From Pseudanabaena mucicola str. Chao 1806 (GTDB lineage Bacteria; Cyanobacteriota; Cyanobacteriia; Pseudanabaenales; Pseudanabaenaceae), in assembly GCF_030323025.1 (NCBI RefSeq), contig NZ_CP097329.1, positions 3,024,001 through 3,088,000 of the forward strand: DNA of 64,000 nt, read 5' to 3'. This document shows positions 1 through 64,000 of this stretch, piece after piece (position 1 is the stretch's first letter; each line of letters opens with the position of its first letter). Below the pieces are notes generated by a model, which was not told the DNA's origin, searched no databases, and worked only from the letters and a program-made list of their open reading frames with translations. The translations under genes and the position numbers were made by a program.

Positions 1-45
1 AATTTGCAGGCATTTCCTAAACATACTTAGTGATCACCAAAAATC

Positions 46-1095
46 ATGACAGGTTTACGTGAAATCATCTGTTCTACCCAAGGAGCAATTGATCTGCAAA
101 TTAATGGAGCATTAGGAATTCCTTTTAATGATTTAAATCGCGATCGCGCCGCTCAGTTACCAGAAATCTGTCGATTTCTCTATCAGCAAGGACTAGACGG
201 ATTTCTGCCTACCCTCATTACTACTTCTGTTGAGCAATTACATCAATCACTCCATTTCCTAACCGAAGCGATTAGCCATCAACAGCAACATCCTGATCCT
301 CATGAAGCCAAAATTTTAGGAGTCCATCTCGAAGGTCCTTTTCTGCATCCAGATAAGCGGGGCGCACATCCCTCAAAGCATCTATTACCGCTTAATCTCG
401 ATACATTGCGACATGTGTTAGGAGATTATACCGACATTATTAAACTAGTCACCCTTGCCCCCGAACTTGATCCATCAGGAGAAACGATTCAATATTTACG
501 TGATCGCCAAATTATTGTTAGTCTTGGTCACTCTACAGCAAATGCAGAACAAACGAGAACAGCGATCGCTCAAGGTGCAACAATGGTCACTCATGCTTTT
601 AATGCCATGCCGAGTTTGCATCATCGCGATGTGGGGCTATTAGGTGAAGCAATATTAAGCGATCAAGTTTGGTGCGGATTAATTGCCGATGGCGTTCATG
701 TTTCACCCACAATGATCAAACTCCTCTATCGGATGAAAAAACAAATTTTTCTAGTCAGTGATGCCCTTGCCCCCCTTGGGTTACCTGATGGTAATTATCC
801 TTGGGATGATCGCCAAATTACGATTCAAAAAGGCACAGCGAGATTACCCGATGGTACACTTTCAGGCACAACACTACCTCTGATTCATGCGGTTAATAAT
901 TTAGTACAGTGGAATGTTTGCACAACAAAAGAGGCAATTGATTTAGCAATCAATATGCCACGACATGCGATGAACTTAGATGTCGATCCCAAAGCAACTA
1001 AAAGATTAACTTGGACTCAGATTACTTACTCTTGCGCGTCTCCAATATCAAGCAATGAACTTGTTAGCAGCTACTTAGATTGCGAATTTAATTGA
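46..1095 (+). CDS. nagA: N-acetylglucosamine-6-phosphate deacetylase
   Basis: Amidohydrolase that removes acetate from GlcNAc-6-phosphate in cytosolic amino-sugar recycling. Family motifs are visible in order: HLEGPF near residue 95, SLGHSTAN near 160, THAFNAM near 182, a LVSDALAPLG segment carrying the catalytic Asp, and GTLSGTTLPL near 276. At 349 aa it is slightly shorter than usual (about 380). An in-frame stop at 31-33 limits upstream extension, so the beta-sandwich strands normally contributed by the extreme N-terminus are reduced. It converges on accD with only 5 bases between stop codons. Family assignment is secure; whether the short N-terminus affects activity is unknown. Confidence 0.9.
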   Translation: MTGLREIICSTQGAIDLQINGALGIPFNDLNRDRAAQLPEICRFLYQQGLDGFLPTLITTSVEQLHQSLHFLTEAISHQQQHPDPHEAKILGVHLEGPFLHPDKRGAHPSKHLLPLNLDTLRHVLGDYTDIIKLVTLAPELDPSGETIQYLRDRQIIVSLGHSTANAEQTRTAIAQGATMVTHAFNAMPSLHHRDVGLLGEAILSDQVWCGLIADGVHVSPTMIKLLYRMKKQIFLVSDALAPLGLPDGNYPWDDRQITIQKGTARLPDGTLSGTTLPLIHAVNNLVQWNVCTTKEAIDLAINMPRHAMNLDVDPKATKRLTWTQITYSCASPISSNELVSSYLDCEFN

Positions 1096-1100
1096 TAAAG

Positions 1101-2075
1101 CTAAACTTCTGAAGCTAAACTTGCCTCGGAGACAATATCAATTCCTGACTTAATAGCACCATTAAGATGGCGATCGCTAGCAATATCAGCTTGTGGTTGA
1201 TGCATTTTTAAAATCATGGCAAGACTTTGCTTGAGCTTAGTTCTAGGTATAACCGCATCCACAAACCCATGATCGAGCAAATATTCCGCCGATTGGAAAC
1301 CTTCGGGAATTTTTTGTTTAAGGGTCTGCTCAATCACACGCCGCCCAGTAAATCCAATCAAAGCTTTAGGTTCAGCTAAAATCAAATCTCCAAGCATCGC
1401 AAAACTTGCCGTTACACCACCTGTTGTCGGATTAGTCAAAATGGGAATATACAACAAATTTGCCTGACGATGGCGCTCAAGCGCTGCCGAAGTCTTTGCC
1501 ATTTGCATCAAGCTCAAAATCCCCTCCTGCATTCGTGCCCCACCAGAAGCACAAAAGATCAAAGCGGGATAACGCTTTACCGTTGCAGTTTCGAGAATTC
1601 GGGTAATTTTTTCACCGACGACAGATCCCATACTGCCCCCCATAAAGCGGAAATCCATAACCGCTAGAGCCACATCACAACCACTGATCTTACCAATGCC
1701 AGTGATCACCCCATCTCTTAAGCCAGTCTTTTGTCGATATTCTTTAATGCGATCAATATAGGGCTTACGATCTTTAAAATCTAGAGGGTCACAGGAAGTC
1801 AAATCTGCATCCATCTCTTCCCACGTACCTGAGTCGATTAATTGGGCTATACGCTCATAGGCATTAACTTGATTGTGATGACCACATTCGGGGCAAACCA
1901 TCAAATTAGTTTTCAAGTCCTTAACATAGGTCAAAGTGCCACAACTAGAACATTTGTGCCACAAACCATCAGGAATTTCGCGTTCTTGAGAGTCTTGATT
2001 TAAATTAGGGGTTTTGCGGCGATATGCTTCACTAGCACGAGAGCGTGTTTCAGCAAACCAATCAAACAGTGACAT
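1101..2075 (-). CDS. accD: Acetyl-CoA carboxylase carboxyltransferase subunit beta
   Basis: Beta half of the carboxyltransferase of acetyl-CoA carboxylase; with AccA it transfers CO2 from carboxybiotin to acetyl-CoA to make malonyl-CoA for fatty acid synthesis. The N-terminal zinc ribbon is intact (Cys42, Cys45, Cys61, Cys64), followed by a crotonase-like core with [13 protein letters not shown] and [10 protein letters not shown] oxyanion-type glycine motifs. Length of 324 aa is normal for a bacterial or plastid AccD. It is a single gene on the minus strand, tail to tail with nagA. accA is not in the window. Confidence 0.96.
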
Positions 2076-2233
2076 AGCGGCTCACGGTTCACAGTATAGG
2101 CTTTCAGCTATCAATACTTAGTCAATACTAGTAGACGACAACTGTAACCAAAAATACAACTATAACTCTGTAATCATACAGCGCTTTGGGCTTCAGTTAA
2201 AGCGATCGCGTTTAAACCCAAAACAGAAATCTA

Positions 2234-2270
2234 AATAATAAAAGAGGGCGACTTGCCCTCTTTTATTATT
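2234..2270 (-). terminator. dnaK terminator hairpin
   Basis: A perfect 16-bp stem (2234-2249 with 2255-2270) closes a 5-base loop. The GC-rich core AGAGGGC is flanked by A/T runs, giving a U-rich 3' side on the minus strand. The dnaK stop codon (2266-2268) lies inside the right arm, so termination is immediate. Confidence 0.85.
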
Positions 2271-4125
2271 CTAAAGTGTCGCTAGAATTTTGTTTGATTC
2301 GCTCAACCTGAGAGTATTTTTCAACTGATTGAGTTAGCTCAAACAATGACTGTTGCAGAGGCTTAATCGCAATTTGTAAATTCTCATAAGTTGCGTCGTC
2401 AGACTCATACAGTTTTTTGAGCTTCTCCATATTCTTGATAGGCTCTTCACGCATACTTTGGCTAATTACTGTTGGCCCATTATCCCTGAGGATTTCCTCA
2501 ACCGTACGGATTAGATTAGATGCTTGGTTACGCATATTTGCAAGCTCACGACGGGCGCTATCCTCTTCTGCATAGACCTCAGCCTCCATCCGCATTCTCT
2601 CAATTTCGCTGGGACTCAATCCACCCGTATTAGTAATGCTAATACTTTGCTCAACACCAGTATCTACATCTCTTGCCGATACCTTGAGAATACCGTTGGC
2701 ATCAATATCAAAAGAAACCTCAATTTGAGGAATACCCCGTGGCGCAGGACGAATACCTTCTAGCTCAAACTTACCAAGGCTCTTATTATCCTTTGCCATC
2801 GCCCGTTCACCTTGCAAAACGTGGATTTCTACAGCCGATTGATTATCTACAGCAGTGGAGAAAATCTGAGATTTGCTGGTGGGAATCGTAGTGTTGCGCT
2901 CTAGGTTTTTGGTGAATACACCTCCTTGAGTTTCTAAGCCAATAGACAGAGGTATTACATCTAGCAGTAATAAGTCTTTAACTTCACCACCTAAAATTCC
3001 TGCTTGCACAGCAGCACCAATCGCTACAGCTTCATCGGGGTTAACTGACTGATCAGGCTTTTTACCATCAAAGAATTTGGAAATCGCTTCTTGGACTGAA
3101 GGAATCCTCGTCGAACCACCAACTAAAATGATGCGATTAATTTCTTTCGTTAATAGCCCTGCATCTTTGAGCGCTTGGGCTGTAGGCTCAAGGGTTGACT
3201 TAACCAAATGAGCCGTGATCTCGTCAAACTTAGCACGGGTAAAGTCTAATTCAATGGTTTTGGGTCCTGTTTCATCTGCCGCAATAAAAGGCAAGCTAAT
3301 CAGGGTTGAAGGAGCACTAGACAGCTCAATTTTTGCCTTTTCGGCAGCTTCCTTAAGACGTTGAATTGCCGTTTTATCAGTGGATAAATCAATACCCTCT
3401 TTCTCTTTAAAATCAGCAATTAGCCAATCTACGATCGCTGCGTCAAAGTCATCCCCACCGAGGTGATTATTTCCCGAAGTTGCCTTAACTTCAAAAATAC
3501 CGTCCCCTAATTGCAGTACAGACACATCAAACGTACCGCCACCAAGGTCAAATACTAAAACAATTTGATCTTGCTCCTGTTTATCCAAACCATAGGCAAG
3601 GGAAGCGGCTGTCGGTTCGTTGACGATCCGTAAAACCTCTAAGCCTGAAATTGCACCAGCGTCCTTAGTGGCTTGCCGTTGCGTATCAGTGAAATAGGCG
3701 GGTACGGTAATAACCGCTTGAGTTACCTCTTCACCAAGATAATTTTCAGCATCCTGCTTCAACTTTTGCAAGATCATTGCGGAAATTTCTTGAGGCGTAT
3801 AGGCTTTATCGCCGATTTGGACATCGACAGTTTCATCTTTGCCCTTAACTGTCGTATAGGGAACACGACGGCGCTCACTTTCGGTTTCTGCCCAGCTACG
3901 TCCGATAAAACGCTTGATACTGTAAATAGTATTTACCGAGTTAGTAACGGATTGGCGCTTGGCGACCTGTCCAACAATCCGTTCATTGCTATCTTTGACA
4001 AAGGCAACAATACTTGGTGTAGTGCGTCCACCTTCTGCACTAGATATGACAACAGGTTTGCCACCTTCTAAAACCGACACACAACTGTTTGTCGTACCAA
4101 GGTCAATTCCAATTACTTTCGACAT
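2266..4125 (-). CDS. dnaK: Chaperone DnaK (Hsp70)
   Basis: ATP-dependent Hsp70 that binds unfolded peptides and cycles with DnaJ and GrpE in the cytosol. The N-terminus carries the phosphate-1 motif [12 protein letters not shown], then [13 protein letters not shown] and [11 protein letters not shown] of the actin-like ATPase, followed by the substrate-binding beta domain ([14 protein letters not shown]) and a helical lid. At 619 aa it is a little shorter than typical DnaK (630-640), and the tail is polar without a conserved acidic end. It lies 128 bases downstream of grpE on the same strand, as expected for a heat-shock pair; dnaJ is not within reach. No CIRCE-type operator was recognised upstream of the pair. 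Confidence 0.97.
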
Positions 4126-4253
4126 AATGACCAGTTCCGTGAAAAAGCTTTTCTAAAAGTTTAGCCTAATAATTTTCTGAATAATGTACCCTAAAAATGC
4201 ATTTCAAGATGCAATTGTGATCGCATCTTGAATGATTTATTAACTAATGTTAC

Positions 4254-5018
4254 CTAACTAGCTTCACCAGATTCATTATTTTGGGAATTTTCTAAACCAT
4301 TTTCAGGTTCGCTCTCAGCTCCGTCAATCTTACCTGACGATACTTTAACTAAGGCATGACGTAAAACGCGATCATCACTTACCAAGTAGCCAGGACGCAA
4401 TTCTTCGGTAATTATACCCTCGTCATATTCTGCCGAAGGTTCCTGCATGATAGCTTCATGGAAGTTCGGGTCAAATTCTTGACCAACTGCTTCCATTCTT
4501 GCTACACCTGTTTCTTTAAGGCACTTTAGAAGTTGTTTGTATACTGACTGATAGCTTTTGTGAATTGCAGCTTCACCATCATTTTTCGGCAAAATCTGTA
4601 ATTGTGCTCTTTCAAAGTCATCAACTACAGGCAAGATTTTTTTAAGAATTTTACCTGTAACTGTTCCTTCTAGCTCTTCTTTATCGCGCTCTGTACGTTT
4701 GCGAAAATTCTCGAAGTCGGCATACAAGCGCAAGTATTGCTGCTTGCGATCATCTAACTGTTCCTTTAGAGATGTGGACTCAGCGATCAAACCGTTGATT
4801 TTTTCAAGGGTAGCAGCAGCAGCAGCACTAGCTTTGCTGGCTTCAGCTTTAGGTTCATCAGATGTTGCAGGAGGGGTTGGGCTTTCGACACTTATCTCTT
4901 CTTGGTTTGAGAGACACTTCGATTCTTCGGTGGCAAGTTGTTGTAACCTTGACTCAAGAACATCGTCATCTTCGTCGATGAGATCATCAGAGTTGGATAA
5001 GTTTTCTTCTTCGATCAT
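4254..5018 (-). CDS. grpE: Nucleotide exchange factor GrpE
   Basis: Releases ADP from DnaK. The 254-aa protein has a long acidic, low-complexity N-terminus including an Ala run (AAAAATLEKINGL). A coiled coil follows (LKEQLDDRKQQYLRLYADFENFRKR, of which YADFENFRKR is the family hallmark), then the beta-sheet head with FDPNFHEAIMQEPS and a VLRHALVKVSSG end. The extended acidic N-terminus is common in cyanobacterial GrpE. First gene of a grpE-dnaK unit. Confidence 0.95.
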   Translation of the reverse strand: MIEEENLSNSDDLIDEDDDVLESRLQQLATEESKCLSNQEEISVESPTPPATSDEPKAEASKASAAAAATLEKINGLIAESTSLKEQLDDRKQQYLRLYADFENFRKRTERDKEELEGTVTGKILKKILPVVDDFERAQLQILPKNDGEAAIHKSYQSVYKQLLKCLKETGVARMEAVGQEFDPNFHEAIMQEPSAEYDEGIITEELRPGYLVSDDRVLRHALVKVSSGKIDGAESEPENGLENSQNNESGEAS

Positions 5019-5218
5019 TGCGTTAATACTCTTTTCGCACTTTTCAGACTAGCAGTAAATTGCTAAGAGTTGATATGTTTGAGATTTAGTTTTGACGATT
5101 TTTGCCAATTAACCCGATTTTACTCTTTATCTGGGTCATTGAATAATTTTATAGAAATTCGCGCCGAGCAACCAGCAGATCTCATGGCAATTTATCATGG
5201 CAATTTAGTCAGTAAAAT

Positions 5219-7159
5219 TTATGGCGAACAATTGAGGCTTGTTTTGGTGGGGAGCCCAGTCTCAGAAATATTGCCAGAAGCTAGAGTACAGAGATATTGA
5301 CGTACATTACTTGCCAGATTGAGCGTATTCGTAAAGTCCGCAGATTCAATGCTGCCAAGATCTTTAATGGTTACATTCCGAAAATTTGCCCCATTCAAGT
5401 TGGCTCCAGCCAAATCAACTAAGACGAGATTCGCGGCTGTGAGGTTGGCAATACTAAGATTAGCATTGGTAAAAATCGTTTGACGGAGTTCTGCTGATCT
5501 TAAGTTGGCTGTAGTTAAATCTGCATTTTCCAGAATTGCCTCATTGAGATTGACTGCAGCCAAGTTACTATTGCTCAGATTTGCTTTAGTAAGGTTAGTT
5601 TTCCGCAGGTTGGCAAGGGCTAAATTTGCACCACTGAGATTGGCTGAGTTGAGATCAGCTTCACTGAGATTACTTTTCATTAACTCAGCCTTTTGTAATA
5701 TCGCTGAACCAAGATTTGACTGGGCTAAATTTGCTCGCAACAAGCTAGATTGAGTTAGATTTGCTTCCGATAGATTAGAAAGTGCTAAATTTGCATCAAT
5801 TAGGCTGGCATTACTGAGATCAGAGCCTCGGAGATCACCTTTGATTAGCTTAATACCGTTTAAGTTCGCATTTTTGAGGATTAATTGGCGGAAGTTCCCC
5901 GACTCTAGGTTGGAGTTACTAAGATTGATATTACGTAAATCTTGACCTTGGAGGCGATCTCCCTGAGTACCTGTCAACTGAATATAAGAAAAATCGCGCC
6001 GCCCTTTGGCATATTGTTCTAGCAAGACCGATGTGGTAATCGGAGTTAACTTAACAGGTGGATCTAGAGGAGGGGTAGGCGAATTTAGCGTTGGTGCAAT
6101 GGTCGCATTTGTGGGTTTTGTCTTAGGGATTTTCGTAACAGGGTTCGTAGTGGTATTTTTCTGGAACAGTAGCCAAATAGTGCCAACAGTAATTAGTAAG
6201 ATGAAGCCGAATAATCCCCATCTTAGCAAGACTTTGCGTGGTAGAAGCTTTAAAGGAGGTTGTGACTCTTGGTACTCTGGCTTGACATCTTGTTCTTTGC
6301 CATGACATTGGCTGATCAAGTGATCGCATAGTTCACGGGTTTCATCATCGGGAATATTTGCGATCGCTTGAAATACAGGCGAGGCATCAGGTTCTTGAAA
6401 ATCATTTTGCCGAAAAATTAAATTTTTATTATCCTCATGAAAAGTTGCCCACAAATGAGGCTCTGTGGCTAAAGCGCGGAGTGACAGGGATATTACAGCA
6501 AAGGAAAAATCATCAAGGCGATCACCAAAATCCTTAGTTGAGCGTTTAGGTGGCTGATAGTTTGGATGTCCCACCTCAAGGGGAGGGGAACCCCGCAATG
6601 CAGGTACATACATTCCGTCATAGTCAACGAGTTTCAATTCCCCACGATCATCCACCATAATATTGCCATGCTGCAAATCCCCGTGGGCAATGCCTATCCG
6701 TTGCAGATCTTTTTGTAGTTGTTTTAATTGCCGCTCTAAACGTAGTAATACCTGTGAATCGTCAATATATTCACCAATATAGCGATCTAGCTCTGTGCCC
6801 TCGACCCAATCCATTTTCAGAATCGGATACCATTGACCCTTGACTAAAATTCCCTGAGCCAAAAATTCAAAATCTACTAGATAGGGAATCTGATGTTTAC
6901 TTAAATATTCACTAATTAACTGATAACGTTCCTGTACATCGGCTTGAGGTATGCGCGTAAAGCAACGGACTGCCCAAGAGTGATCGCCTTTTGTAAGCTT
7001 ATAAACCGTGGCAAAATTACCCGACCATAGTAAAACTCTGCCCCGTGAATTCTTAGAAGTACTCGCCTGCTTGAGATCGGGATCGGCAAAGCAAAGCTGC
7101 GGATTTTGTACCGCGATCGTGAAGTCAATATTTAACGGCCAAGTTTGGATATCGGTCAT
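5219..7159 (-). CDS. Atypical Ser/Thr kinase with transmembrane segment and pentapeptide repeats
   Basis: Protein of 646 aa in three parts. Residues 1 to about 290 form a protein-kinase-like fold: a glycine-loop-like WSGNFATVYKL, a catalytic loop HGDLQHGN near residue 156, and a DYDG metal-binding motif near 176. The beta-3 strand reads WAVRCF, with Arg where protein kinases have Lys, so catalysis is uncertain. One hydrophobic segment near residues 308-330 follows, then a Pro/Thr linker and about 35 pentapeptide units of the A(N/D)Lxx type to the C-terminus. The start codon overlaps the stop of the upstream PP2C gene by 4 bases, indicating translational coupling. I infer a membrane-anchored kinase/phosphatase signalling pair; the substrate is unknown. 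Confidence 0.82.
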   Translation of the reverse strand: MTDIQTWPLNIDFTIAVQNPQLCFADPDLKQASTSKNSRGRVLLWSGNFATVYKLTKGDHSWAVRCFTRIPQADVQERYQLISEYLSKHQIPYLVDFEFLAQGILVKGQWYPILKMDWVEGTELDRYIGEYIDDSQVLLRLERQLKQLQKDLQRIGIAHGDLQHGNIMVDDRGELKLVDYDGMYVPALRGSPPLEVGHPNYQPPKRSTKDFGDRLDDFSFAVISLSLRALATEPHLWATFHEDNKNLIFRQNDFQEPDASPVFQAIANIPDDETRELCDHLISQCHGKEQDVKPEYQESQPPLKLLPRKVLLRWGLFGFILLITVGTIWLLFQKNTTTNPVTKIPKTKPTNATIAPTLNSPTPPLDPPVKLTPITTSVLLEQYAKGRRDFSYIQLTGTQGDRLQGQDLRNINLSNSNLESGNFRQLILKNANLNGIKLIKGDLRGSDLSNASLIDANLALSNLSEANLTQSSLLRANLAQSNLGSAILQKAELMKSNLSEADLNSANLSGANLALANLRKTNLTKANLSNSNLAAVNLNEAILENADLTTANLRSAELRQTIFTNANLSIANLTAANLVLVDLAGANLNGANFRNVTIKDLGSIESADFTNTLNLASNVRQYLCTLASGNISETGLPTKTSLNCSP

Positions 7160-8073
7160 GACTCACGACGAATTTCTAGGCATAGCAAAGTTGTATCGTC
7201 ATTGGCGATCTCACGGTGATCGCGCAATTCATTCACCCAATGAGCAAAATGATCTTGCGATGTAAGCTCACCTAATTTTACCCAAGGATCTTGACTCGCT
7301 TCTATTTGCTTGAAAATCCAACAGGCGATCGCATCGGTAGTCAAATAAAAGCGATCACCTAAAGTCGCAACCCCATTGGCTTGATGCATCTGAATATTTG
7401 CAGGTTCGGTATATGTGCCAATTAATCGTGGTCGATGATTAAATTCATGGCTACTTTGGATTGGAAAATTAAGATGTGCTTGCTGGTTGCGGACGATAAA
7501 TAAACAAGAATCACCAGTTGCTAAAGCCTGCCAACTCAAATCTGGCAAAATTTCTAAACCCAAAAAAGTTGCAAAAGAGCCTGTTCCTGCTTTGCGTTTG
7601 GCAAACCAAGTCAAGTTTTGCTTGTCTAGCCATTGTTGCCAAGTTTGTTGGACAGGCTGGAGCCATGCTTGGAGATGTTGAGCTTGCCTACAGGCGTGAT
7701 CACGATTGACAAAAGCAGTTACTAATTCCTTAGCCCATTCCTTGGCAAAGGAAGATTCAGTTGCGCCATCGGACAAAGCTATAGAAATTAGCTGATCGCC
7801 TTGAGCATAATGCCAAATATCTTCACATTCCGTGATCGTATTTCCATCTTTGGGGACTGAGAAACTCTGAATTAGGTCAAAACTATAGCCTAAACGATAG
7901 ATTTCTACATTTTTTAGCTTAGATTGAGGATCGACGGCATATAAATTGCGATCGCTATATTTATGGCTCTGATTATAGCTCTGACCATTTGCAGCGATCG
8001 ACTTAAATCCAAAATTGGCATAATGTTGGAAAGGTGAGCTAATCAAAGTATCTCTGCAAAAAAGGCTAGACAC
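7156..8073 (-). CDS. PP2C-type protein phosphatase
   Basis: Metal-dependent Ser/Thr phosphatase fold of about 305 aa. Visible landmarks are ALSDGATESSFAKEW (the first metal Asp and Gly), ATGDSCLFIV (second GD motif) and NDDTTLLCLE (terminal metal Asp pair). No membrane segment is seen. It is cotranscribed with the following kinase-like gene through an ATGA overlap (7156-7159). The start may lie some codons further in, because the first 60 residues look poorly conserved. PP2C-kinase pairs of this kind are sometimes accompanied by a von Willebrand A protein; none is adjacent here. Confidence 0.8.
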   Translation of the reverse strand: MSSLFCRDTLISSPFQHYANFGFKSIAANGQSYNQSHKYSDRNLYAVDPQSKLKNVEIYRLGYSFDLIQSFSVPKDGNTITECEDIWHYAQGDQLISIALSDGATESSFAKEWAKELVTAFVNRDHACRQAQHLQAWLQPVQQTWQQWLDKQNLTWFAKRKAGTGSFATFLGLEILPDLSWQALATGDSCLFIVRNQQAHLNFPIQSSHEFNHRPRLIGTYTEPANIQMHQANGVATLGDRFYLTTDAIACWIFKQIEASQDPWVKLGELTSQDHFAHWVNELRDHREIANDDTTLLCLEIRRES

Positions 8074-8169
8074 AATATTTTGAGATAATCGTCAACTTCA
8101 AGGTCACACCTTAGCACAGATCCTCAATCGAAAAGTCTCTCTAGGGAGGCTTTTCGATCAGTTAGAGCT

Positions 8170-8255
8170 CTTTGCGTTTACTTAAAACCTAAGAAATATT
8201 TTTGAAAGTGGCGCTTCGCACAACTTTCAAAAATATTTCTGTACTACTCAAAGCC
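8170..8255. repeat. Dispersed palindromic repeat, family A, copy 1
   Basis: A perfect 18-bp inverted repeat (8192-8209 and 8223-8240, arm AGAAATATTTTTGAAAGT) with a 13-base loop. Conserved flanks are CTTTGCGTTTACTTAAAAC on the left and GTACTACTCAAAGCC on the right. The same flanks and stem recur near 57.3 kb and, inverted, near 23.6 kb. It sits between the PP2C start and the ycf54 stop. Confidence 0.85.
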
Positions 8256-8271
8256 TAAATGGGCTGTACTA

Positions 8272-8613
8272 TTAGGCGATCGCCAAAGATGCTAAAGGAT
8301 CGGGAATAGATGCACTAGGGGCAGTAAATTCGCCTGTTGCCACAAACTCAAGTCTCAGCTTTAGCCAACGCATCGTATTGGGATCGGTGGTCACAATTGC
8401 TGCCGCAGGTTGAGGAATTTGCTTTTTGATACTTGCTAGCTCAGGAACTTCCAAAAAAGCTGGCTGCTCAATCAACCAAAAGTTAATTTCTAGATTGCGA
8501 GCTTCAAAATTGCGACGACGTTCCGATAGTGTCTCACCCAAAGGTTTCCCTTCGTCTTCACACAAATACTTACGGCTAGCAGCCACAAAATAATATTGCT
8601 TAGACTCTGACAT
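8272..8613 (-). CDS. ycf54: Ycf54, Mg-protoporphyrin monomethylester cyclase accessory protein
   Basis: Small protein (113 aa) needed for assembly or activity of the oxidative cyclase that forms ring E of chlorophyll. Recognised by the YYFVAASRKYL start, the WLIEQPAFLEVPE segment, the PQPAAAIVTT motif and the LKLRLEFVATGEF end, which match the family in order. Full length. Single gene; the cyclase catalytic subunit is not in the window. Confidence 0.92.
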   Translation of the reverse strand: MSESKQYYFVAASRKYLCEDEGKPLGETLSERRRNFEARNLEINFWLIEQPAFLEVPELASIKKQIPQPAAAIVTTDPNTMRWLKLRLEFVATGEFTAPSASIPDPLASLAIA

Positions 8614-8679
8614 AAAGATTAATTTTTAAATGCTTAACACAGTGATAGCTTGTAAAGCTAGATCTATGTTAATGCTAAT

Positions 8680-9483
8680 TCAACAGCTAGGACTTTGCGA
8701 TAGATTAAGGTGTGGCGTTAACTCCAACACACTATTTAAAACTAAGTCTGCACCATTATCTTTGAGTAAGGCAGCATAGCGATCACGCAAATTCTCAGTC
8801 ACATGGGGCGGAATCACCCCAACACCAACATACTGGTAACTTGCGTTATAATTCCTTGCCTTGCTCACTGTGAGCATATCGGCAACCGTATCACCCACAT
8901 AGACAATTAACTCTGTCGGTTTTGCTTGTTTACGATCAATTTGTTTGACAGCTAATAAAAGTCCTGTAGGATCAGGCTTGCCTGCGGCATCCTCCATCGC
9001 CACTAAAACAGGATCAATAATTTCTAAACGTTTTAAAACATAGCTCGCCGAAGCCCTAGTTGCTCCACTAAAAAATCCCCAACCAATGCCTGCGGCTGTC
9101 AAACTCCGAAAATATGCTGATGTCGCAATCAAAGGTTCTTTCGCAATATATCCATCAGACCAGTCAGGACTACTACCCCGATAACGACTCTGAAAAAATG
9201 CAACAATGTCGTCATAATCGATCTTGGCGACCTTTCCTTGTACCTGAAAATATCTTTTAATTAACTCCTCAGAGGCTTCCCAGTCATTGTTCCAAATCCC
9301 TTCAGCTTTCAATTCATCAATTTCTTCAGGACTAGGTCGATAAGCTGAATTTGTAAAATATTCAACCGTATCCGCTAAAGCGCGACGATAGGAACCCGAC
9401 ACATCACGAATCACACCGTCAATATCAAAAACAAAAGTTTTACTGTTTGTTTGATCTGACGCAACTTTTAAGGTTTCAATCAT
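8680..9483 (-). CDS. HAD-superfamily hydrolase (IA subfamily)
   Basis: Haloacid-dehalogenase-fold hydrolase, 267 aa. Motif I is FVFDIDGVIRDVSGSY with the nucleophile Asp; motif II is FFSGATRAS; the conserved Lys is in DAAGKPDPTG; motif III is VYVGDTVADM. An alpha-helical cap occupies residues 30-110. The DGVIRDVSGSYR start resembles a cyanobacterial and plant subfamily of unknown substrate. Divergent from PSRP-3 with a 60-base promoter region. Likely a phosphatase; the substrate cannot be read from sequence. Confidence 0.85.
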   Translation of the reverse strand: MIETLKVASDQTNSKTFVFDIDGVIRDVSGSYRRALADTVEYFTNSAYRPSPEEIDELKAEGIWNNDWEASEELIKRYFQVQGKVAKIDYDDIVAFFQSRYRGSSPDWSDGYIAKEPLIATSAYFRSLTAAGIGWGFFSGATRASASYVLKRLEIIDPVLVAMEDAAGKPDPTGLLLAVKQIDRKQAKPTELIVYVGDTVADMLTVSKARNYNASYQYVGVGVIPPHVTENLRDRYAALLKDNGADLVLNSVLELTPHLNLSQSPSC

Positions 9484-9543
9484 GTTATATTATAAGATCG
9501 CTACTTTAATATGTAATTTAACTTTTCTTGGAGGTAGGTAGCA

Positions 9544-9843
9544 TTGTCCCAGTTTATTCTAAAAATCTTATGGTTAGAAAATAACGTAGCTCTTGCCGTC
9601 GATCAAGTCGTAGGCAAAGGTTTCAGCCCTCTTACCAAATATTTCTTCTGGCCCCGTGATGACGCTTGGGATCAACTTAAAACAGAAATGGAAAGCAAAC
9701 CTTGGATTGCCGATCAAGATCGGATCGAAATTTTAAATAAGGCAACCGAAGTAATTAATTACTGGCAGCAAGAGGGCAAAAATCGCCCAATGACAGAAGC
9801 TCAAGGTAAATTTCCTGATGTCATATTTACTGGTAGTAACTAG
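9544..9843 (+). CDS. 30S ribosomal protein PSRP-3 (Ycf65 family)
   Basis: Cyanobacterial and plastid-specific small-subunit ribosomal protein, 99 aa. Family features are [31 protein letters not shown] and EVINYWQQ. The start is a TTG at 9544: a strong GGAGG ribosome site at 9530-9534 lies ten bases upstream, and no ATG or GTG fits the conserved N-terminus. A bidirectional hairpin follows directly. Confidence 0.9.
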
Positions 9844-9853
9844 AAAAGAAAAC

Positions 9854-9888
9854 AATAAAAAAGGGGCGCATTGCGCCCCTTTTTTATT
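9854..9888. terminator. Bidirectional terminator between PSRP-3 and psbC
   Basis: A perfect 16-bp stem (9854-9869 with 9873-9888) with a 3-base loop, a GGGGCGC core, and A and T runs on the two sides. It is placed between converging genes, so it can serve both. Confidence 0.92.
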
Positions 9889-9929
9889 TAAAAAGATTTC
9901 GCAATGCCAAATCTTTTTAATTTTAGAAA

Positions 9930-11321
9930 CTATTTATCAAGATCAGGCATTGAAAGTACAGCTTCAGTCTCACGGTCAATACCCTTTTCAAAACCAGCAA
10001 CTGCAGCGCGTGCACGACCAGCATGCCATAGGTGACCAACTAAGAACATGAAAGACAATACAAAGTGAGAAGTTGCCAACCAAGAACGAGGAGAAACAAA
10101 GTTTACCGCGTTAATTTCAGTAATAACGCCACCTACTGAGTTCAAGGAACCTAAAGGAGCGTGAGTCATGTACTCTGCAGCGCGACGTACCTGCCAAGGC
10201 TGAACGTCATTCTTGAGCTTGTCGATGTCTAAACCGCTAGGACCACGGAGAGGCTCTAACCAAGGACCACGGAAGTCCCAGAAACGCATGGTTTCACCAC
10301 CGAAGATGATTTCGCCAGATGGAGAACGCATGAGGTATTTACCAAGACCAGTAGGACCTTGAGAGGTTGCAATGTTCGCACCAAGCTTTTGGTCACGAAC
10401 AAGGTAAGTGAATGCTTGGGATTGAGATGCTTCAGCTCCAGTGGGTCCAAAAAATTCACTAGGATAAACTGTGTTGTTGAACCATACAAAGCAAGTAGCA
10501 ATAAAGGCCATCAAACTCAGTGCACCAAGGCTGTAAGAGAGGTATGCTTCACCAGACCAGACGAGAGCACGTCTTGCCCAACCAAAAGGCTTGGTAAGAA
10601 TATGCCAAATACCGCCACTAATTAAGATTAAGCCGAGCCAAATATGTCCGCCAACTACATCTTCGAGGTTGTCAACACCAATAATATTACCTTCACCACC
10701 AAATGGCGAATTTAACAAGTAGCCGAAGATAATAACAGGGTTAAGAGTAGGGTTGGTGATCACACGCACATCGCCACCACCAGGTGCCCATGTATCATAT
10801 AATCCGCCAAAGAACATCGCTTTGAATACGAGCAGAAGAGCGCCAAAGCCCAACAAGATTAAGTGATAACCAATAATGTTGGTCATTTGGTTCTTGTCTT
10901 TCCAGTCGTAACCAAAGAAAGAAGAGTAGTTTTCTAAAACTTCAGGACCGCGCAAAGCATGGTAGATACCACCAAAGCCGAGGACAGCAGAAGAGATCAA
11001 GTGTAAAACACCAACTACGAAGTAGGGGAATATATCTACAACTTCGCCGCCTGCGCCAACACCCCAGCCTTGAGTTGCAAGGTGAGGTAGAAGAATCAAG
11101 CCTTGCTCATACATTGGCTTTTCAGGTACAAAGTGAGCGACTTCAAATAAAGTCATTGCACCAGCCCAGAACACAATCAGACCAGCGTGAGCAACGTGTG
11201 CGCCCAGCAGTTTGCCAGAAAGGTTAATGAGTCTTGCGTTACCAGACCACCAAGCAAAGCCAGATGAATCTTGTGTACGCCCACCCACTCCTAGCGAATT
11301 TAAGTTAATGGTCGTCGTCAC
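9930..11321 (-). CDS. psbC: Photosystem II CP43 chlorophyll apoprotein
   Basis: Inner antenna protein of photosystem II (463 aa, six membrane helices, many His chlorophyll ligands). The core begins with [16 protein letters not shown]. The large lumenal loop contains [14 protein letters not shown], whose Glu and Arg correspond to the CP43 residues that contact the Mn4CaO5 cluster. It ends with [20 protein letters not shown] and an acidic tail. The start is GTG (11319-11321) with a GGAGA site upstream. In most cyanobacteria psbC starts inside the end of psbD; here it starts 224 bases after the psbD stop. Confidence 0.97.
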
Positions 11322-11545
11322 GAGAGGTTATCTCCAGAAAACTTTCTTATAGGTTTAAAGTGCAAATAATTTTTAAGCTATCAGATATCAGCTTTTTACT
11401 AGCTGCTAACGTCTAGAGGTTTGATGAGAATCATCATAATCTAAAAACTAGTCCAACTGTGCTGGTATCTGATAGCTAAGTTGTTACTAAAACATTTTGC
11501 ATAGATTTTATAAATCAGTATGCAAAATGTTTTGAAATGTGGAGA
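11322..11545 (-). promoter_or_regulatory. psbD-psbC spacer with two inverted repeats
   Basis: This 224-base spacer separates genes that normally overlap. Reading from psbD, a 14-bp perfect hairpin (11489-11502 with 11520-11533, arm AAAACATTTTGCAT) begins 12 bases after the psbD stop. A second, long-range inverted repeat of 12 bp (11376-11387 with 11466-11477, arm AGCTATCAGATA) encloses most of the rest. No long T run follows the first hairpin, so it may be an RNA processing or stabilising element rather than a terminator. A separate psbC promoter is possible but cannot be shown. Confidence 0.5.
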
Positions 11546-12613
11546 TTACAGTGCGTTACCACGTGGTAATACTTCTTCAGGGAAGATGAATTTTTCAGCA
11601 GGCTGGTCTTGAGGAGCCATCCAAGCACGAATACCTTCATTCAATAGCAAGTTCTTAGTGTAGAAAGTTTCAAATTCAGGATCTTCTGCAGCGCGGACTT
11701 CTTGAGATACGAAGTCATAAGCACGAAGATTTAATGCTAATCCAACGATACCAACACTGCTGAACCATAAGCCAGCTACGGGTACAAATAGCATGAAGAA
11801 GTGCAACCAACGCTTGTTGGAGAAAGCAATACCGAAGATTTGGCTCCAGAATCGGTTAGCAGTAACCATGGAGTAAGTTTCTTCTTCTTGGGTTGGATTG
11901 AAAGCTTTGAAGGTGTTTGCAGTGTTACCATCACCATCTTCAAATAAGGTGTTTTCTACAGTTGCACCGTGAATTGCACAAAGCAATGCGCCACCAAGAA
12001 TACCTGCTACGCCCATCATATGAAATGGGTTAAGAGTCCAGTTGTGGAAACCTTGTAAGAATAGGATGAAGCGGAAAATGCCAGCTACGCCGAAAGTAGG
12101 ACCGAAGAACCAGCCAGATTGACCCAATGGGTACATCAAGAATACTGATACGAATACGGCGATAGGACCAGAGAAGGCGATCGCGTTATAAGGACGGATA
12201 CCAACTAGACGTGCAATTTCAAATTGACGGAGCATGAAGCCAATCAATGCAAATGCGCCATGTAGTGCGAGGAATGTCCATAGACCACCAATCTGACACC
12301 AGCGAGTAAAGTCTCCCTGTGCTTCAGGTCCCCATAGGAATAGTAAGGAGTGACCAACGCTCAATGCAGGAGAAGATACAGCTACGGTCAAAATGTTGCA
12401 TCCTTCGAGGAAGCTAGAAGCTAAACCGTGGGTGTACCAAGATGATACGAAGGTGATACCTGTAAACCAGCCACCAACAGCCAAAAATGCGGTGGGGAAT
12501 AGCAATAAGCCACTCCAACCAATAAATACAAATCTGTCGCGTTTTAGCCAATCGTCAAGGAGATCAAACCATCCTCTTTCGACTTCTTGCGACCTGCCCA
12601 TTGCAATGGTCAT
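11546..12613 (-). CDS. psbD: Photosystem II reaction centre protein D2
   Basis: D2 subunit of the photosystem II reaction centre (355 aa, five helices), binding P680, pheophytin, QA and the non-haem iron. The sequence follows D2 throughout: [17 protein letters not shown], the redox-active Tyr in FLMYPLGQ (Tyr161), the chlorophyll-ligand His in NPFHMMG (His198), and the LPRGNAL end. Two or three residues are added around GDGNTANTF relative to the usual 352-353. An out-of-frame GTGGTAACG at 11562-11554, the position used as the psbC start in other cyanobacteria, closes at a TGA about 15 codons on. Confidence 0.97.
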
Positions 12614-13209
12614 ATTCTTAAATCCTGCTTTAACTACGAGTATTTATATGGATTTGAAATTAGCTTAACACATCTTTACGTTTGACTTATGACAAAATAC
12701 CTATATAGCTAAAGCCCTTGATTGGAAAAGGTTTGAGGGCATTTACAAAGTATATTTATCCTACAAGAAATCTTAAAAAAGTGTTAAGGAGGTGTTGATA
12801 TCCTCCCAAGGGAGTAAATACCAGTAATTTAATATATTTTAGTTAACAATATAGCAGTACTAGATCAAGTCATTTTTAAAATGACTTACTGGGCAGAGAC
12901 AAGTTCTAATACTGATGTTTATTGTCTAAGTATTTGTACTTATAAGTATTTATTTAAATAACTAGGCATAATTAAAAAACAAAGTCAAAACCTATGGCAT
13001 AAGCGCAGTGCGTGCCATAGGTTTTGCTTTAATTGCACCTAGTTACTTAGATATTTGATTAAAATTTATTGAGGACTTAGTCGATTACTCTAGGACATGA
13101 TCGCGATCGCACCTTTTTAATCAACCCTAGGGCAAGATTAACCTAAGCCTGTCGAAGGAATCCCGAAGTGTGTTTGGCTAGTTAACTTTTAGGTCAAGAG
13201 GTAATCGAA
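12614..13209. other. Gene-free region upstream of psbD and the pilin-like gene
   Basis: About 600 bases with no convincing ORF; it must hold the divergent psbD promoter and 5' leader. Visible structures: a GGAGG/CCTCC hairpin at 12788-12806, a 9-bp stem at 12867-12887, and a nested palindrome at 12960-13045. The palindrome has an inner perfect 13-bp stem (12987-12999 with 13013-13025) and imperfect outer arms AACTAGG...CCTAGTT. The palindrome is probably a dispersed repeat; no regulatory function is demonstrated. Confidence 0.6.
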
Positions 13210-13851
13210 ATGGTTCAGCAAACTAAAACAGAACAGCCTGAATTGTTGTTGCAAGTTGGCGATGATAATCGGGAAAATCAATTAGTCTTGGGAACTGAAC
13301 AAGAGGCGATCGCTGATTTACCTCAAGATGAATTACCACTCCAGAAGCCGAAAAAAACTAAGCGATCGCTTTTACGTTGGATTGTTTACGGTGGTTTAGG
13401 GTTTGGCATCCTTGCCATAGCCCTGCCTGCTTTTTTAGGTCATCGGTCTATGTGTGGTGGCTACAAAGCCCGTAATGCTGAAGGCAAAACCTATGTGGGT
13501 AGTATGAATAGAGCGCAACAGGCTTTTTGGCTAGAAAAATCAGCCTTTGCTAATTCTATTCCTGCTTTAGATCTCGGTATACAAGAGGAGACGAGCAACT
13601 TTAACTATGAGATTCATCGTTTGCCACTTGTGTCCTATCAATATGCAATTCCCAAAAACGACAAAGTGAAAGGTTTTGTTGGTGCGGTATTTGTGGTTGT
13701 ACCTGAAGATACTCAAACTGAGAAAAAAGAGATTACTACTGTAGCCATCCTCTGTGAATCTCAAGGAACAGGATTGCAAGAAAAGTTGTCCAAGCCATCA
13801 TTGCAAAACGGGAAACCAACCTGTCCTGAAGGAACGCTTTCACTAAACTAA
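13210..13851 (+). CDS. Type IV pilin-like G/H family protein
   Basis: 213 aa with an acidic N-terminal cytoplasmic part. A single membrane segment follows near residues 60-78 (LLRWIVYGGLGFGILAIALPAF), then an extracytoplasmic domain containing the family signature EGKTYVGSMNRAQQAFWLEK. Residues C-terminal to it (Cys-containing ILCESQGTG and KPTCPEG) probably form a disulfide, as in pilin-like folds. It lacks a standard prepilin cleavage site, so it is pilin-like rather than a pilin. Only 15 bases separate it from the next gene, suggesting an operon. Confidence 0.75.
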   Translation: MVQQTKTEQPELLLQVGDDNRENQLVLGTEQEAIADLPQDELPLQKPKKTKRSLLRWIVYGGLGFGILAIALPAFLGHRSMCGGYKARNAEGKTYVGSMNRAQQAFWLEKSAFANSIPALDLGIQEETSNFNYEIHRLPLVSYQYAIPKNDKVKGFVGAVFVVVPEDTQTEKKEITTVAILCESQGTGLQEKLSKPSLQNGKPTCPEGTLSLN

Positions 13852-13866
13852 ATCTGAGGTTTACCA

Positions 13867-14787
13867 ATGAATAGTTATGTCAATTATCGTTATCGAGACT
13901 TTCAGAATCAATCATTTCAAAGTGAATTTCGTAAAGGTGAAGATAAGACCGCTGACTTTACAGGCGCGAGATTGAAAGGATGTGATTTTCGAGGAACGGG
14001 GCTAACAGGTGCTGATTTCTCAGAAACAGCGATCGCAAAGGATGAAAAAAACTTCCAAAAGCAATGCATCAATATGTTTCTGCATATCATTTTGGGAATT
14101 CCTCTAGGATTAGCAGCTTGGTCCCTAGGTCGATTCGTGCTTATAGGCTGTGGTGGTGAGGTCTCAAATCCCTATGGATGGTTGACAAATCCTTTTGTCT
14201 GGATATTTGCATTTGCTACGGCTGCGGCAGTCTCTCAAAGAAGGATTTCTAATATTTACATGGGGCTAATTGGGTTAATGGTAATCGCCGCAATTAACTC
14301 TACAGCCTTGATGATAGTTGGGATAGGTGTGATGATTGCCGCCTTTGGGATGTCTATGTTTGGACTCTATCTGGGTTACAAAAAAGGGGCGATCGCGGTG
14401 GGTATGGTCTGGATGTCGGTGGGAGTATCTTCGGCAATTTCATCGGGCTATAGCTGGATCAAATACCAAGAAATTCATTATGCAATTTTGTTTGCTTTAT
14501 TGGCGATTGTGCCTGCTGTTTTAGCGACTAGGGCTTTTAATCTCCATTTTGCAAAAGTCAAAATGTCGGCGGTGACTTCTTTTGATGATGCAGACTTAAC
14601 AAATGCGCGATTTGTAAATGCAGTTTTAGAAAATTGTGATTTTTCAGGTGCAAACTTAGCAGGTATCGATTGGCATGGTGCAACCTTGAGAAATTGCAAG
14701 TTCCCTAAAGGTTATTCTCTAGATATTCAAGCGGCGATCGCTAAAAATCCTGAGATTATAGCTGTCACCAATTACGTCAGCCTCTAA
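13867..14787 (+). CDS. Pentapeptide-repeat membrane protein
   Basis: 306 aa with a split architecture. A short pentapeptide block (residues about 32-55, DFTGARLKGCDFRGTGLTGADF) is followed by about six hydrophobic segments (residues 70-225), then a second pentapeptide block (DADLTNARF to NLAGIDWHG, residues 240-280). This looks like one beta-helix interrupted by a membrane domain. It follows the pilin-like gene closely and is probably cotranscribed. Function unknown. Confidence 0.75.
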   Translation: MNSYVNYRYRDFQNQSFQSEFRKGEDKTADFTGARLKGCDFRGTGLTGADFSETAIAKDEKNFQKQCINMFLHIILGIPLGLAAWSLGRFVLIGCGGEVSNPYGWLTNPFVWIFAFATAAAVSQRRISNIYMGLIGLMVIAAINSTALMIVGIGVMIAAFGMSMFGLYLGYKKGAIAVGMVWMSVGVSSAISSGYSWIKYQEIHYAILFALLAIVPAVLATRAFNLHFAKVKMSAVTSFDDADLTNARFVNAVLENCDFSGANLAGIDWHGATLRNCKFPKGYSLDIQAAIAKNPEIIAVTNYVSL

Positions 14788-14795
14788 AAAACAAA

Positions 14796-14833
14796 GTGAG
14801 TGGCAGTGCTTCCCGCCGCCATTCACTTTGAGG
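14796..14833. terminator. Hairpin after the pentapeptide membrane gene
   Basis: A 13-bp near-perfect stem with arms CAAAGTGAGTGGC and GCCATTCACTTTG begins 9 bases after the stop codon. There is no clear T run, so it is either a weak terminator or a repeat. Confidence 0.45.
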
Positions 14834-14995
14834 TTGGATACAATAGGCTATGAATATTTAACTAAGTAAGTTGTTTAAACTTAGGATGGGGTAGAGATCT
14901 TGTAACCCTTCATTTCTGGTTAATTGATGCGTTACGTTTCACTAACGTATCCTGCATTTAGAGCTACATTTAGAACAAAATTAGTGATTTGAATA

Positions 14996-15772
14996 ATGCT
15001 GGAAATACCTAATGTTATTAAAGGAATAATAATCCTTATTTTTGTATTTGTACCAATTGAAAAAATATTTGCCGTACATCACAAAAAACTATTACGTGAA
15101 GGTTGGTTTACAGATATTTGTTATTATTTTTCAGGCTATTTTATTGGTCATGGCACAACTAAATTATTAATTATATTTGCATTGTTTGGACAAGGTTCTA
15201 TTCCCACCTTATCTGGCTTTGTTAGCCAACAGCCCCTTTTTCTTCAAGTAATCGTTGCTATATTTATTGGGGATCTTTGTTTTTATATAGTTCACTATTT
15301 AATGCATACCGTGCCTTGGTTGTGGAAATTCCACGCAATTCATCATAGTTCCACCCATATGGACTGGCTTGCGACTGTGCGTGTGCATCCTTTCGAGCAG
15401 ATTTTGACCAAGGCTTGCCAAATGATTCCGCTTTATTGGCTCGGTTTTTCGACAGAGGCTTTGGCGATTTATGGAATTTTTTCGAGTGCGATCGCCTTTT
15501 TTATTCATGCCAATATTAGCGTCAGATTTCCAATTTTAAAATGGATTATTGTTACACCTGAATTTCATCATTGGCATCATGATCGTCATCCAAAACTATA
15601 TGCTCAAAATCTGGCTGTACAGTTACCAATCCTCGATTATATATTTGGCACTTGGCATATGCCTAACAAAGAACTACCTAAACAGTATGGAACAGAATTA
15701 AATATTAGGACTAACTATTTTAATCATTTAGTTTATCCATTTAATCATCTATTTAAAAGCAGGAAAATCTAA
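14996..15772 (+). CDS. Sterol desaturase / fatty acid hydroxylase family protein
   Basis: Membrane di-iron oxygenase family, 258 aa. The histidine clusters are present: HYLMH, HAIHHSSTHMDW and PEFHHWHHDRH, with intervening hydrophobic segments. Such enzymes hydroxylate or desaturate lipids or carotenoids; the substrate here is unknown. The stop overlaps the ATG of the following broken rhodanese gene (15772). Confidence 0.85.
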   Translation: MLEIPNVIKGIIILIFVFVPIEKIFAVHHKKLLREGWFTDICYYFSGYFIGHGTTKLLIIFALFGQGSIPTLSGFVSQQPLFLQVIVAIFIGDLCFYIVHYLMHTVPWLWKFHAIHHSSTHMDWLATVRVHPFEQILTKACQMIPLYWLGFSTEALAIYGIFSSAIAFFIHANISVRFPILKWIIVTPEFHHWHHDRHPKLYAQNLAVQLPILDYIFGTWHMPNKELPKQYGTELNIRTNYFNHLVYPFNHLFKSRKI

Positions 15773-16246
15773 TGGATAGACAAGCATTTCAACTAACAAA
15801 AAGCAACTTTAAAGAATTTATATCTACACGTAGATATTTGTTTCCTTTAGCTATAGTTGGCACAATGTTTGTCGTTGGTCTTGGGACTTTGAGTCTGTTG
15901 GCTTATCAACAGCAAATGAGTTTACCTGTATATTTACAAAGTTTTAGTACACCGCAAATTTCGGTCAATGCGTTGGCTAGTAGCAAGCTGAGATCTATAG
16001 TGTTAATCGATAATTGAGATTGAGTTAGGGATTCAAAGGATTAAAAATATTGTGGAACGCTATCAAGAGCAAGCAAAAACTAAACCCACAATAGTTTTGT
16101 ACTGTACTTCTGGTATGCGATCAATAAAGGCAAACAAGTACCTAAGCGGTCGCGGCTATCAGGTTTTAACTTTGACAGGTGGCATTACAGCATGGCGTAA
16201 ACAATTTACGCGATCGCAAGATTTGCAAGTTTTATCAGAAAAATAA
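15772..16246 (+). pseudogene. Membrane-anchored rhodanese, internally deleted
   Basis: The first 81 codons give a cytoplasmic N-terminus, a membrane anchor (LFPLAIVGTMFVVGLGTLSLL) and the start of a rhodanese domain ending VLIDN-stop. The rest continues in another frame from about 16018 (IEIELGIQRIKNIVE) and contains the active-site loop VLYCTSGMRS with its Cys, then LTGGITAWR. The conserved segment between VLID and the later helix is missing, so a deletion of roughly 20 codons plus a frameshift is inferred. A GTG at 16052 could start a 64-aa remnant, but it lacks half the domain. Confidence 0.75.
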
Positions 16247-16275
16247 AAAAGCGCCTCACGAGGCGCTTTTTTATT
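16242..16275 (+). terminator. Terminator after the rhodanese remnant
   Basis: Perfect 15-bp stem (16242-16256 with 16261-16275) around a 4-base loop, with core GCGCCT, followed by T-rich sequence. Its A-rich left arm could also stop transcription coming from the tRNA side. Confidence 0.88.
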
Positions 16276-16282
16276 TTTTAAG

Positions 16283-16356
16283 TCGGGATGATAGGATTCG
16301 AACCTACGGCATCCTGCTCCCAAAGCAGGCGCGCTACCAAGCTGCGCTACATCCCG
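16283..16356 (-). tRNA. tRNA-Pro (anticodon TGG)
   Basis: On the minus strand it folds as a cloverleaf: acceptor CGGGATG paired with CATCCCG, anticodon stem CCTGC/GCAGG with loop TTTGGGA, and a T arm carrying GGTTCGAATCC. Discriminator base A; CCA is not encoded. Confidence 0.95.
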
Positions 16357-16450
16357 TTGCGAATTCCTATGTTACAACAGAAAGCGCAAAATAAGCAAAA
16401 ATAATTCCCGAATATCCCCAAATTATTTTTATAATTAGGAAAACTACATT

Positions 16451-18190
16451 TTATGAGTTGGGAAAGATACGTAACCGCCGATTTGGTTCGGAACCGTAGC
16501 TTTCTGAGCGCAGTTGATAGTGCTCGACAAGTTCGTGCTGCATTCGGCGAATTATCGATGAACGGGGGAGTAGCTCGACGGGCTGACCTTTAGGGATGAC
16601 GATTTGCTCAACGGCGAGTCGCGTTTCTTCGAGGGCTTCGATTTCGTCTTCGGAGTCACCGTAGGCAAACATATTTAGGTCAGTAATCGTATCGGCAGGG
16701 CTTTCATCGATATGTAAGATCCGTCTGAGCGCACGATTAATTTGAGGTAATGTGCTGGTTTTAATCGCGTGAATTGGAATTTGACGGGCTTCGGCAACTT
16801 GACGCACTTTAGAACTAGTGCGAATTTGCGATCGCAAAGCCAACACAATATCCGCCTCATCGAGATCCTTGGTGATTTCGATTGGTAAATTAATCGATTG
16901 AATTACCTGCTCAGTTTGATGGCGGCTGACTCCATAGAGATAAACATAGAGAGTCCCAAAGCGTTCTTGCATCGCTCCGTAAACATTGGCAAGTTCGTTA
17001 GCTTCCTCCTCTTCCTCATTGATATTGTCACTAGGGGGATTACTGTTCAATTTGCTTGTTAAATCTGCAATTTCAGAACGGTTTTGTACCTGCGGATCGA
17101 GAGGAATGGGTTTCATACGACCCGATGCTCGCCAACCCTTAATGACAGGATTCTTGACAATTTCAGGGTTTTTCGGCTTTTCGTCAGTGGTGGTCACTTC
17201 GCCTGCATCATTGACCGAGCGAATTTGGCGACCAGGATCGCGATCGCGCAGAAGCATATCAATGGTTGCTGCAACATCACTATGTACAGCCCAACGGTAA
17301 CGTTCCCACATTTCCACAGCAATATCAAAGGTGGGCTGAGCTTTGCGTTCGAGGATACTCTTTTGAGGCAAGCCCCGCCGACGCATTTCTTCATCGCCGA
17401 GAGTGACGGATTGAATGCCGCCAATTAAGTCTGAAAGCGTTGGATTTTTAATTAAATTAGCCAATTGATTGCCGTGGGCTGTGCCGACTAGTTGCACGCC
17501 ACGTTCAGCGATCGTTCTAGCGGCGAGGGCTTCGAGTTCTGTACCAATTTCATCGATGACGATCACTTCAGGCATATGGTTTTCCACTGCCTCGATCATC
17601 ACTTGGTGCTGCAATTCGGGCTGGGAGACTTGCATCCTTCGCGCCCGACCGATTGCTGGGTGAGGGATATCACCATCACCTGCAATTTCGTTAGATGAGT
17701 CAATAATTACCACTCGCTTATTCAGGTCATCGGCAAGGACACGGGCAATTTCGCGTAGTGCCGTCGTCTTACCCATTCCTGGTTTACCTAGCAATAAAAT
17801 CGATTTGCCTGTTTCCACTAAATCACGAATCATGGCGATCGTCCCGTAAACGGCTCGACCGACGCGACAGGTCAGACCAATAATTTCGCCTTTGCGGTTA
17901 CGGATTGCACTGATGCGGTGCAGGGTGCGCTCAATTCCTGCACGATTATCGCCGCCAAATTCGCCCACTTGTTTGACGCAGATTGCTAAATCTTCTTTGG
18001 TAATCGGGTCATCGGTTAAATATTTGGTGCTATCAAAATACCTTGCTTCGGGCAATCTGCCTAAATCCATCACAATTTCGACAAGTTGTTCTAACCCGCC
18101 GCAGAGTTCTAGGCTATTTTTGATGCGTGGTGGCAGAATATCGAGAAGTTGCTCGAGGTTGTCAGTAACTTGCTTGCGGATGGAGTCCAT
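16451..18190 (-). CDS. Ycf45-like AAA ATPase with R3H domain
   Basis: 579 aa. The N-terminal half is a SpoIIIAA-like P-loop ATPase with Walker A GKPGMGKTT (residues 135-143) and Walker B VIVIDEIGTE near 215. The middle is acidic and low complexity (EEEEEANELANVYG). The C-terminus has the R3H-type nucleic-acid-binding motif with QHELVEHYQL near residue 555. The family is conserved in cyanobacteria and some plastids (ycf45); its role in nucleic acid metabolism is suspected, not established. Monocistronic. Confidence 0.85.
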   Translation of the reverse strand: MDSIRKQVTDNLEQLLDILPPRIKNSLELCGGLEQLVEIVMDLGRLPEARYFDSTKYLTDDPITKEDLAICVKQVGEFGGDNRAGIERTLHRISAIRNRKGEIIGLTCRVGRAVYGTIAMIRDLVETGKSILLLGKPGMGKTTALREIARVLADDLNKRVVIIDSSNEIAGDGDIPHPAIGRARRMQVSQPELQHQVMIEAVENHMPEVIVIDEIGTELEALAARTIAERGVQLVGTAHGNQLANLIKNPTLSDLIGGIQSVTLGDEEMRRRGLPQKSILERKAQPTFDIAVEMWERYRWAVHSDVAATIDMLLRDRDPGRQIRSVNDAGEVTTTDEKPKNPEIVKNPVIKGWRASGRMKPIPLDPQVQNRSEIADLTSKLNSNPPSDNINEEEEEANELANVYGAMQERFGTLYVYLYGVSRHQTEQVIQSINLPIEITKDLDEADIVLALRSQIRTSSKVRQVAEARQIPIHAIKTSTLPQINRALRRILHIDESPADTITDLNMFAYGDSEDEIEALEETRLAVEQIVIPKGQPVELLPRSSIIRRMQHELVEHYQLRSESYGSEPNRRLRIFPNS

Positions 18191-18225
18191 TAGGCTTTTT
18201 AAAGGTTTTACGGTTAGGTTTAAGT

Positions 18226-18256
18226 GCTAAAAGTGCTGCAACGCAGCACTTTTAGC
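18226..18256. repeat. Perfect hairpin upstream of the ycf45-like gene
   Basis: 14-bp perfect inverted repeat (18226-18239 with 18243-18256, arm GCTAAAAGTGCTGC) with a 3-base loop, 36 bases before the start codon on the minus strand. It is probably one of the dispersed palindromes of this genome; it could also affect the leader. The rest of 18257-18821 shows no convincing gene. Confidence 0.7.
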
Positions 18257-18821
18257 TTTGTTTAATTCATGAAACTAATTGCTTGGCGATTTACTCAGCG
18301 ATCGCTATTAATTTGAACTTTGGGATAACTACATTGTAATCATTACCAAGTTTAATTTCAGTAGACCTCTTGCAGAACTGAAAATATGTTAGATTTATGA
18401 GCTTTGAAATTTTACATTAGCCCTAATAATTCTTTGCTTTTTTCTCTCCCTTCTAGCCTATCCTTACCTCTAGATCACTACCAGATAATTTAGATAAAAT
18501 CTCTCAGGTTGTGCGTGTGCGGATTCTGAGGAAAATCCAATGGTTGAGCATTAATTTTTAAAAGATTTCTGCGCTGCCATTGACCATTGACGATTCAATT
18601 TGCCTTGATATTTTGGTATAAAGTAAGTCCGCCAATTCAAGTATGAAATGCAATGCTTCAATTACAACATCTACTAGCAAAGAAACAGTCCAACGTCCAG
18701 AGGTTAATAGCTTCATGGTAATAGTTGATGGTTTTGCACCTTCTGGGAGTTAACAACTCCATCGGATATCTAGAGATTGAGTACATTGAAGTATGGGGGG
18801 GCTACCCAATTTTTTCGATAA

Positions 18822-18854
18822 AAAGAGATGTTTTGCAAAGCAAAACATCTCTTT
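18822..18854 (-). terminator. Terminator of the transketolase-like gene
   Basis: Perfect 15-bp stem (18822-18836 with 18840-18854) with a 3-base loop, followed on the minus strand by TTTTTATCG. It lies 14 bases after the stop codon. Confidence 0.85.
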
Positions 18855-18867
18855 AAATTTAAAAAGT

Positions 18868-21093
18868 TTAGGCAAGTAACTGCTTAGCGCGATCGCTAAT
18901 TGCCTGAGCATTCATGCCATTAAAATCAAACAACTGACCAGCCGAAGCAGTAGTTTCACCACGCTTCCATGAGAAGACATCTCGCCTGCTATTGCTACGA
19001 AGCATCACAGGCTCCAGCATTGCTGAAGCACCACCAACAACACCAATGAGAGCATCGCCTCCAAATAGTGCTTCAAAATCAGCATCATTAAGGAACTTGC
19101 CATCTGGCTCAGAACAAGTATCCCAAGCCACATCAGTTGACCGATAGAGGCAACGGGGGCTAACAATAGAAACAATCTTAGAACCGATACCTTGCTCGGC
19201 AAGCTTCTGCACTGCTTCGTATACAGGTAAGAGCATCATGTCGCCAATCACAGCAAAGACTACCTTCTTACTGCCTGCGATTTCTTGCAAAGCGATCGCG
19301 CCATCTACGAGAGCTTGGCGATTTTGCTCGAAGGTAGTACGGATGGGCAAAGGAGATTTACTGGCGGTAATGACCACACCTTTATTGACTGCTTTCAGCG
19401 CCCATTCATAACAAACTTGAATGCTATTGGCATCTGGTGGGAAAAGAGGGAAGACATTGCCATTCCGCATCATCGATGCAAAATAGCCTTCGATTTCAGG
19501 ACGTTGATGTGTCCAGCCATTGCGACCTTGCTCCAAAGCACCTGCAGTAAATAAACACACAGTCGCAGGAGTGGGGCGACGTAGCTCTGCCATCGCCTGA
19601 GTCACAGTCTGCCAAATGGGGAGACCATTAATCGCGAAGGATTCATAGGAACACCAGAGAGTGCGGCTACCAAATAGCGCTAAGCCAGCCGCTAAACCAG
19701 CACAGGCATCTTCATTTAGAGGTTCGTAAACCTGTCCACCAGGAGCTTGGTTATAGAGATCATCGGTAGTAGGGTGATTGATTTTCAGCGCTTGGTTGAT
19801 ATTGGCAATCCCCGAAGCTTCGTTACCATCGGCATTGGTGACGATGAAACGCTTATCGGTCTTTCCAACATAGCCAACTAAACGTCCCATTGCGGTTGTG
19901 GCAATTTTCGCTTCGCCGCCAATGGCATATTCCTCTAAGGGCAAGGTTCCCAAATCTGTTAGAGGTATTGCGGATTCAGTAACAGCAGTTTTAGAAGATG
20001 AACCACCACCAGCCCATTGCAAGTTGGTGCTGACGGTTTGCCATGCTTCAGGATTGAGGGCGCGAGATTTTAAACCACCAACCACATCAGGATTATCGAG
20101 GGTGTGATGGGCATAGAGGTTATGGGATTTTGCACCACGAGCGTGAACACCTGCTCCCTTAAGTTGTTTGATAATAAATACAGTCAGCTTTCCACCAAAG
20201 GCAAGTTTAGCGGATTGATCTGCACCAACGAGAACTGCTTCGGTAAAGGCAAGACGTTGTTTCAGAGAGAAGGCAGTACTATCGACATAAGCACCTGTTT
20301 GATTTTGATCATCAAAATCTTTGGCATCAACCAAAATTACTTCATCAAAGCCATTGCCTTTCCAGAAAGCGATCATCTCGGCATTAGTTTTAGTGGAAAC
20401 CATGCTGTGATGCTCTTGGCTATAGCCGTTCCATACCAAAATTGGTACAAAATTGGTAACTTCAGGATAAGCAGTATGAAAATGGGCGATCGAGCTAATG
20501 GGATAGGGTTCACCTAGTCCACCATCACCGATTGTGACGGGGAATAATTTATCGCGATGCAACAAAGCACCTGCCATTGCGAAATGTTGTCCCTGTCCTA
20601 GAGGTCCCGCAGGAGCAAGAATTCCAGGAATATAGCCCGACAAGTGACCAAGTAAGCCATGTTTTTCACGGTAGCGATCGCGCATTTGAGCAACGGTATG
20701 AATCCCCATATCTTCGAGCGAGCGATCTAAAAACATGGCGCTATAGTAACCAGGTGCATGGTGTCCTACTTCCGTTGGCATATTCTTATGACCGAGCATA
20801 TAGAACGCGGCAACAGCTTCAGCACTACTGGCAAATCCACCAGGGTGTCCTGATGCTTTGCTACCTGTAATTTGTAAGGTGAGATAGCGCAAAGCATCAG
20901 CAGCTAGTAATGTTTGAAAAACCGATGCGCGATCGCGAGGATCGGTCACACCAGATTGATCAGGACTAAGGACTGGAATCCGTCCGAGCTCGTCGAACCC
21001 CTCCAACGGTTCACCAAAGTACTGAATGCCTTCGCGAAAGTCATCTTTGAAAGCGGGAGTGGCTGCGTTTGTGGTGTTAGGGGTTGCGACCAT
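18868..21093 (-). CDS. Transketolase-like thiamine diphosphate enzyme
   Basis: 741 aa with the two-domain layout of transketolases. The ThDP domain has SGHPGG at residues 81-86 and the GDGGLGEP metal-binding motif near 188; a pyrimidine-binding domain has NEDACAGLAAGLALFG and a C-terminal domain follows. Several stretches (GHHAPGYYSAMFLD, NGYSQEHHSM, GYIPGILAPAGPLGQG) differ from classical TktA and fall between transketolase and phosphoketolase. Cyanobacterial homologues have, as I recall, been annotated as phosphoketolase or xylulose-5-phosphate 3-epimerase; the reaction cannot be decided from sequence. Full length, monocistronic, with a terminator. Confidence 0.75.
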   Translation of the reverse strand: MVATPNTTNAATPAFKDDFREGIQYFGEPLEGFDELGRIPVLSPDQSGVTDPRDRASVFQTLLAADALRYLTLQITGSKASGHPGGFASSAEAVAAFYMLGHKNMPTEVGHHAPGYYSAMFLDRSLEDMGIHTVAQMRDRYREKHGLLGHLSGYIPGILAPAGPLGQGQHFAMAGALLHRDKLFPVTIGDGGLGEPYPISSIAHFHTAYPEVTNFVPILVWNGYSQEHHSMVSTKTNAEMIAFWKGNGFDEVILVDAKDFDDQNQTGAYVDSTAFSLKQRLAFTEAVLVGADQSAKLAFGGKLTVFIIKQLKGAGVHARGAKSHNLYAHHTLDNPDVVGGLKSRALNPEAWQTVSTNLQWAGGGSSSKTAVTESAIPLTDLGTLPLEEYAIGGEAKIATTAMGRLVGYVGKTDKRFIVTNADGNEASGIANINQALKINHPTTDDLYNQAPGGQVYEPLNEDACAGLAAGLALFGSRTLWCSYESFAINGLPIWQTVTQAMAELRRPTPATVCLFTAGALEQGRNGWTHQRPEIEGYFASMMRNGNVFPLFPPDANSIQVCYEWALKAVNKGVVITASKSPLPIRTTFEQNRQALVDGAIALQEIAGSKKVVFAVIGDMMLLPVYEAVQKLAEQGIGSKIVSIVSPRCLYRSTDVAWDTCSEPDGKFLNDADFEALFGGDALIGVVGGASAMLEPVMLRSNSRRDVFSWKRGETTASAGQLFDFNGMNAQAISDRAKQLLA

Positions 21094-21651
21094 AAGTTTT
21101 GTAACCTTAGAATGTGACCTTAATGTGTCCAGAATAGAAATTTAGCTATGCGATCAGTAGAGATTAAGAATTGTTGAAATTTTCTCTAAGATTCATTTTA
21201 GTATGTACTGGTGACAGAGCATCTATTCATCAATAAATGGAAGATTCAGCTACCCAGTCTCAACACCAAATTTCTTGTCTAATAGCTCCACCGCACAACA
21301 TCTAGAGCAATAGTTGAGCAGATCTTTCCCTTAGTAATATGGACAAATCGATTAACATCTTGCTTATTGCGTTTTACCACAAAGGGAAAATATGATTCGG
21401 TACATCCCCCAAAGATAAAAGGCATCGGTTTGCGCTGCCTTTTATAGCGTTTACCAGTCTTGTGAAGTACAGGTTTGGGTAGTCATGCAATTACATTGCA
21501 TGACTACCCAAGTTTGTTTCCCCGTAAACAAACCTATGAACCTCGATTGATTGAAAAATGCTATAAGCAAGCACAAATTGCTGTCCTGATCAAAAATTCA
21601 AACTAAAAATATTGCAAAAAATTTACATCAGCTATGTTATATTAGCGAAAC
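21094..21651. other. Gene-poor spacer with palindromes and a possible short ORF
   Basis: Holds the upstream region of the ThDP enzyme gene. A perfect 17-bp hairpin with 3-base loop lies at 21475-21511 (arm TTGGGTAGTCATGCAAT), followed by a weaker GTTT/AAAC stem. A 48-codon minus-strand ORF (21279-21425, starting MPFIFGGCTESYFPF) has plausible composition, but I do not recognise it and see no clear ribosome site. It may be a remnant. Confidence 0.45.
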
Positions 21652-21725
21652 GGCAGCTTGGCTCAGGTGGTTAGAGCGACGGTCTCATAATCCGTAGGTC
21701 CCGGGTTCAAATCCCGGAGCTGCTA
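21652..21725 (+). tRNA. tRNA-Met (anticodon CAT, elongator type)
   Basis: Cloverleaf with acceptor GGCAGCT/AGCTGCT (first pair G-U), D arm GCTCAGGTGGTTAGAGC, anticodon loop CTCATAA and T arm GGTTCAAATCC. Discriminator A; no encoded CCA. Absence of the initiator's mismatched first pair and GGG/CCC anticodon stem favours the elongator. Confidence 0.92.
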
Positions 21726-21733
21726 TAAATATA

Positions 21734-21772
21734 AAAAAACATCGGTGTTATATGCCAACGCCGATGTTTTTT
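21734..21772 (+). terminator. tRNA-Met terminator
   Basis: Arms AAAAAACATCGG (21734-21745) and CCGATGTTTTTT (21761-21772), extended inward by pairs with one G-U. The T run follows directly; vipp1 begins 50 bases later. Confidence 0.85.
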
Positions 21773-21822
21773 GTTCATGATAGTATGTAGACAATTTACT
21801 CCCTAACGCAAAGGACAGGATT

Positions 21823-22590
21823 ATGGGATTACTCGATCGCATTGGTATGGTGGTCAAGTCCAATGTAAATGCAATGGTTACGGCTGCTGAAGATCCAGAA
21901 AAAATTCTGGAGCAATCAATCATTGATATGCAAGAAGATTTGGTGCAATTGCGCCAAGCTGTCGCGCAATCAATGGCAGCCCTCAAGCGCCAAGAGCAAC
22001 AATATAATCAAAGTACAACTCAAGCCCAAGAATGGGAAAAGCGAGCAATGCTAGCCCTCCAGAAGGGAGATGAGAATCTAGCAAGGGAAGCGCTCAGTCG
22101 CAAGAAAACCCATGCAGATGCGGCAGCGACTTTAAAAGTTGGATTGGATCAACAAACAACCCAAGTAGATACTCTCAAGAAAAATCTGATTGCGATCGAA
22201 GGCAAAATTTCTGAGGCAAAAACCAAGAAAGAAATGCTTAAGGCAAGATTGCAATCGGCTAGGGCTCAAGAAAATCTCAACAATATGTTGGGCAAGGTAA
22301 ATACTAACTCTGCTGCTGCGACTTTTGAGCGCATGGAAGAGCGTGTATTAATGGCAGAAGCCAAGGCAAGTGCAAGTGCTGAACTTGGTATGGACAACCT
22401 CGAATCACAGTTTGCCCAGCTAGAAGCTGGTAGTGGTGTCGATGATGAACTCTCGGCTCTCAAAGCTAAAATGCTCTCTAGCAGCCCTGCTCCTCAAGGA
22501 GCCTTGCCTCCATCGGACGCACCAAAGCAAAGTGTTGGTGCAGCGATTGATGCTGAGCTGGAAGCTCTCCGTCGCCAAATGGGTAATTAG
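21823..22590 (+). CDS. vipp1: PspA/IM30 family protein (Vipp1)
   Basis: Membrane-remodelling ESCRT-III-like protein for thylakoid maintenance. The 255-aa sequence starts with the amphipathic helix GLLDRIGMVVKSNVNAM and continues as long coiled coils (residues 25-185). A linker SSSPAPQGALPPSD leads to the C-terminal helix (AIDAELEALRRQMGN) that distinguishes Vipp1 from PspA. Full length, with its own terminator. No psp regulators nearby. Confidence 0.92.
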   Translation: MGLLDRIGMVVKSNVNAMVTAAEDPEKILEQSIIDMQEDLVQLRQAVAQSMAALKRQEQQYNQSTTQAQEWEKRAMLALQKGDENLAREALSRKKTHADAAATLKVGLDQQTTQVDTLKKNLIAIEGKISEAKTKKEMLKARLQSARAQENLNNMLGKVNTNSAAATFERMEERVLMAEAKASASAELGMDNLESQFAQLEAGSGVDDELSALKAKMLSSSPAPQGALPPSDAPKQSVGAAIDAELEALRRQMGN

Positions 22591-22661
22591 TTTCAATCTC
22601 TCAATATAATCTCTCAATATAAAGGTATATCTTACGTCCTTGTTATTGAGAGATGTCCTAC

Positions 22662-22711
22662 CGATGTTCTGTGGACAAAACTCCGATGCCACTACAGAAC
22701 ATCGTTTTTTT
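22662..22711 (+). terminator. vipp1 terminator
   Basis: 11-bp arms CGATGTTCTGT (22662-22672) and ACAGAACATCG (22694-22704), followed by seven T residues. Confidence 0.88.
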
Positions 22712-22749
22712 GAGTAACTAGAAATAGCGATTGCTCTAAGTTTTAAAGT

Positions 22750-22914
22750 TCATCGAACCTCTATCAAGTCACTTCTCCCAATGCAAGCAATCCGATCTTG
22801 CTCAGGGATAAATAAAAAAACATCTTTACCAGAAATATTCACACAGTAACCTACCCAGCCCATACTAATGTGGCGGAATTTACGATTATTTAAATAGGGA
22901 TTATTGTTATTCAA
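22750..22914 (-). CDS. Possible 54-aa hypothetical protein
   Basis: Minus-strand ORF starting at TTG (22912-22914) with a GAGGAG sequence about 7 bases upstream. The product has protein-like composition (RHISMGWVGYCVNISG, then VFLFIPEQDRIACIG) and no internal stops, in an otherwise non-coding kilobase. I do not recognise it. It could be a genuine small gene or the 3' end of a decayed one. Confidence 0.4.
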   Translation of the reverse strand: MNNNNPYLNNRKFRHISMGWVGYCVNISGKDVFLFIPEQDRIACIGRSDLIEVR

Positions 22915-23142
22915 GGGGAAACTCCTCTGCCCAGAATCGAATCGTTAAATATTTTAGGAAATCTGGGATTATCATTACCTATATATAAGGATTAATCTTA
23001 ATAATTCTACATTTGACAATAGTAATCAAAACGCTGAACTGATTGGCATTTAATGAATTGAGGATGATGACTTTTACCAATGCGATCGCTATCACAATGT
23101 CATCAACAAATTAAGCAGATCTACAGTCTGTTAAAATGAACC

Positions 23143-23193
23143 GAGGGATATTTTTGAAAGTATTGTGCAGTAAAGCTTTCAAAAATATCTCTC
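23143..23193. repeat. Dispersed palindromic repeat, family A, partial copy 2
   Basis: Stem GAGGGATATTTTTGAAAG (23143-23160) with CTTTCAAAAATATCTCTC (23176-23193), one mismatch, 15-base loop. The stem core matches family A, but the conserved flanks are absent. Confidence 0.7.
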
Positions 23194-23288
23194 AATGACA
23201 AGTCAGTATAAAGAATTTCGTCAAAGCAAAATCTGGAGTATGAAGCACTGCAGCTTTTGCAAGTTTAAAAATTTGTGATCTTGGGAGA

Positions 23289-23369
23289 TTAGAGAATGAT
23301 TGCGAGTAATAAAAATGCAATCAACGCAATGTAGGATTTAACCATCAATTCGCTAATAGTAACTTCCAT
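23289..23369 (-). CDS. Possible 26-aa single-helix membrane peptide
   Basis: ATG at 23369, stop at 23289. The sequence starts MEVTISELMVKSY and continues as one hydrophobic helix (IALIAFLLLAIIL). Size and shape resemble the very small subunits of photosynthetic complexes, but I cannot match it to a named one (not PetL, PetN, PsbM, PsaM or PsaI by motif). The ribosome site is weak. Offered as a candidate only. Confidence 0.35.
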   Translation of the reverse strand: MEVTISELMVKSYIALIAFLLLAIIL

Positions 23370-23530
23370 AATTTTCTTATTCATTCACTTTACATCTTGA
23401 TGTAAATAGTATCCAGCTTTCTGAAGGTTAGGAGGGTGATTTAGAACGCCATATTTAAATAAATTACTCACAGATCTACTGTGATTTCTATCACTTAAAA
23501 GATGTACCAATAAAAATTTTCTACTAAGTT

Positions 23531-23561
23531 TATAGCGTTGACCAGTCTGGTCAACGCTATA
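23531..23561. repeat. Perfect 14-bp palindrome
   Basis: Arms TATAGCGTTGACCA and TGGTCAACGCTATA with a 3-base loop. A related TTATAGCGTTTACCAGTC stretch occurs near 21440. It is located between family A copies. Confidence 0.75.
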
Positions 23562-23572
23562 CAGCCTATTGA

Positions 23573-23650
23573 GGCTTTGAGTAGTACAGCAATATTTTTG
23601 AAAGTGTCGCGAAGCGACACTTTCAAAAATATTGCTGGGGTTTAAGTAAC
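23573..23650. repeat. Dispersed palindromic repeat, family A, copy 3 (inverted)
   Basis: Perfect 24-bp stem (23587-23610 with 23614-23637) and 3-base loop, the strongest hairpin in the window. The flanks GGCTTTGAGTAGTACAG (left) and TTTAAGTAACG (right) are the reverse complement of those of copy 1. It abuts the family B element at 23646. Confidence 0.88.
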
Positions 23651-23718
23651 GTCAGTTTGGGTTAAGCTGGCAAATCCTGTCTCAAATCCTGTTTCAAATT
23701 ATCCCGAACTCGCGTTAC
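23646..23718. repeat. Dispersed repeat, family B, copy 1
   Basis: Begins GTAACGTCAGTTTGGGTTA and ends TTATCCCGAACTCGCGTTAC, giving imperfect terminal inverted repeats. A second, longer copy lies at 50831-50979 with nearly identical ends. The element covers the stop codon (23715-23717) of the CPBP protease gene. Confidence 0.75.
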
Positions 23719-25304
23719 TTACCACCTAAAGCAATTAAGGCTAAGAAGCTACCACTATTCCATAAGCAATGTAATAGCATAGAAGAAAGAAGATTTTTTG
23801 ATCGCCAATAGACAAATCCCATTACTATTCCCAAAACACTAAGGGGGAAGATATCTGCAATATTCAAATGGGCAAGTGCAAATAAAAAGCCGCTAGCAGC
23901 GATCGCTCCCCAAACTGGTAAAAACTTGGTCAGTGAAGGTAATAAAAATCCGCGAAATAAGTACTCCTCAAAAAACGGTGCAGCGATCGCTAAAGTTGAC
24001 CAGAGTAGGAACTTTGGCAAAATATTTTGGCTTTCTGTCAAAATTGGTAATAGAGGATTGCCACCACCTTGACCTTGGAGAAACTTTTGGCTGATCACAG
24101 AGACAATTAGCACCAGTGGCACGGCTGCGAAATACCCACCAATTCCCCATGTCAACCAATGTGGCGAAGTTAATTTAAATCGGAACCAACCTTCAGGCAA
24201 GGGACGATAGCTAGCGAGACTAAATCGTAAAATCGGCAACATTGGGATCACCGAGACTGTATAGGGAATTAGTACCAATAGAGCCTGTAATGTAAAATCT
24301 TCGCTAACTCTTGATTCAATTCCTAATAGCTCAAAGATTAAGGGTAATACTAACTGAGTAATTAAGCAAAAAGCTGAAAACCATAAAATCATCACTTCCC
24401 AGATCGTCTCCATTCCCCAAGGCACTTGCCAATTAATTTGATTGGAAGTTTGACTAGTTTCACTTTCTGATTGAGAATCTAATTTGGTATAAAAGGGAGA
24501 AGATTTGCGAAAGAAGATCCACTGAACTATGAGTCCTAACCAGAGTACAACGCCAATACTACCACCGATTAGAGGAATAGAATTGACAATTACAAGGCGT
24601 TTAATAGCTTTATCTACAGCAATTTGAGCCTGTTGGGAGAGGTTGCTTAATTCTGTATTTCTTTGTTGAGCTTGATAGAGTTTAGTGAGTGCAACTTGTC
24701 GATACCAACCATCGAGAGTATTCCTAATCTGAGTTTCCGCATTAGGGAACAATATAGTTGGATCTGACCATAATCCTTGAAGGATTTGGGAGGTTAATCC
24801 GTAGCTGGTCATAGATTCTCCCTCAACCTGTTTAACATTTGACCATGTAGCGATCGCGCCTTGAATATCTCCCGTTTGAATCTGGAGCAATCCTGCTCTC
24901 ATACTGATCTCGCTGACAGCATCTTGCTTTTTTTGGAGTTGTTTCGGAATAGATTGAGAATCTGCGCCACTCATATCTTGGGAAAGCCGCTCAAGAGCAG
25001 CTTTATTAGCTTGTAATACCTCTTGATAACTTCTAAGAGACTGTATATAGATATCTTGAGGATCTCCATCACTGATTAGCGATTGTAAGAAATCTCCTGC
25101 AAAATGATCTTGTTCTTGATCAACTGATTGCGTTGCTTGCAAAATTAAATCTGTTTGTAGCAAATCTAATTTTGTCTGCTCTTGTGAACTATTCCAACTT
25201 ACCTGCAACGTCAGGATAATAAAAAAAACAGACAGTAAGCTAAGAATACTTAATAGTAATGATTTCGCATTCCAAGATTTATCGTTTAACGACTGAGAAT
25301 CCAT
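23715..25304 (-). CDS. CPBP family intramembrane metalloprotease
   Basis: 529 aa. An N-terminal membrane anchor (near residues 15-35) is followed by a mostly helical extracytoplasmic region, one helix near 235-258, and a multi-helix C-terminal domain. Catalytic motifs are FFEEYLFRGF (Glu-Glu and Arg), FALAHLN (His) and a final HCLWNS. The family includes CAAX prenyl proteases and bacteriocin-immunity proteins. The extra N-terminal coiled-coil region is typical of cyanobacterial members. Its last codons run into a family B repeat. Confidence 0.88.
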   Translation of the reverse strand: MDSQSLNDKSWNAKSLLLSILSLLSVFFIILTLQVSWNSSQEQTKLDLLQTDLILQATQSVDQEQDHFAGDFLQSLISDGDPQDIYIQSLRSYQEVLQANKAALERLSQDMSGADSQSIPKQLQKKQDAVSEISMRAGLLQIQTGDIQGAIATWSNVKQVEGESMTSYGLTSQILQGLWSDPTILFPNAETQIRNTLDGWYRQVALTKLYQAQQRNTELSNLSQQAQIAVDKAIKRLVIVNSIPLIGGSIGVVLWLGLIVQWIFFRKSSPFYTKLDSQSESETSQTSNQINWQVPWGMETIWEVMILWFSAFCLITQLVLPLIFELLGIESRVSEDFTLQALLVLIPYTVSVIPMLPILRFSLASYRPLPEGWFRFKLTSPHWLTWGIGGYFAAVPLVLIVSVISQKFLQGQGGGNPLLPILTESQNILPKFLLWSTLAIAAPFFEEYLFRGFLLPSLTKFLPVWGAIAASGFLFALAHLNIADIFPLSVLGIVMGFVYWRSKNLLSSMLLHCLWNSGSFLALIALGGK

Positions 25305-25359
25305 TCTTTTATTTCTTTAGTTTTAGGCAATAGGATAAGACAATTTAAAGTTCATCCTA

Positions 25360-25680
25360 TCATTTTGCGCTTGTAAACCGCAAACCAACTATTCCACCAA
25401 TAATTAAGCTAATACAGATAAATCGCATTAAGTCACGTGGCTCTCCTAAAAATACAGAACCAACGATCGCTGTTCCGACAACACCAATACCTGTCCATAC
25501 AGCGTAGCCAGTGCCAATGGGTAAAGTTTTTAAGGCTTGGGCAAGAAGGATAAAACTGGCTGCAAGTGTAGCAACCGTAATCAGACTAGGAATAGGCTTC
25601 GTAAAGCCATTGGTATATCTCAAACTACTCGCCCAAACAACTTCCAATAGTCCCGCAACAATTAAATTAATCCAATCCAT
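25360..25680 (-). CDS. SMR family exporter (SugE/Gdx type)
   Basis: Four-helix small multidrug resistance transporter, 106 aa. The essential membrane Glu is at residue 13 (GLLEVVWA). The sequence GFTKPIPSL and GYAVWTGIGVVGTAIVG fits the guanidinium/quaternary ammonium SugE-Gdx branch rather than EmrE. It starts 45 bases after the copper ATPase stop on the same strand, so cotranscription is likely. No guanidine riboswitch fits in that short gap. Confidence 0.88.
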   Translation of the reverse strand: MDWINLIVAGLLEVVWASSLRYTNGFTKPIPSLITVATLAASFILLAQALKTLPIGTGYAVWTGIGVVGTAIVGSVFLGEPRDLMRFICISLIIGGIVGLRFTSAK

Positions 25681-25724
25681 TATATTTTATATTTCTCTAA
25701 ATCTTTTACAACGCTCTGCAAAGC

Positions 25725-28127
25725 CTAATTTCTAGCTCTCAATGATAATGAACTCATCACGACGCTTACAGAACTCAATGCCATTGCTAAACCTGCAATT
25801 GTAGGGTTGAGAGAGATGCCAAAACTGGGATAAAGAAGCCCTGCGGCAACAGGAATTGCCAAGGTGTTATAGGCAAAAGCCCAAAATAGATTTTGACGGA
25901 TTTTGTTGAAGGTAGCGCGACTGAGTTCGATCGCAGGCACAACATCACTCAGTCCATGACGCATCAACACAATATCCGCAGTTTCCATTGCCACATCGGT
26001 TCCTGAACTAAGAGCAATACCAACAGTGGCACTGGCGAGGGCAGGGGCATCATTAACCCCATCACCGACCATTGCTACACGCTGACCTGTGGCGAGTAAT
26101 TGAAGAATTGCCTCAGCTTTACCATCGGGTTTCACTTCCGCGATCACCCTTTCAGCAGGAATTCCTAGCTGATTAGCGATCGCGATCGCCGTTTCCTGAC
26201 GATCACCTGTGAGCATCCAAACCTGTAAGCCCATCACTTCAATTTGGCGGACAACTTCAGGAGCTTCTGGTTTAAGACGATCACGAATAGCAATTATCCC
26301 CAATAGTTGGTGATCAACTGCTACGAAAATCGGTGTTTTACCTAACTGGGCTAACTGTTGTGATCGCTCTTCAATTTCACTGCAAATTGTCACTTGGCGA
26401 TCACCTAACCATGCAGCATTACCCACTAAAACTGTTTCACCAGTTGCAAGTAAGGCTTCCACACCACAACCAGCAACAATTTGCGAAGATTGGGTTGGTA
26501 GTAGCTCAATGTTTAGCTCTTGGGCTTTGATGATCGTTGCTGCCCCGAGAACATGGTTAGCACCAACCTCAGCACTAGCCGCTAATTGCAAAGCCCTGAG
26601 AGCCGATGTCGGTACTTCCCGATCAGTCAGACTTTTGAAAGTAGTTTGATCGATCATTCTGTGCCCAAACACAATTAAGTCATTGGTGATCACATCTGTA
26701 ACTTCAGGTTTACCAGTTGTCAAAGTCCCTGTTTTATCAAAGACAACGGCGGACAATTGATCAATCTTCTCTAGACTTGCCCCACCTTTGATTAAAATTC
26801 CTTTTTCTGCGCCCATGCCCGTACCGACCATAATTGCTGTCGGTGTGGCTAAGCCCAAGGCACAGGGGCAAGCAACTACCAAAACGGCGATCGCTAAGCG
26901 CAAACTAAACACGATTTCCGCATGGAGCAGTCCATACCAAATGAGAAAGGTTAATGCTGAGATTGCCATCACTGAGTAAGCAAAATAACCTGCTACGCGA
27001 TCAGCTAAGTATTGAATCGGAGCTTTACTTGCCTGTGCTGACTCCACCAAGGACACAATCTTTGCTAAGGTCGTGTCAGAACCAGTTTGTAAAACTTGGA
27101 CGGTAATCGCTCCCGTCAAATTCAGGGTTGCCCCTGCGACTCTTGCGCCGACTTGTTTTGCGACAGGCATCGATTCTCCTGTGAGCATTGACTCATCAAC
27201 ACTGGAACTACCCGCAATAATTTCACCATCGACAGGGATTTTTTCGCCAGCCCAAACCATGATGCGATCGCCAACTTGTAAATCTTCCACAGCGATTGAA
27301 ACCATTATCTCACCATCTTTAGAGTTGACTAATAGTCTGGCATTAGCAGGCTGTAATTCCATTAATGCATGAATCGCCTTGGAGGCTTTGCCCTTCGCCC
27401 GTTCTAATAAACCCTGTCCTAATAGCACGAATCCTAACAGCATCACAGGTTCTTCAAAGAAACATTGCCAACCTAGCTGCGGTACATACAAAGCGATCGT
27501 GCTTGCTAAATAGGCGGAAATCGTTCCCAGTCCCACCAAGGAGTTCATATTTGGAGCTCGATACCACAATGATTTCAAACCATCCCACCAGATTGGGCGA
27601 CCAACCCAGCCGAGTGCCACAGTCGCGACTAACCAATGAGCATACATATTGCCTAGGAGTGGCAGATCCACCATTCCAATTAAGCCTAAATGTCCGACGA
27701 TCGCTAAAATCACTAACAACGCAGGAATGGCTACCTCTCGACTAATGCCAAGCCAGAGCGATTGCGGGACGGTTGCATTGATGGATTTGCGCCTTGATTG
27801 GCGATCACTTTGATCAATAAACTCTGCCGAAAAGCCTGCCTTCGCGATCGCGTCAATTAACTGCGGGGCAAAATCCTGTGGTGTCGCTTCACCGCTATAA
27901 ACGACAGTTGCTTTCTCAGTTAATAAATTGACACTTGCAGCCTTAACTCCTTCACTGCCAAGTAAACGCTTTTCTACAACTGCCACACAACCCGCGCATT
28001 TCATGCCTGTGATTGCTAAAACTAAAGAGCTAGAGGTCACAATAGATGGCGAATTTGTTATTTCTATTGTTTGAGTTACTACCACAAACTTGCATCCCAA
28101 ATCTACAAAAATTCTCAAAAGTTCCAA
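25725..28127 (-). CDS. Copper-transporting P1B-type ATPase
   Basis: About 800 aa. The N-terminal heavy-metal domain has [13 protein letters not shown]; eight membrane helices include [10 protein letters not shown] in helix 6, AYNT in helix 7 and MSSLSLR in helix 8, the Cu(I) signature. Phosphorylation motif [11 protein letters not shown], actuator TGES, and [10 protein letters not shown] are intact. Cyanobacteria use such pumps (CtaA, PacS) to deliver copper to plastocyanin or to export it; which one this is cannot be told. The annotated ATG adds about 14 unusual residues; a GTG at 28083-28085 is an alternative start. Confidence 0.93.
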
Positions 28128-28488
28128 TATCGAATGAGTGAATACCCATTAAAAAACAATAGCAAATTGTCATGGGTAATCTAGCTAGTACTAAAAGCTG
28201 ATAGCCACATCTCAATATATAGGGTTAGGATATACTTAAATTTAGTAAAGTTATTTAGTTAATTCTGATTTAACTTCCTGATAAAATTGTTAGTCTATTA
28301 TTGTCTTGCTCATTATGTGTGACTGTTTAGCTTAAAGGTAGGAGTATGCGAAATAGTAATAATTATTCTCCTAGCTATTACCTAACTCAAGGTATAACAG
28401 TATTTAGACAAGTACATTTAAGCTTGAATTCCGCTAGATTTTCAGGCTTACACTAATGGTTCAAAGTTCTCTGACACTGAGTTAGCTA
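28128..28488. other. Intergenic region upstream of the MBL-fold gene
   Basis: 360 bases between divergent genes; it must carry both promoters. A 36-codon ORF (28346-28456) is preceded by AGGAG but with very short spacing, and I do not recognise it. No hairpin or repeat stands out. Confidence 0.4.
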
Positions 28489-29373
28489 ATGCCCATTTCT
28501 GACAGCGAGTTTTCTATTCATTTTTGGGGTGTACGTGGGAGCATCGCGACCCCTGGCTCAAGTACTGTGCGCTACGGTGGAAATACATCCTGTGTAGAAA
28601 TGCGTTGCCAAGGTCAAAGACTAATTTTTGATGGTGGAACGGGGATTCGAGTATTAGGTCAGTATTTACTCAAACAGATGCCGATTGAGGCAAGTATTTT
28701 CTTTACTCATAGCCATTGGGATCATATCCAAGGTTTTCCTTTTTTTACTCCTGCTTTTATCAAGGGTAATCTTTTTAAAATCTATGGCAAAATTGCTCCT
28801 ACGGGACAAACCATACAGGATCGTCTAGAGGAACAAATGCACCATCCTAATTTCCCTGTGCCATTGCGAGTTATGGGTTCCTGTCTGAAGTTTTTTGATG
28901 TGGAAGTTCCCAGCATCATCGAGATCGGGAATGGCGTAACGGTGGAGTCAGGGATACTCAATCATCCTGGAGAGGCGACAGGATATCGAGTCAGTGTTGG
29001 CGATCGCTCAGCAGTTTATGCTACTGATACTGAACATTTTCATGATCATATCGATCAAAATCTTGTTCATCTTGCTCGCAATGCCGATGTTTTGATTATG
29101 GATGCCACCTATTCTGATGAGGAATATTGGTCAGTCACTAATCCTAAAACTGGTTGGGGGCATTCGACTTGGCAAGAGGCGATCAAGGTCGCTGAGGCAG
29201 CAAATGTCAAAACCCTAGTAATTTTCCATCATGATCCTCTTCGTAGTGATGATCAATTAGATGAGTTTGAAGGCTTAGCGAAAGAAAGATTTGTGGGAGC
29301 AGTAATGGCGAGAGAAGGGATGTGTATTTCTATTCCTATTCGTACAGATGCTAAGCCTTTAGTTAAAGTTTAA
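28489..29373 (+). CDS. MBL-fold metallohydrolase
   Basis: 294 aa metallo-beta-lactamase fold. It starts with FWGVRGSIATPG and RYGGNTSCVE, and has the metal motif THSHWDHIQG near residue 75, a later Asp in ATDTEHF and His in FHHDP near residue 250. This resembles RNase Z-like and phosphodiesterase-like members found beside signalling genes. No partner domain is present. The substrate is unknown. A strong hairpin follows the stop. Confidence 0.85.
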   Translation: MPISDSEFSIHFWGVRGSIATPGSSTVRYGGNTSCVEMRCQGQRLIFDGGTGIRVLGQYLLKQMPIEASIFFTHSHWDHIQGFPFFTPAFIKGNLFKIYGKIAPTGQTIQDRLEEQMHHPNFPVPLRVMGSCLKFFDVEVPSIIEIGNGVTVESGILNHPGEATGYRVSVGDRSAVYATDTEHFHDHIDQNLVHLARNADVLIMDATYSDEEYWSVTNPKTGWGHSTWQEAIKVAEAANVKTLVIFHHDPLRSDDQLDEFEGLAKERFVGAVMAREGMCISIPIRTDAKPLVKV

Positions 29374-29378
29374 TCTTA

Positions 29379-29415
29379 ATAAGGCTAGTCGGCGCATCGC
29401 GCCGCCTAGCCTTAT
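29379..29415 (+). terminator. Hairpin after the MBL-fold gene
   Basis: Stem ATAAGGCTAG / CTAGCCTTAT with an inner GGCGC/GCGCC stem and small bulges. The inner TAGTCGGC...GCCGCCTA arrangement recurs after the polyketide synthase gene. Confidence 0.7.
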
Positions 29416-29539
29416 AGTGTTCCTTAAAGCAAATCTTGAATTATTACTGCTATTTACGTGAACCTCGGATTTTCCTCATAAAGTATCTTGGATCTCTTGA
29501 GTTAATGCTTGTTCATTTTAGCCTAGGCAGTTTTATCAA

Positions 29540-30667
29540 ATGTATACAGTTTTAGAAGCGATCGCAACTGCCAACCCACCTTATAAACGCACCCAGACTG
29601 AAGCCGCCGACTTTATGTTACAAACCGAAAGTTTATCGGTGGCAATTAGAAAAAGAATTCCTGCGATTTATGCAAATTCTGGTATTGACTATCGCTACAG
29701 CTGCATTCCTGATTATGGTGGCAATCTTCAGAATTTTGAACTCTATCCCCCTAATTGGGAACTCAAACCTACACCAACTACCTTTAGCCGTAATCAAATA
29801 TATGCAATCTATGCACCAAAACTAGCTATACAGGCAGCCGAACAAGCGATCGCGCAGGCAAAACTTACGGCTCAAGAGATTACGCATCTGATCGTCGTCA
29901 GTTGCACAGGTTTTTCGGCTCCAGGGATAGATATGCACTTAATTAAGCAATTGGGGTTGCCCGATACGATCGCTCGCACGATGATTGGATTTATGGGCTG
30001 CCATGCCGCCTTTAATGGATTAAAAGCTGCCCATGCTATTTGCCAAAGCGATCGCCAAGCTAAAGTCCTATTAGTTTGCGTTGAGTTATGTTCCTTGCAT
30101 TTCCAAGTTGCCGATACCCTCGAAAATACAATTATCAATGCCATTTTTGCCGATGGTGCAGCAGCAGCGATTCTTGCCTCACATCCATTTGCGGAAGCAG
30201 AGGGAAAGCTTGCCTATACCGATGGATGTAGTCTCTTGATTGAGAATACAGAGGAGTTAATGAACTGGACAATTGGTGATACGGGTTTTCTAATGGGCTT
30301 ATCGCCAAAGGTTCCTGAAGTAGTTGCGGCTTATTTGCCTAATTATTTACAAACGTTCTTAAATAAACACGATCTCACGCAAAAAAATCTTGATTTCTGG
30401 GCAATTCACCCAGGGGGTAGAAAAATCATTGAGCAAATCCAATCAATTTTTGCTTTAAGCGATCGCATGGTTGCTGATTCCTATAATGTTCTGCGGCAAT
30501 ATGGCAATATGAGTTCGCCAACAGTTCTATTTATTCTCAAAGAGATATTAGCCAAGCATCAAGCAGGAATTAGAGATCGCTCTAACTCTCCTTTTCATCA
30601 TGGAATTGCCTTAGCCTTTGGACCTGGACTATCTATTGAAGGTTGTTTATTTCAATCCATAGGATAG
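29540..30667 (+). CDS. Type III polyketide synthase
   Basis: Chalcone-synthase-like homodimeric ketosynthase, 375 aa. The catalytic triad is visible: Cys154 in GFMGCHAAFNG, His290 in AIHPGGRK and Asn323 in YGNMSSPT. SCTGFSAPG and FADGAAAAI also match the family. Such enzymes condense malonyl-CoA onto an acyl starter to give pyrones, resorcinols or chalcones. The following methyltransferase and, beyond an inserted islet, an FAD oxidoreductase and MFS exporter suggest a tailored, exported phenolic or quinone product (inference). Confidence 0.94.
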   Translation: MYTVLEAIATANPPYKRTQTEAADFMLQTESLSVAIRKRIPAIYANSGIDYRYSCIPDYGGNLQNFELYPPNWELKPTPTTFSRNQIYAIYAPKLAIQAAEQAIAQAKLTAQEITHLIVVSCTGFSAPGIDMHLIKQLGLPDTIARTMIGFMGCHAAFNGLKAAHAICQSDRQAKVLLVCVELCSLHFQVADTLENTIINAIFADGAAAAILASHPFAEAEGKLAYTDGCSLLIENTEELMNWTIGDTGFLMGLSPKVPEVVAAYLPNYLQTFLNKHDLTQKNLDFWAIHPGGRKIIEQIQSIFALSDRMVADSYNVLRQYGNMSSPTVLFILKEILAKHQAGIRDRSNSPFHHGIALAFGPGLSIEGCLFQSIG

Positions 30668-30691
30668 TCGGCACAAAGTGCCGCCTATCCT
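30661..30691 (+). terminator. Hairpin overlapping the PKS stop codon
   Basis: Stem AGGATAG / CTATCCT with inner GGCAC/GTGCC, sharing the TAGTCGGC...GCCGCCTA core with the hairpin at 29379. There is no T run, and the methyltransferase follows 28 bases on, so it may attenuate rather than stop transcription. Confidence 0.55.
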
Positions 30692-30718
30692 AATTCATCA
30701 CCCTAAGGGAGAATATCT

Positions 30719-31465
30719 ATGCCTTCATTTCAAATCCGCACCGATCAAGATGAATTGATGGATGATTTCACAATTCAGGATGAACGCCTGACGGATGCTT
30801 TAGAACAACTGCGCCCAATTAATCAACTCTTGGGTGGCTATACAACTACGATGGAAATTATTGCTCCTTTTTTGAGAGCAAAATCGCGATCGCATCCAAA
30901 TCAAACGATCCGTATTCTGGATTTAGGTACGGGTATTGGCGATTTTCCTGAATATATTGTGCGGTGGGCAGCAACGCAATCCCCTGTGATTAATGTCGAG
31001 GTTGTAGCGATCGATGCGAATCCCGTAACGGTGGACTATGCCCGTTCCGCCTTACAAAAGCGTTTACCGTCAAATTTGCAATCAAAAATCAAAGTGGAAG
31101 TTGCCGATGCTCTGGCACTTCCCTACGATGATGGTGAGTTTGATATTGCGATCGCTGCCATGTTCTTACATCACTTTGCCCATGAGAATGCTGTGCAAAT
31201 TGTGCGATCGATGCAACGTGTATCCAAACAGGGAATTCTGATCAATGATTTACATCGCCATCCCTTCGCCTATTACGGCATCTATGCCCTTACAAGGCTG
31301 TTGCCTGCGGTAGATATGGTGCGGAATGATGCACCACTTTCTGTCTTGCGCGGATTCAAATCTCCTGAATTAAAAAGCATCGCCGAATCCGCAGGTTTAA
31401 GCAATTTTTCTCTCAAGTGGCGCTATGCCTTTCGTTGGGTATTAAGCACAATAGTTTCAGTCTGA
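30719..31465 (+). CDS. Class I SAM-dependent methyltransferase
   Basis: 248 aa. Motif I is ILDLGTGIGDFPEY near residue 67, followed by VEVVAIDANPVTVDYAR and ADALALPYDDGEFDIAIAAMFLHHF (motifs II-IV, residues about 100-160). A GGAG-like site precedes the ATG. It is 51 bases after the PKS stop on the same strand, so it probably methylates the polyketide product. Its last 14 codons overlap, on the other strand, the end of the truncated toxin gene. Confidence 0.88.
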   Translation: MPSFQIRTDQDELMDDFTIQDERLTDALEQLRPINQLLGGYTTTMEIIAPFLRAKSRSHPNQTIRILDLGTGIGDFPEYIVRWAATQSPVINVEVVAIDANPVTVDYARSALQKRLPSNLQSKIKVEVADALALPYDDGEFDIAIAAMFLHHFAHENAVQIVRSMQRVSKQGILINDLHRHPFAYYGIYALTRLLPAVDMVRNDAPLSVLRGFKSPELKSIAESAGLSNFSLKWRYAFRWVLSTIVSV

Positions 31466-31686
31466 AAAAGATCATTATTTCCAAAGTCTATTTCTAGTGA
31501 GCGATACCCTTGCAATTGACCAAGAAGTTTATGAGAAGAATAAGCCCCACAAAAATTTAACGGATCTACCTGCATCAGTGGCTTGATGACATGAGTAAAG
31601 TCTTCTAGCAGTTCGATGGGTAGTAGTGGTAAATCTTCCTTGATGACGAGATTGTCAATCTGCAATTGATATTTGCTTTTTACCAC
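31423..31686 (-). pseudogene. RelE/ParE-like toxin, C-terminally truncated
   Basis: 87 codons starting MVKSKYQLQIDNL and continuing with LPIELLEDFTHVIKPLM, LLGQLQGYRSLEIDF. This resembles the first two thirds of a RelE-superfamily toxin common in cyanobacteria. The expected C-terminal strands with the catalytic residues are absent; the last 15 or so residues are antisense to the end of the methyltransferase. So the gene was probably cut at the islet boundary near 31466. It overlaps the upstream antitoxin by 32 bases. Confidence 0.6.
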
Positions 31687-31999
31687 GTTTTCTCAAGTGT
31701 TTATTAATTGCTTCAATATCAATTTCTGCGTTAACTTCGCCAATAATTGTGTAGTTGCTAGGATTATCGATTCTATCTAATCTTTGGACTGCCTTAGCTT
31801 CAGCAGAAATAGCAATCACAGATTCTCTCTGTAATTTTTCAGCGATCGCATCGCGTATCCATTCAGTTCCTTTTGCCTTGACGATTTCAAGCTGACTTAC
31901 AGGAACTCGTAAACCGATTACTTGTTTAGCGAGTGGTTCATCCCGCAAACTGGAAAATCTGCCATGCTCGTTTATTCCAGCACCATTAACCTGTTTCAT
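31655..31999 (-). CDS. Antitoxin-like protein
   Basis: 114 aa from the ATG at 31999 (an upstream ATG at 32047 would add 16 atypical residues). It contains FSSLRDEPLAKQVIGLRVP and WIRDAIAEKLQRE, resembling ribbon-helix-helix antitoxin-type DNA-binding proteins. A basic C-terminus (HLRKRGKKQI) ends inside the start of the truncated toxin gene, the usual antitoxin-toxin order. Probably an antitoxin left without a working toxin. Confidence 0.6.
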   Translation of the reverse strand: MKQVNGAGINEHGRFSSLRDEPLAKQVIGLRVPVSQLEIVKAKGTEWIRDAIAEKLQRESVIAISAEAKAVQRLDRIDNPSNYTIIGEVNAEIDIEAINKHLRKRGKKQISIAD

Positions 32000-32062
32000 A
32001 AGGCATCTATCTTTAAATAGTACATCGACAGAAATATATACGCTCACGCTGATTTTGCATAG

Positions 32063-32599
32063 TTCTCTTCTCTGGGCATCACGCTTAACGGCATTCCCAA
32101 AGACATGAAATCTGCCGAAGCGTTAGCTAATAAGAGCGACGATCGCACCCGTAAAGAATTTGAAAAATGGGCAGTACTTACCTATTCCAATAACCGCGCT
32201 ACCATCAACCAAAAGAAAGGCGCAGACAAAGGCATTGACGGCATTGCTTACTTTCGTAGTGAAAAAGACGAGCCTGAAAAGATTATTTTGCAAGTCAAAT
32301 CTGGCAAAGTTAAATCAGGCGATATTCGTGACCTGCAAGGCACAATGACCCGTGAAAGTGCGGTAATAGGCGTATTCATTACCCTGCAAAAGCCCACCAA
32401 AGACATGATCAAAGAAGCCAAGGAAGCAGGAATTTATAAAAGTCAATACATGAGCGCCCCTGTCGATAAAATCCGTATCGTTACCGTTCAAGAAATCATC
32501 GAAGAACAAAAACGTCTTGATATTCTCCTTGCCCTAGAAGTCTTGAAATCGGCTGAAAAACAAATGGAAGTTAAGCAAGGTACGCTAGATTTGGACTAA
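32063..32599 (+). pseudogene. Mrr-like restriction endonuclease domain, 5'-truncated
   Basis: Open frame from just after a TAG at 32060-32062, with ATG at 32105 (164 aa). It carries the nuclease motif KGADKGIDGIAYF, then IILQVKSGKV (Asp...QVK) and GVFITLQKPTKDM, as in the restriction domain fused to the C-terminus of N6/N4 DNA methylases. The upstream codons (SLGITLNGIPKDMKSAEALA) read like the preceding part of such a fusion, but the methylase itself is missing. Most likely a fragment; a free-standing nuclease is the alternative. Confidence 0.65.
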
Positions 32600-32619
32600 A
32601 TTACGATTTAGCGACCATC

Positions 32620-32817
32620 TCATAAACCAAGCATTTGTTTGACTTCATTTAAGGCGATCGCTGGTTGACTATGTTCCTCTTGCTTAGCGGCTCTCAAATC
32701 TTGTAAATCTTGAAAGTCTTCCAGCATCTCCTTAATAGCCAAAAACTGTTCATAGGGAATTACCGCAAACATCGGCTTACCGTCTTTCGTAATCAATTCT
32801 GGATTTAAGTTAAGCAT
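32620..32817 (-). CDS. Phd/YefM-type antitoxin-like protein, orphan
   Basis: 65 aa. The N-terminus NPELITKDGKPMFAVIPYE and the following YEQFLAIKEMLED match the Phd/YefM fold, with an Ala/Glu-rich C-terminal tail. A toxin gene would be expected just downstream on the minus strand, but that space is occupied by the convergent nuclease fragment. So it appears to be an orphan antitoxin. Confidence 0.6.
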   Translation of the reverse strand: MLNLNPELITKDGKPMFAVIPYEQFLAIKEMLEDFQDLQDLRAAKQEEHSQPAIALNEVKQMLGL

Positions 32818-33004
32818 AAGGGAGTTTATTGGTAGGCTTTGTACTTCAAGCAGACAGTGACTACATCGTAAACTAAGTATCTGTTTAACATCGTTTAAAG
32901 TGATAAAGTGATCGCCATTTTACTTTTAACAACTAGCGATCGCCTCTTCATGTAAAAGCTATAATCGTTAACAATCTAGCAAACAATAGCAGATCGACAA
33001 CTTT

Positions 33005-33256
33005 ATGAACGCAGTTTCTTATGTTGAGGCACAGAGCAACTTAGCAAAAATGATCGATCAAGTATGTGACAATCATGATCCAGTAGTCATAACACGCCAC
33101 CAACAACCATCCGCAGTGCTTCTATCACTTGAAGATTATGAATCTCTGGCAGAAACTGCTTACCTTTTAAAAAGTCGTAATAATGCTAAGCGAATTTTTG
33201 AGGCGATCGCTGAATTAGAATCTGGCGGTGGTACTGTGCGGGAGCTGATCGAGTGA
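33005..33256 (+). CDS. yefM: Antitoxin YefM
   Basis: 83 aa Phd/YefM antitoxin: MNAVSYVEAQSNLAKMID start, VVITRHQQPSAVLLSLEDYESL DNA-binding core and a C-terminal toxin-wrapping helix. It overlaps yoeB by 4 bases (ATGA-type), the normal arrangement, and is expected to repress its own promoter together with the toxin. Confidence 0.92.
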   Translation: MNAVSYVEAQSNLAKMIDQVCDNHDPVVITRHQQPSAVLLSLEDYESLAETAYLLKSRNNAKRIFEAIAELESGGGTVRELIE

Positions 33257-33507
33257 AACTTATTTTTTCAGAGCGTGCTTGGGAAGATTATCTTTACTGG
33301 CAAAAAACAGACAAAAAAATATTGAATCGAATCAATAGTCTGATTAAAGATATTCAACGAGATCCATACAGTGGTATTGGCAAGCCAGAAGCTTTAAAAC
33401 ATGGATTGTCGGGATATTGGTCTAGGCGTATCGATGATGAGCATAGGATTCTTTACAAGGTTGAAGATAATGCACTTTTATTAGTTCAGATTCGTTATCA
33501 CTATTAA
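33253..33507 (+). CDS. yoeB: Toxin YoeB (mRNA interferase)
   Basis: 84 aa RelE-superfamily ribosome-dependent endoribonuclease. Family marks: FSERAWEDYLYWQ, KPEALKHGLSGYWSRRIDDEHRI (catalytic Glu and Arg) and the C-terminal His83-Tyr84. All key residues are present, so it is probably active. It ends 8 bases before the FAD oxidoreductase start, so it may contribute to transcription of that gene. Confidence 0.94.
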   Translation: MKLIFSERAWEDYLYWQKTDKKILNRINSLIKDIQRDPYSGIGKPEALKHGLSGYWSRRIDDEHRILYKVEDNALLLVQIRYHY

Positions 33508-33515
33508 AATAAAAC

Positions 33516-34676
33516 ATGAATTATGACGCGATCGCGATTGGTGCTGGGCTATCAGGCTGTAGTGCTGCCATTCAACTAGCAAAACTTGGTTATCGTGTAT
33601 TACTGCTAGAGCAAAGCCATTATCCTGTACACAAACTCTGCGGAGAGTTTCTTTCCGTTGAAGTTGCCGCAGCATTTGAGAACTTAGGCATATTGGAACA
33701 GGTTCACAAAGTCGGCGCACATCCGATTCATCGTGCATACTTGACTACCTCTAGCGGCGCATCCTTTCGGAGTCCATTGCCTAGCACTGCTCTCGGTCTC
33801 AGTCGCTATCAACTAGACCTGATGCTATTTGAACGCGCCAAAGCTTTGAATGTTACTTGTATTGACAATACTAAGGTTACAGGCGTTACAGGAAATCTTG
33901 CAGAAGGATTTCAAGTTAGTACTACTAAAGGAGAATTCTCTGGACGATTGGTATTAGGAGCATTTGGGAAAAGATCTTCCCTCGATCGCACACTCAATCG
34001 TAAATTTATCGCCAAGCGATCGCCTTGGATTGCCTATAAAGGACATTTCACAGGGATTGATATTGGTGATGTGATCGAGTTGCATAGCTTCCCCAATGGT
34101 TATTGTGGGTTGTCACAAATTGAAACTGGGGAAATAAATGTCTGTTGGATTGCCCATGAACGAGTGATGAAAGGACCAACCCATCGAGATTTAGGTATTC
34201 CAGAATCTCTAGCGAAAAATCCTGTACTAGCCGATCGCTTTCTTCAGATGCAGCGAGTTTCGCCTTCTCTACAGGGCTTAAGCCAGATTAGCTTTGCGCG
34301 TAAGGAAAACTTTGATCATGATATTTGTATGATTGGTGATACGGCGGGCATGATTACGCCACTTTGTGGTGATGGCATGGCAATGGCTCTACGTTCAGCC
34401 GAAATAGCAGTTCCCTTTGTGAGTCAATTTCTCGAACAGCAAATTAACGCGATCGCCTTTAAGCAACAATATGCGATCGCATGGCAAAAGGAATTTCAAA
34501 TGCGCTTGCAACTGGGGCGAATCATGCACAATTGCTTTGTGCAGCCCCCCCTTGCAAATATGGGAGTGAGTCTATGCCAGATGGTTCCCGCATTAGGTAA
34601 TTGGATTATTGGCGCAACTCGTGGGAAACCGCAGCAATTACTCAAAACTAACTCTGCGAGTAATGCGCTCACCTAA
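33516..34676 (+). CDS. FAD-dependent oxidoreductase (geranylgeranyl reductase / monooxygenase-like)
   Basis: 386 aa. N-terminal Rossmann motif GAGLSGCSAAIQLAKLG, an early HKLCGEFLS segment as in PHBH-type hydroxylases and geranylgeranyl reductases, and the second FAD motif IGDTAGMITPLCGDGMA near residue 275. The order PKS, methyltransferase, flavoprotein is known from bacterial type III PKS clusters that hydroxylate alkylresorcinols to quinones; I infer a similar tailoring role. Its 3' end overlaps the convergent MFS gene by 39 bases. Confidence 0.86.
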   Translation: MNYDAIAIGAGLSGCSAAIQLAKLGYRVLLLEQSHYPVHKLCGEFLSVEVAAAFENLGILEQVHKVGAHPIHRAYLTTSSGASFRSPLPSTALGLSRYQLDLMLFERAKALNVTCIDNTKVTGVTGNLAEGFQVSTTKGEFSGRLVLGAFGKRSSLDRTLNRKFIAKRSPWIAYKGHFTGIDIGDVIELHSFPNGYCGLSQIETGEINVCWIAHERVMKGPTHRDLGIPESLAKNPVLADRFLQMQRVSPSLQGLSQISFARKENFDHDICMIGDTAGMITPLCGDGMAMALRSAEIAVPFVSQFLEQQINAIAFKQQYAIAWQKEFQMRLQLGRIMHNCFVQPPLANMGVSLCQMVPALGNWIIGATRGKPQQLLKTNSASNALT

Positions 34677-35900
34677 CGCAATACCGACACCTGCAAGGAG
34701 AAAGGCGATCACTGTTAGTAAAATCGCATTTGGGGTGGAGAGCATCTCTGAGGATTTAGGAACGAGATAGCCAAATAAGGCGATCGCGCCTGACAATCCG
34801 CCAAAGAATGTACCGACAGTTAAGCCGCCGAGAGAATTAGGAACCATCGTTAGTGCAAAGGCAACCATGCCATTATTTACAGCACTGAGGAATCCTAAGA
34901 TCAGCAAAATAGCGATTAGTGAAGCGATCGCGCCATAGCCACCTGCTAGCAAACCTAATCCCGCCGCAATTCCTCCTAAACTTAAGATCATTAGACGTTT
35001 GTTATCGATAAATTTAGAGATTTGTCCAGTACCAACTGCCAATAGCGCTTGAGTAATTAATGCTGAACCCATTAAGACTTCAAAGGATAAGCCTGTAAGT
35101 CTCGTAATATCAGTTTTGAGACTGCGGGGTAACACATCCCCCATTAGCAAGCGCATTCCTAAACCGATCGCTCCTCCAACCAGCATCACGACCACTAAAT
35201 TACTTAAGAAATCTCTAATCTTGAATGGTTCCGCATTTTCTAAAGCAGGATTGAGATTTTTGGGAATATAGATCATCGCGCTGCGTAAACCTGCAACACC
35301 TGCGAGTAGAGTGAATGAGGCGATCGCAAAGGCTGCTGGTGCGCCGAGTCCCAAAATAAATTTAGTCGCTAGAGGACGAATCGACCCAACAAAGCCACCG
35401 ACTAAGGTTAAAACACTACCTGCAAGCGGTAATTGAGTAGCTCCCGCAAAGCTTGCTAATAAACAAATAACGGGACTGCGAAAGGTTGCCATCACCAGCG
35501 CCCACAAAACCGCCAAGCTCGGCAAGATCAATCGGACAATTTCATTGGAACCACCAAAAACGACGAAGGCAGGAAGGGCAATAAATAAAGCTGTTGAGGC
35601 GATTACCCCTGCCACAATCAAGGGCATCCGTGAACTATACCAACGCTGCCAGCGATCGGATAGTCCCCCAAATAATGGCTCCACAATTACCGCGATCGCA
35701 GTTTCTATCACCAATAGCAACTCTGCAAATTGTTGAGCTTGGTTAGGAGGATAAGCAAAAACTTGCTCAATAAACTTAGGCAAGTACACCCTATAAACAA
35801 TCCAAGTCAGAGAGATTGCGCCCTGCACTGAGGCGAGACTCCACACTTGCAGCCAACGTATTTGATTAGAAGCTTGATTAGATGGTGATGTAATCGACAT
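34638..35900 (-). CDS. MFS transporter
   Basis: 420 aa with about 12 hydrophobic helices. The loop 2-3 motif appears as GGLSDRWQRWYSSRMP. Two six-helix halves are separated by a cytoplasmic stretch (NPALENAEPFKIRDF). It is convergent with, and overlaps, the FAD oxidoreductase. Export of the PKS product is a reasonable guess, but the opposite orientation weakens it. Confidence 0.85.
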   Translation of the reverse strand: MSITSPSNQASNQIRWLQVWSLASVQGAISLTWIVYRVYLPKFIEQVFAYPPNQAQQFAELLLVIETAIAVIVEPLFGGLSDRWQRWYSSRMPLIVAGVIASTALFIALPAFVVFGGSNEIVRLILPSLAVLWALVMATFRSPVICLLASFAGATQLPLAGSVLTLVGGFVGSIRPLATKFILGLGAPAAFAIASFTLLAGVAGLRSAMIYIPKNLNPALENAEPFKIRDFLSNLVVVMLVGGAIGLGMRLLMGDVLPRSLKTDITRLTGLSFEVLMGSALITQALLAVGTGQISKFIDNKRLMILSLGGIAAGLGLLAGGYGAIASLIAILLILGFLSAVNNGMVAFALTMVPNSLGGLTVGTFFGGLSGAIALFGYLVPKSSEMLSTPNAILLTVIAFLLAGVGIALGERITRRVSFE

Positions 35901-35924
35901 AAAGGACTTCCCTCGCTTGGCATT

Positions 35925-36003
35925 TAGAAAGAGGCGCAGAGCACCTCTTTCTAGTGTTTATTATTTAGAAAGCATGGGGAGAAAGGCGCTTTGCACCTCT
36001 CTC
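35925..36003. repeat. Tandem hairpins between MFS and pentapeptide genes
   Basis: The first has arms TAGAAAGAGGCGC (35925-35937) and GCACCTCTTTCTA (35941-35953). A second, shorter one, GAGAAAGGCGC...GCACCTCTCTC, lies at about 35979-36003. Both sit just downstream of the pentapeptide stop on the minus strand and may terminate it; their similarity suggests duplication. Confidence 0.6.
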
Positions 36004-36009
36004 GGATGT

Positions 36010-36675
36010 TTATTTTTGTAGAATACAACCCTGCATGGAAGTTGTACCATCGGGCAATGTTGCACGACAAAGATTAGTTTGGCTGAGGTCAACGTTAGTA
36101 ATATTTGCATTAGTAAGGTCAGCACGATAAAGATCTGCTCCCTTTAGATTTGCACCCGTTAGATCTGCACCATACAGGCTTGCATTACGCAAGGATGCAT
36201 TGCTGAGATTGGCCCGATTGAGTTTGGCATAGACCAGTTCAATATCGATTAAATTGGCATTTTGCAAGTTGGCTTCTGTCAGATCAATATATTTCCAGCG
36301 ACTATTCCGAGCATTTGCACCCGATAGATTGGCTTGAACCAAATCGCTATTAATCAAAAAGGTATTTCGCAGGTCAGAATTGCTGAGATCGGCGCTCCGA
36401 AAATCTGCATAATACATCGTGCTAAAAGCTAAAATTGCACCAGAAAGTGAGCTTTTTCGCAGATCAGCAACGTCAAGAAAAGATTCACGCAGATCAACCT
36501 CATTTGCTGTAATGCCACTCAGTTCACAGCGTTGGCAAGTATGATATTGCAATAAAGACTGGAGATGCTCGGCATTTTGCGCTTGTACGCTCGATGTCAT
36601 ACCAATGGTCATCACACTAGCAATCAGGGTGCTAGCGATCCCAATCACAGAATGATTAAAAGCTGTTGACTTCAT
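36010..36675 (-). CDS. Secreted pentapeptide-repeat protein
   Basis: 221 aa from the ATG at 36675, which places a signal peptide at the start (hydrophobic stretch around VIGIASTLIASVMTIG, cleavage likely after VQA); an ATG at 36702 would add nine residues. After a Cys-containing segment (HTCQRCELSG) come about 25 A(D/N)L-type pentapeptide units forming a right-handed beta-helix, then a C-terminal Cys pair region. Probably periplasmic. Function unknown. Confidence 0.82.
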   Translation of the reverse strand: MKSTAFNHSVIGIASTLIASVMTIGMTSSVQAQNAEHLQSLLQYHTCQRCELSGITANEVDLRESFLDVADLRKSSLSGAILAFSTMYYADFRSADLSNSDLRNTFLINSDLVQANLSGANARNSRWKYIDLTEANLQNANLIDIELVYAKLNRANLSNASLRNASLYGADLTGANLKGADLYRADLTNANITNVDLSQTNLCRATLPDGTTSMQGCILQK

Positions 36676-36790
36676 AAAAAAGTACCTAATTTTAGCAATC
36701 ATTTATTCATTGTTAACACAATGCTAGGCAGGACAACACAGCAAAATGTAATAATTATGTTTGTTGACCTTTTGTGATGGATCGTACTGA

Positions 36791-37519
36791 ATGTTCGAGC
36801 AGTTTCTAGATACAAATGCCTTATCCTTTCGGGTTGAAGTCATTCCCATTTTAGGTGTGCTAATTCTGCTAGAGGCAATTCTGTCTGCTGATAATGCGAT
36901 CGCTCTTGCCGCGATCGTGCGGAGTTTACCAGATCCACAGCAAGAAAAATGGGCACTACGCTATGGCTTGATTGGGGCTTTTGTGTTGCGTGTTGTTTTG
37001 ATTTTTACAGCAACATGGGTGATTAAATACTGGCAATTTGAACTTGCAGGTTCCATATATCTACTATGGCTAGCGGGGAGATTCTTCTTAGAAAAAGCAC
37101 AAGAAGGACATGATACTAAGCACCCAGTCCGCATGGCAGATAAGCTATGGCAAGTTGTGGCTCTTGTATCGCTTACGGATTTAGCTTTTTCCCTTGATAG
37201 TGTGACAGCAGCCGTTGCTGTAGCTGAGGAAACTTGGTTGGTATTAATTGGTGGGGTGGCAGGAATTATTGCCTTGCGCTTTTTAGCAGGACTCTTTATC
37301 AAGTGGTTGTCTGAATTTACGCATCTAGAATCAGCGGGTTATCTAATTGTTTTGCTTGTAGGATTGCGCCTATTTATTAAGGTGTTTTCTGATAGCCTAG
37401 TTCCTCCTGAATGGTTGATGCTCTCATTGATTGGCGCAGTTTTTCTCTGGGGATTCTCTAAACGTGAACCGTTAGATGATTTAGATGACATTGAAGCGAT
37501 CTCTGATACAAAACAGTAA
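36791..37519 (+). CDS. TerC family integral membrane protein
   Basis: 242 aa with about seven helices. The family acidic motifs are LLEAILSADNAIALAAI (residues about 28-44) and LTDLAFSLDSVTAAVAV (near 128-144). TerC/Alx relatives export Mn(II) or insert metals into secreted proteins. No yybP-ykoY-like riboswitch is apparent in the short leader. A terminator follows. Confidence 0.9.
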   Translation: MFEQFLDTNALSFRVEVIPILGVLILLEAILSADNAIALAAIVRSLPDPQQEKWALRYGLIGAFVLRVVLIFTATWVIKYWQFELAGSIYLLWLAGRFFLEKAQEGHDTKHPVRMADKLWQVVALVSLTDLAFSLDSVTAAVAVAEETWLVLIGGVAGIIALRFLAGLFIKWLSEFTHLESAGYLIVLLVGLRLFIKVFSDSLVPPEWLMLSLIGAVFLWGFSKREPLDDLDDIEAISDTKQ

Positions 37520-37523
37520 ATAG

Positions 37524-37549
37524 AGGTGACGCATTGCATCACCTTTATT
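37524..37549 (+). terminator. terC terminator
   Basis: 9-bp stem AGGTGACGC / GCATCACCT with one mismatch and a 3-base loop, followed by TTTATTTTT. Confidence 0.75.
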
Positions 37550-37700
37550 TTTGATCACAGTTTTTTGCTATAAAGACTCAGAGTAGCGATCGCACTTAAC
37601 ATTGTAGAGTTTGCCAATTAGCAAAGTTTGCCATTAAGCCACATCTTTTTTACAGTACCAATCAGCGTCTACATAGAGTAAACAAGGAAAAAATATCAAG

Positions 37701-38087
37701 ATGTTTGAATATCCTGAAGACCTAAAATATACCAACTCCCACGAATACATTCGTCTCGAAAACAATGTTGCCACAGTAGGTATTACCGCTTTTGCGATCG
37801 ATCAGTTAGGCGATATCGTATTTCTCGATCTTCCTGAAGTGGGAACAAAGGTAAAAAAAGGTCAAACCTTCGGCACAATTGAATCAGTCAAGGCTGTGGA
37901 AGATATCTATTCACCTGTGACAGGTACTGTGGTTGAGACAAATACTACATTAGTTGATGCGCCTGAGAATGTTACGATAGATCCCTATGGTGCATCATGG
38001 CTACTCAAAGTGGATATTGAGGATCAAAGCGAACTTGACGATACCCTTTCTGCCAACAGCTATCGTGAACAAGTAGAAGGAAAGTAA
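37701..38087 (+). CDS. gcvH: Glycine cleavage system H protein
   Basis: Lipoyl carrier of the glycine decarboxylase complex, important for photorespiration. 128 aa; the lipoylated Lys64 lies in IESVKAVED, followed by YSPVTGTVVETN. Full length. It stands alone here; gcvP and gcvT are not in the window. Confidence 0.96.
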   Translation: MFEYPEDLKYTNSHEYIRLENNVATVGITAFAIDQLGDIVFLDLPEVGTKVKKGQTFGTIESVKAVEDIYSPVTGTVVETNTTLVDAPENVTIDPYGASWLLKVDIEDQSELDDTLSANSYREQVEGK

Positions 38088-38352
38088 GGAGAAAAATACC
38101 AGCACTACTTTTTCTTATTGCTGAATTTTAATACTTGAGATCAGAATCATCGGAAACGGAATTTAAGAGAGACCGTACGCACAACATAATGTGTAATGAC
38201 ATGGTGCAGGCTTCACGCTCACCCCAACCAATCTCCCTGTTTTGAAGATGGGCTAAGAAATTTCTGAGTCCCTCCTTCTCCTCTCTGGGATAAGGGGATG
38301 AGAGAAATCCAAGTTGCACATTGCGTTAATAAAGTGCTTAGTATATTACTCT

Positions 38353-39189
38353 CTACTGGGAAACAAGAGCAAAACTATTGGCAAACTGTGCAAAAGCTTT
38401 GGCTGTTGAACTATTTGCATCACTTTTAGCAACAGGTTGATAGTAGCGAACGGTATAAAAGAATTTGTCGGCTTCAAGGGTTAAGGCTTGTACTTTCCAA
38501 GTGCTTGAGGCGATCATAGTAGTAAATTCCTTTTTTGAGCCAGACTTTGCTCCCTTAACTTTTGCCTCAAAGGGAATCGTGACTACATCCTTAGCATTTT
38601 CAGAACCATCAGCGATCACTTTAGCATTACTTGGCTGCCTTACCACAATCGCATATACCTGCTGGCTTTGTTGCAGCTTTTGAATGATTTGTTCTAGATT
38701 GTTTTCCTTAACTAGATTAACTTCTTTGCTAGGTGTAAAAATGACCGTACTCGCACCTGATGATTCTAAACCAATATCGATCACTTTCCATTCGGCAGGA
38801 TAGCGCAAGGTATAACCAGCACCATTGTATTTACCTGTAGTTGCAGGCTGGGCATCTTCAGACCGACAAATCTCGATTTTGCTTGCATCTTGATTAGTCT
38901 GGAGGATATAGCGAGTATCCTCTGCAACCAAGACAATTTCAAATCCCTCTTGAGTCGGAGCAATCGTTTGACACAAATCAGCAATATTTACAGATTGTGA
39001 CTTAGCTGACTCCGCCATGATCGCTAAATTTGCCGACAGCTTAAGCTGCGATCGCAAATAGTTAATAGCCTTTTCTGACGCAGGATTAGCCGTTGGTGCA
39101 GAGGTGGGGCTAGGCGATGGGCTTTGCTGGCAACTAGTAACAATCAATGTGATCGCCACAATTGCGATATAAATTTGAAACTTTGGCAT
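38353..39189 (-). CDS. Hypothetical lipoprotein
   Basis: 278 aa with a lipobox: hydrophobic AIVAITLIVTSC, where Cys20 would be acylated, then a Ser/Pro/Thr-rich linker. The mature part includes GYTLRYPAEWKVIDIG and a C-terminal FAQFANSFALVSQ, reminiscent of PsbP/DcrB-like folds (a segment resembling the peptide after a Tyr-Pro-X-X-Trp turn). Assignment to that fold is tentative. Divergent from the MAPEG gene. Confidence 0.65.
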   Translation of the reverse strand: MPKFQIYIAIVAITLIVTSCQQSPSPSPTSAPTANPASEKAINYLRSQLKLSANLAIMAESAKSQSVNIADLCQTIAPTQEGFEIVLVAEDTRYILQTNQDASKIEICRSEDAQPATTGKYNGAGYTLRYPAEWKVIDIGLESSGASTVIFTPSKEVNLVKENNLEQIIQKLQQSQQVYAIVVRQPSNAKVIADGSENAKDVVTIPFEAKVKGAKSGSKKEFTTMIASSTWKVQALTLEADKFFYTVRYYQPVAKSDANSSTAKAFAQFANSFALVSQ

Positions 39190-39275
39190 AACATAAAACT
39201 AGATCTAGCAACCATCATAATTCTTAGTCAAGAAACTAATCACCAAAGCTAACTGCTAACAACTAGAATCATCAA

Positions 39276-39683
39276 ATGGATATCAAAACATTCGTATTTC
39301 CTGCGATCACCACCATCGGCGCATTACTTGTTTATTTTGGCTTAGGCATTGGCGTTGGTGTGGCTCGTGTTAAATACAAAATTTCACCACCACAAACCAC
39401 AGGCAATGTAGACTTCGAGCGAGTTTATCGTGCCCACCAAAATACCCTTGAGCAAATTGTCATCTTTTTGCCATCCCTATGGCTATTCAGTATCTATGTC
39501 AATCCCAACTGGGGGGCAATTTTAGGTACTGTTTGGATAGTGGGGCGAATTCTTTATGCTTGGGGGTATTACGTTGAAGCCAGTAAACGCGCCCCCGGAA
39601 CTGTGATCGCCTCTTTAGCTACCCTTGCCTTGCTCTTTAGCACACTCTTTAATCTGTTACGCGGATTGCTGTTTGCTAATTAG
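39276..39683 (+). CDS. MAPEG family membrane protein
   Basis: 135 aa, four hydrophobic helices. The family motif FERVYRAHQNTLEQIVIFLP (Arg, Asn and Glu of the glutathione-binding region) is near residues 46-65. Relatives are microsomal glutathione transferases; substrate unknown. Confidence 0.88.
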   Translation: MDIKTFVFPAITTIGALLVYFGLGIGVGVARVKYKISPPQTTGNVDFERVYRAHQNTLEQIVIFLPSLWLFSIYVNPNWGAILGTVWIVGRILYAWGYYVEASKRAPGTVIASLATLALLFSTLFNLLRGLLFAN

Positions 39684-39912
39684 CAGCCCAGATAGTTGTT
39701 TTGCCCACATATAGCAATTCTCAATGGTTTGTGGAAGCCCCCCCGAAGAGGTGTGCTTCCACAATATAGGTGAAACAATAATTGAGCCTTGCCATACAGA
39801 GAAATCTAAGACTTAATGGCAAACCTCTTCAACTTGATGGATAGAAGTCTAGAGCATGAAAATGTCATAATTAACTGTGTATTAATACTCAGCAAAATTT
39901 GTAATACTGATT

Positions 39913-40434
39913 ATGTCTAAACTTGTCGCGATCGCCGCGAGCTTATATTTTGTGACCCTTGCTTATTTTGGATTTACTCCTGCGGCTTCGGCAAATTCCC
40001 TTACCTACAACTTCAATTCTGCGATCGCAACACCTATGGCACTTTTTTCCTTTTCAGGCACACGCCCCACTAATATCGGTGTGACTAATGGCAAGCTTCT
40101 TGATTGCCCTAATTCCCCTAACTGTGTATCGAGCCAAAGCACCGATGCTGAACACAAAATTGCACCTTTGACCTACACAGGTGATCCTGCCAAAGCCTTG
40201 GCAGATCTCAAAGCCGTGATCGAAAGCTTGCCTCGCACCAAAATCATTACCGCCGAAGGTAATTATATTTATGCGGAGTTTACGAGCAAGCTAATGGGCT
40301 ATGTTGATGATGTGGAGTTTTACTTAAATGCAGACAAGGGCATCATCGAGGTACGTTCTGCCTCCCGTCTTGGGCAATCGGATCTAGGTGTAAACCGCGA
40401 TCGCATCGAAACCATTCGCGCCAAATTTGCCTAA
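39913..40434 (+). CDS. DUF1499 domain protein
   Basis: 173 aa with an N-terminal signal-like hydrophobic segment. The DUF1499 signature LLDCPNSPNCVSSQ is near residue 62, followed by YIYAEFTSKLMGYVDDVEFY and IEVRSASRLGQSDLGVNR. Cys pair probably forms a disulfide in the periplasm or thylakoid lumen. Function not known. Confidence 0.9.
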   Translation: MSKLVAIAASLYFVTLAYFGFTPAASANSLTYNFNSAIATPMALFSFSGTRPTNIGVTNGKLLDCPNSPNCVSSQSTDAEHKIAPLTYTGDPAKALADLKAVIESLPRTKIITAEGNYIYAEFTSKLMGYVDDVEFYLNADKGIIEVRSASRLGQSDLGVNRDRIETIRAKFA

Positions 40435-40448
40435 CTCCTTTGTGAAAG

Positions 40449-40480
40449 TAAACAGTGCAACAAGTGCACTGTTTATTTTT
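40449..40480 (+). terminator. Terminator after the DUF1499 gene
   Basis: 11-bp perfect stem TAAACAGTGCA / TGCACTGTTTA with a 5-base loop, then a TTTTTT run. Confidence 0.9.
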
Positions 40481-40568
40481 TGTTATCGAGCAAATAACTG
40501 ATACACATCATTCAATCGATACCATTGAGATTTATGATTGTATTTAGTAAGAAATCTAGAGAAAGTTT

Positions 40569-40895
40569 ATGGGAATGGCAGTTGGTTTGGTCGAGGTGTT
40601 GGGGCATCCACCCGCACTCTCCGTTGCTGACACAATGGTTAAAGCTGCGAAAGTCACTTTTGTGGGCTACGAAAAAGTTAGTGGCGCTCGGCTCACCATC
40701 ATCATTCGCGGACCCGTGGGCGATGTCAAAAGAGCCGTTGAAGCAGGTGTAGAGGCGGCTAAAAAAATTGAAGTCTTAAGCTCTAAAGACAAAGCATTAT
40801 TCCTTTCTGCAACCGTAATTCCTCGTCCCCACGAAAATCTCGAAGCAATTACGAAGACGATGCGTTTTAGCTCAGCAATTGAGCAGTTCCGTTAA
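40569..40895 (+). CDS. ccmK: Carboxysome shell protein CcmK homologue
   Basis: BMC-domain hexamer that tiles the carboxysome shell (108 aa). It has [24 protein letters not shown] at the start, and pore-region residues [10 protein letters not shown]. The C-terminal [11 protein letters not shown] and basic tail resemble CcmK3/CcmK4-type paralogues, which lie away from the main ccm operon. The pore loop differs from the usual Lys-Ile-Gly-Ser of CcmK1/K2. No other carboxysome gene is nearby; aroQ follows at 48 bases. Confidence 0.88.
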
Positions 40896-40942
40896 TCAAG
40901 AAAAAAATTAAAAGACAAAAGGGAAAAACTAAGATCCTAAGA

Positions 40943-41392
40943 ATGAAAATTTTGGTTTTGCATGGGCCAAACTTAAATATGTTGGGCTTACGGGAGCCAG
41001 AAGTATATGGCAGCACAACGTTAGCGCAAATTAATGATCGCCTAACTCAGGACGCGACAGAGTTAGGTGCAGAATTAACATTTTTGCAATCTAACCATGA
41101 GGGTGTCCTGATCGACACAATTCATGCTGCTTTCCAAGTAAAACAGGGGATTTTGATTAATCCTGGGGGCTTAACCCATACCAGTGTGGCACTCAGAGAT
41201 GCGATCGCCTCAGTGAATATACCTGCTGTGGAAGTGCATTTAAGCAATATTCATAAACGCGAAAAATTTCGTCACCATTCATTTATAGCGCCCATTGCGA
41301 TCGGGCAAATTAGCGGCTTTGGTGCTGAGAGCTATCGCTTAGGACTTAGGGCACTAGTTACGCATATATCTACGCATATATCAAAGTTATGA
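40943..41392 (+). CDS. aroQ: 3-dehydroquinate dehydratase, type II
   Basis: Third step of the shikimate pathway, in the cytosol. 149 aa; [15 protein letters not shown] (flexible loop with Arg and catalytic Tyr), [26 protein letters not shown] and [17 protein letters not shown] are all present. The stop overlaps the start of the cytosine deaminase by 4 bases, indicating coupling. Confidence 0.96.
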
Positions 41393-42747
41393 CAGAACCT
41401 TCGCACTATTGGATTATTAATACACGCATTCCCAGTTGTTTTATTGAAAGTACGATTCGGACTCAGGCTGTAGATCTGCCACTTACGCCAACTTTAGAAC
41501 GCGATCGCCTATTTCCCTGTCATCTAGAAATCAAGAATGGTTTAGTCGCTGCCATAGTCCCAAATTCTTCTGATTCGCTCATTTCCCAAGTTCCTACGGA
41601 CAGTTTACCAATTATTGAGGCAAAGCAAGGAATCATGATTCCTTGCTTTGTCGATTTGCATACCCATCTTGATAAAGGGCAGATTTGGGAACGTAGCCCT
41701 AATCTAGATGGCACTTTTCAAGGTGCACTCAAGGGTATCTATCGCGATTGTACAGAGAACCGAAAATGGAGCTATGAAGATCTCTATCGCCGCATGGAAT
41801 TTGGGCTGAGGTGCAGCTATGCTCACGGTACTAGAGCAATTCGTACTCACTTAGATTGTCCACCACACCAAGTTGAAACAACATTTCAAGTATTTAAAGA
41901 ATTACAGGAAAAGTGGAAAGACAAAATCACGCTCCAAGCAGTATCCCTAGTAACCCTCTCCTATTTTGAAACTAAGGAAGGAGAAATATTTGCCGATGCT
42001 GTTGCTGAACTTGGTGGCTTGCTCGGCGGTATTGCTCATATGGTTCCAGAGTTAGATTACTATTTGACAAGAATCATCTCCCTAGCCAAGGAACGAAATC
42101 TCTGTCTAGACTTCCATACCGACGAGAACAGCGATCCTACATCTCAAACCCTGCGACGAGTTGCTGAGGCAGTTCTGCAACATGACTTTAGCTCACAAGT
42201 TGTCTGCGGTCATTGCTGTAGTCTAGCGGTGCAGGATGAGGAAACTGCTAACCAAACGATCGCTTTAGTGAAACAGGCGAACGTAGGTGTAGTCAGCTTA
42301 CCGATGTGCAATATGTACTTACAGGATCGGGTTGCCGAACGCACTCCACGCTGGCGTGGTGTTACCCTTGTGCGTGAACTTGATGCTGCGGGGGTGAAAG
42401 TGGCTCTCTCAAGTGATAACTGTCGTGATCCATTCTATGGGTTTGGAGATCATGACCTCCTAGAGGTTTTCACATTGGGTGTGAAAATCGAGCATCTAGA
42501 TACTCCCTACGATAATTGGATTGAGTCGGTAACTTCCCGCCCCGCGACCCTCATGGGGTTACTAGATGTAGGTAAAATCGCAATTGGTCAAACTGCAGAT
42601 TTAGTGCTATTTAAGGCACGGAGCTATAGTGAATTGCTATCTCGCCATCAACGCGATCGCACTGTATTTAGAAATGGCATTGCGATCGATACCACCCTCC
42701 CCGATTATGCAGAACTTGACGATTTAATCTTTCATGGCTATGAATAA
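41389..42747 (+). CDS. Cytosine deaminase (CodA-like amidohydrolase)
   Basis: 452 aa amidohydrolase. Metal motif [13 protein letters not shown] near residue 84, HTDENSDP near 241, VVCGHCCSL near 271 and the catalytic Asp in [18 protein letters not shown] near 345 match cytosine deaminases and their relatives. It probably deaminates cytosine or a related heterocycle; a different specificity is possible. Overlaps aroQ by 4 bases. Confidence 0.85.
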
Positions 42748-43084
42748 CCCATAGATTGCAGTACTTGATTCCTTATAAATAGCTCGACTTAATTAAAACC
42801 TAAAACCAGAGTTTGATCCGCCCGCTACGCGGGCGGATCAAACTTCTCGGTTTTTAGTTTACTTATGTCTAGCTACTTAGGATTGTTTTTATTTTCAAAT
42901 GATTGCTTACTCATTAGGAATACCTCGGTAGCAAGTCTTGATGATACGTTAGGATTCACCGTCGCTTCATTGCGGTAAGTGTTTCAATTTCAAACTCATT
43001 CCTACTTAAACTTCATGAGTGCTGCAAGGGCTGAGATAAAGAATTAGTTTACTTTGGAAAATAATTTCTATCCTATTGATTCGG
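42748..43084. other. Intergenic region with a GC-rich palindrome
   Basis: Contains a perfect 16-bp hairpin (42810-42825 with 42829-42844, arm AGTTTGATCCGCCCGC) with 3-base loop, flanked by AAAACC and GGTTTTT, which extend the pairing imperfectly. It could terminate the deaminase operon, or be a dispersed repeat. No gene seen. Confidence 0.65.
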
Positions 43085-45226
43085 CTACATAACTGCCTGT
43101 GCCCTCAGTAAAACCTCAATTTCCTCTGTTGGCAATGCCTTATAAAAGAAATATCCCTGTATGCGATCGCAGCCTAACTTTCGTAAGATATCGATTTGCT
43201 CTTGTTTTTCTACACCTTCAGCAATCACAATCAAATTTAGGCTATGGGATAGATTAATCAGAGAAGTCACAATCGTTTGATCCTGCTCACTATGATCGAT
43301 ATATTCAATAAAAGTTCGATCAATTTTGAGGGTATCTATCGGTAAATTTTTGAGATAGCTTAAGGCTGAATAACCAGTACCAAAATCATCGATAGATAAT
43401 TGAATTCCCATTTGTCGGAATTGATTGAGGAGAACAATTTTTTCCTCCACATTATCCATCATAATCCCTTCGGTGATTTCTAGTTCTAGGTAATGAGGAT
43501 CAAAATTTGTCTCATCTAAAATTTGTTGTAAAGAAGATAGAAAATCCTTTTGCTGTAATTGTTTAATCGACAAATTTACACCAATCTGAATCGGTGGTAA
43601 ACCTGACTCATGCCATGCGATCGCCTGTAAGCAAGTATGCTTCAATACCCAATTCCCAACAGCAACAATTAAACCTGTTTCTTCAGCTAAAGGGATAAAT
43701 TGACTGGGGGAAATAGAACCCAAAGTAACATGTTTCCAGCGCAGCAAGACCTCTAAACCGACAATTTTACCAGTATTTAGCTCAACTTGAGGTTGATAGT
43801 ATGTTTCGAGTTCTTCATTTTCTAAAGCTCTTCGCAAACTAGTTTCTATTAATAGGCGTTGTAAACTCTGTTCTTGCATATTTGGCATGTAGAACTGAAA
43901 ACTATTACGCCTATCAACCTTAGCCCGATACATTGCCATATCCGCGTTACGAATTAGCCCATCAACATCAGTATTGTGATCTGGATAAATACTTGCGCCA
44001 ATACTAGTTGTAATATGTAATTCATGACCGTTACACGAAAAAGGAAGACTTAAAGCTTGGCTCATCATCTCGGCAATTTGGACAACTCCTTCTTGCGATG
44101 TGATGGTTTTGGTAATAATCGCGAACTCATCACCACCCCAGCGCACAAGTAAATCATCTTGAAGGATCAGGCTTTTTAAGCGATCGCTAACAGATTTAAG
44201 CAACAAATCGCCAATTCCATGTCCCAAGGAATCATTAATGAGCTTGAATCGATCAATATCTAGAAATAGAACTGCAAATTTTTGTTTTTTATCCTCTAAT
44301 TTCTCTACAACTTCAACTAAATACTGATGGAGATACTTCCGATTTGGCAGACCAGTAAGTGAATCATGATAAATTTGGTAGGATATGATAGCTTCCGCCT
44401 GTTTCTGCTTAGTAATATCAGATACATGGACTCTGATTACTTCATTCCAAGGCATAAAGTGAATTACTTGTTCAAAGACCTTACCATTGATCGCAACTTC
44501 ACGAGTAGAGAAATTGCGAATTGGAGTCACAAGTGGAATTAACTGCTTGAGCAAATCCATTAGTAGAGGATGCTGGAGTTGCATATCATTAATCTCTGGG
44601 AACTGGTATAAAGCCGCAGGATTAAGATATAAAATTTTCCCATCTAAATTTAGCTCGATAATTGGTTGAGGATTAAGCTCGGGAGATGCAATAAATTGAT
44701 TAATAGTTTCACGAATATGAACAGATAAATCACTATCAGCAATAGATATCAAAGGGGAACATTTAATTGAATCAATAATATTTAGACCTTGATCGGATAA
44801 AATGTTCTCATTTAAAGGATTACTTTGCAAAGTCCTACTTTTAGGATTAAGGGATAATGAACTTATAACTTGATATACCGCTTTAGTATCCTTACTAAAG
44901 AGGATTTCATCACCATGAGATAAGATATGAGAAAATCTTTTTCTGCCGTTGATAAGAACACCATTGTTACTGCGTATACCATCTAGATTGCCATCAATGA
45001 TCCTAAAAAGGTAGGAATTCCGTTTAGGAGTAGTGACAGCTAAGATTGTTGCATGTTGCCGAGATACGAGATTAGAGCGCAGCACGATCAGATTATCTAA
45101 GCTACGACCTAACGAGTAAGTCATGTTTTGTAAGAGAAAATTGCGCAATCCTTTTGGGTCTTCAACCGTAAGCATGTGATGAAGTAGTTCTTGCATTACA
45201 AGAGTAGACGACCCTTCTGATCTCAC
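43085..45226 (-). CDS. FHA-GGDEF-EAL cyclic-di-GMP signalling protein
   Basis: 713 aa. The N-terminus is an FHA phosphothreonine-binding domain (LGRSLDN, SRQHATI). A PAS-like region follows (IELNLDGKILYLNPAALY near residue 190), then a diguanylate cyclase domain with the intact RWGGDEFAII near residue 365. A phosphodiesterase domain with EVLLRW (in place of the EALLR form), DDFGTGYSAL and IAEGVE completes it. No membrane segment is seen. Combining FHA with both c-di-GMP domains implies control by Ser/Thr phosphorylation (inference). Confidence 0.92.
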   Translation of the reverse strand: MRSEGSSTLVMQELLHHMLTVEDPKGLRNFLLQNMTYSLGRSLDNLIVLRSNLVSRQHATILAVTTPKRNSYLFRIIDGNLDGIRSNNGVLINGRKRFSHILSHGDEILFSKDTKAVYQVISSLSLNPKSRTLQSNPLNENILSDQGLNIIDSIKCSPLISIADSDLSVHIRETINQFIASPELNPQPIIELNLDGKILYLNPAALYQFPEINDMQLQHPLLMDLLKQLIPLVTPIRNFSTREVAINGKVFEQVIHFMPWNEVIRVHVSDITKQKQAEAIISYQIYHDSLTGLPNRKYLHQYLVEVVEKLEDKKQKFAVLFLDIDRFKLINDSLGHGIGDLLLKSVSDRLKSLILQDDLLVRWGGDEFAIITKTITSQEGVVQIAEMMSQALSLPFSCNGHELHITTSIGASIYPDHNTDVDGLIRNADMAMYRAKVDRRNSFQFYMPNMQEQSLQRLLIETSLRRALENEELETYYQPQVELNTGKIVGLEVLLRWKHVTLGSISPSQFIPLAEETGLIVAVGNWVLKHTCLQAIAWHESGLPPIQIGVNLSIKQLQQKDFLSSLQQILDETNFDPHYLELEITEGIMMDNVEEKIVLLNQFRQMGIQLSIDDFGTGYSALSYLKNLPIDTLKIDRTFIEYIDHSEQDQTIVTSLINLSHSLNLIVIAEGVEKQEQIDILRKLGCDRIQGYFFYKALPTEEIEVLLRAQAVM

Positions 45227-45640
45227 CTGAATAATTTCCCTTTACAACGATCTTAAAATGCCAAAACTTAGACTAGATTCTTATCTTACTTTTGAGTGTC
45301 AGCAGTTTAGTTATAGAAATTGTGTAATGTGACTGAACTATATAGACTTGCTATTTATAATTTCCTTAAATACCTTAGCCCACTTCTCAACACTGTGGCA
45401 AGCCTTAGCTTTCTCTAAGGCTAAGTCCAACCATAGCTTTTAAGTTTATTAGACTTGTTGAGAAACAAGATCAAGGTATAGAAGCAACTTCACATTTATT
45501 TCTGCTTTTCAATCCCTACTGAAACAAACATACTTTAATCGAAATAAATCGAAGCATAACAGAGATTCAAATGCGGTCATCATCACCCCAAAACAATCGA
45601 AAAACAAGATCCTCAATTTAGAAAAGATTTTAAAACAAGA
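45227..45640. other. Non-coding region upstream of the FHA-GGDEF-EAL gene
   Basis: No convincing ORF or repeat. It carries the presumed promoter of the c-di-GMP protein on its left side and grades into transposase debris on its right. Confidence 0.4.
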
Positions 45641-45654
45641 TAAGCAAATACGAG

Positions 45655-45753
45655 CCAGGGTTAAACCGTCAAGAATTCGAGGCGCTGTTACCAAGCTTTG
45701 AAGAAGCCTACCAGCAAATGCTCATGAAGAAGCAAATATGAGGAGGTGGTTGG
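45655..45753 (+). pseudogene. IS5-like transposase N-terminal fragment
   Basis: A short frame reading PGLNRQEFEALLPSFEEAY then QQMLMKKQI-stop, matching the helix-turn-helix N-terminus of IS5-type transposases (DDE_4 group). It breaks down at a TGA (45739-45741) and is cut off by the inverted-repeat element beginning at 45754. Confidence 0.5.
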
Positions 45754-45853
45754 AGGCACTGGTCAGTTAATGATGGTTAGTTTTTGAAACGCCCATTTCA
45801 AACCGATTAAAAAAAACGTAATACGTTGATCACGTTTTGAATGACCAGTGCCT
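45754..45853. mobile_element. 100-bp element with 12-bp terminal inverted repeats
   Basis: Perfect ends AGGCACTGGTCA (45754-45765) and TGACCAGTGCCT (45842-45853) enclose 76 A/T-rich bases without a gene. It lies at the junction of two unrelated transposase fragments in opposite orientation, so it looks like a MITE or a solo element end. No target duplication was identified. Confidence 0.55.
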
Positions 45854-46137
45854 ATTTTCCGTACATATGGTTTTACTTTTACCCAAAATTCGGCTGATGT
45901 TCTTTCTTTGTGTACCAGCCATTGCGTCACTTCGTCATGATTTATGTCTCCCTTCAATAGTTTCGCTAATCCTGTTGCAGTTGTTGCTCCAAAAGAACAT
46001 ATTAGATAGTTATAGGACTTACGCATTGGGTAGATGTGGTGCGGGCGAAGCCCGCACCACATCTACCTCAATCCTAAGAAATTCGTTCGGTTTGCGTAAG
46101 TCCTAAATTACTATAAAGATCTAATATGTTCATCTTC
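45854..46137 (-). pseudogene. Transposase N-terminus interrupted by a MITE
   Basis: On the minus strand, codons from about 46137 read MKMNILDLYSN, then the 93-bp element at 46013-46105 intervenes. The frame resumes YLICSFGATTATGLAKLLKG, INHDEVTQWL, VKVKPYVRKI. This is the N-terminus of an IS4/IS701-type (DDE_5 group) transposase. The catalytic domain is missing beyond 45854. Confidence 0.6.
46013..46105. mobile_element. MITE-like element, family C, copy 1
   Basis: 93 bp with perfect 13-bp terminal inverted repeats TAGGACTTACGCA and TGCGTAAGTCCTA. An inner 17-bp palindrome, arm GTAGATGTGGTGCGGGC, lies at 46030-46066. A second copy is at 56072-56155. This one interrupts a transposase remnant near codon 11. 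No coding capacity. Confidence 0.85.
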
Positions 46138-46349
46138 ATGTCTTTATCTTCTCGCATGCTCTTAGCTTAGTTTCGGTAAAGCAATTACTCTCAAACATAC
46201 TTCCAGTATGCATTCTCACACATTTCTTCGGATGCTTTCTATCTGCGTAAGGTGAGTTATTCTGATTCTGTGTTAACAATTTATGCATAGAATTAATATG
46301 ATTAGTACTTTACACTACTCGTTCTATTCATAAAATTCTAATTTTTTCT

Positions 46350-47354
46350 GTGCATTTCACTATTCAATCTGTTTTCTTTAAATTCTATCGTTTAACTCTC
46401 CAAGAACCTTTTCAGAATGCTTTAGGAACATTTTCCTATCGTGAGGGATTTGTGATTGAAGTTCGTGATCATCAAAATCGTAGTGGTTTGGGAGAATCTG
46501 CTCCGTTAGCTGGCTTTGGGATGGAATCTCTTCAGGAGACCGAAGCAATTTTAAGTCAGTTATCCAAATCATTAATTAATGCTGAAATTGAGAATCTGCA
46601 AGATATTGAGGAATTATTGAGAGAATGTGATCGTACCCCTGCAGCAAAACATGGCATGGAGTTAGCTTTACTTCATTTATTAGCACAATCTCAAAACCTA
46701 CCATTAGCTCAATTATTGGCAAACTCTGTGAATGGAACAGTCCGCGAGCAAGTTCCCATGAATGTTGTGATTGGGGCGATCGCACCAGAACTCGCCGCCA
46801 TCAAAGCTCAAGAATATTTTACTCAAGGCTATCGTTGTCTCAAGATTAAGGTTGGTACTCAGGATTTTGGCTCAGATTTGCGAAGAGTCGAAGCAGTGCG
46901 ATCACAAGTCGGTAATCATGTCCAAATTCGCATCGATGCTAATCAGGCTTGGTCTGTGAATGAGGCGATCGCTAATTTGGCAAAATTAGAATTTCTACAA
47001 ATCGAATATATCGAGCAACCTGTTGCAGCTTTAGACTTAACAGGTATGGCAACAGTCAGGCGATCTCAACCCATCCCTGTCGCCGCCGATGAGTCCGTCA
47101 ACAATCTCATCCAAATACAGCAGGTGATTACATCCAAAGCTGCCGATATTATTATTCTCAAACCCATGGCATTAGGGGGCATCTTCACCGCTCATCGTGC
47201 TGCTTTCATGGCTTTGAATGCTGGTTTAGATGTGGTTGTAACAACAACTATTGATGGTGCGATTGCCAGACAAGCCGCTTATGACTTAGCTGCCTCTTTG
47301 CCAATCAAGAGAGCTTGTGGTTTAGCCACAGGTCATTTACTGATTGAAAAATAA
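46350..47354 (+). CDS. menC: o-Succinylbenzoate synthase
   Basis: Enolase-superfamily enzyme of phylloquinone biosynthesis, dehydrating SHCHC to OSB. 334 aa with KxK motif CLKIKVG near residue 163, metal ligands in RIDANQAW, EYIEQP and AADES, and the second-side Lys in IILKPMALGG. GESAPLAGFG near residue 48 is typical. The start is a GTG at 46350; the conserved region begins within a few residues, so it fits. OSBS and dipeptide epimerase share this fold, but the cyanobacterial context favours OSBS. Confidence 0.85.
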   Translation: MHFTIQSVFFKFYRLTLQEPFQNALGTFSYREGFVIEVRDHQNRSGLGESAPLAGFGMESLQETEAILSQLSKSLINAEIENLQDIEELLRECDRTPAAKHGMELALLHLLAQSQNLPLAQLLANSVNGTVREQVPMNVVIGAIAPELAAIKAQEYFTQGYRCLKIKVGTQDFGSDLRRVEAVRSQVGNHVQIRIDANQAWSVNEAIANLAKLEFLQIEYIEQPVAALDLTGMATVRRSQPIPVAADESVNNLIQIQQVITSKAADIIILKPMALGGIFTAHRAAFMALNAGLDVVVTTTIDGAIARQAAYDLAASLPIKRACGLATGHLLIEK

Positions 47355-47490
47355 TTAGCTCAGCATGATTACTAGATTGTGATGATGCCCGCTAAGCGTG
47401 CATCATCACAATGAGTGCGACCTTGACATACCACAGAAAAGGAGGAAAATAGAAGTAAGAATTGATAAGAGAGAAAAAATGTCAGCCAAA

Positions 47491-47555
47491 TTAGAGTGTG
47501 TTTGAGAGGTTATTAGGGATTAAAAAGATCAAAAAGCTTCTCAAACACGCTCTAA
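47491..47555. repeat. Long-arm inverted repeat
   Basis: Arms TTAGAGTGTGTTTGAGA (47491-47507) and TCTCAAACACGCTCTAA (47539-47555), one mismatch, 31-base A-rich loop. Not attached to a gene end; likely a dispersed repeat. Confidence 0.7.
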
Positions 47556-47607
47556 ATCTTGGATTAGGCTATAGAATGTAGTAATCAAACTCAGTAATAG
47601 TCAATCT

Positions 47608-47808
47608 ATGCAAATTAAAGCAGTTATTTGGCAAGAGGATGGTGTTTGGTGTGGTTCTGTCCCTGCGCTGAAAGGTTGCCATACTTGGGGAGACAGCTAC
47701 GAATATCTATTGGAAATGTTGCAAGTTGCTATACAGGCATGATTAGAGATTGCTAGTGAAAATCAAGATCTAGAAACTGACAAACAACTCGTTGAGCTAT
47801 CCCTATGA
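47608..47808 (+). pseudogene. hicB: HicB-like antitoxin with nonsense mutation
   Basis: The first 44 codons read as a HicB partial RNase H fold: MQIKAVIWQEDGVWCGSVPA, LKGCHTWGDSYEYLLEML, AIQA, then TGA at 47740. In the same frame the expected tail continues (LEIASENQDLETDKQLVELSL) to a second stop at 47806-47808. A single base change explains the break. Confidence 0.75.
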
Positions 47809-48012
47809 AATCAATCTCAGGTAAGGTGCTTTGTAAAGTTGTTGAGCGCAAGTGATGGGAATTAAAGCGGATTACTGGTAGTCATCACATATATACAAAG
47901 TAATGCTTTGAAGCAATTATTTCTATTCCAGTTCATGGGAATCGTGATCTTCCAACTGGAACTCTCAAGAGCGTCATGAAGGATGCAGAATTGAACGAGA
48001 ATGATTTGTAAG
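47805..48012 (+). pseudogene. hicA: HicA-like toxin, decayed
   Basis: It starts with an ATGA overlap to the hicB remnant. Readable pieces are MKSISGKVLCKVVERK, ITGSHHIYTK (with the catalytic-type His), ISIPVHG and NRDLPTGTLKSVMKDAEL. Two in-frame stops and one extra A near 47940 (frameshift) inactivate it. Confidence 0.75.
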
Positions 48013-48581
48013 TTTTATTTGAGCGATCGCCTAGTCTATGATTTGTAATGCGATCGCCTAATAAATTAAAATATCACTCCGTTTAAAGCTTGGCTTTAGC
48101 TGCGTCATAGTCATCATAAATTCTCATTTCAGGTCTATTCCAATTTTTAAGGGTGGTGTTTTAAAGTTGTTGGAGCAGAAAATTGGATAAAAGCTGAAAA
48201 ACAAGTTAGCTAATGATCCTAACTTCCAAGTTTTATTTGTTCCCCAACAAGTTTGAAACATTACCCACTTTTTACAAACACATTTACTGCTGATTTTACT
48301 ACCGAGCTAATAGTGAGATCCGATTCTAAAACTGGACTACTTATAACCATACCCTCTTGAATTTCATTAAACTCACTATCTGCCAGATTATGAATTTTTA
48401 AAAGGAGACATGAAAGGGCTAATCAGTCGCTGCATCAACAAAAGCGCAACCACAACAAATGAAACACCTGAAAAACAAAGAAACGAATAGAGGTAGTACT
48501 CTCTACCCAGATTCCCATGAGGATCTGGGCAACCACGGAGGAATTGCCCACTGCCAATAGTATTGTAAATATGTAAAAAGC
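48013..48581. other. Degenerate intergenic region
   Basis: No intact gene. A minus-strand snippet at about 48086-48160 reads NWNRPEMRIYDDYDAAKAKL-stop, and a plus-strand snippet at about 48203-48257 reads KLANDPNFQVLFVPQQV-stop. Both look like 3' ends of lost small genes. Otherwise nothing recognisable. Confidence 0.45.
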
Positions 48582-50276
48582 CTAAAAATCTGTCTGCAAA
48601 ATATCTAAAGATTGGAGAAGTTGAGATTCTGAAAAATTAGTAATTAAGGAAGCGGGAAATCTTGGATTGGCGATCGCTTGGACATAGTTATTAGTTAAAT
48701 AGCTAGTAAATTTGGGACTTTGATTAAGATGGGTTTGAAAAAAAGCAATACTTAGGGCTTTTGCATAGGGATGAGTAAATTCCGGCTTTTCTCCGACTAC
48801 ACTTTCGGGAACGATCAGCACCCCGCGATCGCTCCTTTCTAAAAAGGAAAAATGCGTTCCCTTGGGAAAAGTTACTAAATATTTATAGGGACTAGTCAAC
48901 CAGACAAAGGGGAAAAACTGCTCAGGAACCGTAGGGGTAAAGATATCCTCACCACTAGCAAAAATAGCAACGGGAATCTTGATCTTTTGCATTCCCTCTT
49001 TACCTAGTAAAGTACTGCCACCAAGAGGATTGAGGGCTAAAACTGCTTTGATTCGACGATCGCTAAGATTAGTATTACTAATATCTAAGGAGCTAAAACG
49101 ACATTGCAAAATTTTGGCAACATTAAATGAAGAGATATCGGGTTCAGGGGTACTACATTCTTGCTTGATTTGATTGAAGTTGAGTTGAGCACCTCCTAAC
49201 ACCATCACCGTATAACCTCCAATGGAATGTCCGATTAAACCTACCTGTTCAGGGTTGAGGCGATCGCGCCAGATTGGATCGGTTTTAACCTTCTGTTCTA
49301 GTTCATCTAATAAATATTTCACATCAAGAGGTCGTTGAATTGCTTCCTCAACCTGTGGAGCCTTATTCAATCCTGAGAGAAAAGCCGCAAAGTCACGACT
49401 ACTTGTTTGCGGATGCTCTAGAGCGGCAACGGCAAATCCATAGGAAGCGAGGTGTTGGGATAGATAATGAAAAGTATCAGGATTAGATGCGAGTCCGTGG
49501 GAGATCACAATTAACGGTGCAGGTTTGGTTAATCCTTGTGGTAAATATAGAACTGCGGAAATGCTGACATGGCGATCACGTTGTAAATAGGTAAATTTCT
49601 CCTTTTTCCATGGCACATTACCCGCCATACGCAAATCTGGTTTAGTATCTAGAGATTTATTGGTGGTTGGATTAAGGCTTGATTCGGCGATCGCTTGTTT
49701 TTCGATGGCAGCGATCGCATTCTCCTTTTTATAGAGCAATTGTGAAATTTCCGCATATGCTTGTAAACCTCGCGGCATGTCTAGATAAATAATCGGTACG
49801 GGATATCTTTGTAAGACATTGAGAATCGATAGTCCTTCATCACTTTGTGCTGAGAGAATCAGAGAAGCTCGTAGAGCTGAAAATCCATTGTTTTGGGGCG
49901 TGATCTGCAAAATCCTACCCAGTCGCCGCATCAAGATCTCACCAATAGGCGAATAGGCAAACTGAGCCGCCATGACATGACTAATTTTGTAACGGGTGGC
50001 TAAGGTTTCGCGCACTTGATTTTGTTGCTCCGATGATAAGCGTCCGAGATAGAACTCTAAGCGCTTACTCAATTTTCCTTTCTTCGCAAATTGCTCTAAA
50101 TCTTTGATGTAAATTGTAAATTCACCAACTGGAGGATACCAAAAGCGGATTTGCTCAGCACTCTTTGCTGGTTTTGCTAAGATATTAGAACATGTGATCA
50201 CTATGCCTATACTTAAAGAACCGATGGTGACAATACGCCGCAAGCCTAGCCACAATTTATCTAAGACAAATCCCAT
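48582..50276 (-). CDS. DUF1400-containing alpha/beta hydrolase
   Basis: 564 aa. An N-terminal signal or anchor (IVTIGSLSIGIVITCSNIL) is followed by a DUF1400-type helical domain (residues about 45-190). A platelet-activating-factor-acetylhydrolase-like alpha/beta hydrolase follows, with oxyanion HGLASNP, nucleophile GHSIGGYTV and C-terminal His in PKGTHFSFL. Probably a periplasmic esterase or lipase; substrate unknown. Cyanobacteria carry several such proteins. Confidence 0.87.
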   Translation of the reverse strand: MGFVLDKLWLGLRRIVTIGSLSIGIVITCSNILAKPAKSAEQIRFWYPPVGEFTIYIKDLEQFAKKGKLSKRLEFYLGRLSSEQQNQVRETLATRYKISHVMAAQFAYSPIGEILMRRLGRILQITPQNNGFSALRASLILSAQSDEGLSILNVLQRYPVPIIYLDMPRGLQAYAEISQLLYKKENAIAAIEKQAIAESSLNPTTNKSLDTKPDLRMAGNVPWKKEKFTYLQRDRHVSISAVLYLPQGLTKPAPLIVISHGLASNPDTFHYLSQHLASYGFAVAALEHPQTSSRDFAAFLSGLNKAPQVEEAIQRPLDVKYLLDELEQKVKTDPIWRDRLNPEQVGLIGHSIGGYTVMVLGGAQLNFNQIKQECSTPEPDISSFNVAKILQCRFSSLDISNTNLSDRRIKAVLALNPLGGSTLLGKEGMQKIKIPVAIFASGEDIFTPTVPEQFFPFVWLTSPYKYLVTFPKGTHFSFLERSDRGVLIVPESVVGEKPEFTHPYAKALSIAFFQTHLNQSPKFTSYLTNNYVQAIANPRFPASLITNFSESQLLQSLDILQTDF

Positions 50277-50354
50277 AGCCTGTAAGTTTTTCTAGATTTC
50301 ATAAAATGTGCGATGATGCTATAATAGTATTCGCAAAAAATTTGTATCTGGCTT

Positions 50355-50426
50355 GCCGATGTAGCACAGGGGTAGTGCAGCTGATTCGTAATCAGCAGGC
50401 CGTGAGTTCAAATCTCATCATCGGCT
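50355..50426 (+). tRNA. tRNA-Thr (anticodon CGT)
   Basis: Acceptor GCCGATG/CATCGGC, D arm GCACAGGGGTAGTGC, anticodon stem CTGAT/ATCAG with loop TCGTA-type bearing CGT, T arm GAGTTCAAATCTC. No encoded CCA. A hairpin (AGAATAATTGGCG / CGCCGATTATTCT, 50438-50467) follows and may terminate it. Confidence 0.92.
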
Positions 50427-50482
50427 CTTGTACACTAGAATAATTGGCGGGAATCGCCGATTATTCTATAATTGGCTTAATT

Positions 50483-50806
50483 ATGAAGTACTTTTTTCTG
50501 GCTCAAGGTTGGCGGGTACGGAGGGTATGGGATGTTTCAGGCTTATGGAACGAAATGGCTTGGCGACGAAGACCAATTATAATTCCCATCGGGGTCTACT
50601 TGGTTGACGATAGAGAGAAAATGGTTCTCTTTAAAGTTGAAGAGTCAATCCAAGCGGTAGAAGCGATCCCCGAAGATTTATCGAATAATCGAGATCGCAT
50701 TGTGAGTAATAGTAATGATCGCAGCAAGGTTGCGATCTCACATGTACGCATTTCTAGGCTTTTATCGGCGGAGCAAGTTTTAGAGAGAATAACGCCTCTT
50801 AAATAA
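50483..50806 (+). CDS. Conserved hypothetical protein
   Basis: 107 aa from the ATG at 50483 (MKYFFLAQGWRVRRVWD); an upstream TTG at 50444 lies inside a hairpin and is unlikely. The N-terminal half is Trp/Arg rich (GLWNEMAWRRRPIIIPIGVY), then an acidic segment and a basic C-terminus. No membrane segment. I recognise no domain. Confidence 0.6.
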   Translation: MKYFFLAQGWRVRRVWDVSGLWNEMAWRRRPIIIPIGVYLVDDREKMVLFKVEESIQAVEAIPEDLSNNRDRIVSNSNDRSKVAISHVRISRLLSAEQVLERITPLK

Positions 50807-50830
50807 ATATAGTCTGGAGCATTCGTTACC

Positions 50831-50979
50831 TAACGTCAGTTCGGGTTAAGCTGGCAAATTTTAGAAGCCCAAAAGTAAAAGCTTTGCTTAGCAAGGCTTT
50901 TACTTTTGGGTTTTGAGAGAGGGTTTGCTACTCAAGCCCTCTCTCAAAACCTGTCTCAAATTATCCCGAACTCGCGTTA
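50831..50979. repeat. Dispersed repeat, family B, copy 2
   Basis: Ends TAACGTCAGTTCGGGTTAAG and ATTATCCCGAACTCGCGTTA match the 23646-23718 element. The middle is longer, with two nested hairpins: CCCAAAAGTAAAAGC paired with GCTTTTACTTTTGGG, and TTTTGAGAGAGGG with CCCTCTCTCAAAA. It ends one base before the ssb stop codon, on its downstream side. Confidence 0.78.
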
Positions 50980-50980
50980 T

Positions 50981-51442
50981 TTAAAAGGGAATATCGTCAT
51001 AGTCTGGAGCATTTGTTGCAGGAGATGCCACAGGCGCATAGCTAGATGTCGGTACAGCAGCACTAGGCGCACTAGATGGATTTGCTCTAGGACTACGTGC
51101 AGGTGCAGCAGTTGTCGTAGCAGTTGTATTTGCAGTGCTACCAGCCCCAAAGCTATGAACTCGTTGAGCAACCAGTTCAGTTCGCTTTTCTTTGTAAGTA
51201 CCGCGATCAACTATATCAAGACGGAGACGACCTTCTACGACAACTTGATCGCCTTTATGATATTTTTCCATAATCTCATCCGCTAAATTGTTCCAGCCCA
51301 CGACCTTGATACGATAAGGTGCATCTTCAGCACGTCCACCTGCAAACTGGACAAGAAATGAAGCGATCGAGCTTTGGTTATCGGGAGTACGGCGCAGTTC
51401 TGGATCAGTTAGCACTTCTGCCATCAAGACAATAGAATTCAT
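50981..51442 (-). CDS. ssb: Single-stranded DNA-binding protein
   Basis: 153 aa. OB fold with NSIVLMAEVLTDPELR, IKVVGWNNLADEI and GDQVVVEGRLRLD, then a Thr/Ala/Pro-rich linker and the acidic partner-binding tip DYDDIPF. It coats ssDNA during replication and repair. The family B repeat directly follows its stop. Confidence 0.95.
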   Translation of the reverse strand: MNSIVLMAEVLTDPELRRTPDNQSSIASFLVQFAGGRAEDAPYRIKVVGWNNLADEIMEKYHKGDQVVVEGRLRLDIVDRGTYKEKRTELVAQRVHSFGAGSTANTTATTTAAPARSPRANPSSAPSAAVPTSSYAPVASPATNAPDYDDIPF

Positions 51443-51857
51443 AGAGGTTTATCAAAAGCTTATGGCTTACTTTTAAATATTTATCATATAGCAGTTTCTG
51501 GTAGTACTAAATAAGTACCACTCTCTTTGCCGTACTTCGTTTAACATCGTTGTACTTACATCGCTTTGTGCTGACTCGAAACGCAGAGGAAATTTTCAAA
51601 GTGGCGCTTTCTAAAGTATCCCTCTTTGTTTCAATCTTCAATTGTCTGTGACATCTCGAGTGCAATATTCTACGACTACATGTATACTTTTGCAGACTAT
51701 CAAGACACAATGCTATAACTTGTTGTCACTATGACTTGTTAATGCAAAATCAGCATGGTTTCAGCTAAAGCATTAACATTTTGTTAGGATTAGCTGCCTC
51801 AAACCACTAATCCTAAGTACTAAAATCTATGCCATCTCAAGTACTTGTCAAGCACAT
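51443..51857. other. Spacer upstream of ssb
   Basis: 415 bases between divergent genes. A short GGAAATTTTCAAAGTGGCGC stretch near 51590 recalls half of a family A repeat. No gene is supported. Confidence 0.4.
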
Positions 51858-52439
51858 ATGCTGACCGTCAACGCAATCATCATAAGTACTATAATTCTCA
51901 ATGTTGGGATTCAGTCCGTGATTATCGACAGAATATTTCAAGCAAAAAAAGGTAATAAGCGGCGGGAAGAAGTGGAAGAAGAAAACCTCACTCGCTATGA
52001 TTCCAATACGTCTAGCGATCAGCCTAAGGGCTGGGAATTTAAAATGTTGCGTACTAGTAGTGGTGGTTTCCGTAGTCGCAAAGTATTGAGCCGCGTTTGC
52101 GCTGAAGAAGCTCAAGCAGGTTGGATCTTGTTAGAAAAGCTAGACGATCGTCGTCTACGATTTCGTCGCCCCATCATTGCCCGCGATCGCGATAATCAAT
52201 GCAAAATCGATCCCTATCGCACTCATTATGGTATCTCTGAAATGGTTGAGACTTGGACTACCATCATTGTCTTATTAATCATCATGAGTGGGGCAGCAGT
52301 GTTAGGGTTTACTGCCATGAATCGCTTCTTTGGGGATTGGCAAACCCGTGCAGTTCAAAGTGCCCCACGCACAGGTGATAACAATGCTAATTCTATACGT
52401 CAACCACCGTCTTCCCCGATCACTAAGCCTAACAATTAA
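51858..52439 (+). CDS. Conserved cyanobacterial membrane protein, function unknown
   Basis: 193 aa. A short N-terminal hydrophobic segment is followed by a conserved soluble region (GWEFKMLRTSSGGFRSRKVL, AEEAQAGWILLEKLDDRRL, DPYRTHYGISEMVE). One strong membrane helix (TTIIVLLIIMSGAAVLGF, near residues 134-152) and a Pro/Asn-rich tail complete it. The central block is widespread in cyanobacteria; no function is known to me. Confidence 0.75.
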   Translation: MLTVNAIIISTIILNVGIQSVIIDRIFQAKKGNKRREEVEEENLTRYDSNTSSDQPKGWEFKMLRTSSGGFRSRKVLSRVCAEEAQAGWILLEKLDDRRLRFRRPIIARDRDNQCKIDPYRTHYGISEMVETWTTIIVLLIIMSGAAVLGFTAMNRFFGDWQTRAVQSAPRTGDNNANSIRQPPSSPITKPNN

Positions 52440-52535
52440 TTACCTTTTAATAATCTTAATGTCGGTGTTGACAGAATAGCCTGAGCTTCACGCAGACTAT
52501 TTGATAAAGCTATAAAAATTACCCCATAAATAGCA

Positions 52536-53537
52536 ATGAAAGCCATTTTGATGACCGCAGCAGGTGCGCTCAATGTGTTGCAGCTTGCCGACGTAAATGA
52601 ACCCACAATTCAATCACCTACTGAAATTCTAGTACGCCTTAGAGCCGCAGGTATTAACCCTATTGATACAAAATTGCGTAGTCGTGGCACATTTCATCCT
52701 GATCGCTTACCATCGATTCTTGGCTGTGACGGGGCGGGCATTGTCGAAGCGATCGGTGCAGGTGTGACTAAGTTTAAAGTGGGTGATGAGGTGTACTTCT
52801 GCAACGGGGGCTTAGGCTCGCATCAAGGTAATTATGCGGAACTAACTACAATTGATGAAAAATTCGCTGCCCATAAACCTCAATCCCTCAGTTTTGAAGA
52901 AGCGGCAGCAGCTCCACTAGTTTTGCTCACCGCATGGGAATCTCTATATGATCGCGGTAGACTCGGTGGCTCAACAAGTCCCCATGTTCTAATCCATGCA
53001 GGAGCAGGTGGTGTGGGTCATGTGGCAGTTCAACTAGCTAAGCTCAGAGGCGCTAGTGTTGCGACTACGATTGGCTCTGAAGCTAAGGCAAGGTTTGTGA
53101 GGGGGTTAGGTGCAGATTTAGCGATCTCCTATAAGCAAACTGATTTTGTCGAAGCGGCGATCGCATGGACAAATGGTGAAGGTGTCAGCATTGCCTTTGA
53201 TACTGTCGGAGGTAAATTAATTGAGCAAACTTTTCCTGCGGTGCAAGTCTACGGCGATATCATCACCATTCTGGAGCCTCCCACCAATATAAGCTGGAAA
53301 GTTGCGCGTACTCGCAATCTCCGCTTTAGTTTCGAGCTAATGCTAACACCAATGTTACTTGGGCGTGATGATCTGCAAATTCATCAGTCAAACATTCTCG
53401 CTGAATGCGCTCAATTATTTGATTCTGGCAAGCTCAAGATTCATGTTAGCGAAGTATTCAAATTGGATGATGTCGCCAAAGCTCATCAATTATTAGAAGC
53501 CGGTTCTATGACAGGCAAACTCGTACTCACTATCTAA
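52536..53537 (+). CDS. Zinc-free MDR alcohol dehydrogenase / quinone oxidoreductase
   Basis: 333 aa. GroES-like N-terminus (RAAGINPIDTKLRSRG, LGCDGAGIVEAIG), then the NADP-binding loop HAGAGGVGHVAVQLAKLRG near residue 150. The structural and catalytic zinc Cys residues are absent, which points to the quinone reductase branch. Single gene, with a shared terminator. Confidence 0.88.
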   Translation: MKAILMTAAGALNVLQLADVNEPTIQSPTEILVRLRAAGINPIDTKLRSRGTFHPDRLPSILGCDGAGIVEAIGAGVTKFKVGDEVYFCNGGLGSHQGNYAELTTIDEKFAAHKPQSLSFEEAAAAPLVLLTAWESLYDRGRLGGSTSPHVLIHAGAGGVGHVAVQLAKLRGASVATTIGSEAKARFVRGLGADLAISYKQTDFVEAAIAWTNGEGVSIAFDTVGGKLIEQTFPAVQVYGDIITILEPPTNISWKVARTRNLRFSFELMLTPMLLGRDDLQIHQSNILAECAQLFDSGKLKIHVSEVFKLDDVAKAHQLLEAGSMTGKLVLTI

Positions 53538-53567
53538 CAGTAAAAGGGCTAAGCCCCTTGACTGTTA
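53535..53567. terminator. Hairpin between the quinone reductase and Crp-like genes
   Basis: Imperfect 16-bp stem TAACAGTAAAAGGGCT / AGCCCCTTGACTGTTA (two mismatches) lying between, and overlapping the ends of, converging genes. Confidence 0.65.
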
Positions 53568-54248
53568 ACGAAATGTTGCCAACTGAACCATTTGCTTCTC
53601 ATTGGTAATCGTCATTACCTGACGTTTAGAATCAATAACAATCCACCCCTTATCTTTGAGTTTTTCTAGAACTTTATTCGTATCATCTGGATTAACTTCT
53701 GACAAATCCGCAATGTCGGAAACAGGTAAATTAAAGATTTCCACCCCCGCATCAGTTTTATTACCGTAGGCATCTCCTAAGCCCATCAAAATTGAGGCAA
53801 CTCTTACTGCTGGTACTTGCTGACGTAATTGTGTCCGTTGGTTAGTTTTGCGTAACCGTCCCACCATTAGTTGCAACATACGATGGTGTAGTTGCGGATC
53901 TTTAAACAAAAATTGAATAAATTTTTGAGCATGAACCATAAGCACACGCACTGGTGTAAAAGCAACCACATCGGTAGAACGTGGAGACTCGTCCAGAATA
54001 GCCATCTCCCCAAAAAAATCACCCTGAGCTAGCACAGCTAGAGTTGTTGTATCTTGACTGCGAACAAATCTCACTTTTACCCAGCCAGAGAGGATGAAAT
54101 AGACTGCATTGCCCCAAGCATCCTCCATCAGCACAGCTCGTCCCGCAGGATAATCTCGTTCTACTGCTTCTGCGAGAAGCCATTCTAAAGTCTCAACATT
54201 AGCGGCATCAAATAGTGGAAATAGCTCTTTGAAGATATCCGTTTGCAT
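53565..54248 (-). CDS. Crp/Fnr family transcriptional regulator
   Basis: 227 aa from the ATG at 54248 (MQTDIFKELFPLFDAAN); a longer frame to 54338 adds a non-homologous hydrophobic start. Cyclic-nucleotide-binding-like domain with GDFFGEMAILDESPRS (conserved Arg-Ser of the phosphate-binding cassette). A C-terminal winged helix follows, with NLPVSDIADLSEVNPDDTNKVLEKLKDKGW. Fnr-type iron-sulfur Cys residues are absent. Target genes unknown. Confidence 0.88.
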   Translation of the reverse strand: MQTDIFKELFPLFDAANVETLEWLLAEAVERDYPAGRAVLMEDAWGNAVYFILSGWVKVRFVRSQDTTTLAVLAQGDFFGEMAILDESPRSTDVVAFTPVRVLMVHAQKFIQFLFKDPQLHHRMLQLMVGRLRKTNQRTQLRQQVPAVRVASILMGLGDAYGNKTDAGVEIFNLPVSDIADLSEVNPDDTNKVLEKLKDKGWIVIDSKRQVMTITNEKQMVQLATFR

Positions 54249-54394
54249 GGGAATTTTTTTAAGACTGAATCTTGTAAGAACTTGAGTATAGACATTTTTG
54301 CCTAAAACTATTATTAGTACTAAGAATGATGCAGGCAAGATGCCTGCACTACAAATTCAAGGTAAATTTTCTAGAGTATGACTAGTCACAGAAA

Positions 54395-55180
54395 CTAAGC
54401 ACCCATGACTTCATAGCCAGAATCTACATAAATAATTTGCCCTGTTACAGCACTAGACAGATCGCTACCTAAGAAAGTTGCAACATTACCAACATCTTCA
54501 GGAGTCACTAAACGACGCAAGGGAGCAGTTTCTTCATAATGATGCAACATTTTGTGGAAATCGCCGATCGCCGCCGAAGCTAAAGTCCGAATTGGACCTG
54601 CGGAAATTGCATTAACTCGGATGTTGTCTGGTCCAAGATCAGAAGCCAAGTAACGGACATTCATTTCTAAAGCTGCCTTTGCTGCGCCCATAACATTGTA
54701 ATTAGGTACAACTTTAGCCCCACCAATATAGGTGAGAGTGATCACACTACCGCCATCTTTCATGAGGGGTTTTGCTGCTCGACATAGGTGGATCAATGAA
54801 TAAGCACTCACATCCATCGCTAGTTGAAAACCTGCGCGGGAAATATCTGTAAAATTGCCAGACAAATCTTCTTTATTAGCAAATGCGAGACAATGCACCA
54901 AAATATCGATTTTCTGCCATTTCTCTGCTACTGAAGCAAAGAGAGTGTCAACCTGTGCGTCATCCTGAACATTGCAAGGCAATAAAAAATCTGGTGTCAA
55001 AGGATTAGTCAACTCAGCAACTTTACCTTTGTTGCGATCACGATCATCTGGCAAATAAGTTATACCAAGCTTTGCACCAGCTTGGTGTAACTTTTGGGCA
55101 ATACCCCAAGCGATCGAGCGATTGTTGGCAATCCCAGTCACAAGAGCAGTTTTCCCGCTCAAATCTAACAAACCCGTCAT
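54395..55180 (-). CDS. fabI: Enoyl-[acyl-carrier-protein] reductase (NADH)
   Basis: Last reductive step of fatty acid elongation. SDR fold, 261 aa: GIANNRSIAWGIA at the NADH site, the active Tyr-x6-Lys as YNVMGAAK, and AISAGPIRTLASAAI substrate loop. Full length. Upstream of the Crp-like gene on the same strand with a 147-base gap. Confidence 0.95.
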   Translation of the reverse strand: MTGLLDLSGKTALVTGIANNRSIAWGIAQKLHQAGAKLGITYLPDDRDRNKGKVAELTNPLTPDFLLPCNVQDDAQVDTLFASVAEKWQKIDILVHCLAFANKEDLSGNFTDISRAGFQLAMDVSAYSLIHLCRAAKPLMKDGGSVITLTYIGGAKVVPNYNVMGAAKAALEMNVRYLASDLGPDNIRVNAISAGPIRTLASAAIGDFHKMLHHYEETAPLRRLVTPEDVGNVATFLGSDLSSAVTGQIIYVDSGYEVMGA

Positions 55181-55231
55181 GTATGTTTCCTAAGGTGAAC
55201 CAGCATAAATAAGCTTTGATTCAAGCTTACC

Positions 55232-55510
55232 TTAAAAGCCCATCGCGTTTCTGGCAATCAGACCAATAGCATTTTGCATGAGGTTGAGTGCTAAAAAGGC
55301 AAGGATTGGTGAGAAGTCCATGCCACCTAGAGGAGGAATAATAGAACGAAATAAATTTAAATATGGGTCAGTTACTTGGCTGAGGGTGGCAAAAGGCTGT
55401 TTATACCAATCAACGTTAGGAAACCAAGTCAATAAAATACGAATAATGAGGAGTATTGAATAGATTTGGAGAAACTTACCAACTGTATCAACAATAATAA
55501 GAGATGGCAT
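55232..55510 (-). CDS. YggT family membrane protein
   Basis: 92 aa with two hydrophobic helices. Family marks are RILLTWFPNVDW, the DPYLNLFRSIIPPLGGMDFSP loop and a second helix. Related plant and cyanobacterial proteins (Ycf19/CCB3-like) act in membrane-complex assembly, but a specific role is unknown. Upstream of fabI by 51 bases, possibly cotranscribed. Confidence 0.87.
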   Translation of the reverse strand: MPSLIIVDTVGKFLQIYSILLIIRILLTWFPNVDWYKQPFATLSQVTDPYLNLFRSIIPPLGGMDFSPILAFLALNLMQNAIGLIARNAMGF

Positions 55511-55648
55511 AGGAGTTTGTTAGGATAGAGAATAGTAAAATAAAGTTGCTAACATTATTCTAATGAATACAGTCAAACTCTGGTCTTTTTGTTATTACTT
55601 TTACTAAATCAAAACAAGAGATTTATGCTGGAACCACACATCTCTTGT

Positions 55649-55966
55649 TTATTTGTCATCAACATTCAAATCACGCAAAGACTCAGCTGACGCTTGCTTA
55701 CGACCATTCTTACCCTCAGTCATCGCCAGTTCTTTACTGACCGAATCGATCGCAGCGTTAAGTTGGGCAATTTTCTTTTCGAGGTTACGACGAGCAAATT
55801 CATTAGAAGTCTGAGGTTTATCAAGTAGTGGATCTCCTCCTAATTGACGATCAACAGTTTCATCCTCTGGTTCAGTGAGTTTAAGAGCCACCAATGCGCC
55901 AATAGCGCCGCCGATAGCAGCACCGAAGAGAAAACCTCCCCAAAAATTACCTGAATTATCTGCCAT
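55649..55966 (-). CDS. Hypothetical protein with glycine-rich membrane helix
   Basis: 105 aa. The N-terminus NFWGGFLFGAAIGGAIGALV forms one Gly-rich membrane segment, as in YtxH-type proteins, followed by a polar region and a coiled coil (RRNLEKKIAQLNAAIDSVSKEL). Conserved arrangement in cyanobacteria; function unknown. Confidence 0.7.
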   Translation of the reverse strand: MADNSGNFWGGFLFGAAIGGAIGALVALKLTEPEDETVDRQLGGDPLLDKPQTSNEFARRNLEKKIAQLNAAIDSVSKELAMTEGKNGRKQASAESLRDLNVDDK

Positions 55967-56071
55967 AGCTTTGCCCTAACGATCTCAACAACCATAAATA
56001 TCGAGACTTTGAGGACATCATACCATTTTGATTAGCTCTGTAGATATGAAACTTCTAGTAGTTACTATTTG

Positions 56072-56155
56072 TAGGACTTACGCATTGGGTAGATGTGGTG
56101 CGGGCGAAGCCCGCACCACATCTACCTCAAGCCTAATAAATTCGTTCGGTTTGCG
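56072..56155. mobile_element. MITE-like element, family C, copy 2 (one end truncated)
   Basis: Matches 46013-46097 almost base for base, including TAGGACTTACGCA and the 17-bp palindrome GTAGATGTGGTGCGGGC. The right terminal repeat stops after TTTGCG, so it has lost about 8 bases. It lies between a hypothetical gene and the DUF928 gene. Confidence 0.85.
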
Positions 56156-56278
56156 ATTGTTTCCCTGCCTTGATCGGCAAAACAATCCTCTACATTGCTT
56201 GTTTGAAAAGCGCTATATAATGCACCGATAGTTATATTTCTTTATGCCATCACTATCGGTGCTTTGATTGACAATAAC

Positions 56279-57154
56279 CTAATTCAATTTTTTAGGTTTT
56301 AATTCTATTGGCGTAGCAGTACTTTTATCTAATTCATTGAGAAATTGGTCATATGCAGCTTGGTTGAATTCTTCAATTGGCAAACCTTCCTGATCCTTCT
56401 TCTCAGTGACAAATACTACATGTTTTGCCAACCCTATTTTGAGTAGTTCGCTGCGCTCCAAGATGGCAGTAGCATCGTTAGGATTATTGGATAGCCAACT
56501 ATCGTAAGTCTCGATCGCATCATACCAATAGAAATTTTTGGCATAGATTCTGGCTTTTTCCAAGTCATTCTTGGCTGTAGTGATTGCTTTTGTCACATTA
56601 TCATCAGACTCAAGACGAATAACGGCAAAGGTGTTAGATTCGCCATTGTTATAACGGATTTGCCAACGCTGTTCTTTTTTCTTAACTAGGGCAGGCGCAT
56701 TCTCTGGCAAGGTGAACTTGTACAGCCCAAATGTATCAGCTTTCACTTCAGCCGTAAAAATAGGTTTGGATGATGTTTCATTGCCATCACGTAATAGGAA
56801 TGTGAAAACTATGGGGGTGTCTTTGCGGGTTATACTTCTCGTTGAAGAGATTGATGTAGATTGTTCAGGCTTTATTTCTGGAGGATTAATCCATAAAAAG
56901 AATGTAGGGCGAGCAGCTAGGGTTTTTGCACCATCATTGGGAACTACCAGAATAATTGTAGGATTCACAGGGCTACGGGTAGCCCCACTAACCCCTGATG
57001 ATTTCGGTAGACCTAAGCCATATTGAGCAAAAGCCTCAGGAACGAAGCTTAGGGAACTAGCGACAGAAGTTAGACAGACTGTACTGAGACAGATTGCGCT
57101 TAAAGCGATCGCTTTGATGTTTGAGGTTTTAGTTGCAATCCTAGTCAAAATCAT
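56279..57154 (-). CDS. DUF928 domain protein
   Basis: 291 aa with a signal peptide (IKAIALSAICLSTVCLTSVASS, cleavage near AFA). The DUF928 region includes VPNDGAKTLAARPTFFLWINP, TAEVKADTFGLYKFTLPE and WQIRYNNGESN, then a helical C-terminus. Typically found in multiple copies in cyanobacteria, often near CHAT/TPR genes; function unknown. Confidence 0.87.
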   Translation of the reverse strand: MILTRIATKTSNIKAIALSAICLSTVCLTSVASSLSFVPEAFAQYGLGLPKSSGVSGATRSPVNPTIILVVPNDGAKTLAARPTFFLWINPPEIKPEQSTSISSTRSITRKDTPIVFTFLLRDGNETSSKPIFTAEVKADTFGLYKFTLPENAPALVKKKEQRWQIRYNNGESNTFAVIRLESDDNVTKAITTAKNDLEKARIYAKNFYWYDAIETYDSWLSNNPNDATAILERSELLKIGLAKHVVFVTEKKDQEGLPIEEFNQAAYDQFLNELDKSTATPIELKPKKLN

Positions 57155-57328
57155 TGGTGTAGTCTTCCTATTCAGTTATACTTTCTAAATTTCAGCAGCA
57201 GACAACATTAATTCACACACTATACTTAGACGTTGGTTAATGTATGTTTCTAAAACGATAAGTAAAGCTAACAAGTTCCCTAGTTACAAAAATACTTAAA
57301 AAATGTTTATAGTTTAGGAATTACAGCA

Positions 57329-57412
57329 CTTTGCGCTTACTTAAAACTCGTAAATATTTTTAAAACTGGCACCTTGTGGCACTTTTAAAAATATTTCTAT
57401 ACTACTCGAAGC
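57329..57412. repeat. Dispersed palindromic repeat, family A, copy 4
   Basis: Flanks CTTTGCGCTTACTTAAAAC and ATACTACTCGAAGC match copy 1. The stem is AAATATTTTTAAAA (57352-57365) with TTTTAAAAATATTT (57383-57396); substitutions in both arms keep pairing, as compensatory changes would. Confidence 0.8.
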
Positions 57413-57675
57413 TTGGCTCTTCTGAGTATATGGGGATAAGCAAATTTAATGAGAAAGACAAGCAAGTAATCTAGACCTAAAGTTTGTAAAATTCACAAAA
57501 CCATAAGCCTGCCGTTTAATTAGTTTGATGCGGTTATTAATACCCTCCATCACACCACTAGAAGTATGGTTTAAAAAGTAATTACAAATATTGTCTAGAT
57601 GATTACGAATGGTTTCTAAAACTGCTCCATAAACAACTTTAGCTTTTTGAATCCAAGCTTGCAATTGGGAGCATC

Positions 57676-58188
57676 TCAATTAGGCACTGAGTAAATATAC
57701 TTAGAAGAATAGAAGTAGCCATTGAGATAAGCGCAACGATGTCTCAAAACTTGAGCAACATTGTTTTTATTCCACTGAGCACCCGAAATCTTGACCCGAC
57801 GACCAATTTGTTTAATCGACGATTCAACTGAGCCAGAGCCAATGGTAAGTCCCTGTTTCTGTAGATAACCATACTCAGGTATACGATGGTGATGATTGCG
57901 TAAATAAGCCAGAAAATTGATAAATCGTTTGGATGTACACCCTGCAAATAGGTCAATAGCCTGCTCAACATCACCTTGCCATAGCAAATCTTCTACCTTG
58001 TCTAGACGACGCAAAGAACCACCAACAGCGTAAAGATGTTCTTTCAAATGATACCAGTCCAATATTTCAAACCTTTGCTCTGATGGCGCTATGGCTGCAA
58101 ATAAGTTCCAGATCCCGTCATGCCCATCACCCAAACAAGAGAATATTTCAGCCAATGGTTGTTTTTGTACCCAATTTGAGTTCACCAA
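57676..58188 (-). pseudogene. ISKra4 transposase C-terminal fragment
   Basis: 170 codons with LGDGHDGIWNL (second catalytic Asp) and GSGSVESSIKQIGRR (catalytic Glu), then WNKNNVAQVLRHRCAYLNG. The first catalytic Asp region is missing. Open to its natural stop. Confidence 0.8.
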
Positions 58189-58197
58189 TGCAGCTTT

Positions 58198-58416
58198 TTA
58201 ATTTTCTTTCTTTCCCTGCTTTTGTCCCACTGCTTTTTTCGACAAAAAAATTCCCACGTTGGCACTGACATTTTCTAGCATTTGATCCCGCACCGCTATT
58301 TCTATGCCTTCTAGTGTTTTCAATTGCTCGGCATCTTTTGCTTCTGCATTCCGATACAAGATTTCCGCTATCTCTCTGGTGCAGGCTTCAAGTCTTTCTT
58401 TTTCTTCTGGTGTCAT
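58198..58416 (-). pseudogene. ISKra4 transposase N-terminal fragment
   Basis: 72 codons starting MTPEEKERLEACTREIAEIL and reading TLEGIEIAVRDQMLENVS, the conserved start of cyanobacterial ISKra4 transposases. It stops shortly after GKKEN, just before the deletion junction with the C-terminal fragment. Confidence 0.75.
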
Positions 58417-58635
58417 TTGCTTGGACTGGTTATCTTTTTTCTATTTTATCTCTCTTTTGCCTTAAGTATTTCTACTCAGTGCCTAATTGAGATGCTCCCC
58501 TTGCAATTTCTCGTGACCATCTTCAGGAGTTTTGCAAGTTTCAAAAATAGTTCTGAAATCTTCTTTCAGAGTATAGGCTAATCGCAAACGTTTAGAATAG
58601 AGTCAATTCAAGAGGAGACAATTGAACCGATTGAT

Positions 58636-59448
58636 ATGGAGCCAATTGATTTGCCAGATCCTGGGTCTGATGATTTGGATCTGCCGATTGATGAGTTGTT
58701 GGTTTATATTGCTCAACGCAAGGCGGCTGGTCAAGAGGATGCGAGTTTGGCTACGTTCTACACGTTATTAGCCAGAGCCTATAGGCGCGACAATCAAATT
58801 GCTCAGGCAATTTCTACTTGGCAAAAAGCGATCGCTCTTCAAGAAAAGCTTAATCTCTCTCTAGAACTTGCTCATAGTTTGAATGAATTGGGATTTCTGT
58901 ATTATTACCAAGGAAAGTACAACAAAGCCGAACCTCTCTATCTGCGATCTCTCGAAATCAGGGAACGGGAACTAGGAGTAGACCATCCCAATGTCGCCAT
59001 TAGTCTCAACAATCTCGCAGAGCTTTACCAGTCACAAGGGAAGTACGGCGAAGCCGAAACCCTTTACTTGCGATCACTGGAAATTATGGAAAGGGAACTA
59101 GGACTAGAACATCCTAATGTTGCTACCAGCCTCAACAATCTCGCATATCTTTACAAATCGCAAGGTAGGCGCAGCGAAGCCGAACATCTTTATAGGCGAT
59201 CACTGGAAATCAGGGAATGGAAACTAGGAGCAGAGCATCCCGCTGTCGCCATCAGTCTCAACAATCTTGCAGGACTTTACGATTCACAAGGGAAATACAG
59301 CAAAGCTGAACCTCTCTATGCACGATCCTTAGCAATTTTCGTGAAAACCCTCGGACAAGATCATCCCAATACCCAAACAGTAACGTCTTCTCTAACGTTG
59401 TTAAAACTGCAAATCTTAACAGGTTTTGATCCTGCTACATTAGAGTAA
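58636..59448 (+). CDS. Tetratricopeptide-repeat protein (kinesin light chain type)
   Basis: 270 aa. After an acidic N-terminus come about five TPRs, the last four being 42-residue kinesin-light-chain units with the recurring (V/T)A(I/T)SLNNLA.LY.SQGK(Y) pattern and ERELG.(D/E)HPNVA. No enzymatic domain. Protein-interaction module; partner unknown. It lies just after the ISL3 remnant. Confidence 0.88.
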   Translation: MEPIDLPDPGSDDLDLPIDELLVYIAQRKAAGQEDASLATFYTLLARAYRRDNQIAQAISTWQKAIALQEKLNLSLELAHSLNELGFLYYYQGKYNKAEPLYLRSLEIRERELGVDHPNVAISLNNLAELYQSQGKYGEAETLYLRSLEIMERELGLEHPNVATSLNNLAYLYKSQGRRSEAEHLYRRSLEIREWKLGAEHPAVAISLNNLAGLYDSQGKYSKAEPLYARSLAIFVKTLGQDHPNTQTVTSSLTLLKLQILTGFDPATLE

Positions 59449-59493
59449 ATAATGCCGATGAAATAGAGCAAATGCTGCAACAAATAATGTCCG

Positions 59494-59712
59494 ATGGCTA
59501 AAAAAATTAGAGAACTAAAAGCAATGCTTTTAAAAGCTGGCTTCACCTATCGCTCTGGCAAAGGTAGCCATACCGTCTGGAGTCATCCTAAACTAGAATA
59601 TAGCCTCATCCTATCAGGCAAAGATAGCAACGATGCTGATCGCTACCAAGAAAAAGACGTAAGAAACGCACTACGAGATATTGACCAACAAAACGAAGGA
59701 GAACATCCATGA
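59494..59712 (+). CDS. hicA: HicA-family toxin
   Basis: 72 aa dsRBD-like mRNA interferase: KIRELKAMLLKAGFTYRSGKGSHTVW, with catalytic His26 in GSHT. The remainder DVRNALRDIDQ is normal. The 4-base overlap with hicB indicates a two-gene operon. Confidence 0.9.
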   Translation: MAKKIRELKAMLLKAGFTYRSGKGSHTVWSHPKLEYSLILSGKDSNDADRYQEKDVRNALRDIDQQNEGEHP

Positions 59713-59936
59713 ATCGTAACTACAGCATTTCTATCCAATGGTCAGAAGAAGATAGCAAATTTATCGCTCACCTACCCGAATTTGGTCCTTACGCCCACAC
59801 TCACGGGGACACCTATGTTAACGCACTAGAAAATGCTTTAGAAATTTTGGAATTACTAATCGAAGATTACACTGCTCGTCACAAACCATTGCCAACACCA
59901 CGCACAATTAAAAAATCTGACTTCATTGCTGCTTAA
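59709..59936 (+). CDS. hicB: HicB-family antitoxin
   Basis: 75 aa partial RNase H fold: YSISIQWSEEDSKFIAHLPE, AHTHGDTYVNALENALE. No added DNA-binding domain is seen, so autoregulation may depend on another mechanism. Translationally coupled to hicA. Ends 9 bases before the convergent cheA stop. Confidence 0.9.
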   Translation: MNRNYSISIQWSEEDSKFIAHLPEFGPYAHTHGDTYVNALENALEILELLIEDYTARHKPLPTPRTIKKSDFIAA

Positions 59937-59945
59937 TTGGGAGTG

Positions 59946-62891
59946 TCAATGCACCAATTCACCTAAGCAATCAATCAATTCACCAACGATAATTGGTTTA
60001 CTCAAATATCCATTTGCACCGAGGCTAATGGCTTTCTGGCGATGGCGATCGCCTGTGCGTGAAGTTAACATCACTACAGGGATCGTATACCAGAGATCAT
60101 GGGTGCGAATAGTTTGGAGCAGATTAAATCCATTTACTTTTGGCATTTCCACATCAGAAATAACCATCGTCACTTTGCCTTCAATGCGACTCAGTACATC
60201 AATCGCTTCTTGACCATCACGACATGCCATCACTTCAAAATCTAATTGTTTTAATACCCGCTCCAACATATTGCGAGTAGCGATCGAATCTTCGGCAATC
60301 ACAATTGTTTTGCTTACTGTTTGATTTACCTCTTGACGAATATTTTGATTGTCATGAGTAGATATCTGATTAGATGCTTGATTTTTAATTTTACGGCTAT
60401 TTTTAGTATTGCTTTTTTGCACAAATACATTCAAATTGTCAGGAATTAAAACGGGCACAACTTGTCCTGTACCTAAAATGGTGCAACCAGCCAGATAATT
60501 AGGCGTTACAACACTACGATCAAAGGGTTTCAGAATTAATTGTCGCTCTTCAATAAGCATATCGATCGCCACGACGATGGGAATATCATTACGATTGAGT
60601 ACTAAACAAACTTTAGAATTTAATGATTCGCTATTTTGATAGCTATAGGGTAGAGCTTGTTTGAGATGAATTAATGGAATAAACTTTTTCCGCCAAGCAA
60701 TTTCTACTGAATTATTTTCATAGTAAATTTGAGCTTCGGCATAGGGGAAAATATCTAATACATCATTTGCAGGAATAGCGATCAGGTTTTCACCGATCGC
60801 ACAGATTAATAAGGTAATCAAACTCAAGCCAAGCGGCAATCGAATCGTGAAAGTTGTGCCTTGACCTTGCAATGTCTCAACTTGGATATTGCCCCGCAAA
60901 CGATTGATCTGCGATCGTACAATATCTAATCCCATCCCCCTTCCAGAGATATCACTAACAATATTGCGTGTCGAAAAATTAGGCTGAAATATAAGATTCA
61001 GAATTTCCTGACGCGGGATTTTGCCAATCGGAATTTCGGCTGGACAAATATTATTTTCGACTGCTTTTTTATATACGCTATGAAGATTAATCCCATCACC
61101 ATCATCTTGCAGAGAAATTACAACTTGATTCCCCGCAGTAGATGCACTCAGAGTAAGCACAGCAACTTCAGACTTACCCAATGACAGTCTGATTTCAGGT
61201 GGTTCTACACCATGATCAAAAGCATTGATTAATAGATGATTAAGTGGTGTCTGTAGCTGCTCTAGAAGAACTTGGTCAATGAGAACATCTTCTCCATAAA
61301 TGACTAGTTCAACTTGTTTATTATAGCGTTGACAGAGGCGCTTTAGCTGTGGCAAGAACCGACTAGCAAGGTTTTTAAATGGGACAAGTCGTGATTGGGT
61401 AAGTTGAGCATAGAGGCGATCCAAATCTTGTCGTAAGTATTCAATTTCTTCACCCAAATCTCGATAGCTAAGATCAATATCAGCACGACTTTCTCGAACT
61501 CTGAGTAAAACTTCTTGCAAATTTTGGAGAGTACTATGCGAAGAAGAGTATTGATCAAGTTCTAATTGATCGAAATCCTCATCTACTGCCTTTAATTCTG
61601 ATGCATGAGATGCCAAACCCTCTGATTTAGCATCTCCTTGAAAATTGTTAGTTAGCGTAGTGATCGCCAGTTGATCGTAAACAGTTTGCACTTGCTCCTG
61701 CAACGGAATCATTTGCAATACCAGAGCCTGTAAGTTTTTATTGGTTTGACCTAATTGTTGTTGTTGTCGCAGCAACCGTTCATGACGCAAAATCATTTCT
61801 GCGACTGTGTTAGTCATACTTTCAATTTGAGCCGAGGGAATCCGTAAATAGGAAATTGCTTCAGTCGAATTGGCAGTGACAGATGGTACTTTAGTTACTG
61901 TTTGAGGCGTGGCGATCGCTTTTTCCTCTAGCGGCAAAATTTGCTGAGGTGGTAACTCTGAGACTACTTCTGGCGCGTGTGCTGATGGATATAGATATTG
62001 CAGGCGTTGTGATCGCAAGGTACTAATCACAACTTGCACTTCAGACAAGAGAGTAGCGATCGATGGTTCTTGGTGAAGAATCGCTTCAAATGGCTCCACA
62101 ATGTTAATGAGCCAATCGAGACTTAAGGTATCACCAAGGAGAAGACATTCTTCACAAAAACATTGGAGTTCATCTCTAATTAGGGTTTCAGATAAATTAG
62201 AACTAGATAATAATTTAGCTTCTACTTGCTTAATACAGGATTCCAAATCCTTTTCTAGAGAAGATCTCACAATAGAATTGATTTTTGATTTAGGCTTATT
62301 AAAATCATTATTGACGGAACTAGTGACAGCTTTATGATGAGAAGTAGCAAGATGAGTTGCCGCTTGAAATACGCCTTGAGGTTTCTCTACTATAAGTTTA
62401 GAACCTAAGCTTTCAGATTCTCCATAGTTACTTTCGTGAATAATTAAAGGTTCTTGTTGCTGATCCGTGGCGATCTCCAATAACGCATCGAAACGGTGAA
62501 GAAGCTCTTGATCAATTTTAATATCATTCAAAGTATTAGTAGGCAAGCTCGTCGCCTGAGCAAGTACCGAAGCCACTTCATCTATACCATTACTCAAAAC
62601 TTCAGCAATCATCGTGCGATCGCAAAATTCATGGTGTTGCAAAATTTCCAACACATCTTCTAATTTATGGGCTAGTTCGCTAAGACTGCTCAATTCTGCG
62701 ATCGCCGAACCACTTTTGAGAGAATGCGCTGCGTGCATCAAGAAAACATAATCAGGTTGTCCCGATTTGATTTGGGCTAGCCCTTTCTGGAGATTTGCTA
62801 AATAGACATGTGCATCTTCGTTAAGAAAGCACTGACGGGTTTCAATCGCAATCTCATGTAAAACATCTGGATTTAAAGTTCTCATTGGCAT
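59946..62891 (-). CDS. CheA-type hybrid histidine kinase
   Basis: 981 aa. Hpt domain with phosphoacceptor His56 in HAAHSLKSGSA, a second Hpt-like helical region, dimerisation coiled coil (residues about 370-500), and the HATPase domain with HLLINAFDHGVEPPE, DDGDGI and GRGMGLDIV. A CheW-like domain follows, then a C-terminal receiver with Asp in VISDVEMPKVNGF and the Lys switch in YLSKP. This is the PilL/PixL/HmpE type that controls type IV pilus motility or phototaxis in cyanobacteria. The chemoreceptor gene lies 16 bases upstream. Confidence 0.92.
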   Translation of the reverse strand: MPMRTLNPDVLHEIAIETRQCFLNEDAHVYLANLQKGLAQIKSGQPDYVFLMHAAHSLKSGSAIAELSSLSELAHKLEDVLEILQHHEFCDRTMIAEVLSNGIDEVASVLAQATSLPTNTLNDIKIDQELLHRFDALLEIATDQQQEPLIIHESNYGESESLGSKLIVEKPQGVFQAATHLATSHHKAVTSSVNNDFNKPKSKINSIVRSSLEKDLESCIKQVEAKLLSSSNLSETLIRDELQCFCEECLLLGDTLSLDWLINIVEPFEAILHQEPSIATLLSEVQVVISTLRSQRLQYLYPSAHAPEVVSELPPQQILPLEEKAIATPQTVTKVPSVTANSTEAISYLRIPSAQIESMTNTVAEMILRHERLLRQQQQLGQTNKNLQALVLQMIPLQEQVQTVYDQLAITTLTNNFQGDAKSEGLASHASELKAVDEDFDQLELDQYSSSHSTLQNLQEVLLRVRESRADIDLSYRDLGEEIEYLRQDLDRLYAQLTQSRLVPFKNLASRFLPQLKRLCQRYNKQVELVIYGEDVLIDQVLLEQLQTPLNHLLINAFDHGVEPPEIRLSLGKSEVAVLTLSASTAGNQVVISLQDDGDGINLHSVYKKAVENNICPAEIPIGKIPRQEILNLIFQPNFSTRNIVSDISGRGMGLDIVRSQINRLRGNIQVETLQGQGTTFTIRLPLGLSLITLLICAIGENLIAIPANDVLDIFPYAEAQIYYENNSVEIAWRKKFIPLIHLKQALPYSYQNSESLNSKVCLVLNRNDIPIVVAIDMLIEERQLILKPFDRSVVTPNYLAGCTILGTGQVVPVLIPDNLNVFVQKSNTKNSRKIKNQASNQISTHDNQNIRQEVNQTVSKTIVIAEDSIATRNMLERVLKQLDFEVMACRDGQEAIDVLSRIEGKVTMVISDVEMPKVNGFNLLQTIRTHDLWYTIPVVMLTSRTGDRHRQKAISLGANGYLSKPIIVGELIDCLGELVH

Positions 62892-62907
62892 AATATTGCA
62901 ATTGTGA

Positions 62908-63999
62908 TTACGCAGATTTCTCTAGGCGGAACTGACGCACGGATGTCTGTAGCTCATCAACAATACCCACCAGTACTTGAAGTGAAGCAACTACTGTCTG
63001 CGTATCTGTTGCTGTGGATTGAGCGATCGCATTGGCATTTTCCATAATACCATTCACCTTCTGGGAGACCTGCGTTTGTGAAATCGTACTACTGGAAATT
63101 GTCTGCAAATAGTTATCGATGGTCTGGCTCAGTTCTGCTAAGCCCTTAAGGGTATCCTTAGTTTCTTCAACCGACTGTGTACCTGTAACTACTTCCGATG
63201 TCCCTACTTCCATTGCTTTTAAGACTTCTGTAGTCTCATGCTGAATGTTAGTAACCAGCAATTGAATTTCTCTAGTTGCCTCGGTAACTCGGTCAGCCAA
63301 ACGACGCACCTCATCTGCAACCACACGAAAACCCTGTCCATTTTCACCAGCTCTCGCAGCTTCAATTGAGGCATTGAAAGCAAGTAAGTTGGTCTTTTCA
63401 GAAATGCCTGAAATAATCGAGACAATTTGCGAAACCTCTTGCGATGACTCGGCTAATTGCTTCATTTTTTTCGCAGTGGCGGCAACTGTAGACCGAATGG
63501 CTTTAATACTAACAACAGTGCGATCCATTTTTGCATCCCCTTCACGGGCGGCGATCGCGGCTCGTCTTGCCACATTCGCCGCATCTTGAGCCGATTGAGC
63601 CACCTGAGCGATAGATTGAGTATTTTGTTCTACAGCTTCTAGGGCTTGAGCAATCCCGTCAGACTGGGCTAAGGATGCACTGGAAAATTTCTGCACCGAG
63701 TTTTCACTTTCCTTTGCCAAAGATTCCGCGTGGATTGCTGTAGATTTGACTTCTTCTACCAATTTCCGTAATTTGCGAATCGTGGCGTTAAACGCATCGG
63801 CGATCGATCCCACCACGCCATCAGTTACCTTTGCTTCAGCAGTTAAGTCACCTTTTTGTGCGCCTTCAATTTCTAAGAGCAAATTAATAACTTCTCTTTG
63901 AAGTAATTCTTTCTCTTTGCGTTGAAGTTCTGCTTCTTGTTCTTTAAGTAGTGACTGTTGGGCTAGTGTCTGCTCAGACAGCTCGATGCTATCTGCCAT
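62908..63999 (-). CDS. Methyl-accepting chemotaxis protein (PilJ-like), partial
   Basis: 363 codons visible; the frame runs to the window edge, so the true N-terminus may lie outside. It starts in a coiled coil, then a HAMP domain ([17 protein letters not shown], near residue 45), then the signalling domain with the hairpin tip [21 protein letters not shown] and [14 protein letters not shown]. No membrane segment is in the visible part. Directly upstream of cheA, forming a chemotaxis-type operon. Confidence 0.9.
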
Positions 64000-64000
64000 A

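Follow-up and report, generated by a model that had tools for sequence, protein, structure and literature searches.

Family B of Pseudanabaena, a Probable IS982-Type MITE: Target Site, Gene Ends, and Hairpin Evolution

Nezha is reportedly a non-autonomous MITE of cyanobacteria, and it is likened here to family B, the repeat analyzed in this study, by description only, as a cyanobacterial MITE. MITECca01 of Cardinium, in the passages of PMC9769881 that describe it, resembles family B in being short, in lacking a transposase, in having IS982-like ends, and in lying mostly between genes. The SPRITE, RUP, and BOX elements of Streptococcus pneumoniae, as presented in parts of PMC3049150, share with family B a small size and an enrichment between convergent genes. 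At the level of hairpins, passages of PMC8604942 and PMC8794818 describe how template switching between the arms of an inverted repeat gives arm homogenization and spacer inversion.

We consider it highly probable that the family, found in Pseudanabaena, is a non-autonomous MITE of the IS982 type whose target site, position at gene ends, and hairpins are explained as proposed below. Its kind, the IS982-derived MITE, is already known from Cardinium. No earlier description of the family was found in the literature searched, which left out most subscription papers.

Ends, copies, and IS982 relatives of family B

The window (the whole 64,000-nucleotide stretch of DNA that was analyzed) holds four and three matches to the two ends of the element, against means of 0.01 and 0.00 in window shuffles. 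A search of the 4.53-Mb Pseudanabaena chromosome with both ends gave 101 clusters of end matches, which include at least 74 two-ended copies. We picked 75 two-ended elements by hand among the possible pairings, dropping alternatives that overlapped, the majority of the long pairings, and a small number of borderline cases, and left one-ended clusters unplaced. Identity to the consensus averaged 93% (0.932) over 95 full-length copies. Matches to the family are present in 23 of 23 same-genus genomes and in 0 of 15 genomes from other genera, and the exact end pattern occurs in 97 stretches of the genome collection, all from Pseudanabaena. Some copies in different species may be one old insertion (e.g., L194 and 1032463). 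Within the genomes searched, the element is confined to the genus Pseudanabaena.

The sequence-only reading placed one repeat at 50831-50979, beside ssb, and another at 23647-23717, at the end of a CPBP protease gene, and both are found there (Table 1): the ssb stop (50981-50983) begins one base beyond its repeat, and the CPBP stop (23715-23717) consists of the last base of the element plus flank. The repeated ends described in that reading are real, but their borders were drawn 2 bp too far out on each side, the outer TA being part of the target duplication. We take the element to be the 145-bp sequence ACG...CGT because full-length IS982 copies show ends of the same type with duplications outside them; reading those copies also led us to replace a 2-bp duplication with TAACG ends by a duplication of 6 to 9 bp with ACG ends. 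The two hairpins in the middle of the ssb copy had been regarded as extra, which proved wrong: the standard form has 149 bp, the exact length of 48 of the 74 genome copies, and the CPBP copy is therefore a deletion derivative. Both inner hairpins are present in most copies and missing from the CPBP copy.

Table 1. Coordinates of the family B copies, their target copies, and the adjoining genes in the window
Feature	Position	Strand	Details
MITE deletion derivative at CPBP	23649-23715	+	67 bp, without both hairpins
CPBP (Rce1-like) protease gene	23715-25304	-	PF02517, E 6.1e-22
Target copy at CPBP	23716-23721	-	TACTTA; base 23715 plus target gives stop TAA 23715-23717
Left target copy at ssb	50827-50832	.	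TACCTA; 4/6 bases match right copy; decayed or rearranged
MITE copy at ssb	50833-50977	+	145-bp core ACG...CGT; strand by family convention, left end ACGTCAG
Left terminal inverted repeat of ssb copy	50833-50849	+	
Hairpin 1 of ssb copy	50864-50914	+	24-bp arms; loop TTA 50888-50890, flipped form of commonest TAA
Hairpin 2 of ssb copy	50915-50945	+	14-bp arms; loop TAC 50929-50931, flipped form of commonest GTA
Right terminal inverted repeat of ssb copy	50961-50977	-	
Right target copy at ssb	50978-50983	-	TATTTA (TAAATA on ssb strand); contains ssb stop 50981-50983
ssb	50981-51442	-	Protein ends DDIPF; SSB PF00436, E 1.2e-16

The terminal repeats, of about 17 bp, are imperfect and are paired in the predicted fold, and a transposase gene is absent, the 145-bp core being too short to encode one. 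Short, without a transposase, bounded by terminal repeats, flanked by a target duplication, dispersed in many copies, and sharing its ends with an IS, family B has the features of a MITE. In one 252-bp copy (L008 4030-4281), the MITE contains an additional palindrome, apparently from the insertion of a further mobile hairpin.

The likely source of mobility is an IS982-family element. A broken 1,058-bp IS with MITE ends lies at 4411404-4412461 (L089 2501-3558), its transposase split over two frames; against NF033520, the model of the IS982 transposase, the pieces in the two frames score 101.6 and 39.1 bits, both below the cut-off of 130, and the larger part reaches 207.9 bits, above that cut-off, in a six-frame genome search. 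An IS982-family element in genome G012 (L255) has a 306-amino-acid open frame, 92% identical to the broken copy over the matched part; it starts ACGTGAGTTCGGGTTAAG and ends CTTATCCCGAACTCACGT, as the MITE does, and is flanked on both sides by TAATCA, a 6-bp duplication. This intact IS982 of a related genome, with MITE ends and a 6-bp duplication of its own, is our reason for assigning family B to the IS982-type MITEs. Against that assignment, the intact donor is in G012 and the matching copy in this genome is broken. An IS982 transposase would move the MITE in trans; empty and filled sites are what is observed. Eight near-identical IS982-family copies in this genome (L091-L098), with a 310-amino-acid frame, were probably active recently. 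In L091 and L095, two of the eight, the sequence begins ACGTGAGTTCGACG, the ends are related to those of the MITE, and duplications of 7 bp are present. Although their inner ends differ, the eight copies could mobilize the MITE in trans.

Target site, stop codons, and gene ends

Insertion sites were examined in three sets: this genome; 97 stretches from three further genomes of Pseudanabaena, in which 51 of 65 elements were usable; and 60 loci from G002, G021, and G022, the 20 best-listed copies per genome, in which 62 of 63 elements were usable. Exact duplications of 6 to 9 bp flank 34 of the 75 elements in this genome (19 of 6 bp, 12 of 7 bp, 2 of 8 bp, and 1 of 9 bp), and random re-pairing of left and right flanks gave 2.5 duplications of 6 bp and 0.2 of 7 bp against the 19 and 12 observed. 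The corresponding fractions were 19/51 in the three other genomes and 48/62 in G002, G021, and G022. The target consensus is TANN(N)TA, which is palindromic, with TAATTA as its best form. An empty site, GAGTAATTAAGC, in G002, the closest genome, corresponds to copy 2826826, which reads GAGTAATTA-element-TAATTAAGC in this genome.

TAAATA also follows ssb in G002, where there is no element, and inspection by eye of the 12 ssb loci of the genus that extend far enough downstream (L105-L116) shows no element within about 330 bp. Two features of the ssb copy weigh against the IS982-type explanation: its target copies match at only 4 of 6 positions, and a 19-bp near-copy (95%) of the ssb 3' coding end (50999-51017) lies on the far side of the element at 50809-50827. 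At the position of this near-copy, G002 has a GC-rich palindrome.

To relate the sites to genes, each copy was removed together with one duplication, genes were called on the restored sequence, and the sites were compared with random and with motif-weighted positions. The gene caller was custom-made and of fourth order, trained on 196 to 262 long frames for this genome and the three-genome set and on 94 for the G002/G021/G022 set, and its stops are predictions. The target overlaps a stop codon at 17 of 71 non-interior sites in this genome (uniform expectation, 2.1; motif-weighted, 9.2; P = 0.008), at 10 of 46 in the three other genomes (1.4 and 4.1; P = 0.007), and at 15 of 58 among the best-listed copies of G002, G021, and G022 (2.7 and 10.4; P = 0.08). 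Over all three sets, about 6 overlaps are expected at random and about 24 under the motif model. In this genome, 12 of the overlapped stops are TAA and 5 are TAG, with no TGA among them, in agreement with the motif prediction. Copies inside genes are scarce: 3 of 74 here (37.6 under the motif model), 5 of 51 in the three genomes (27.3), and 4 of 62 in G002, G021, and G022 (34.0). A previous count that put eight copies within genes, each close to the 3' end, was partly an artifact of a duplication left in the joined flanks; three are in genes. Among the other intergenic copies, convergent gaps hold 23 of 54 (expected, 13.7), 11 of 36 (3.3), and 14 of 43 (5.3) in the same order of sets. At L079 2501-2649 (G000 3936374), a MITE copy interrupts a gene that is uninterrupted in its G002 relative and that presumably encodes a Uma2-type protein.

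The sequence-only reading had proposed scoring each copy for its distance and orientation to the nearest stop codon, with a random spread as the contrary result; the copies are nonrandom, with gene 3' ends enriched and interiors nearly empty in all three sets. The gene-end bias is thus genuine, but the targeted insertion offered as one possible cause is mostly explained by TANN(N)TA together with purifying selection. Copies often lie exactly on stop codons, largely because TAA and TAG match TANNTA and because insertions within genes are lost. In mechanistic terms, the first TA of the target would come from TAA or TAG, the stop would stay in place through the duplication or a new TAA would be completed by the first A of the element, and selection would remove insertions within genes. 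With motif and selection giving most of the bias, an active search for gene ends need not be invoked for that part, and site-specific targeting as the main cause is unnecessary under the motif-weighted null. The fit is incomplete: a modest excess of stop overlaps over the motif model remains (1.4- to 2.4-fold; 17 versus 9.2, 10 versus 4.1, and 15 versus 10.4).

Transcribed copies may possibly act as bidirectional terminators or as hairpins at mRNA ends. It is conceivable, if rather doubtful, that the element is a mobile terminator and that gene-end copies are kept for ending both convergent transcripts, replacing native terminators. Its long hairpins on both strands, with A-tract and U-tract flanks of the inner stem (AAAAGTAAAAGCCTTGC...GCAAGGCTTTTACTTTT), are consistent with such a role, as are the RNA fold on the ssb side (-71.6 kcal/mol; z, -10.3) and five sites at which G002 has a terminator-like hairpin right after the stop and this genome has the element alone (2285388, 2305229, 3162009, 1060072, and 2017247). 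Of the genes that carry the element at their stop and have a G002 relative with a terminator, five of five are without one beyond the element, compared with three of seven controls, a small and nonsignificant difference, and the pneumococcal SPRITE, in parts of PMC3049150, offers a precedent. In a search for intrinsic terminators, which have a GC-rich stem with a U-run after it, a laxer custom scan was positive on both strands. However, the standard scan detects no terminator within the ssb copy; only a short U-tract (4/8) follows the full stem; the U-tract side changes U to C jointly with the partner base; the short copies have no hairpins; and a terminator-like hairpin beyond the element occurs in 6 of 17 stop-element genes, near the baseline of 86 of 271.

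Direction by the insertion process itself, for example by coupling to termination or to supercoiling in convergent regions, would also bring copies to gene 3' ends, and we judge it improbable. Both stop overlaps and convergent gaps exceed the motif model, as active direction would have it, and the CPBP gene end was used in two species: G002 has its own MITE copy on the same stop, with an exact duplication, TAGTTA, that holds a TAG stop. Because the two orientations are opposite and the target copies differ, these are two independent landings, and such recurrence on one stop speaks for directed insertion. However, within stop and convergent sites taken together, the motif predicts about 37% at stops (15 of 40), and 17 were seen; the near-empty gene interiors indicate strong selection, which favors 3' ends as well; and there is no orientation bias. 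The same orientation relative to the gene, remarked on for the ssb and CPBP copies, holds for those two but is not general: among the 56 copies of this genome that lie within, or closest to, the 3' end of a gene, 30 are opposite to the gene and 26 are in the same direction. The CPBP copy adjoins a perfect palindrome of another kind (23587-23637; 24-bp arms, 3-base spacer), and long palindromes like it follow several ssb stops in the genus.

Pairing and loop inversion in the hairpins

The two inner hairpins were compared over 149 distinct full-length copies, with events counted on a poorly resolved tree of the 145-bp sequences. Across the ten central pairs of hairpin 1, 34 cells have switched to another Watson-Crick pair, 1 is G-U, and none is broken. 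By parsimony, this core shows 26 to 29 two-sided against 1 to 3 one-sided events (the range reflects the tree columns used), while 20 pairs of the terminal repeats in the same copies show 1 to 2 two-sided against 207 to 231 one-sided events. The edges of the hairpin 1 stem (22 to 28 two-sided, 83 to 90 one-sided) and hairpin 2 (25 to 39 and 60 to 64) include many one-sided changes, and therefore correction is incomplete or selection also acts. A second tool, applied to 49 distinct rows, agrees on the covariation, with two-sided change at 16 pairs against a mean of 3.8 after shuffling (0/500).

The 3-base loops of both hairpins are seen in either orientation. Hairpin 1 loops form partner classes (TAA 55 and TTA 16, TAC 28 and GTA 27, ATA 6 and TAT 3, TAG 5 and CTA 4), as do those of hairpin 2 (GTA 82 and TAC 45, ATA 5 and TAT 4, TTA 4 and TAA 2, TCC 3 and GGA 1). 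Summed over each hairpin, reverse-complement partners account for 51 and 52 copies, merely reversed ones for 0 and 0, and merely complemented ones for 4 and 4; on the rough tree, exact inversions number 24 and 40. A switch from GTA to TAC changes all three bases together. Both hairpins thus display arm homogenization and spacer inversion, the marks of a template-switch hotspot. We regard template switching as the best explanation because short-loop hairpins and distant terminal repeats contrast within the same copies: polymerase switching templates at palindromes, rather than mainly selection on RNA structure, would keep the hairpins nearly perfect. Selection on structure may contribute as well, mainly where one-sided changes are seen, in hairpin 2 and along the edges of the stem.

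That the arms stay paired through selection on RNA or DNA structure (as a terminator, an RNase shield, or a transposase signal), with ordinary compensatory mutation, seems unlikely to us. Strong covariation in the hairpins would suit it, and Bacillus cereus terminators have selected pair switches in the part of PMC5381666 that treats them. Yet G-U is the commonest intermediate in that part of PMC5381666, in contrast to 1 G-U, 34 matched, and no broken cells in the hairpin 1 core, and selection on structure would not lead one to expect that loops invert exactly or that about 150 unrelated loci are equally strict.

Template switching and termination might also be combined. The MITE would then be a spreading, self-correcting bidirectional terminator: landing on a stop codon would spare the protein, its hairpins would assume the work of termination while the native terminator decays, and template switching would maintain the hairpins without selection at each locus, a reading to which we give little weight. 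If it were true, its hundreds of copies would serve as a natural record of how often templates are switched in a bacterial chromosome.

As for other classes of repeat, REP and REPIN sequences are associated with the RAYT tyrosine transposase. REP/REPIN sequences, palindromes of 20 to 40 bp with a GTAG/CGTC tag in passages of PMC3733652, are ruled out by the 145-bp length, the ACGTCAG ends, the 6- to 9-bp duplication, and the DDE transposase relatives, and a known RNA family is rejected on 16 sub-threshold Rfam matches, mostly to microRNA models, with none at the gathering score.

Family B among known mobile elements and hairpins

In parts of PMC9769881, MITECca01 differs from family B in its length of about 240 bp, in its endosymbiont host, and in its proposed role of inactivating IS elements. 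An analysis of stop codons and hairpins such as the one made here for family B does not appear in the MITECca01 passages of PMC9769881. SPRITE, in passages of PMC3049150, resembles a terminator and lies near the 3' ends of genes. The sequences of SPRITE, RUP, and BOX given there are unrelated to family B, and SPRITE is described in those passages with only AAAA/TTTT ends and without an established target duplication, whereas the ends, duplication, and donor IS of family B are clear. A TA-rich, stop-matching target that is duplicated on insertion is a way for a mobile element to fill gene ends with proteins left unharmed.

The MITE hairpins resemble the template-switching cases in parts of PMC8604942 and PMC8794818 in arm homogenization and spacer inversion. 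Those passages concern yeast coding genes and also RNA genes, whereas here about 150 copies of one element are available. The MITE hairpins are an unusually clean test of template switching, in which selection and mutation can be separated because the roughly 150 dispersed copies share ancestry and the terminal repeats are a built-in control. They also carry a warning: covariation in short-loop palindromes, though usually read as proof of RNA structure, can arise without it. The internal control given by the terminal repeats distinguishes the hairpin test made here from those in the passages of PMC8604942 and PMC8794818.
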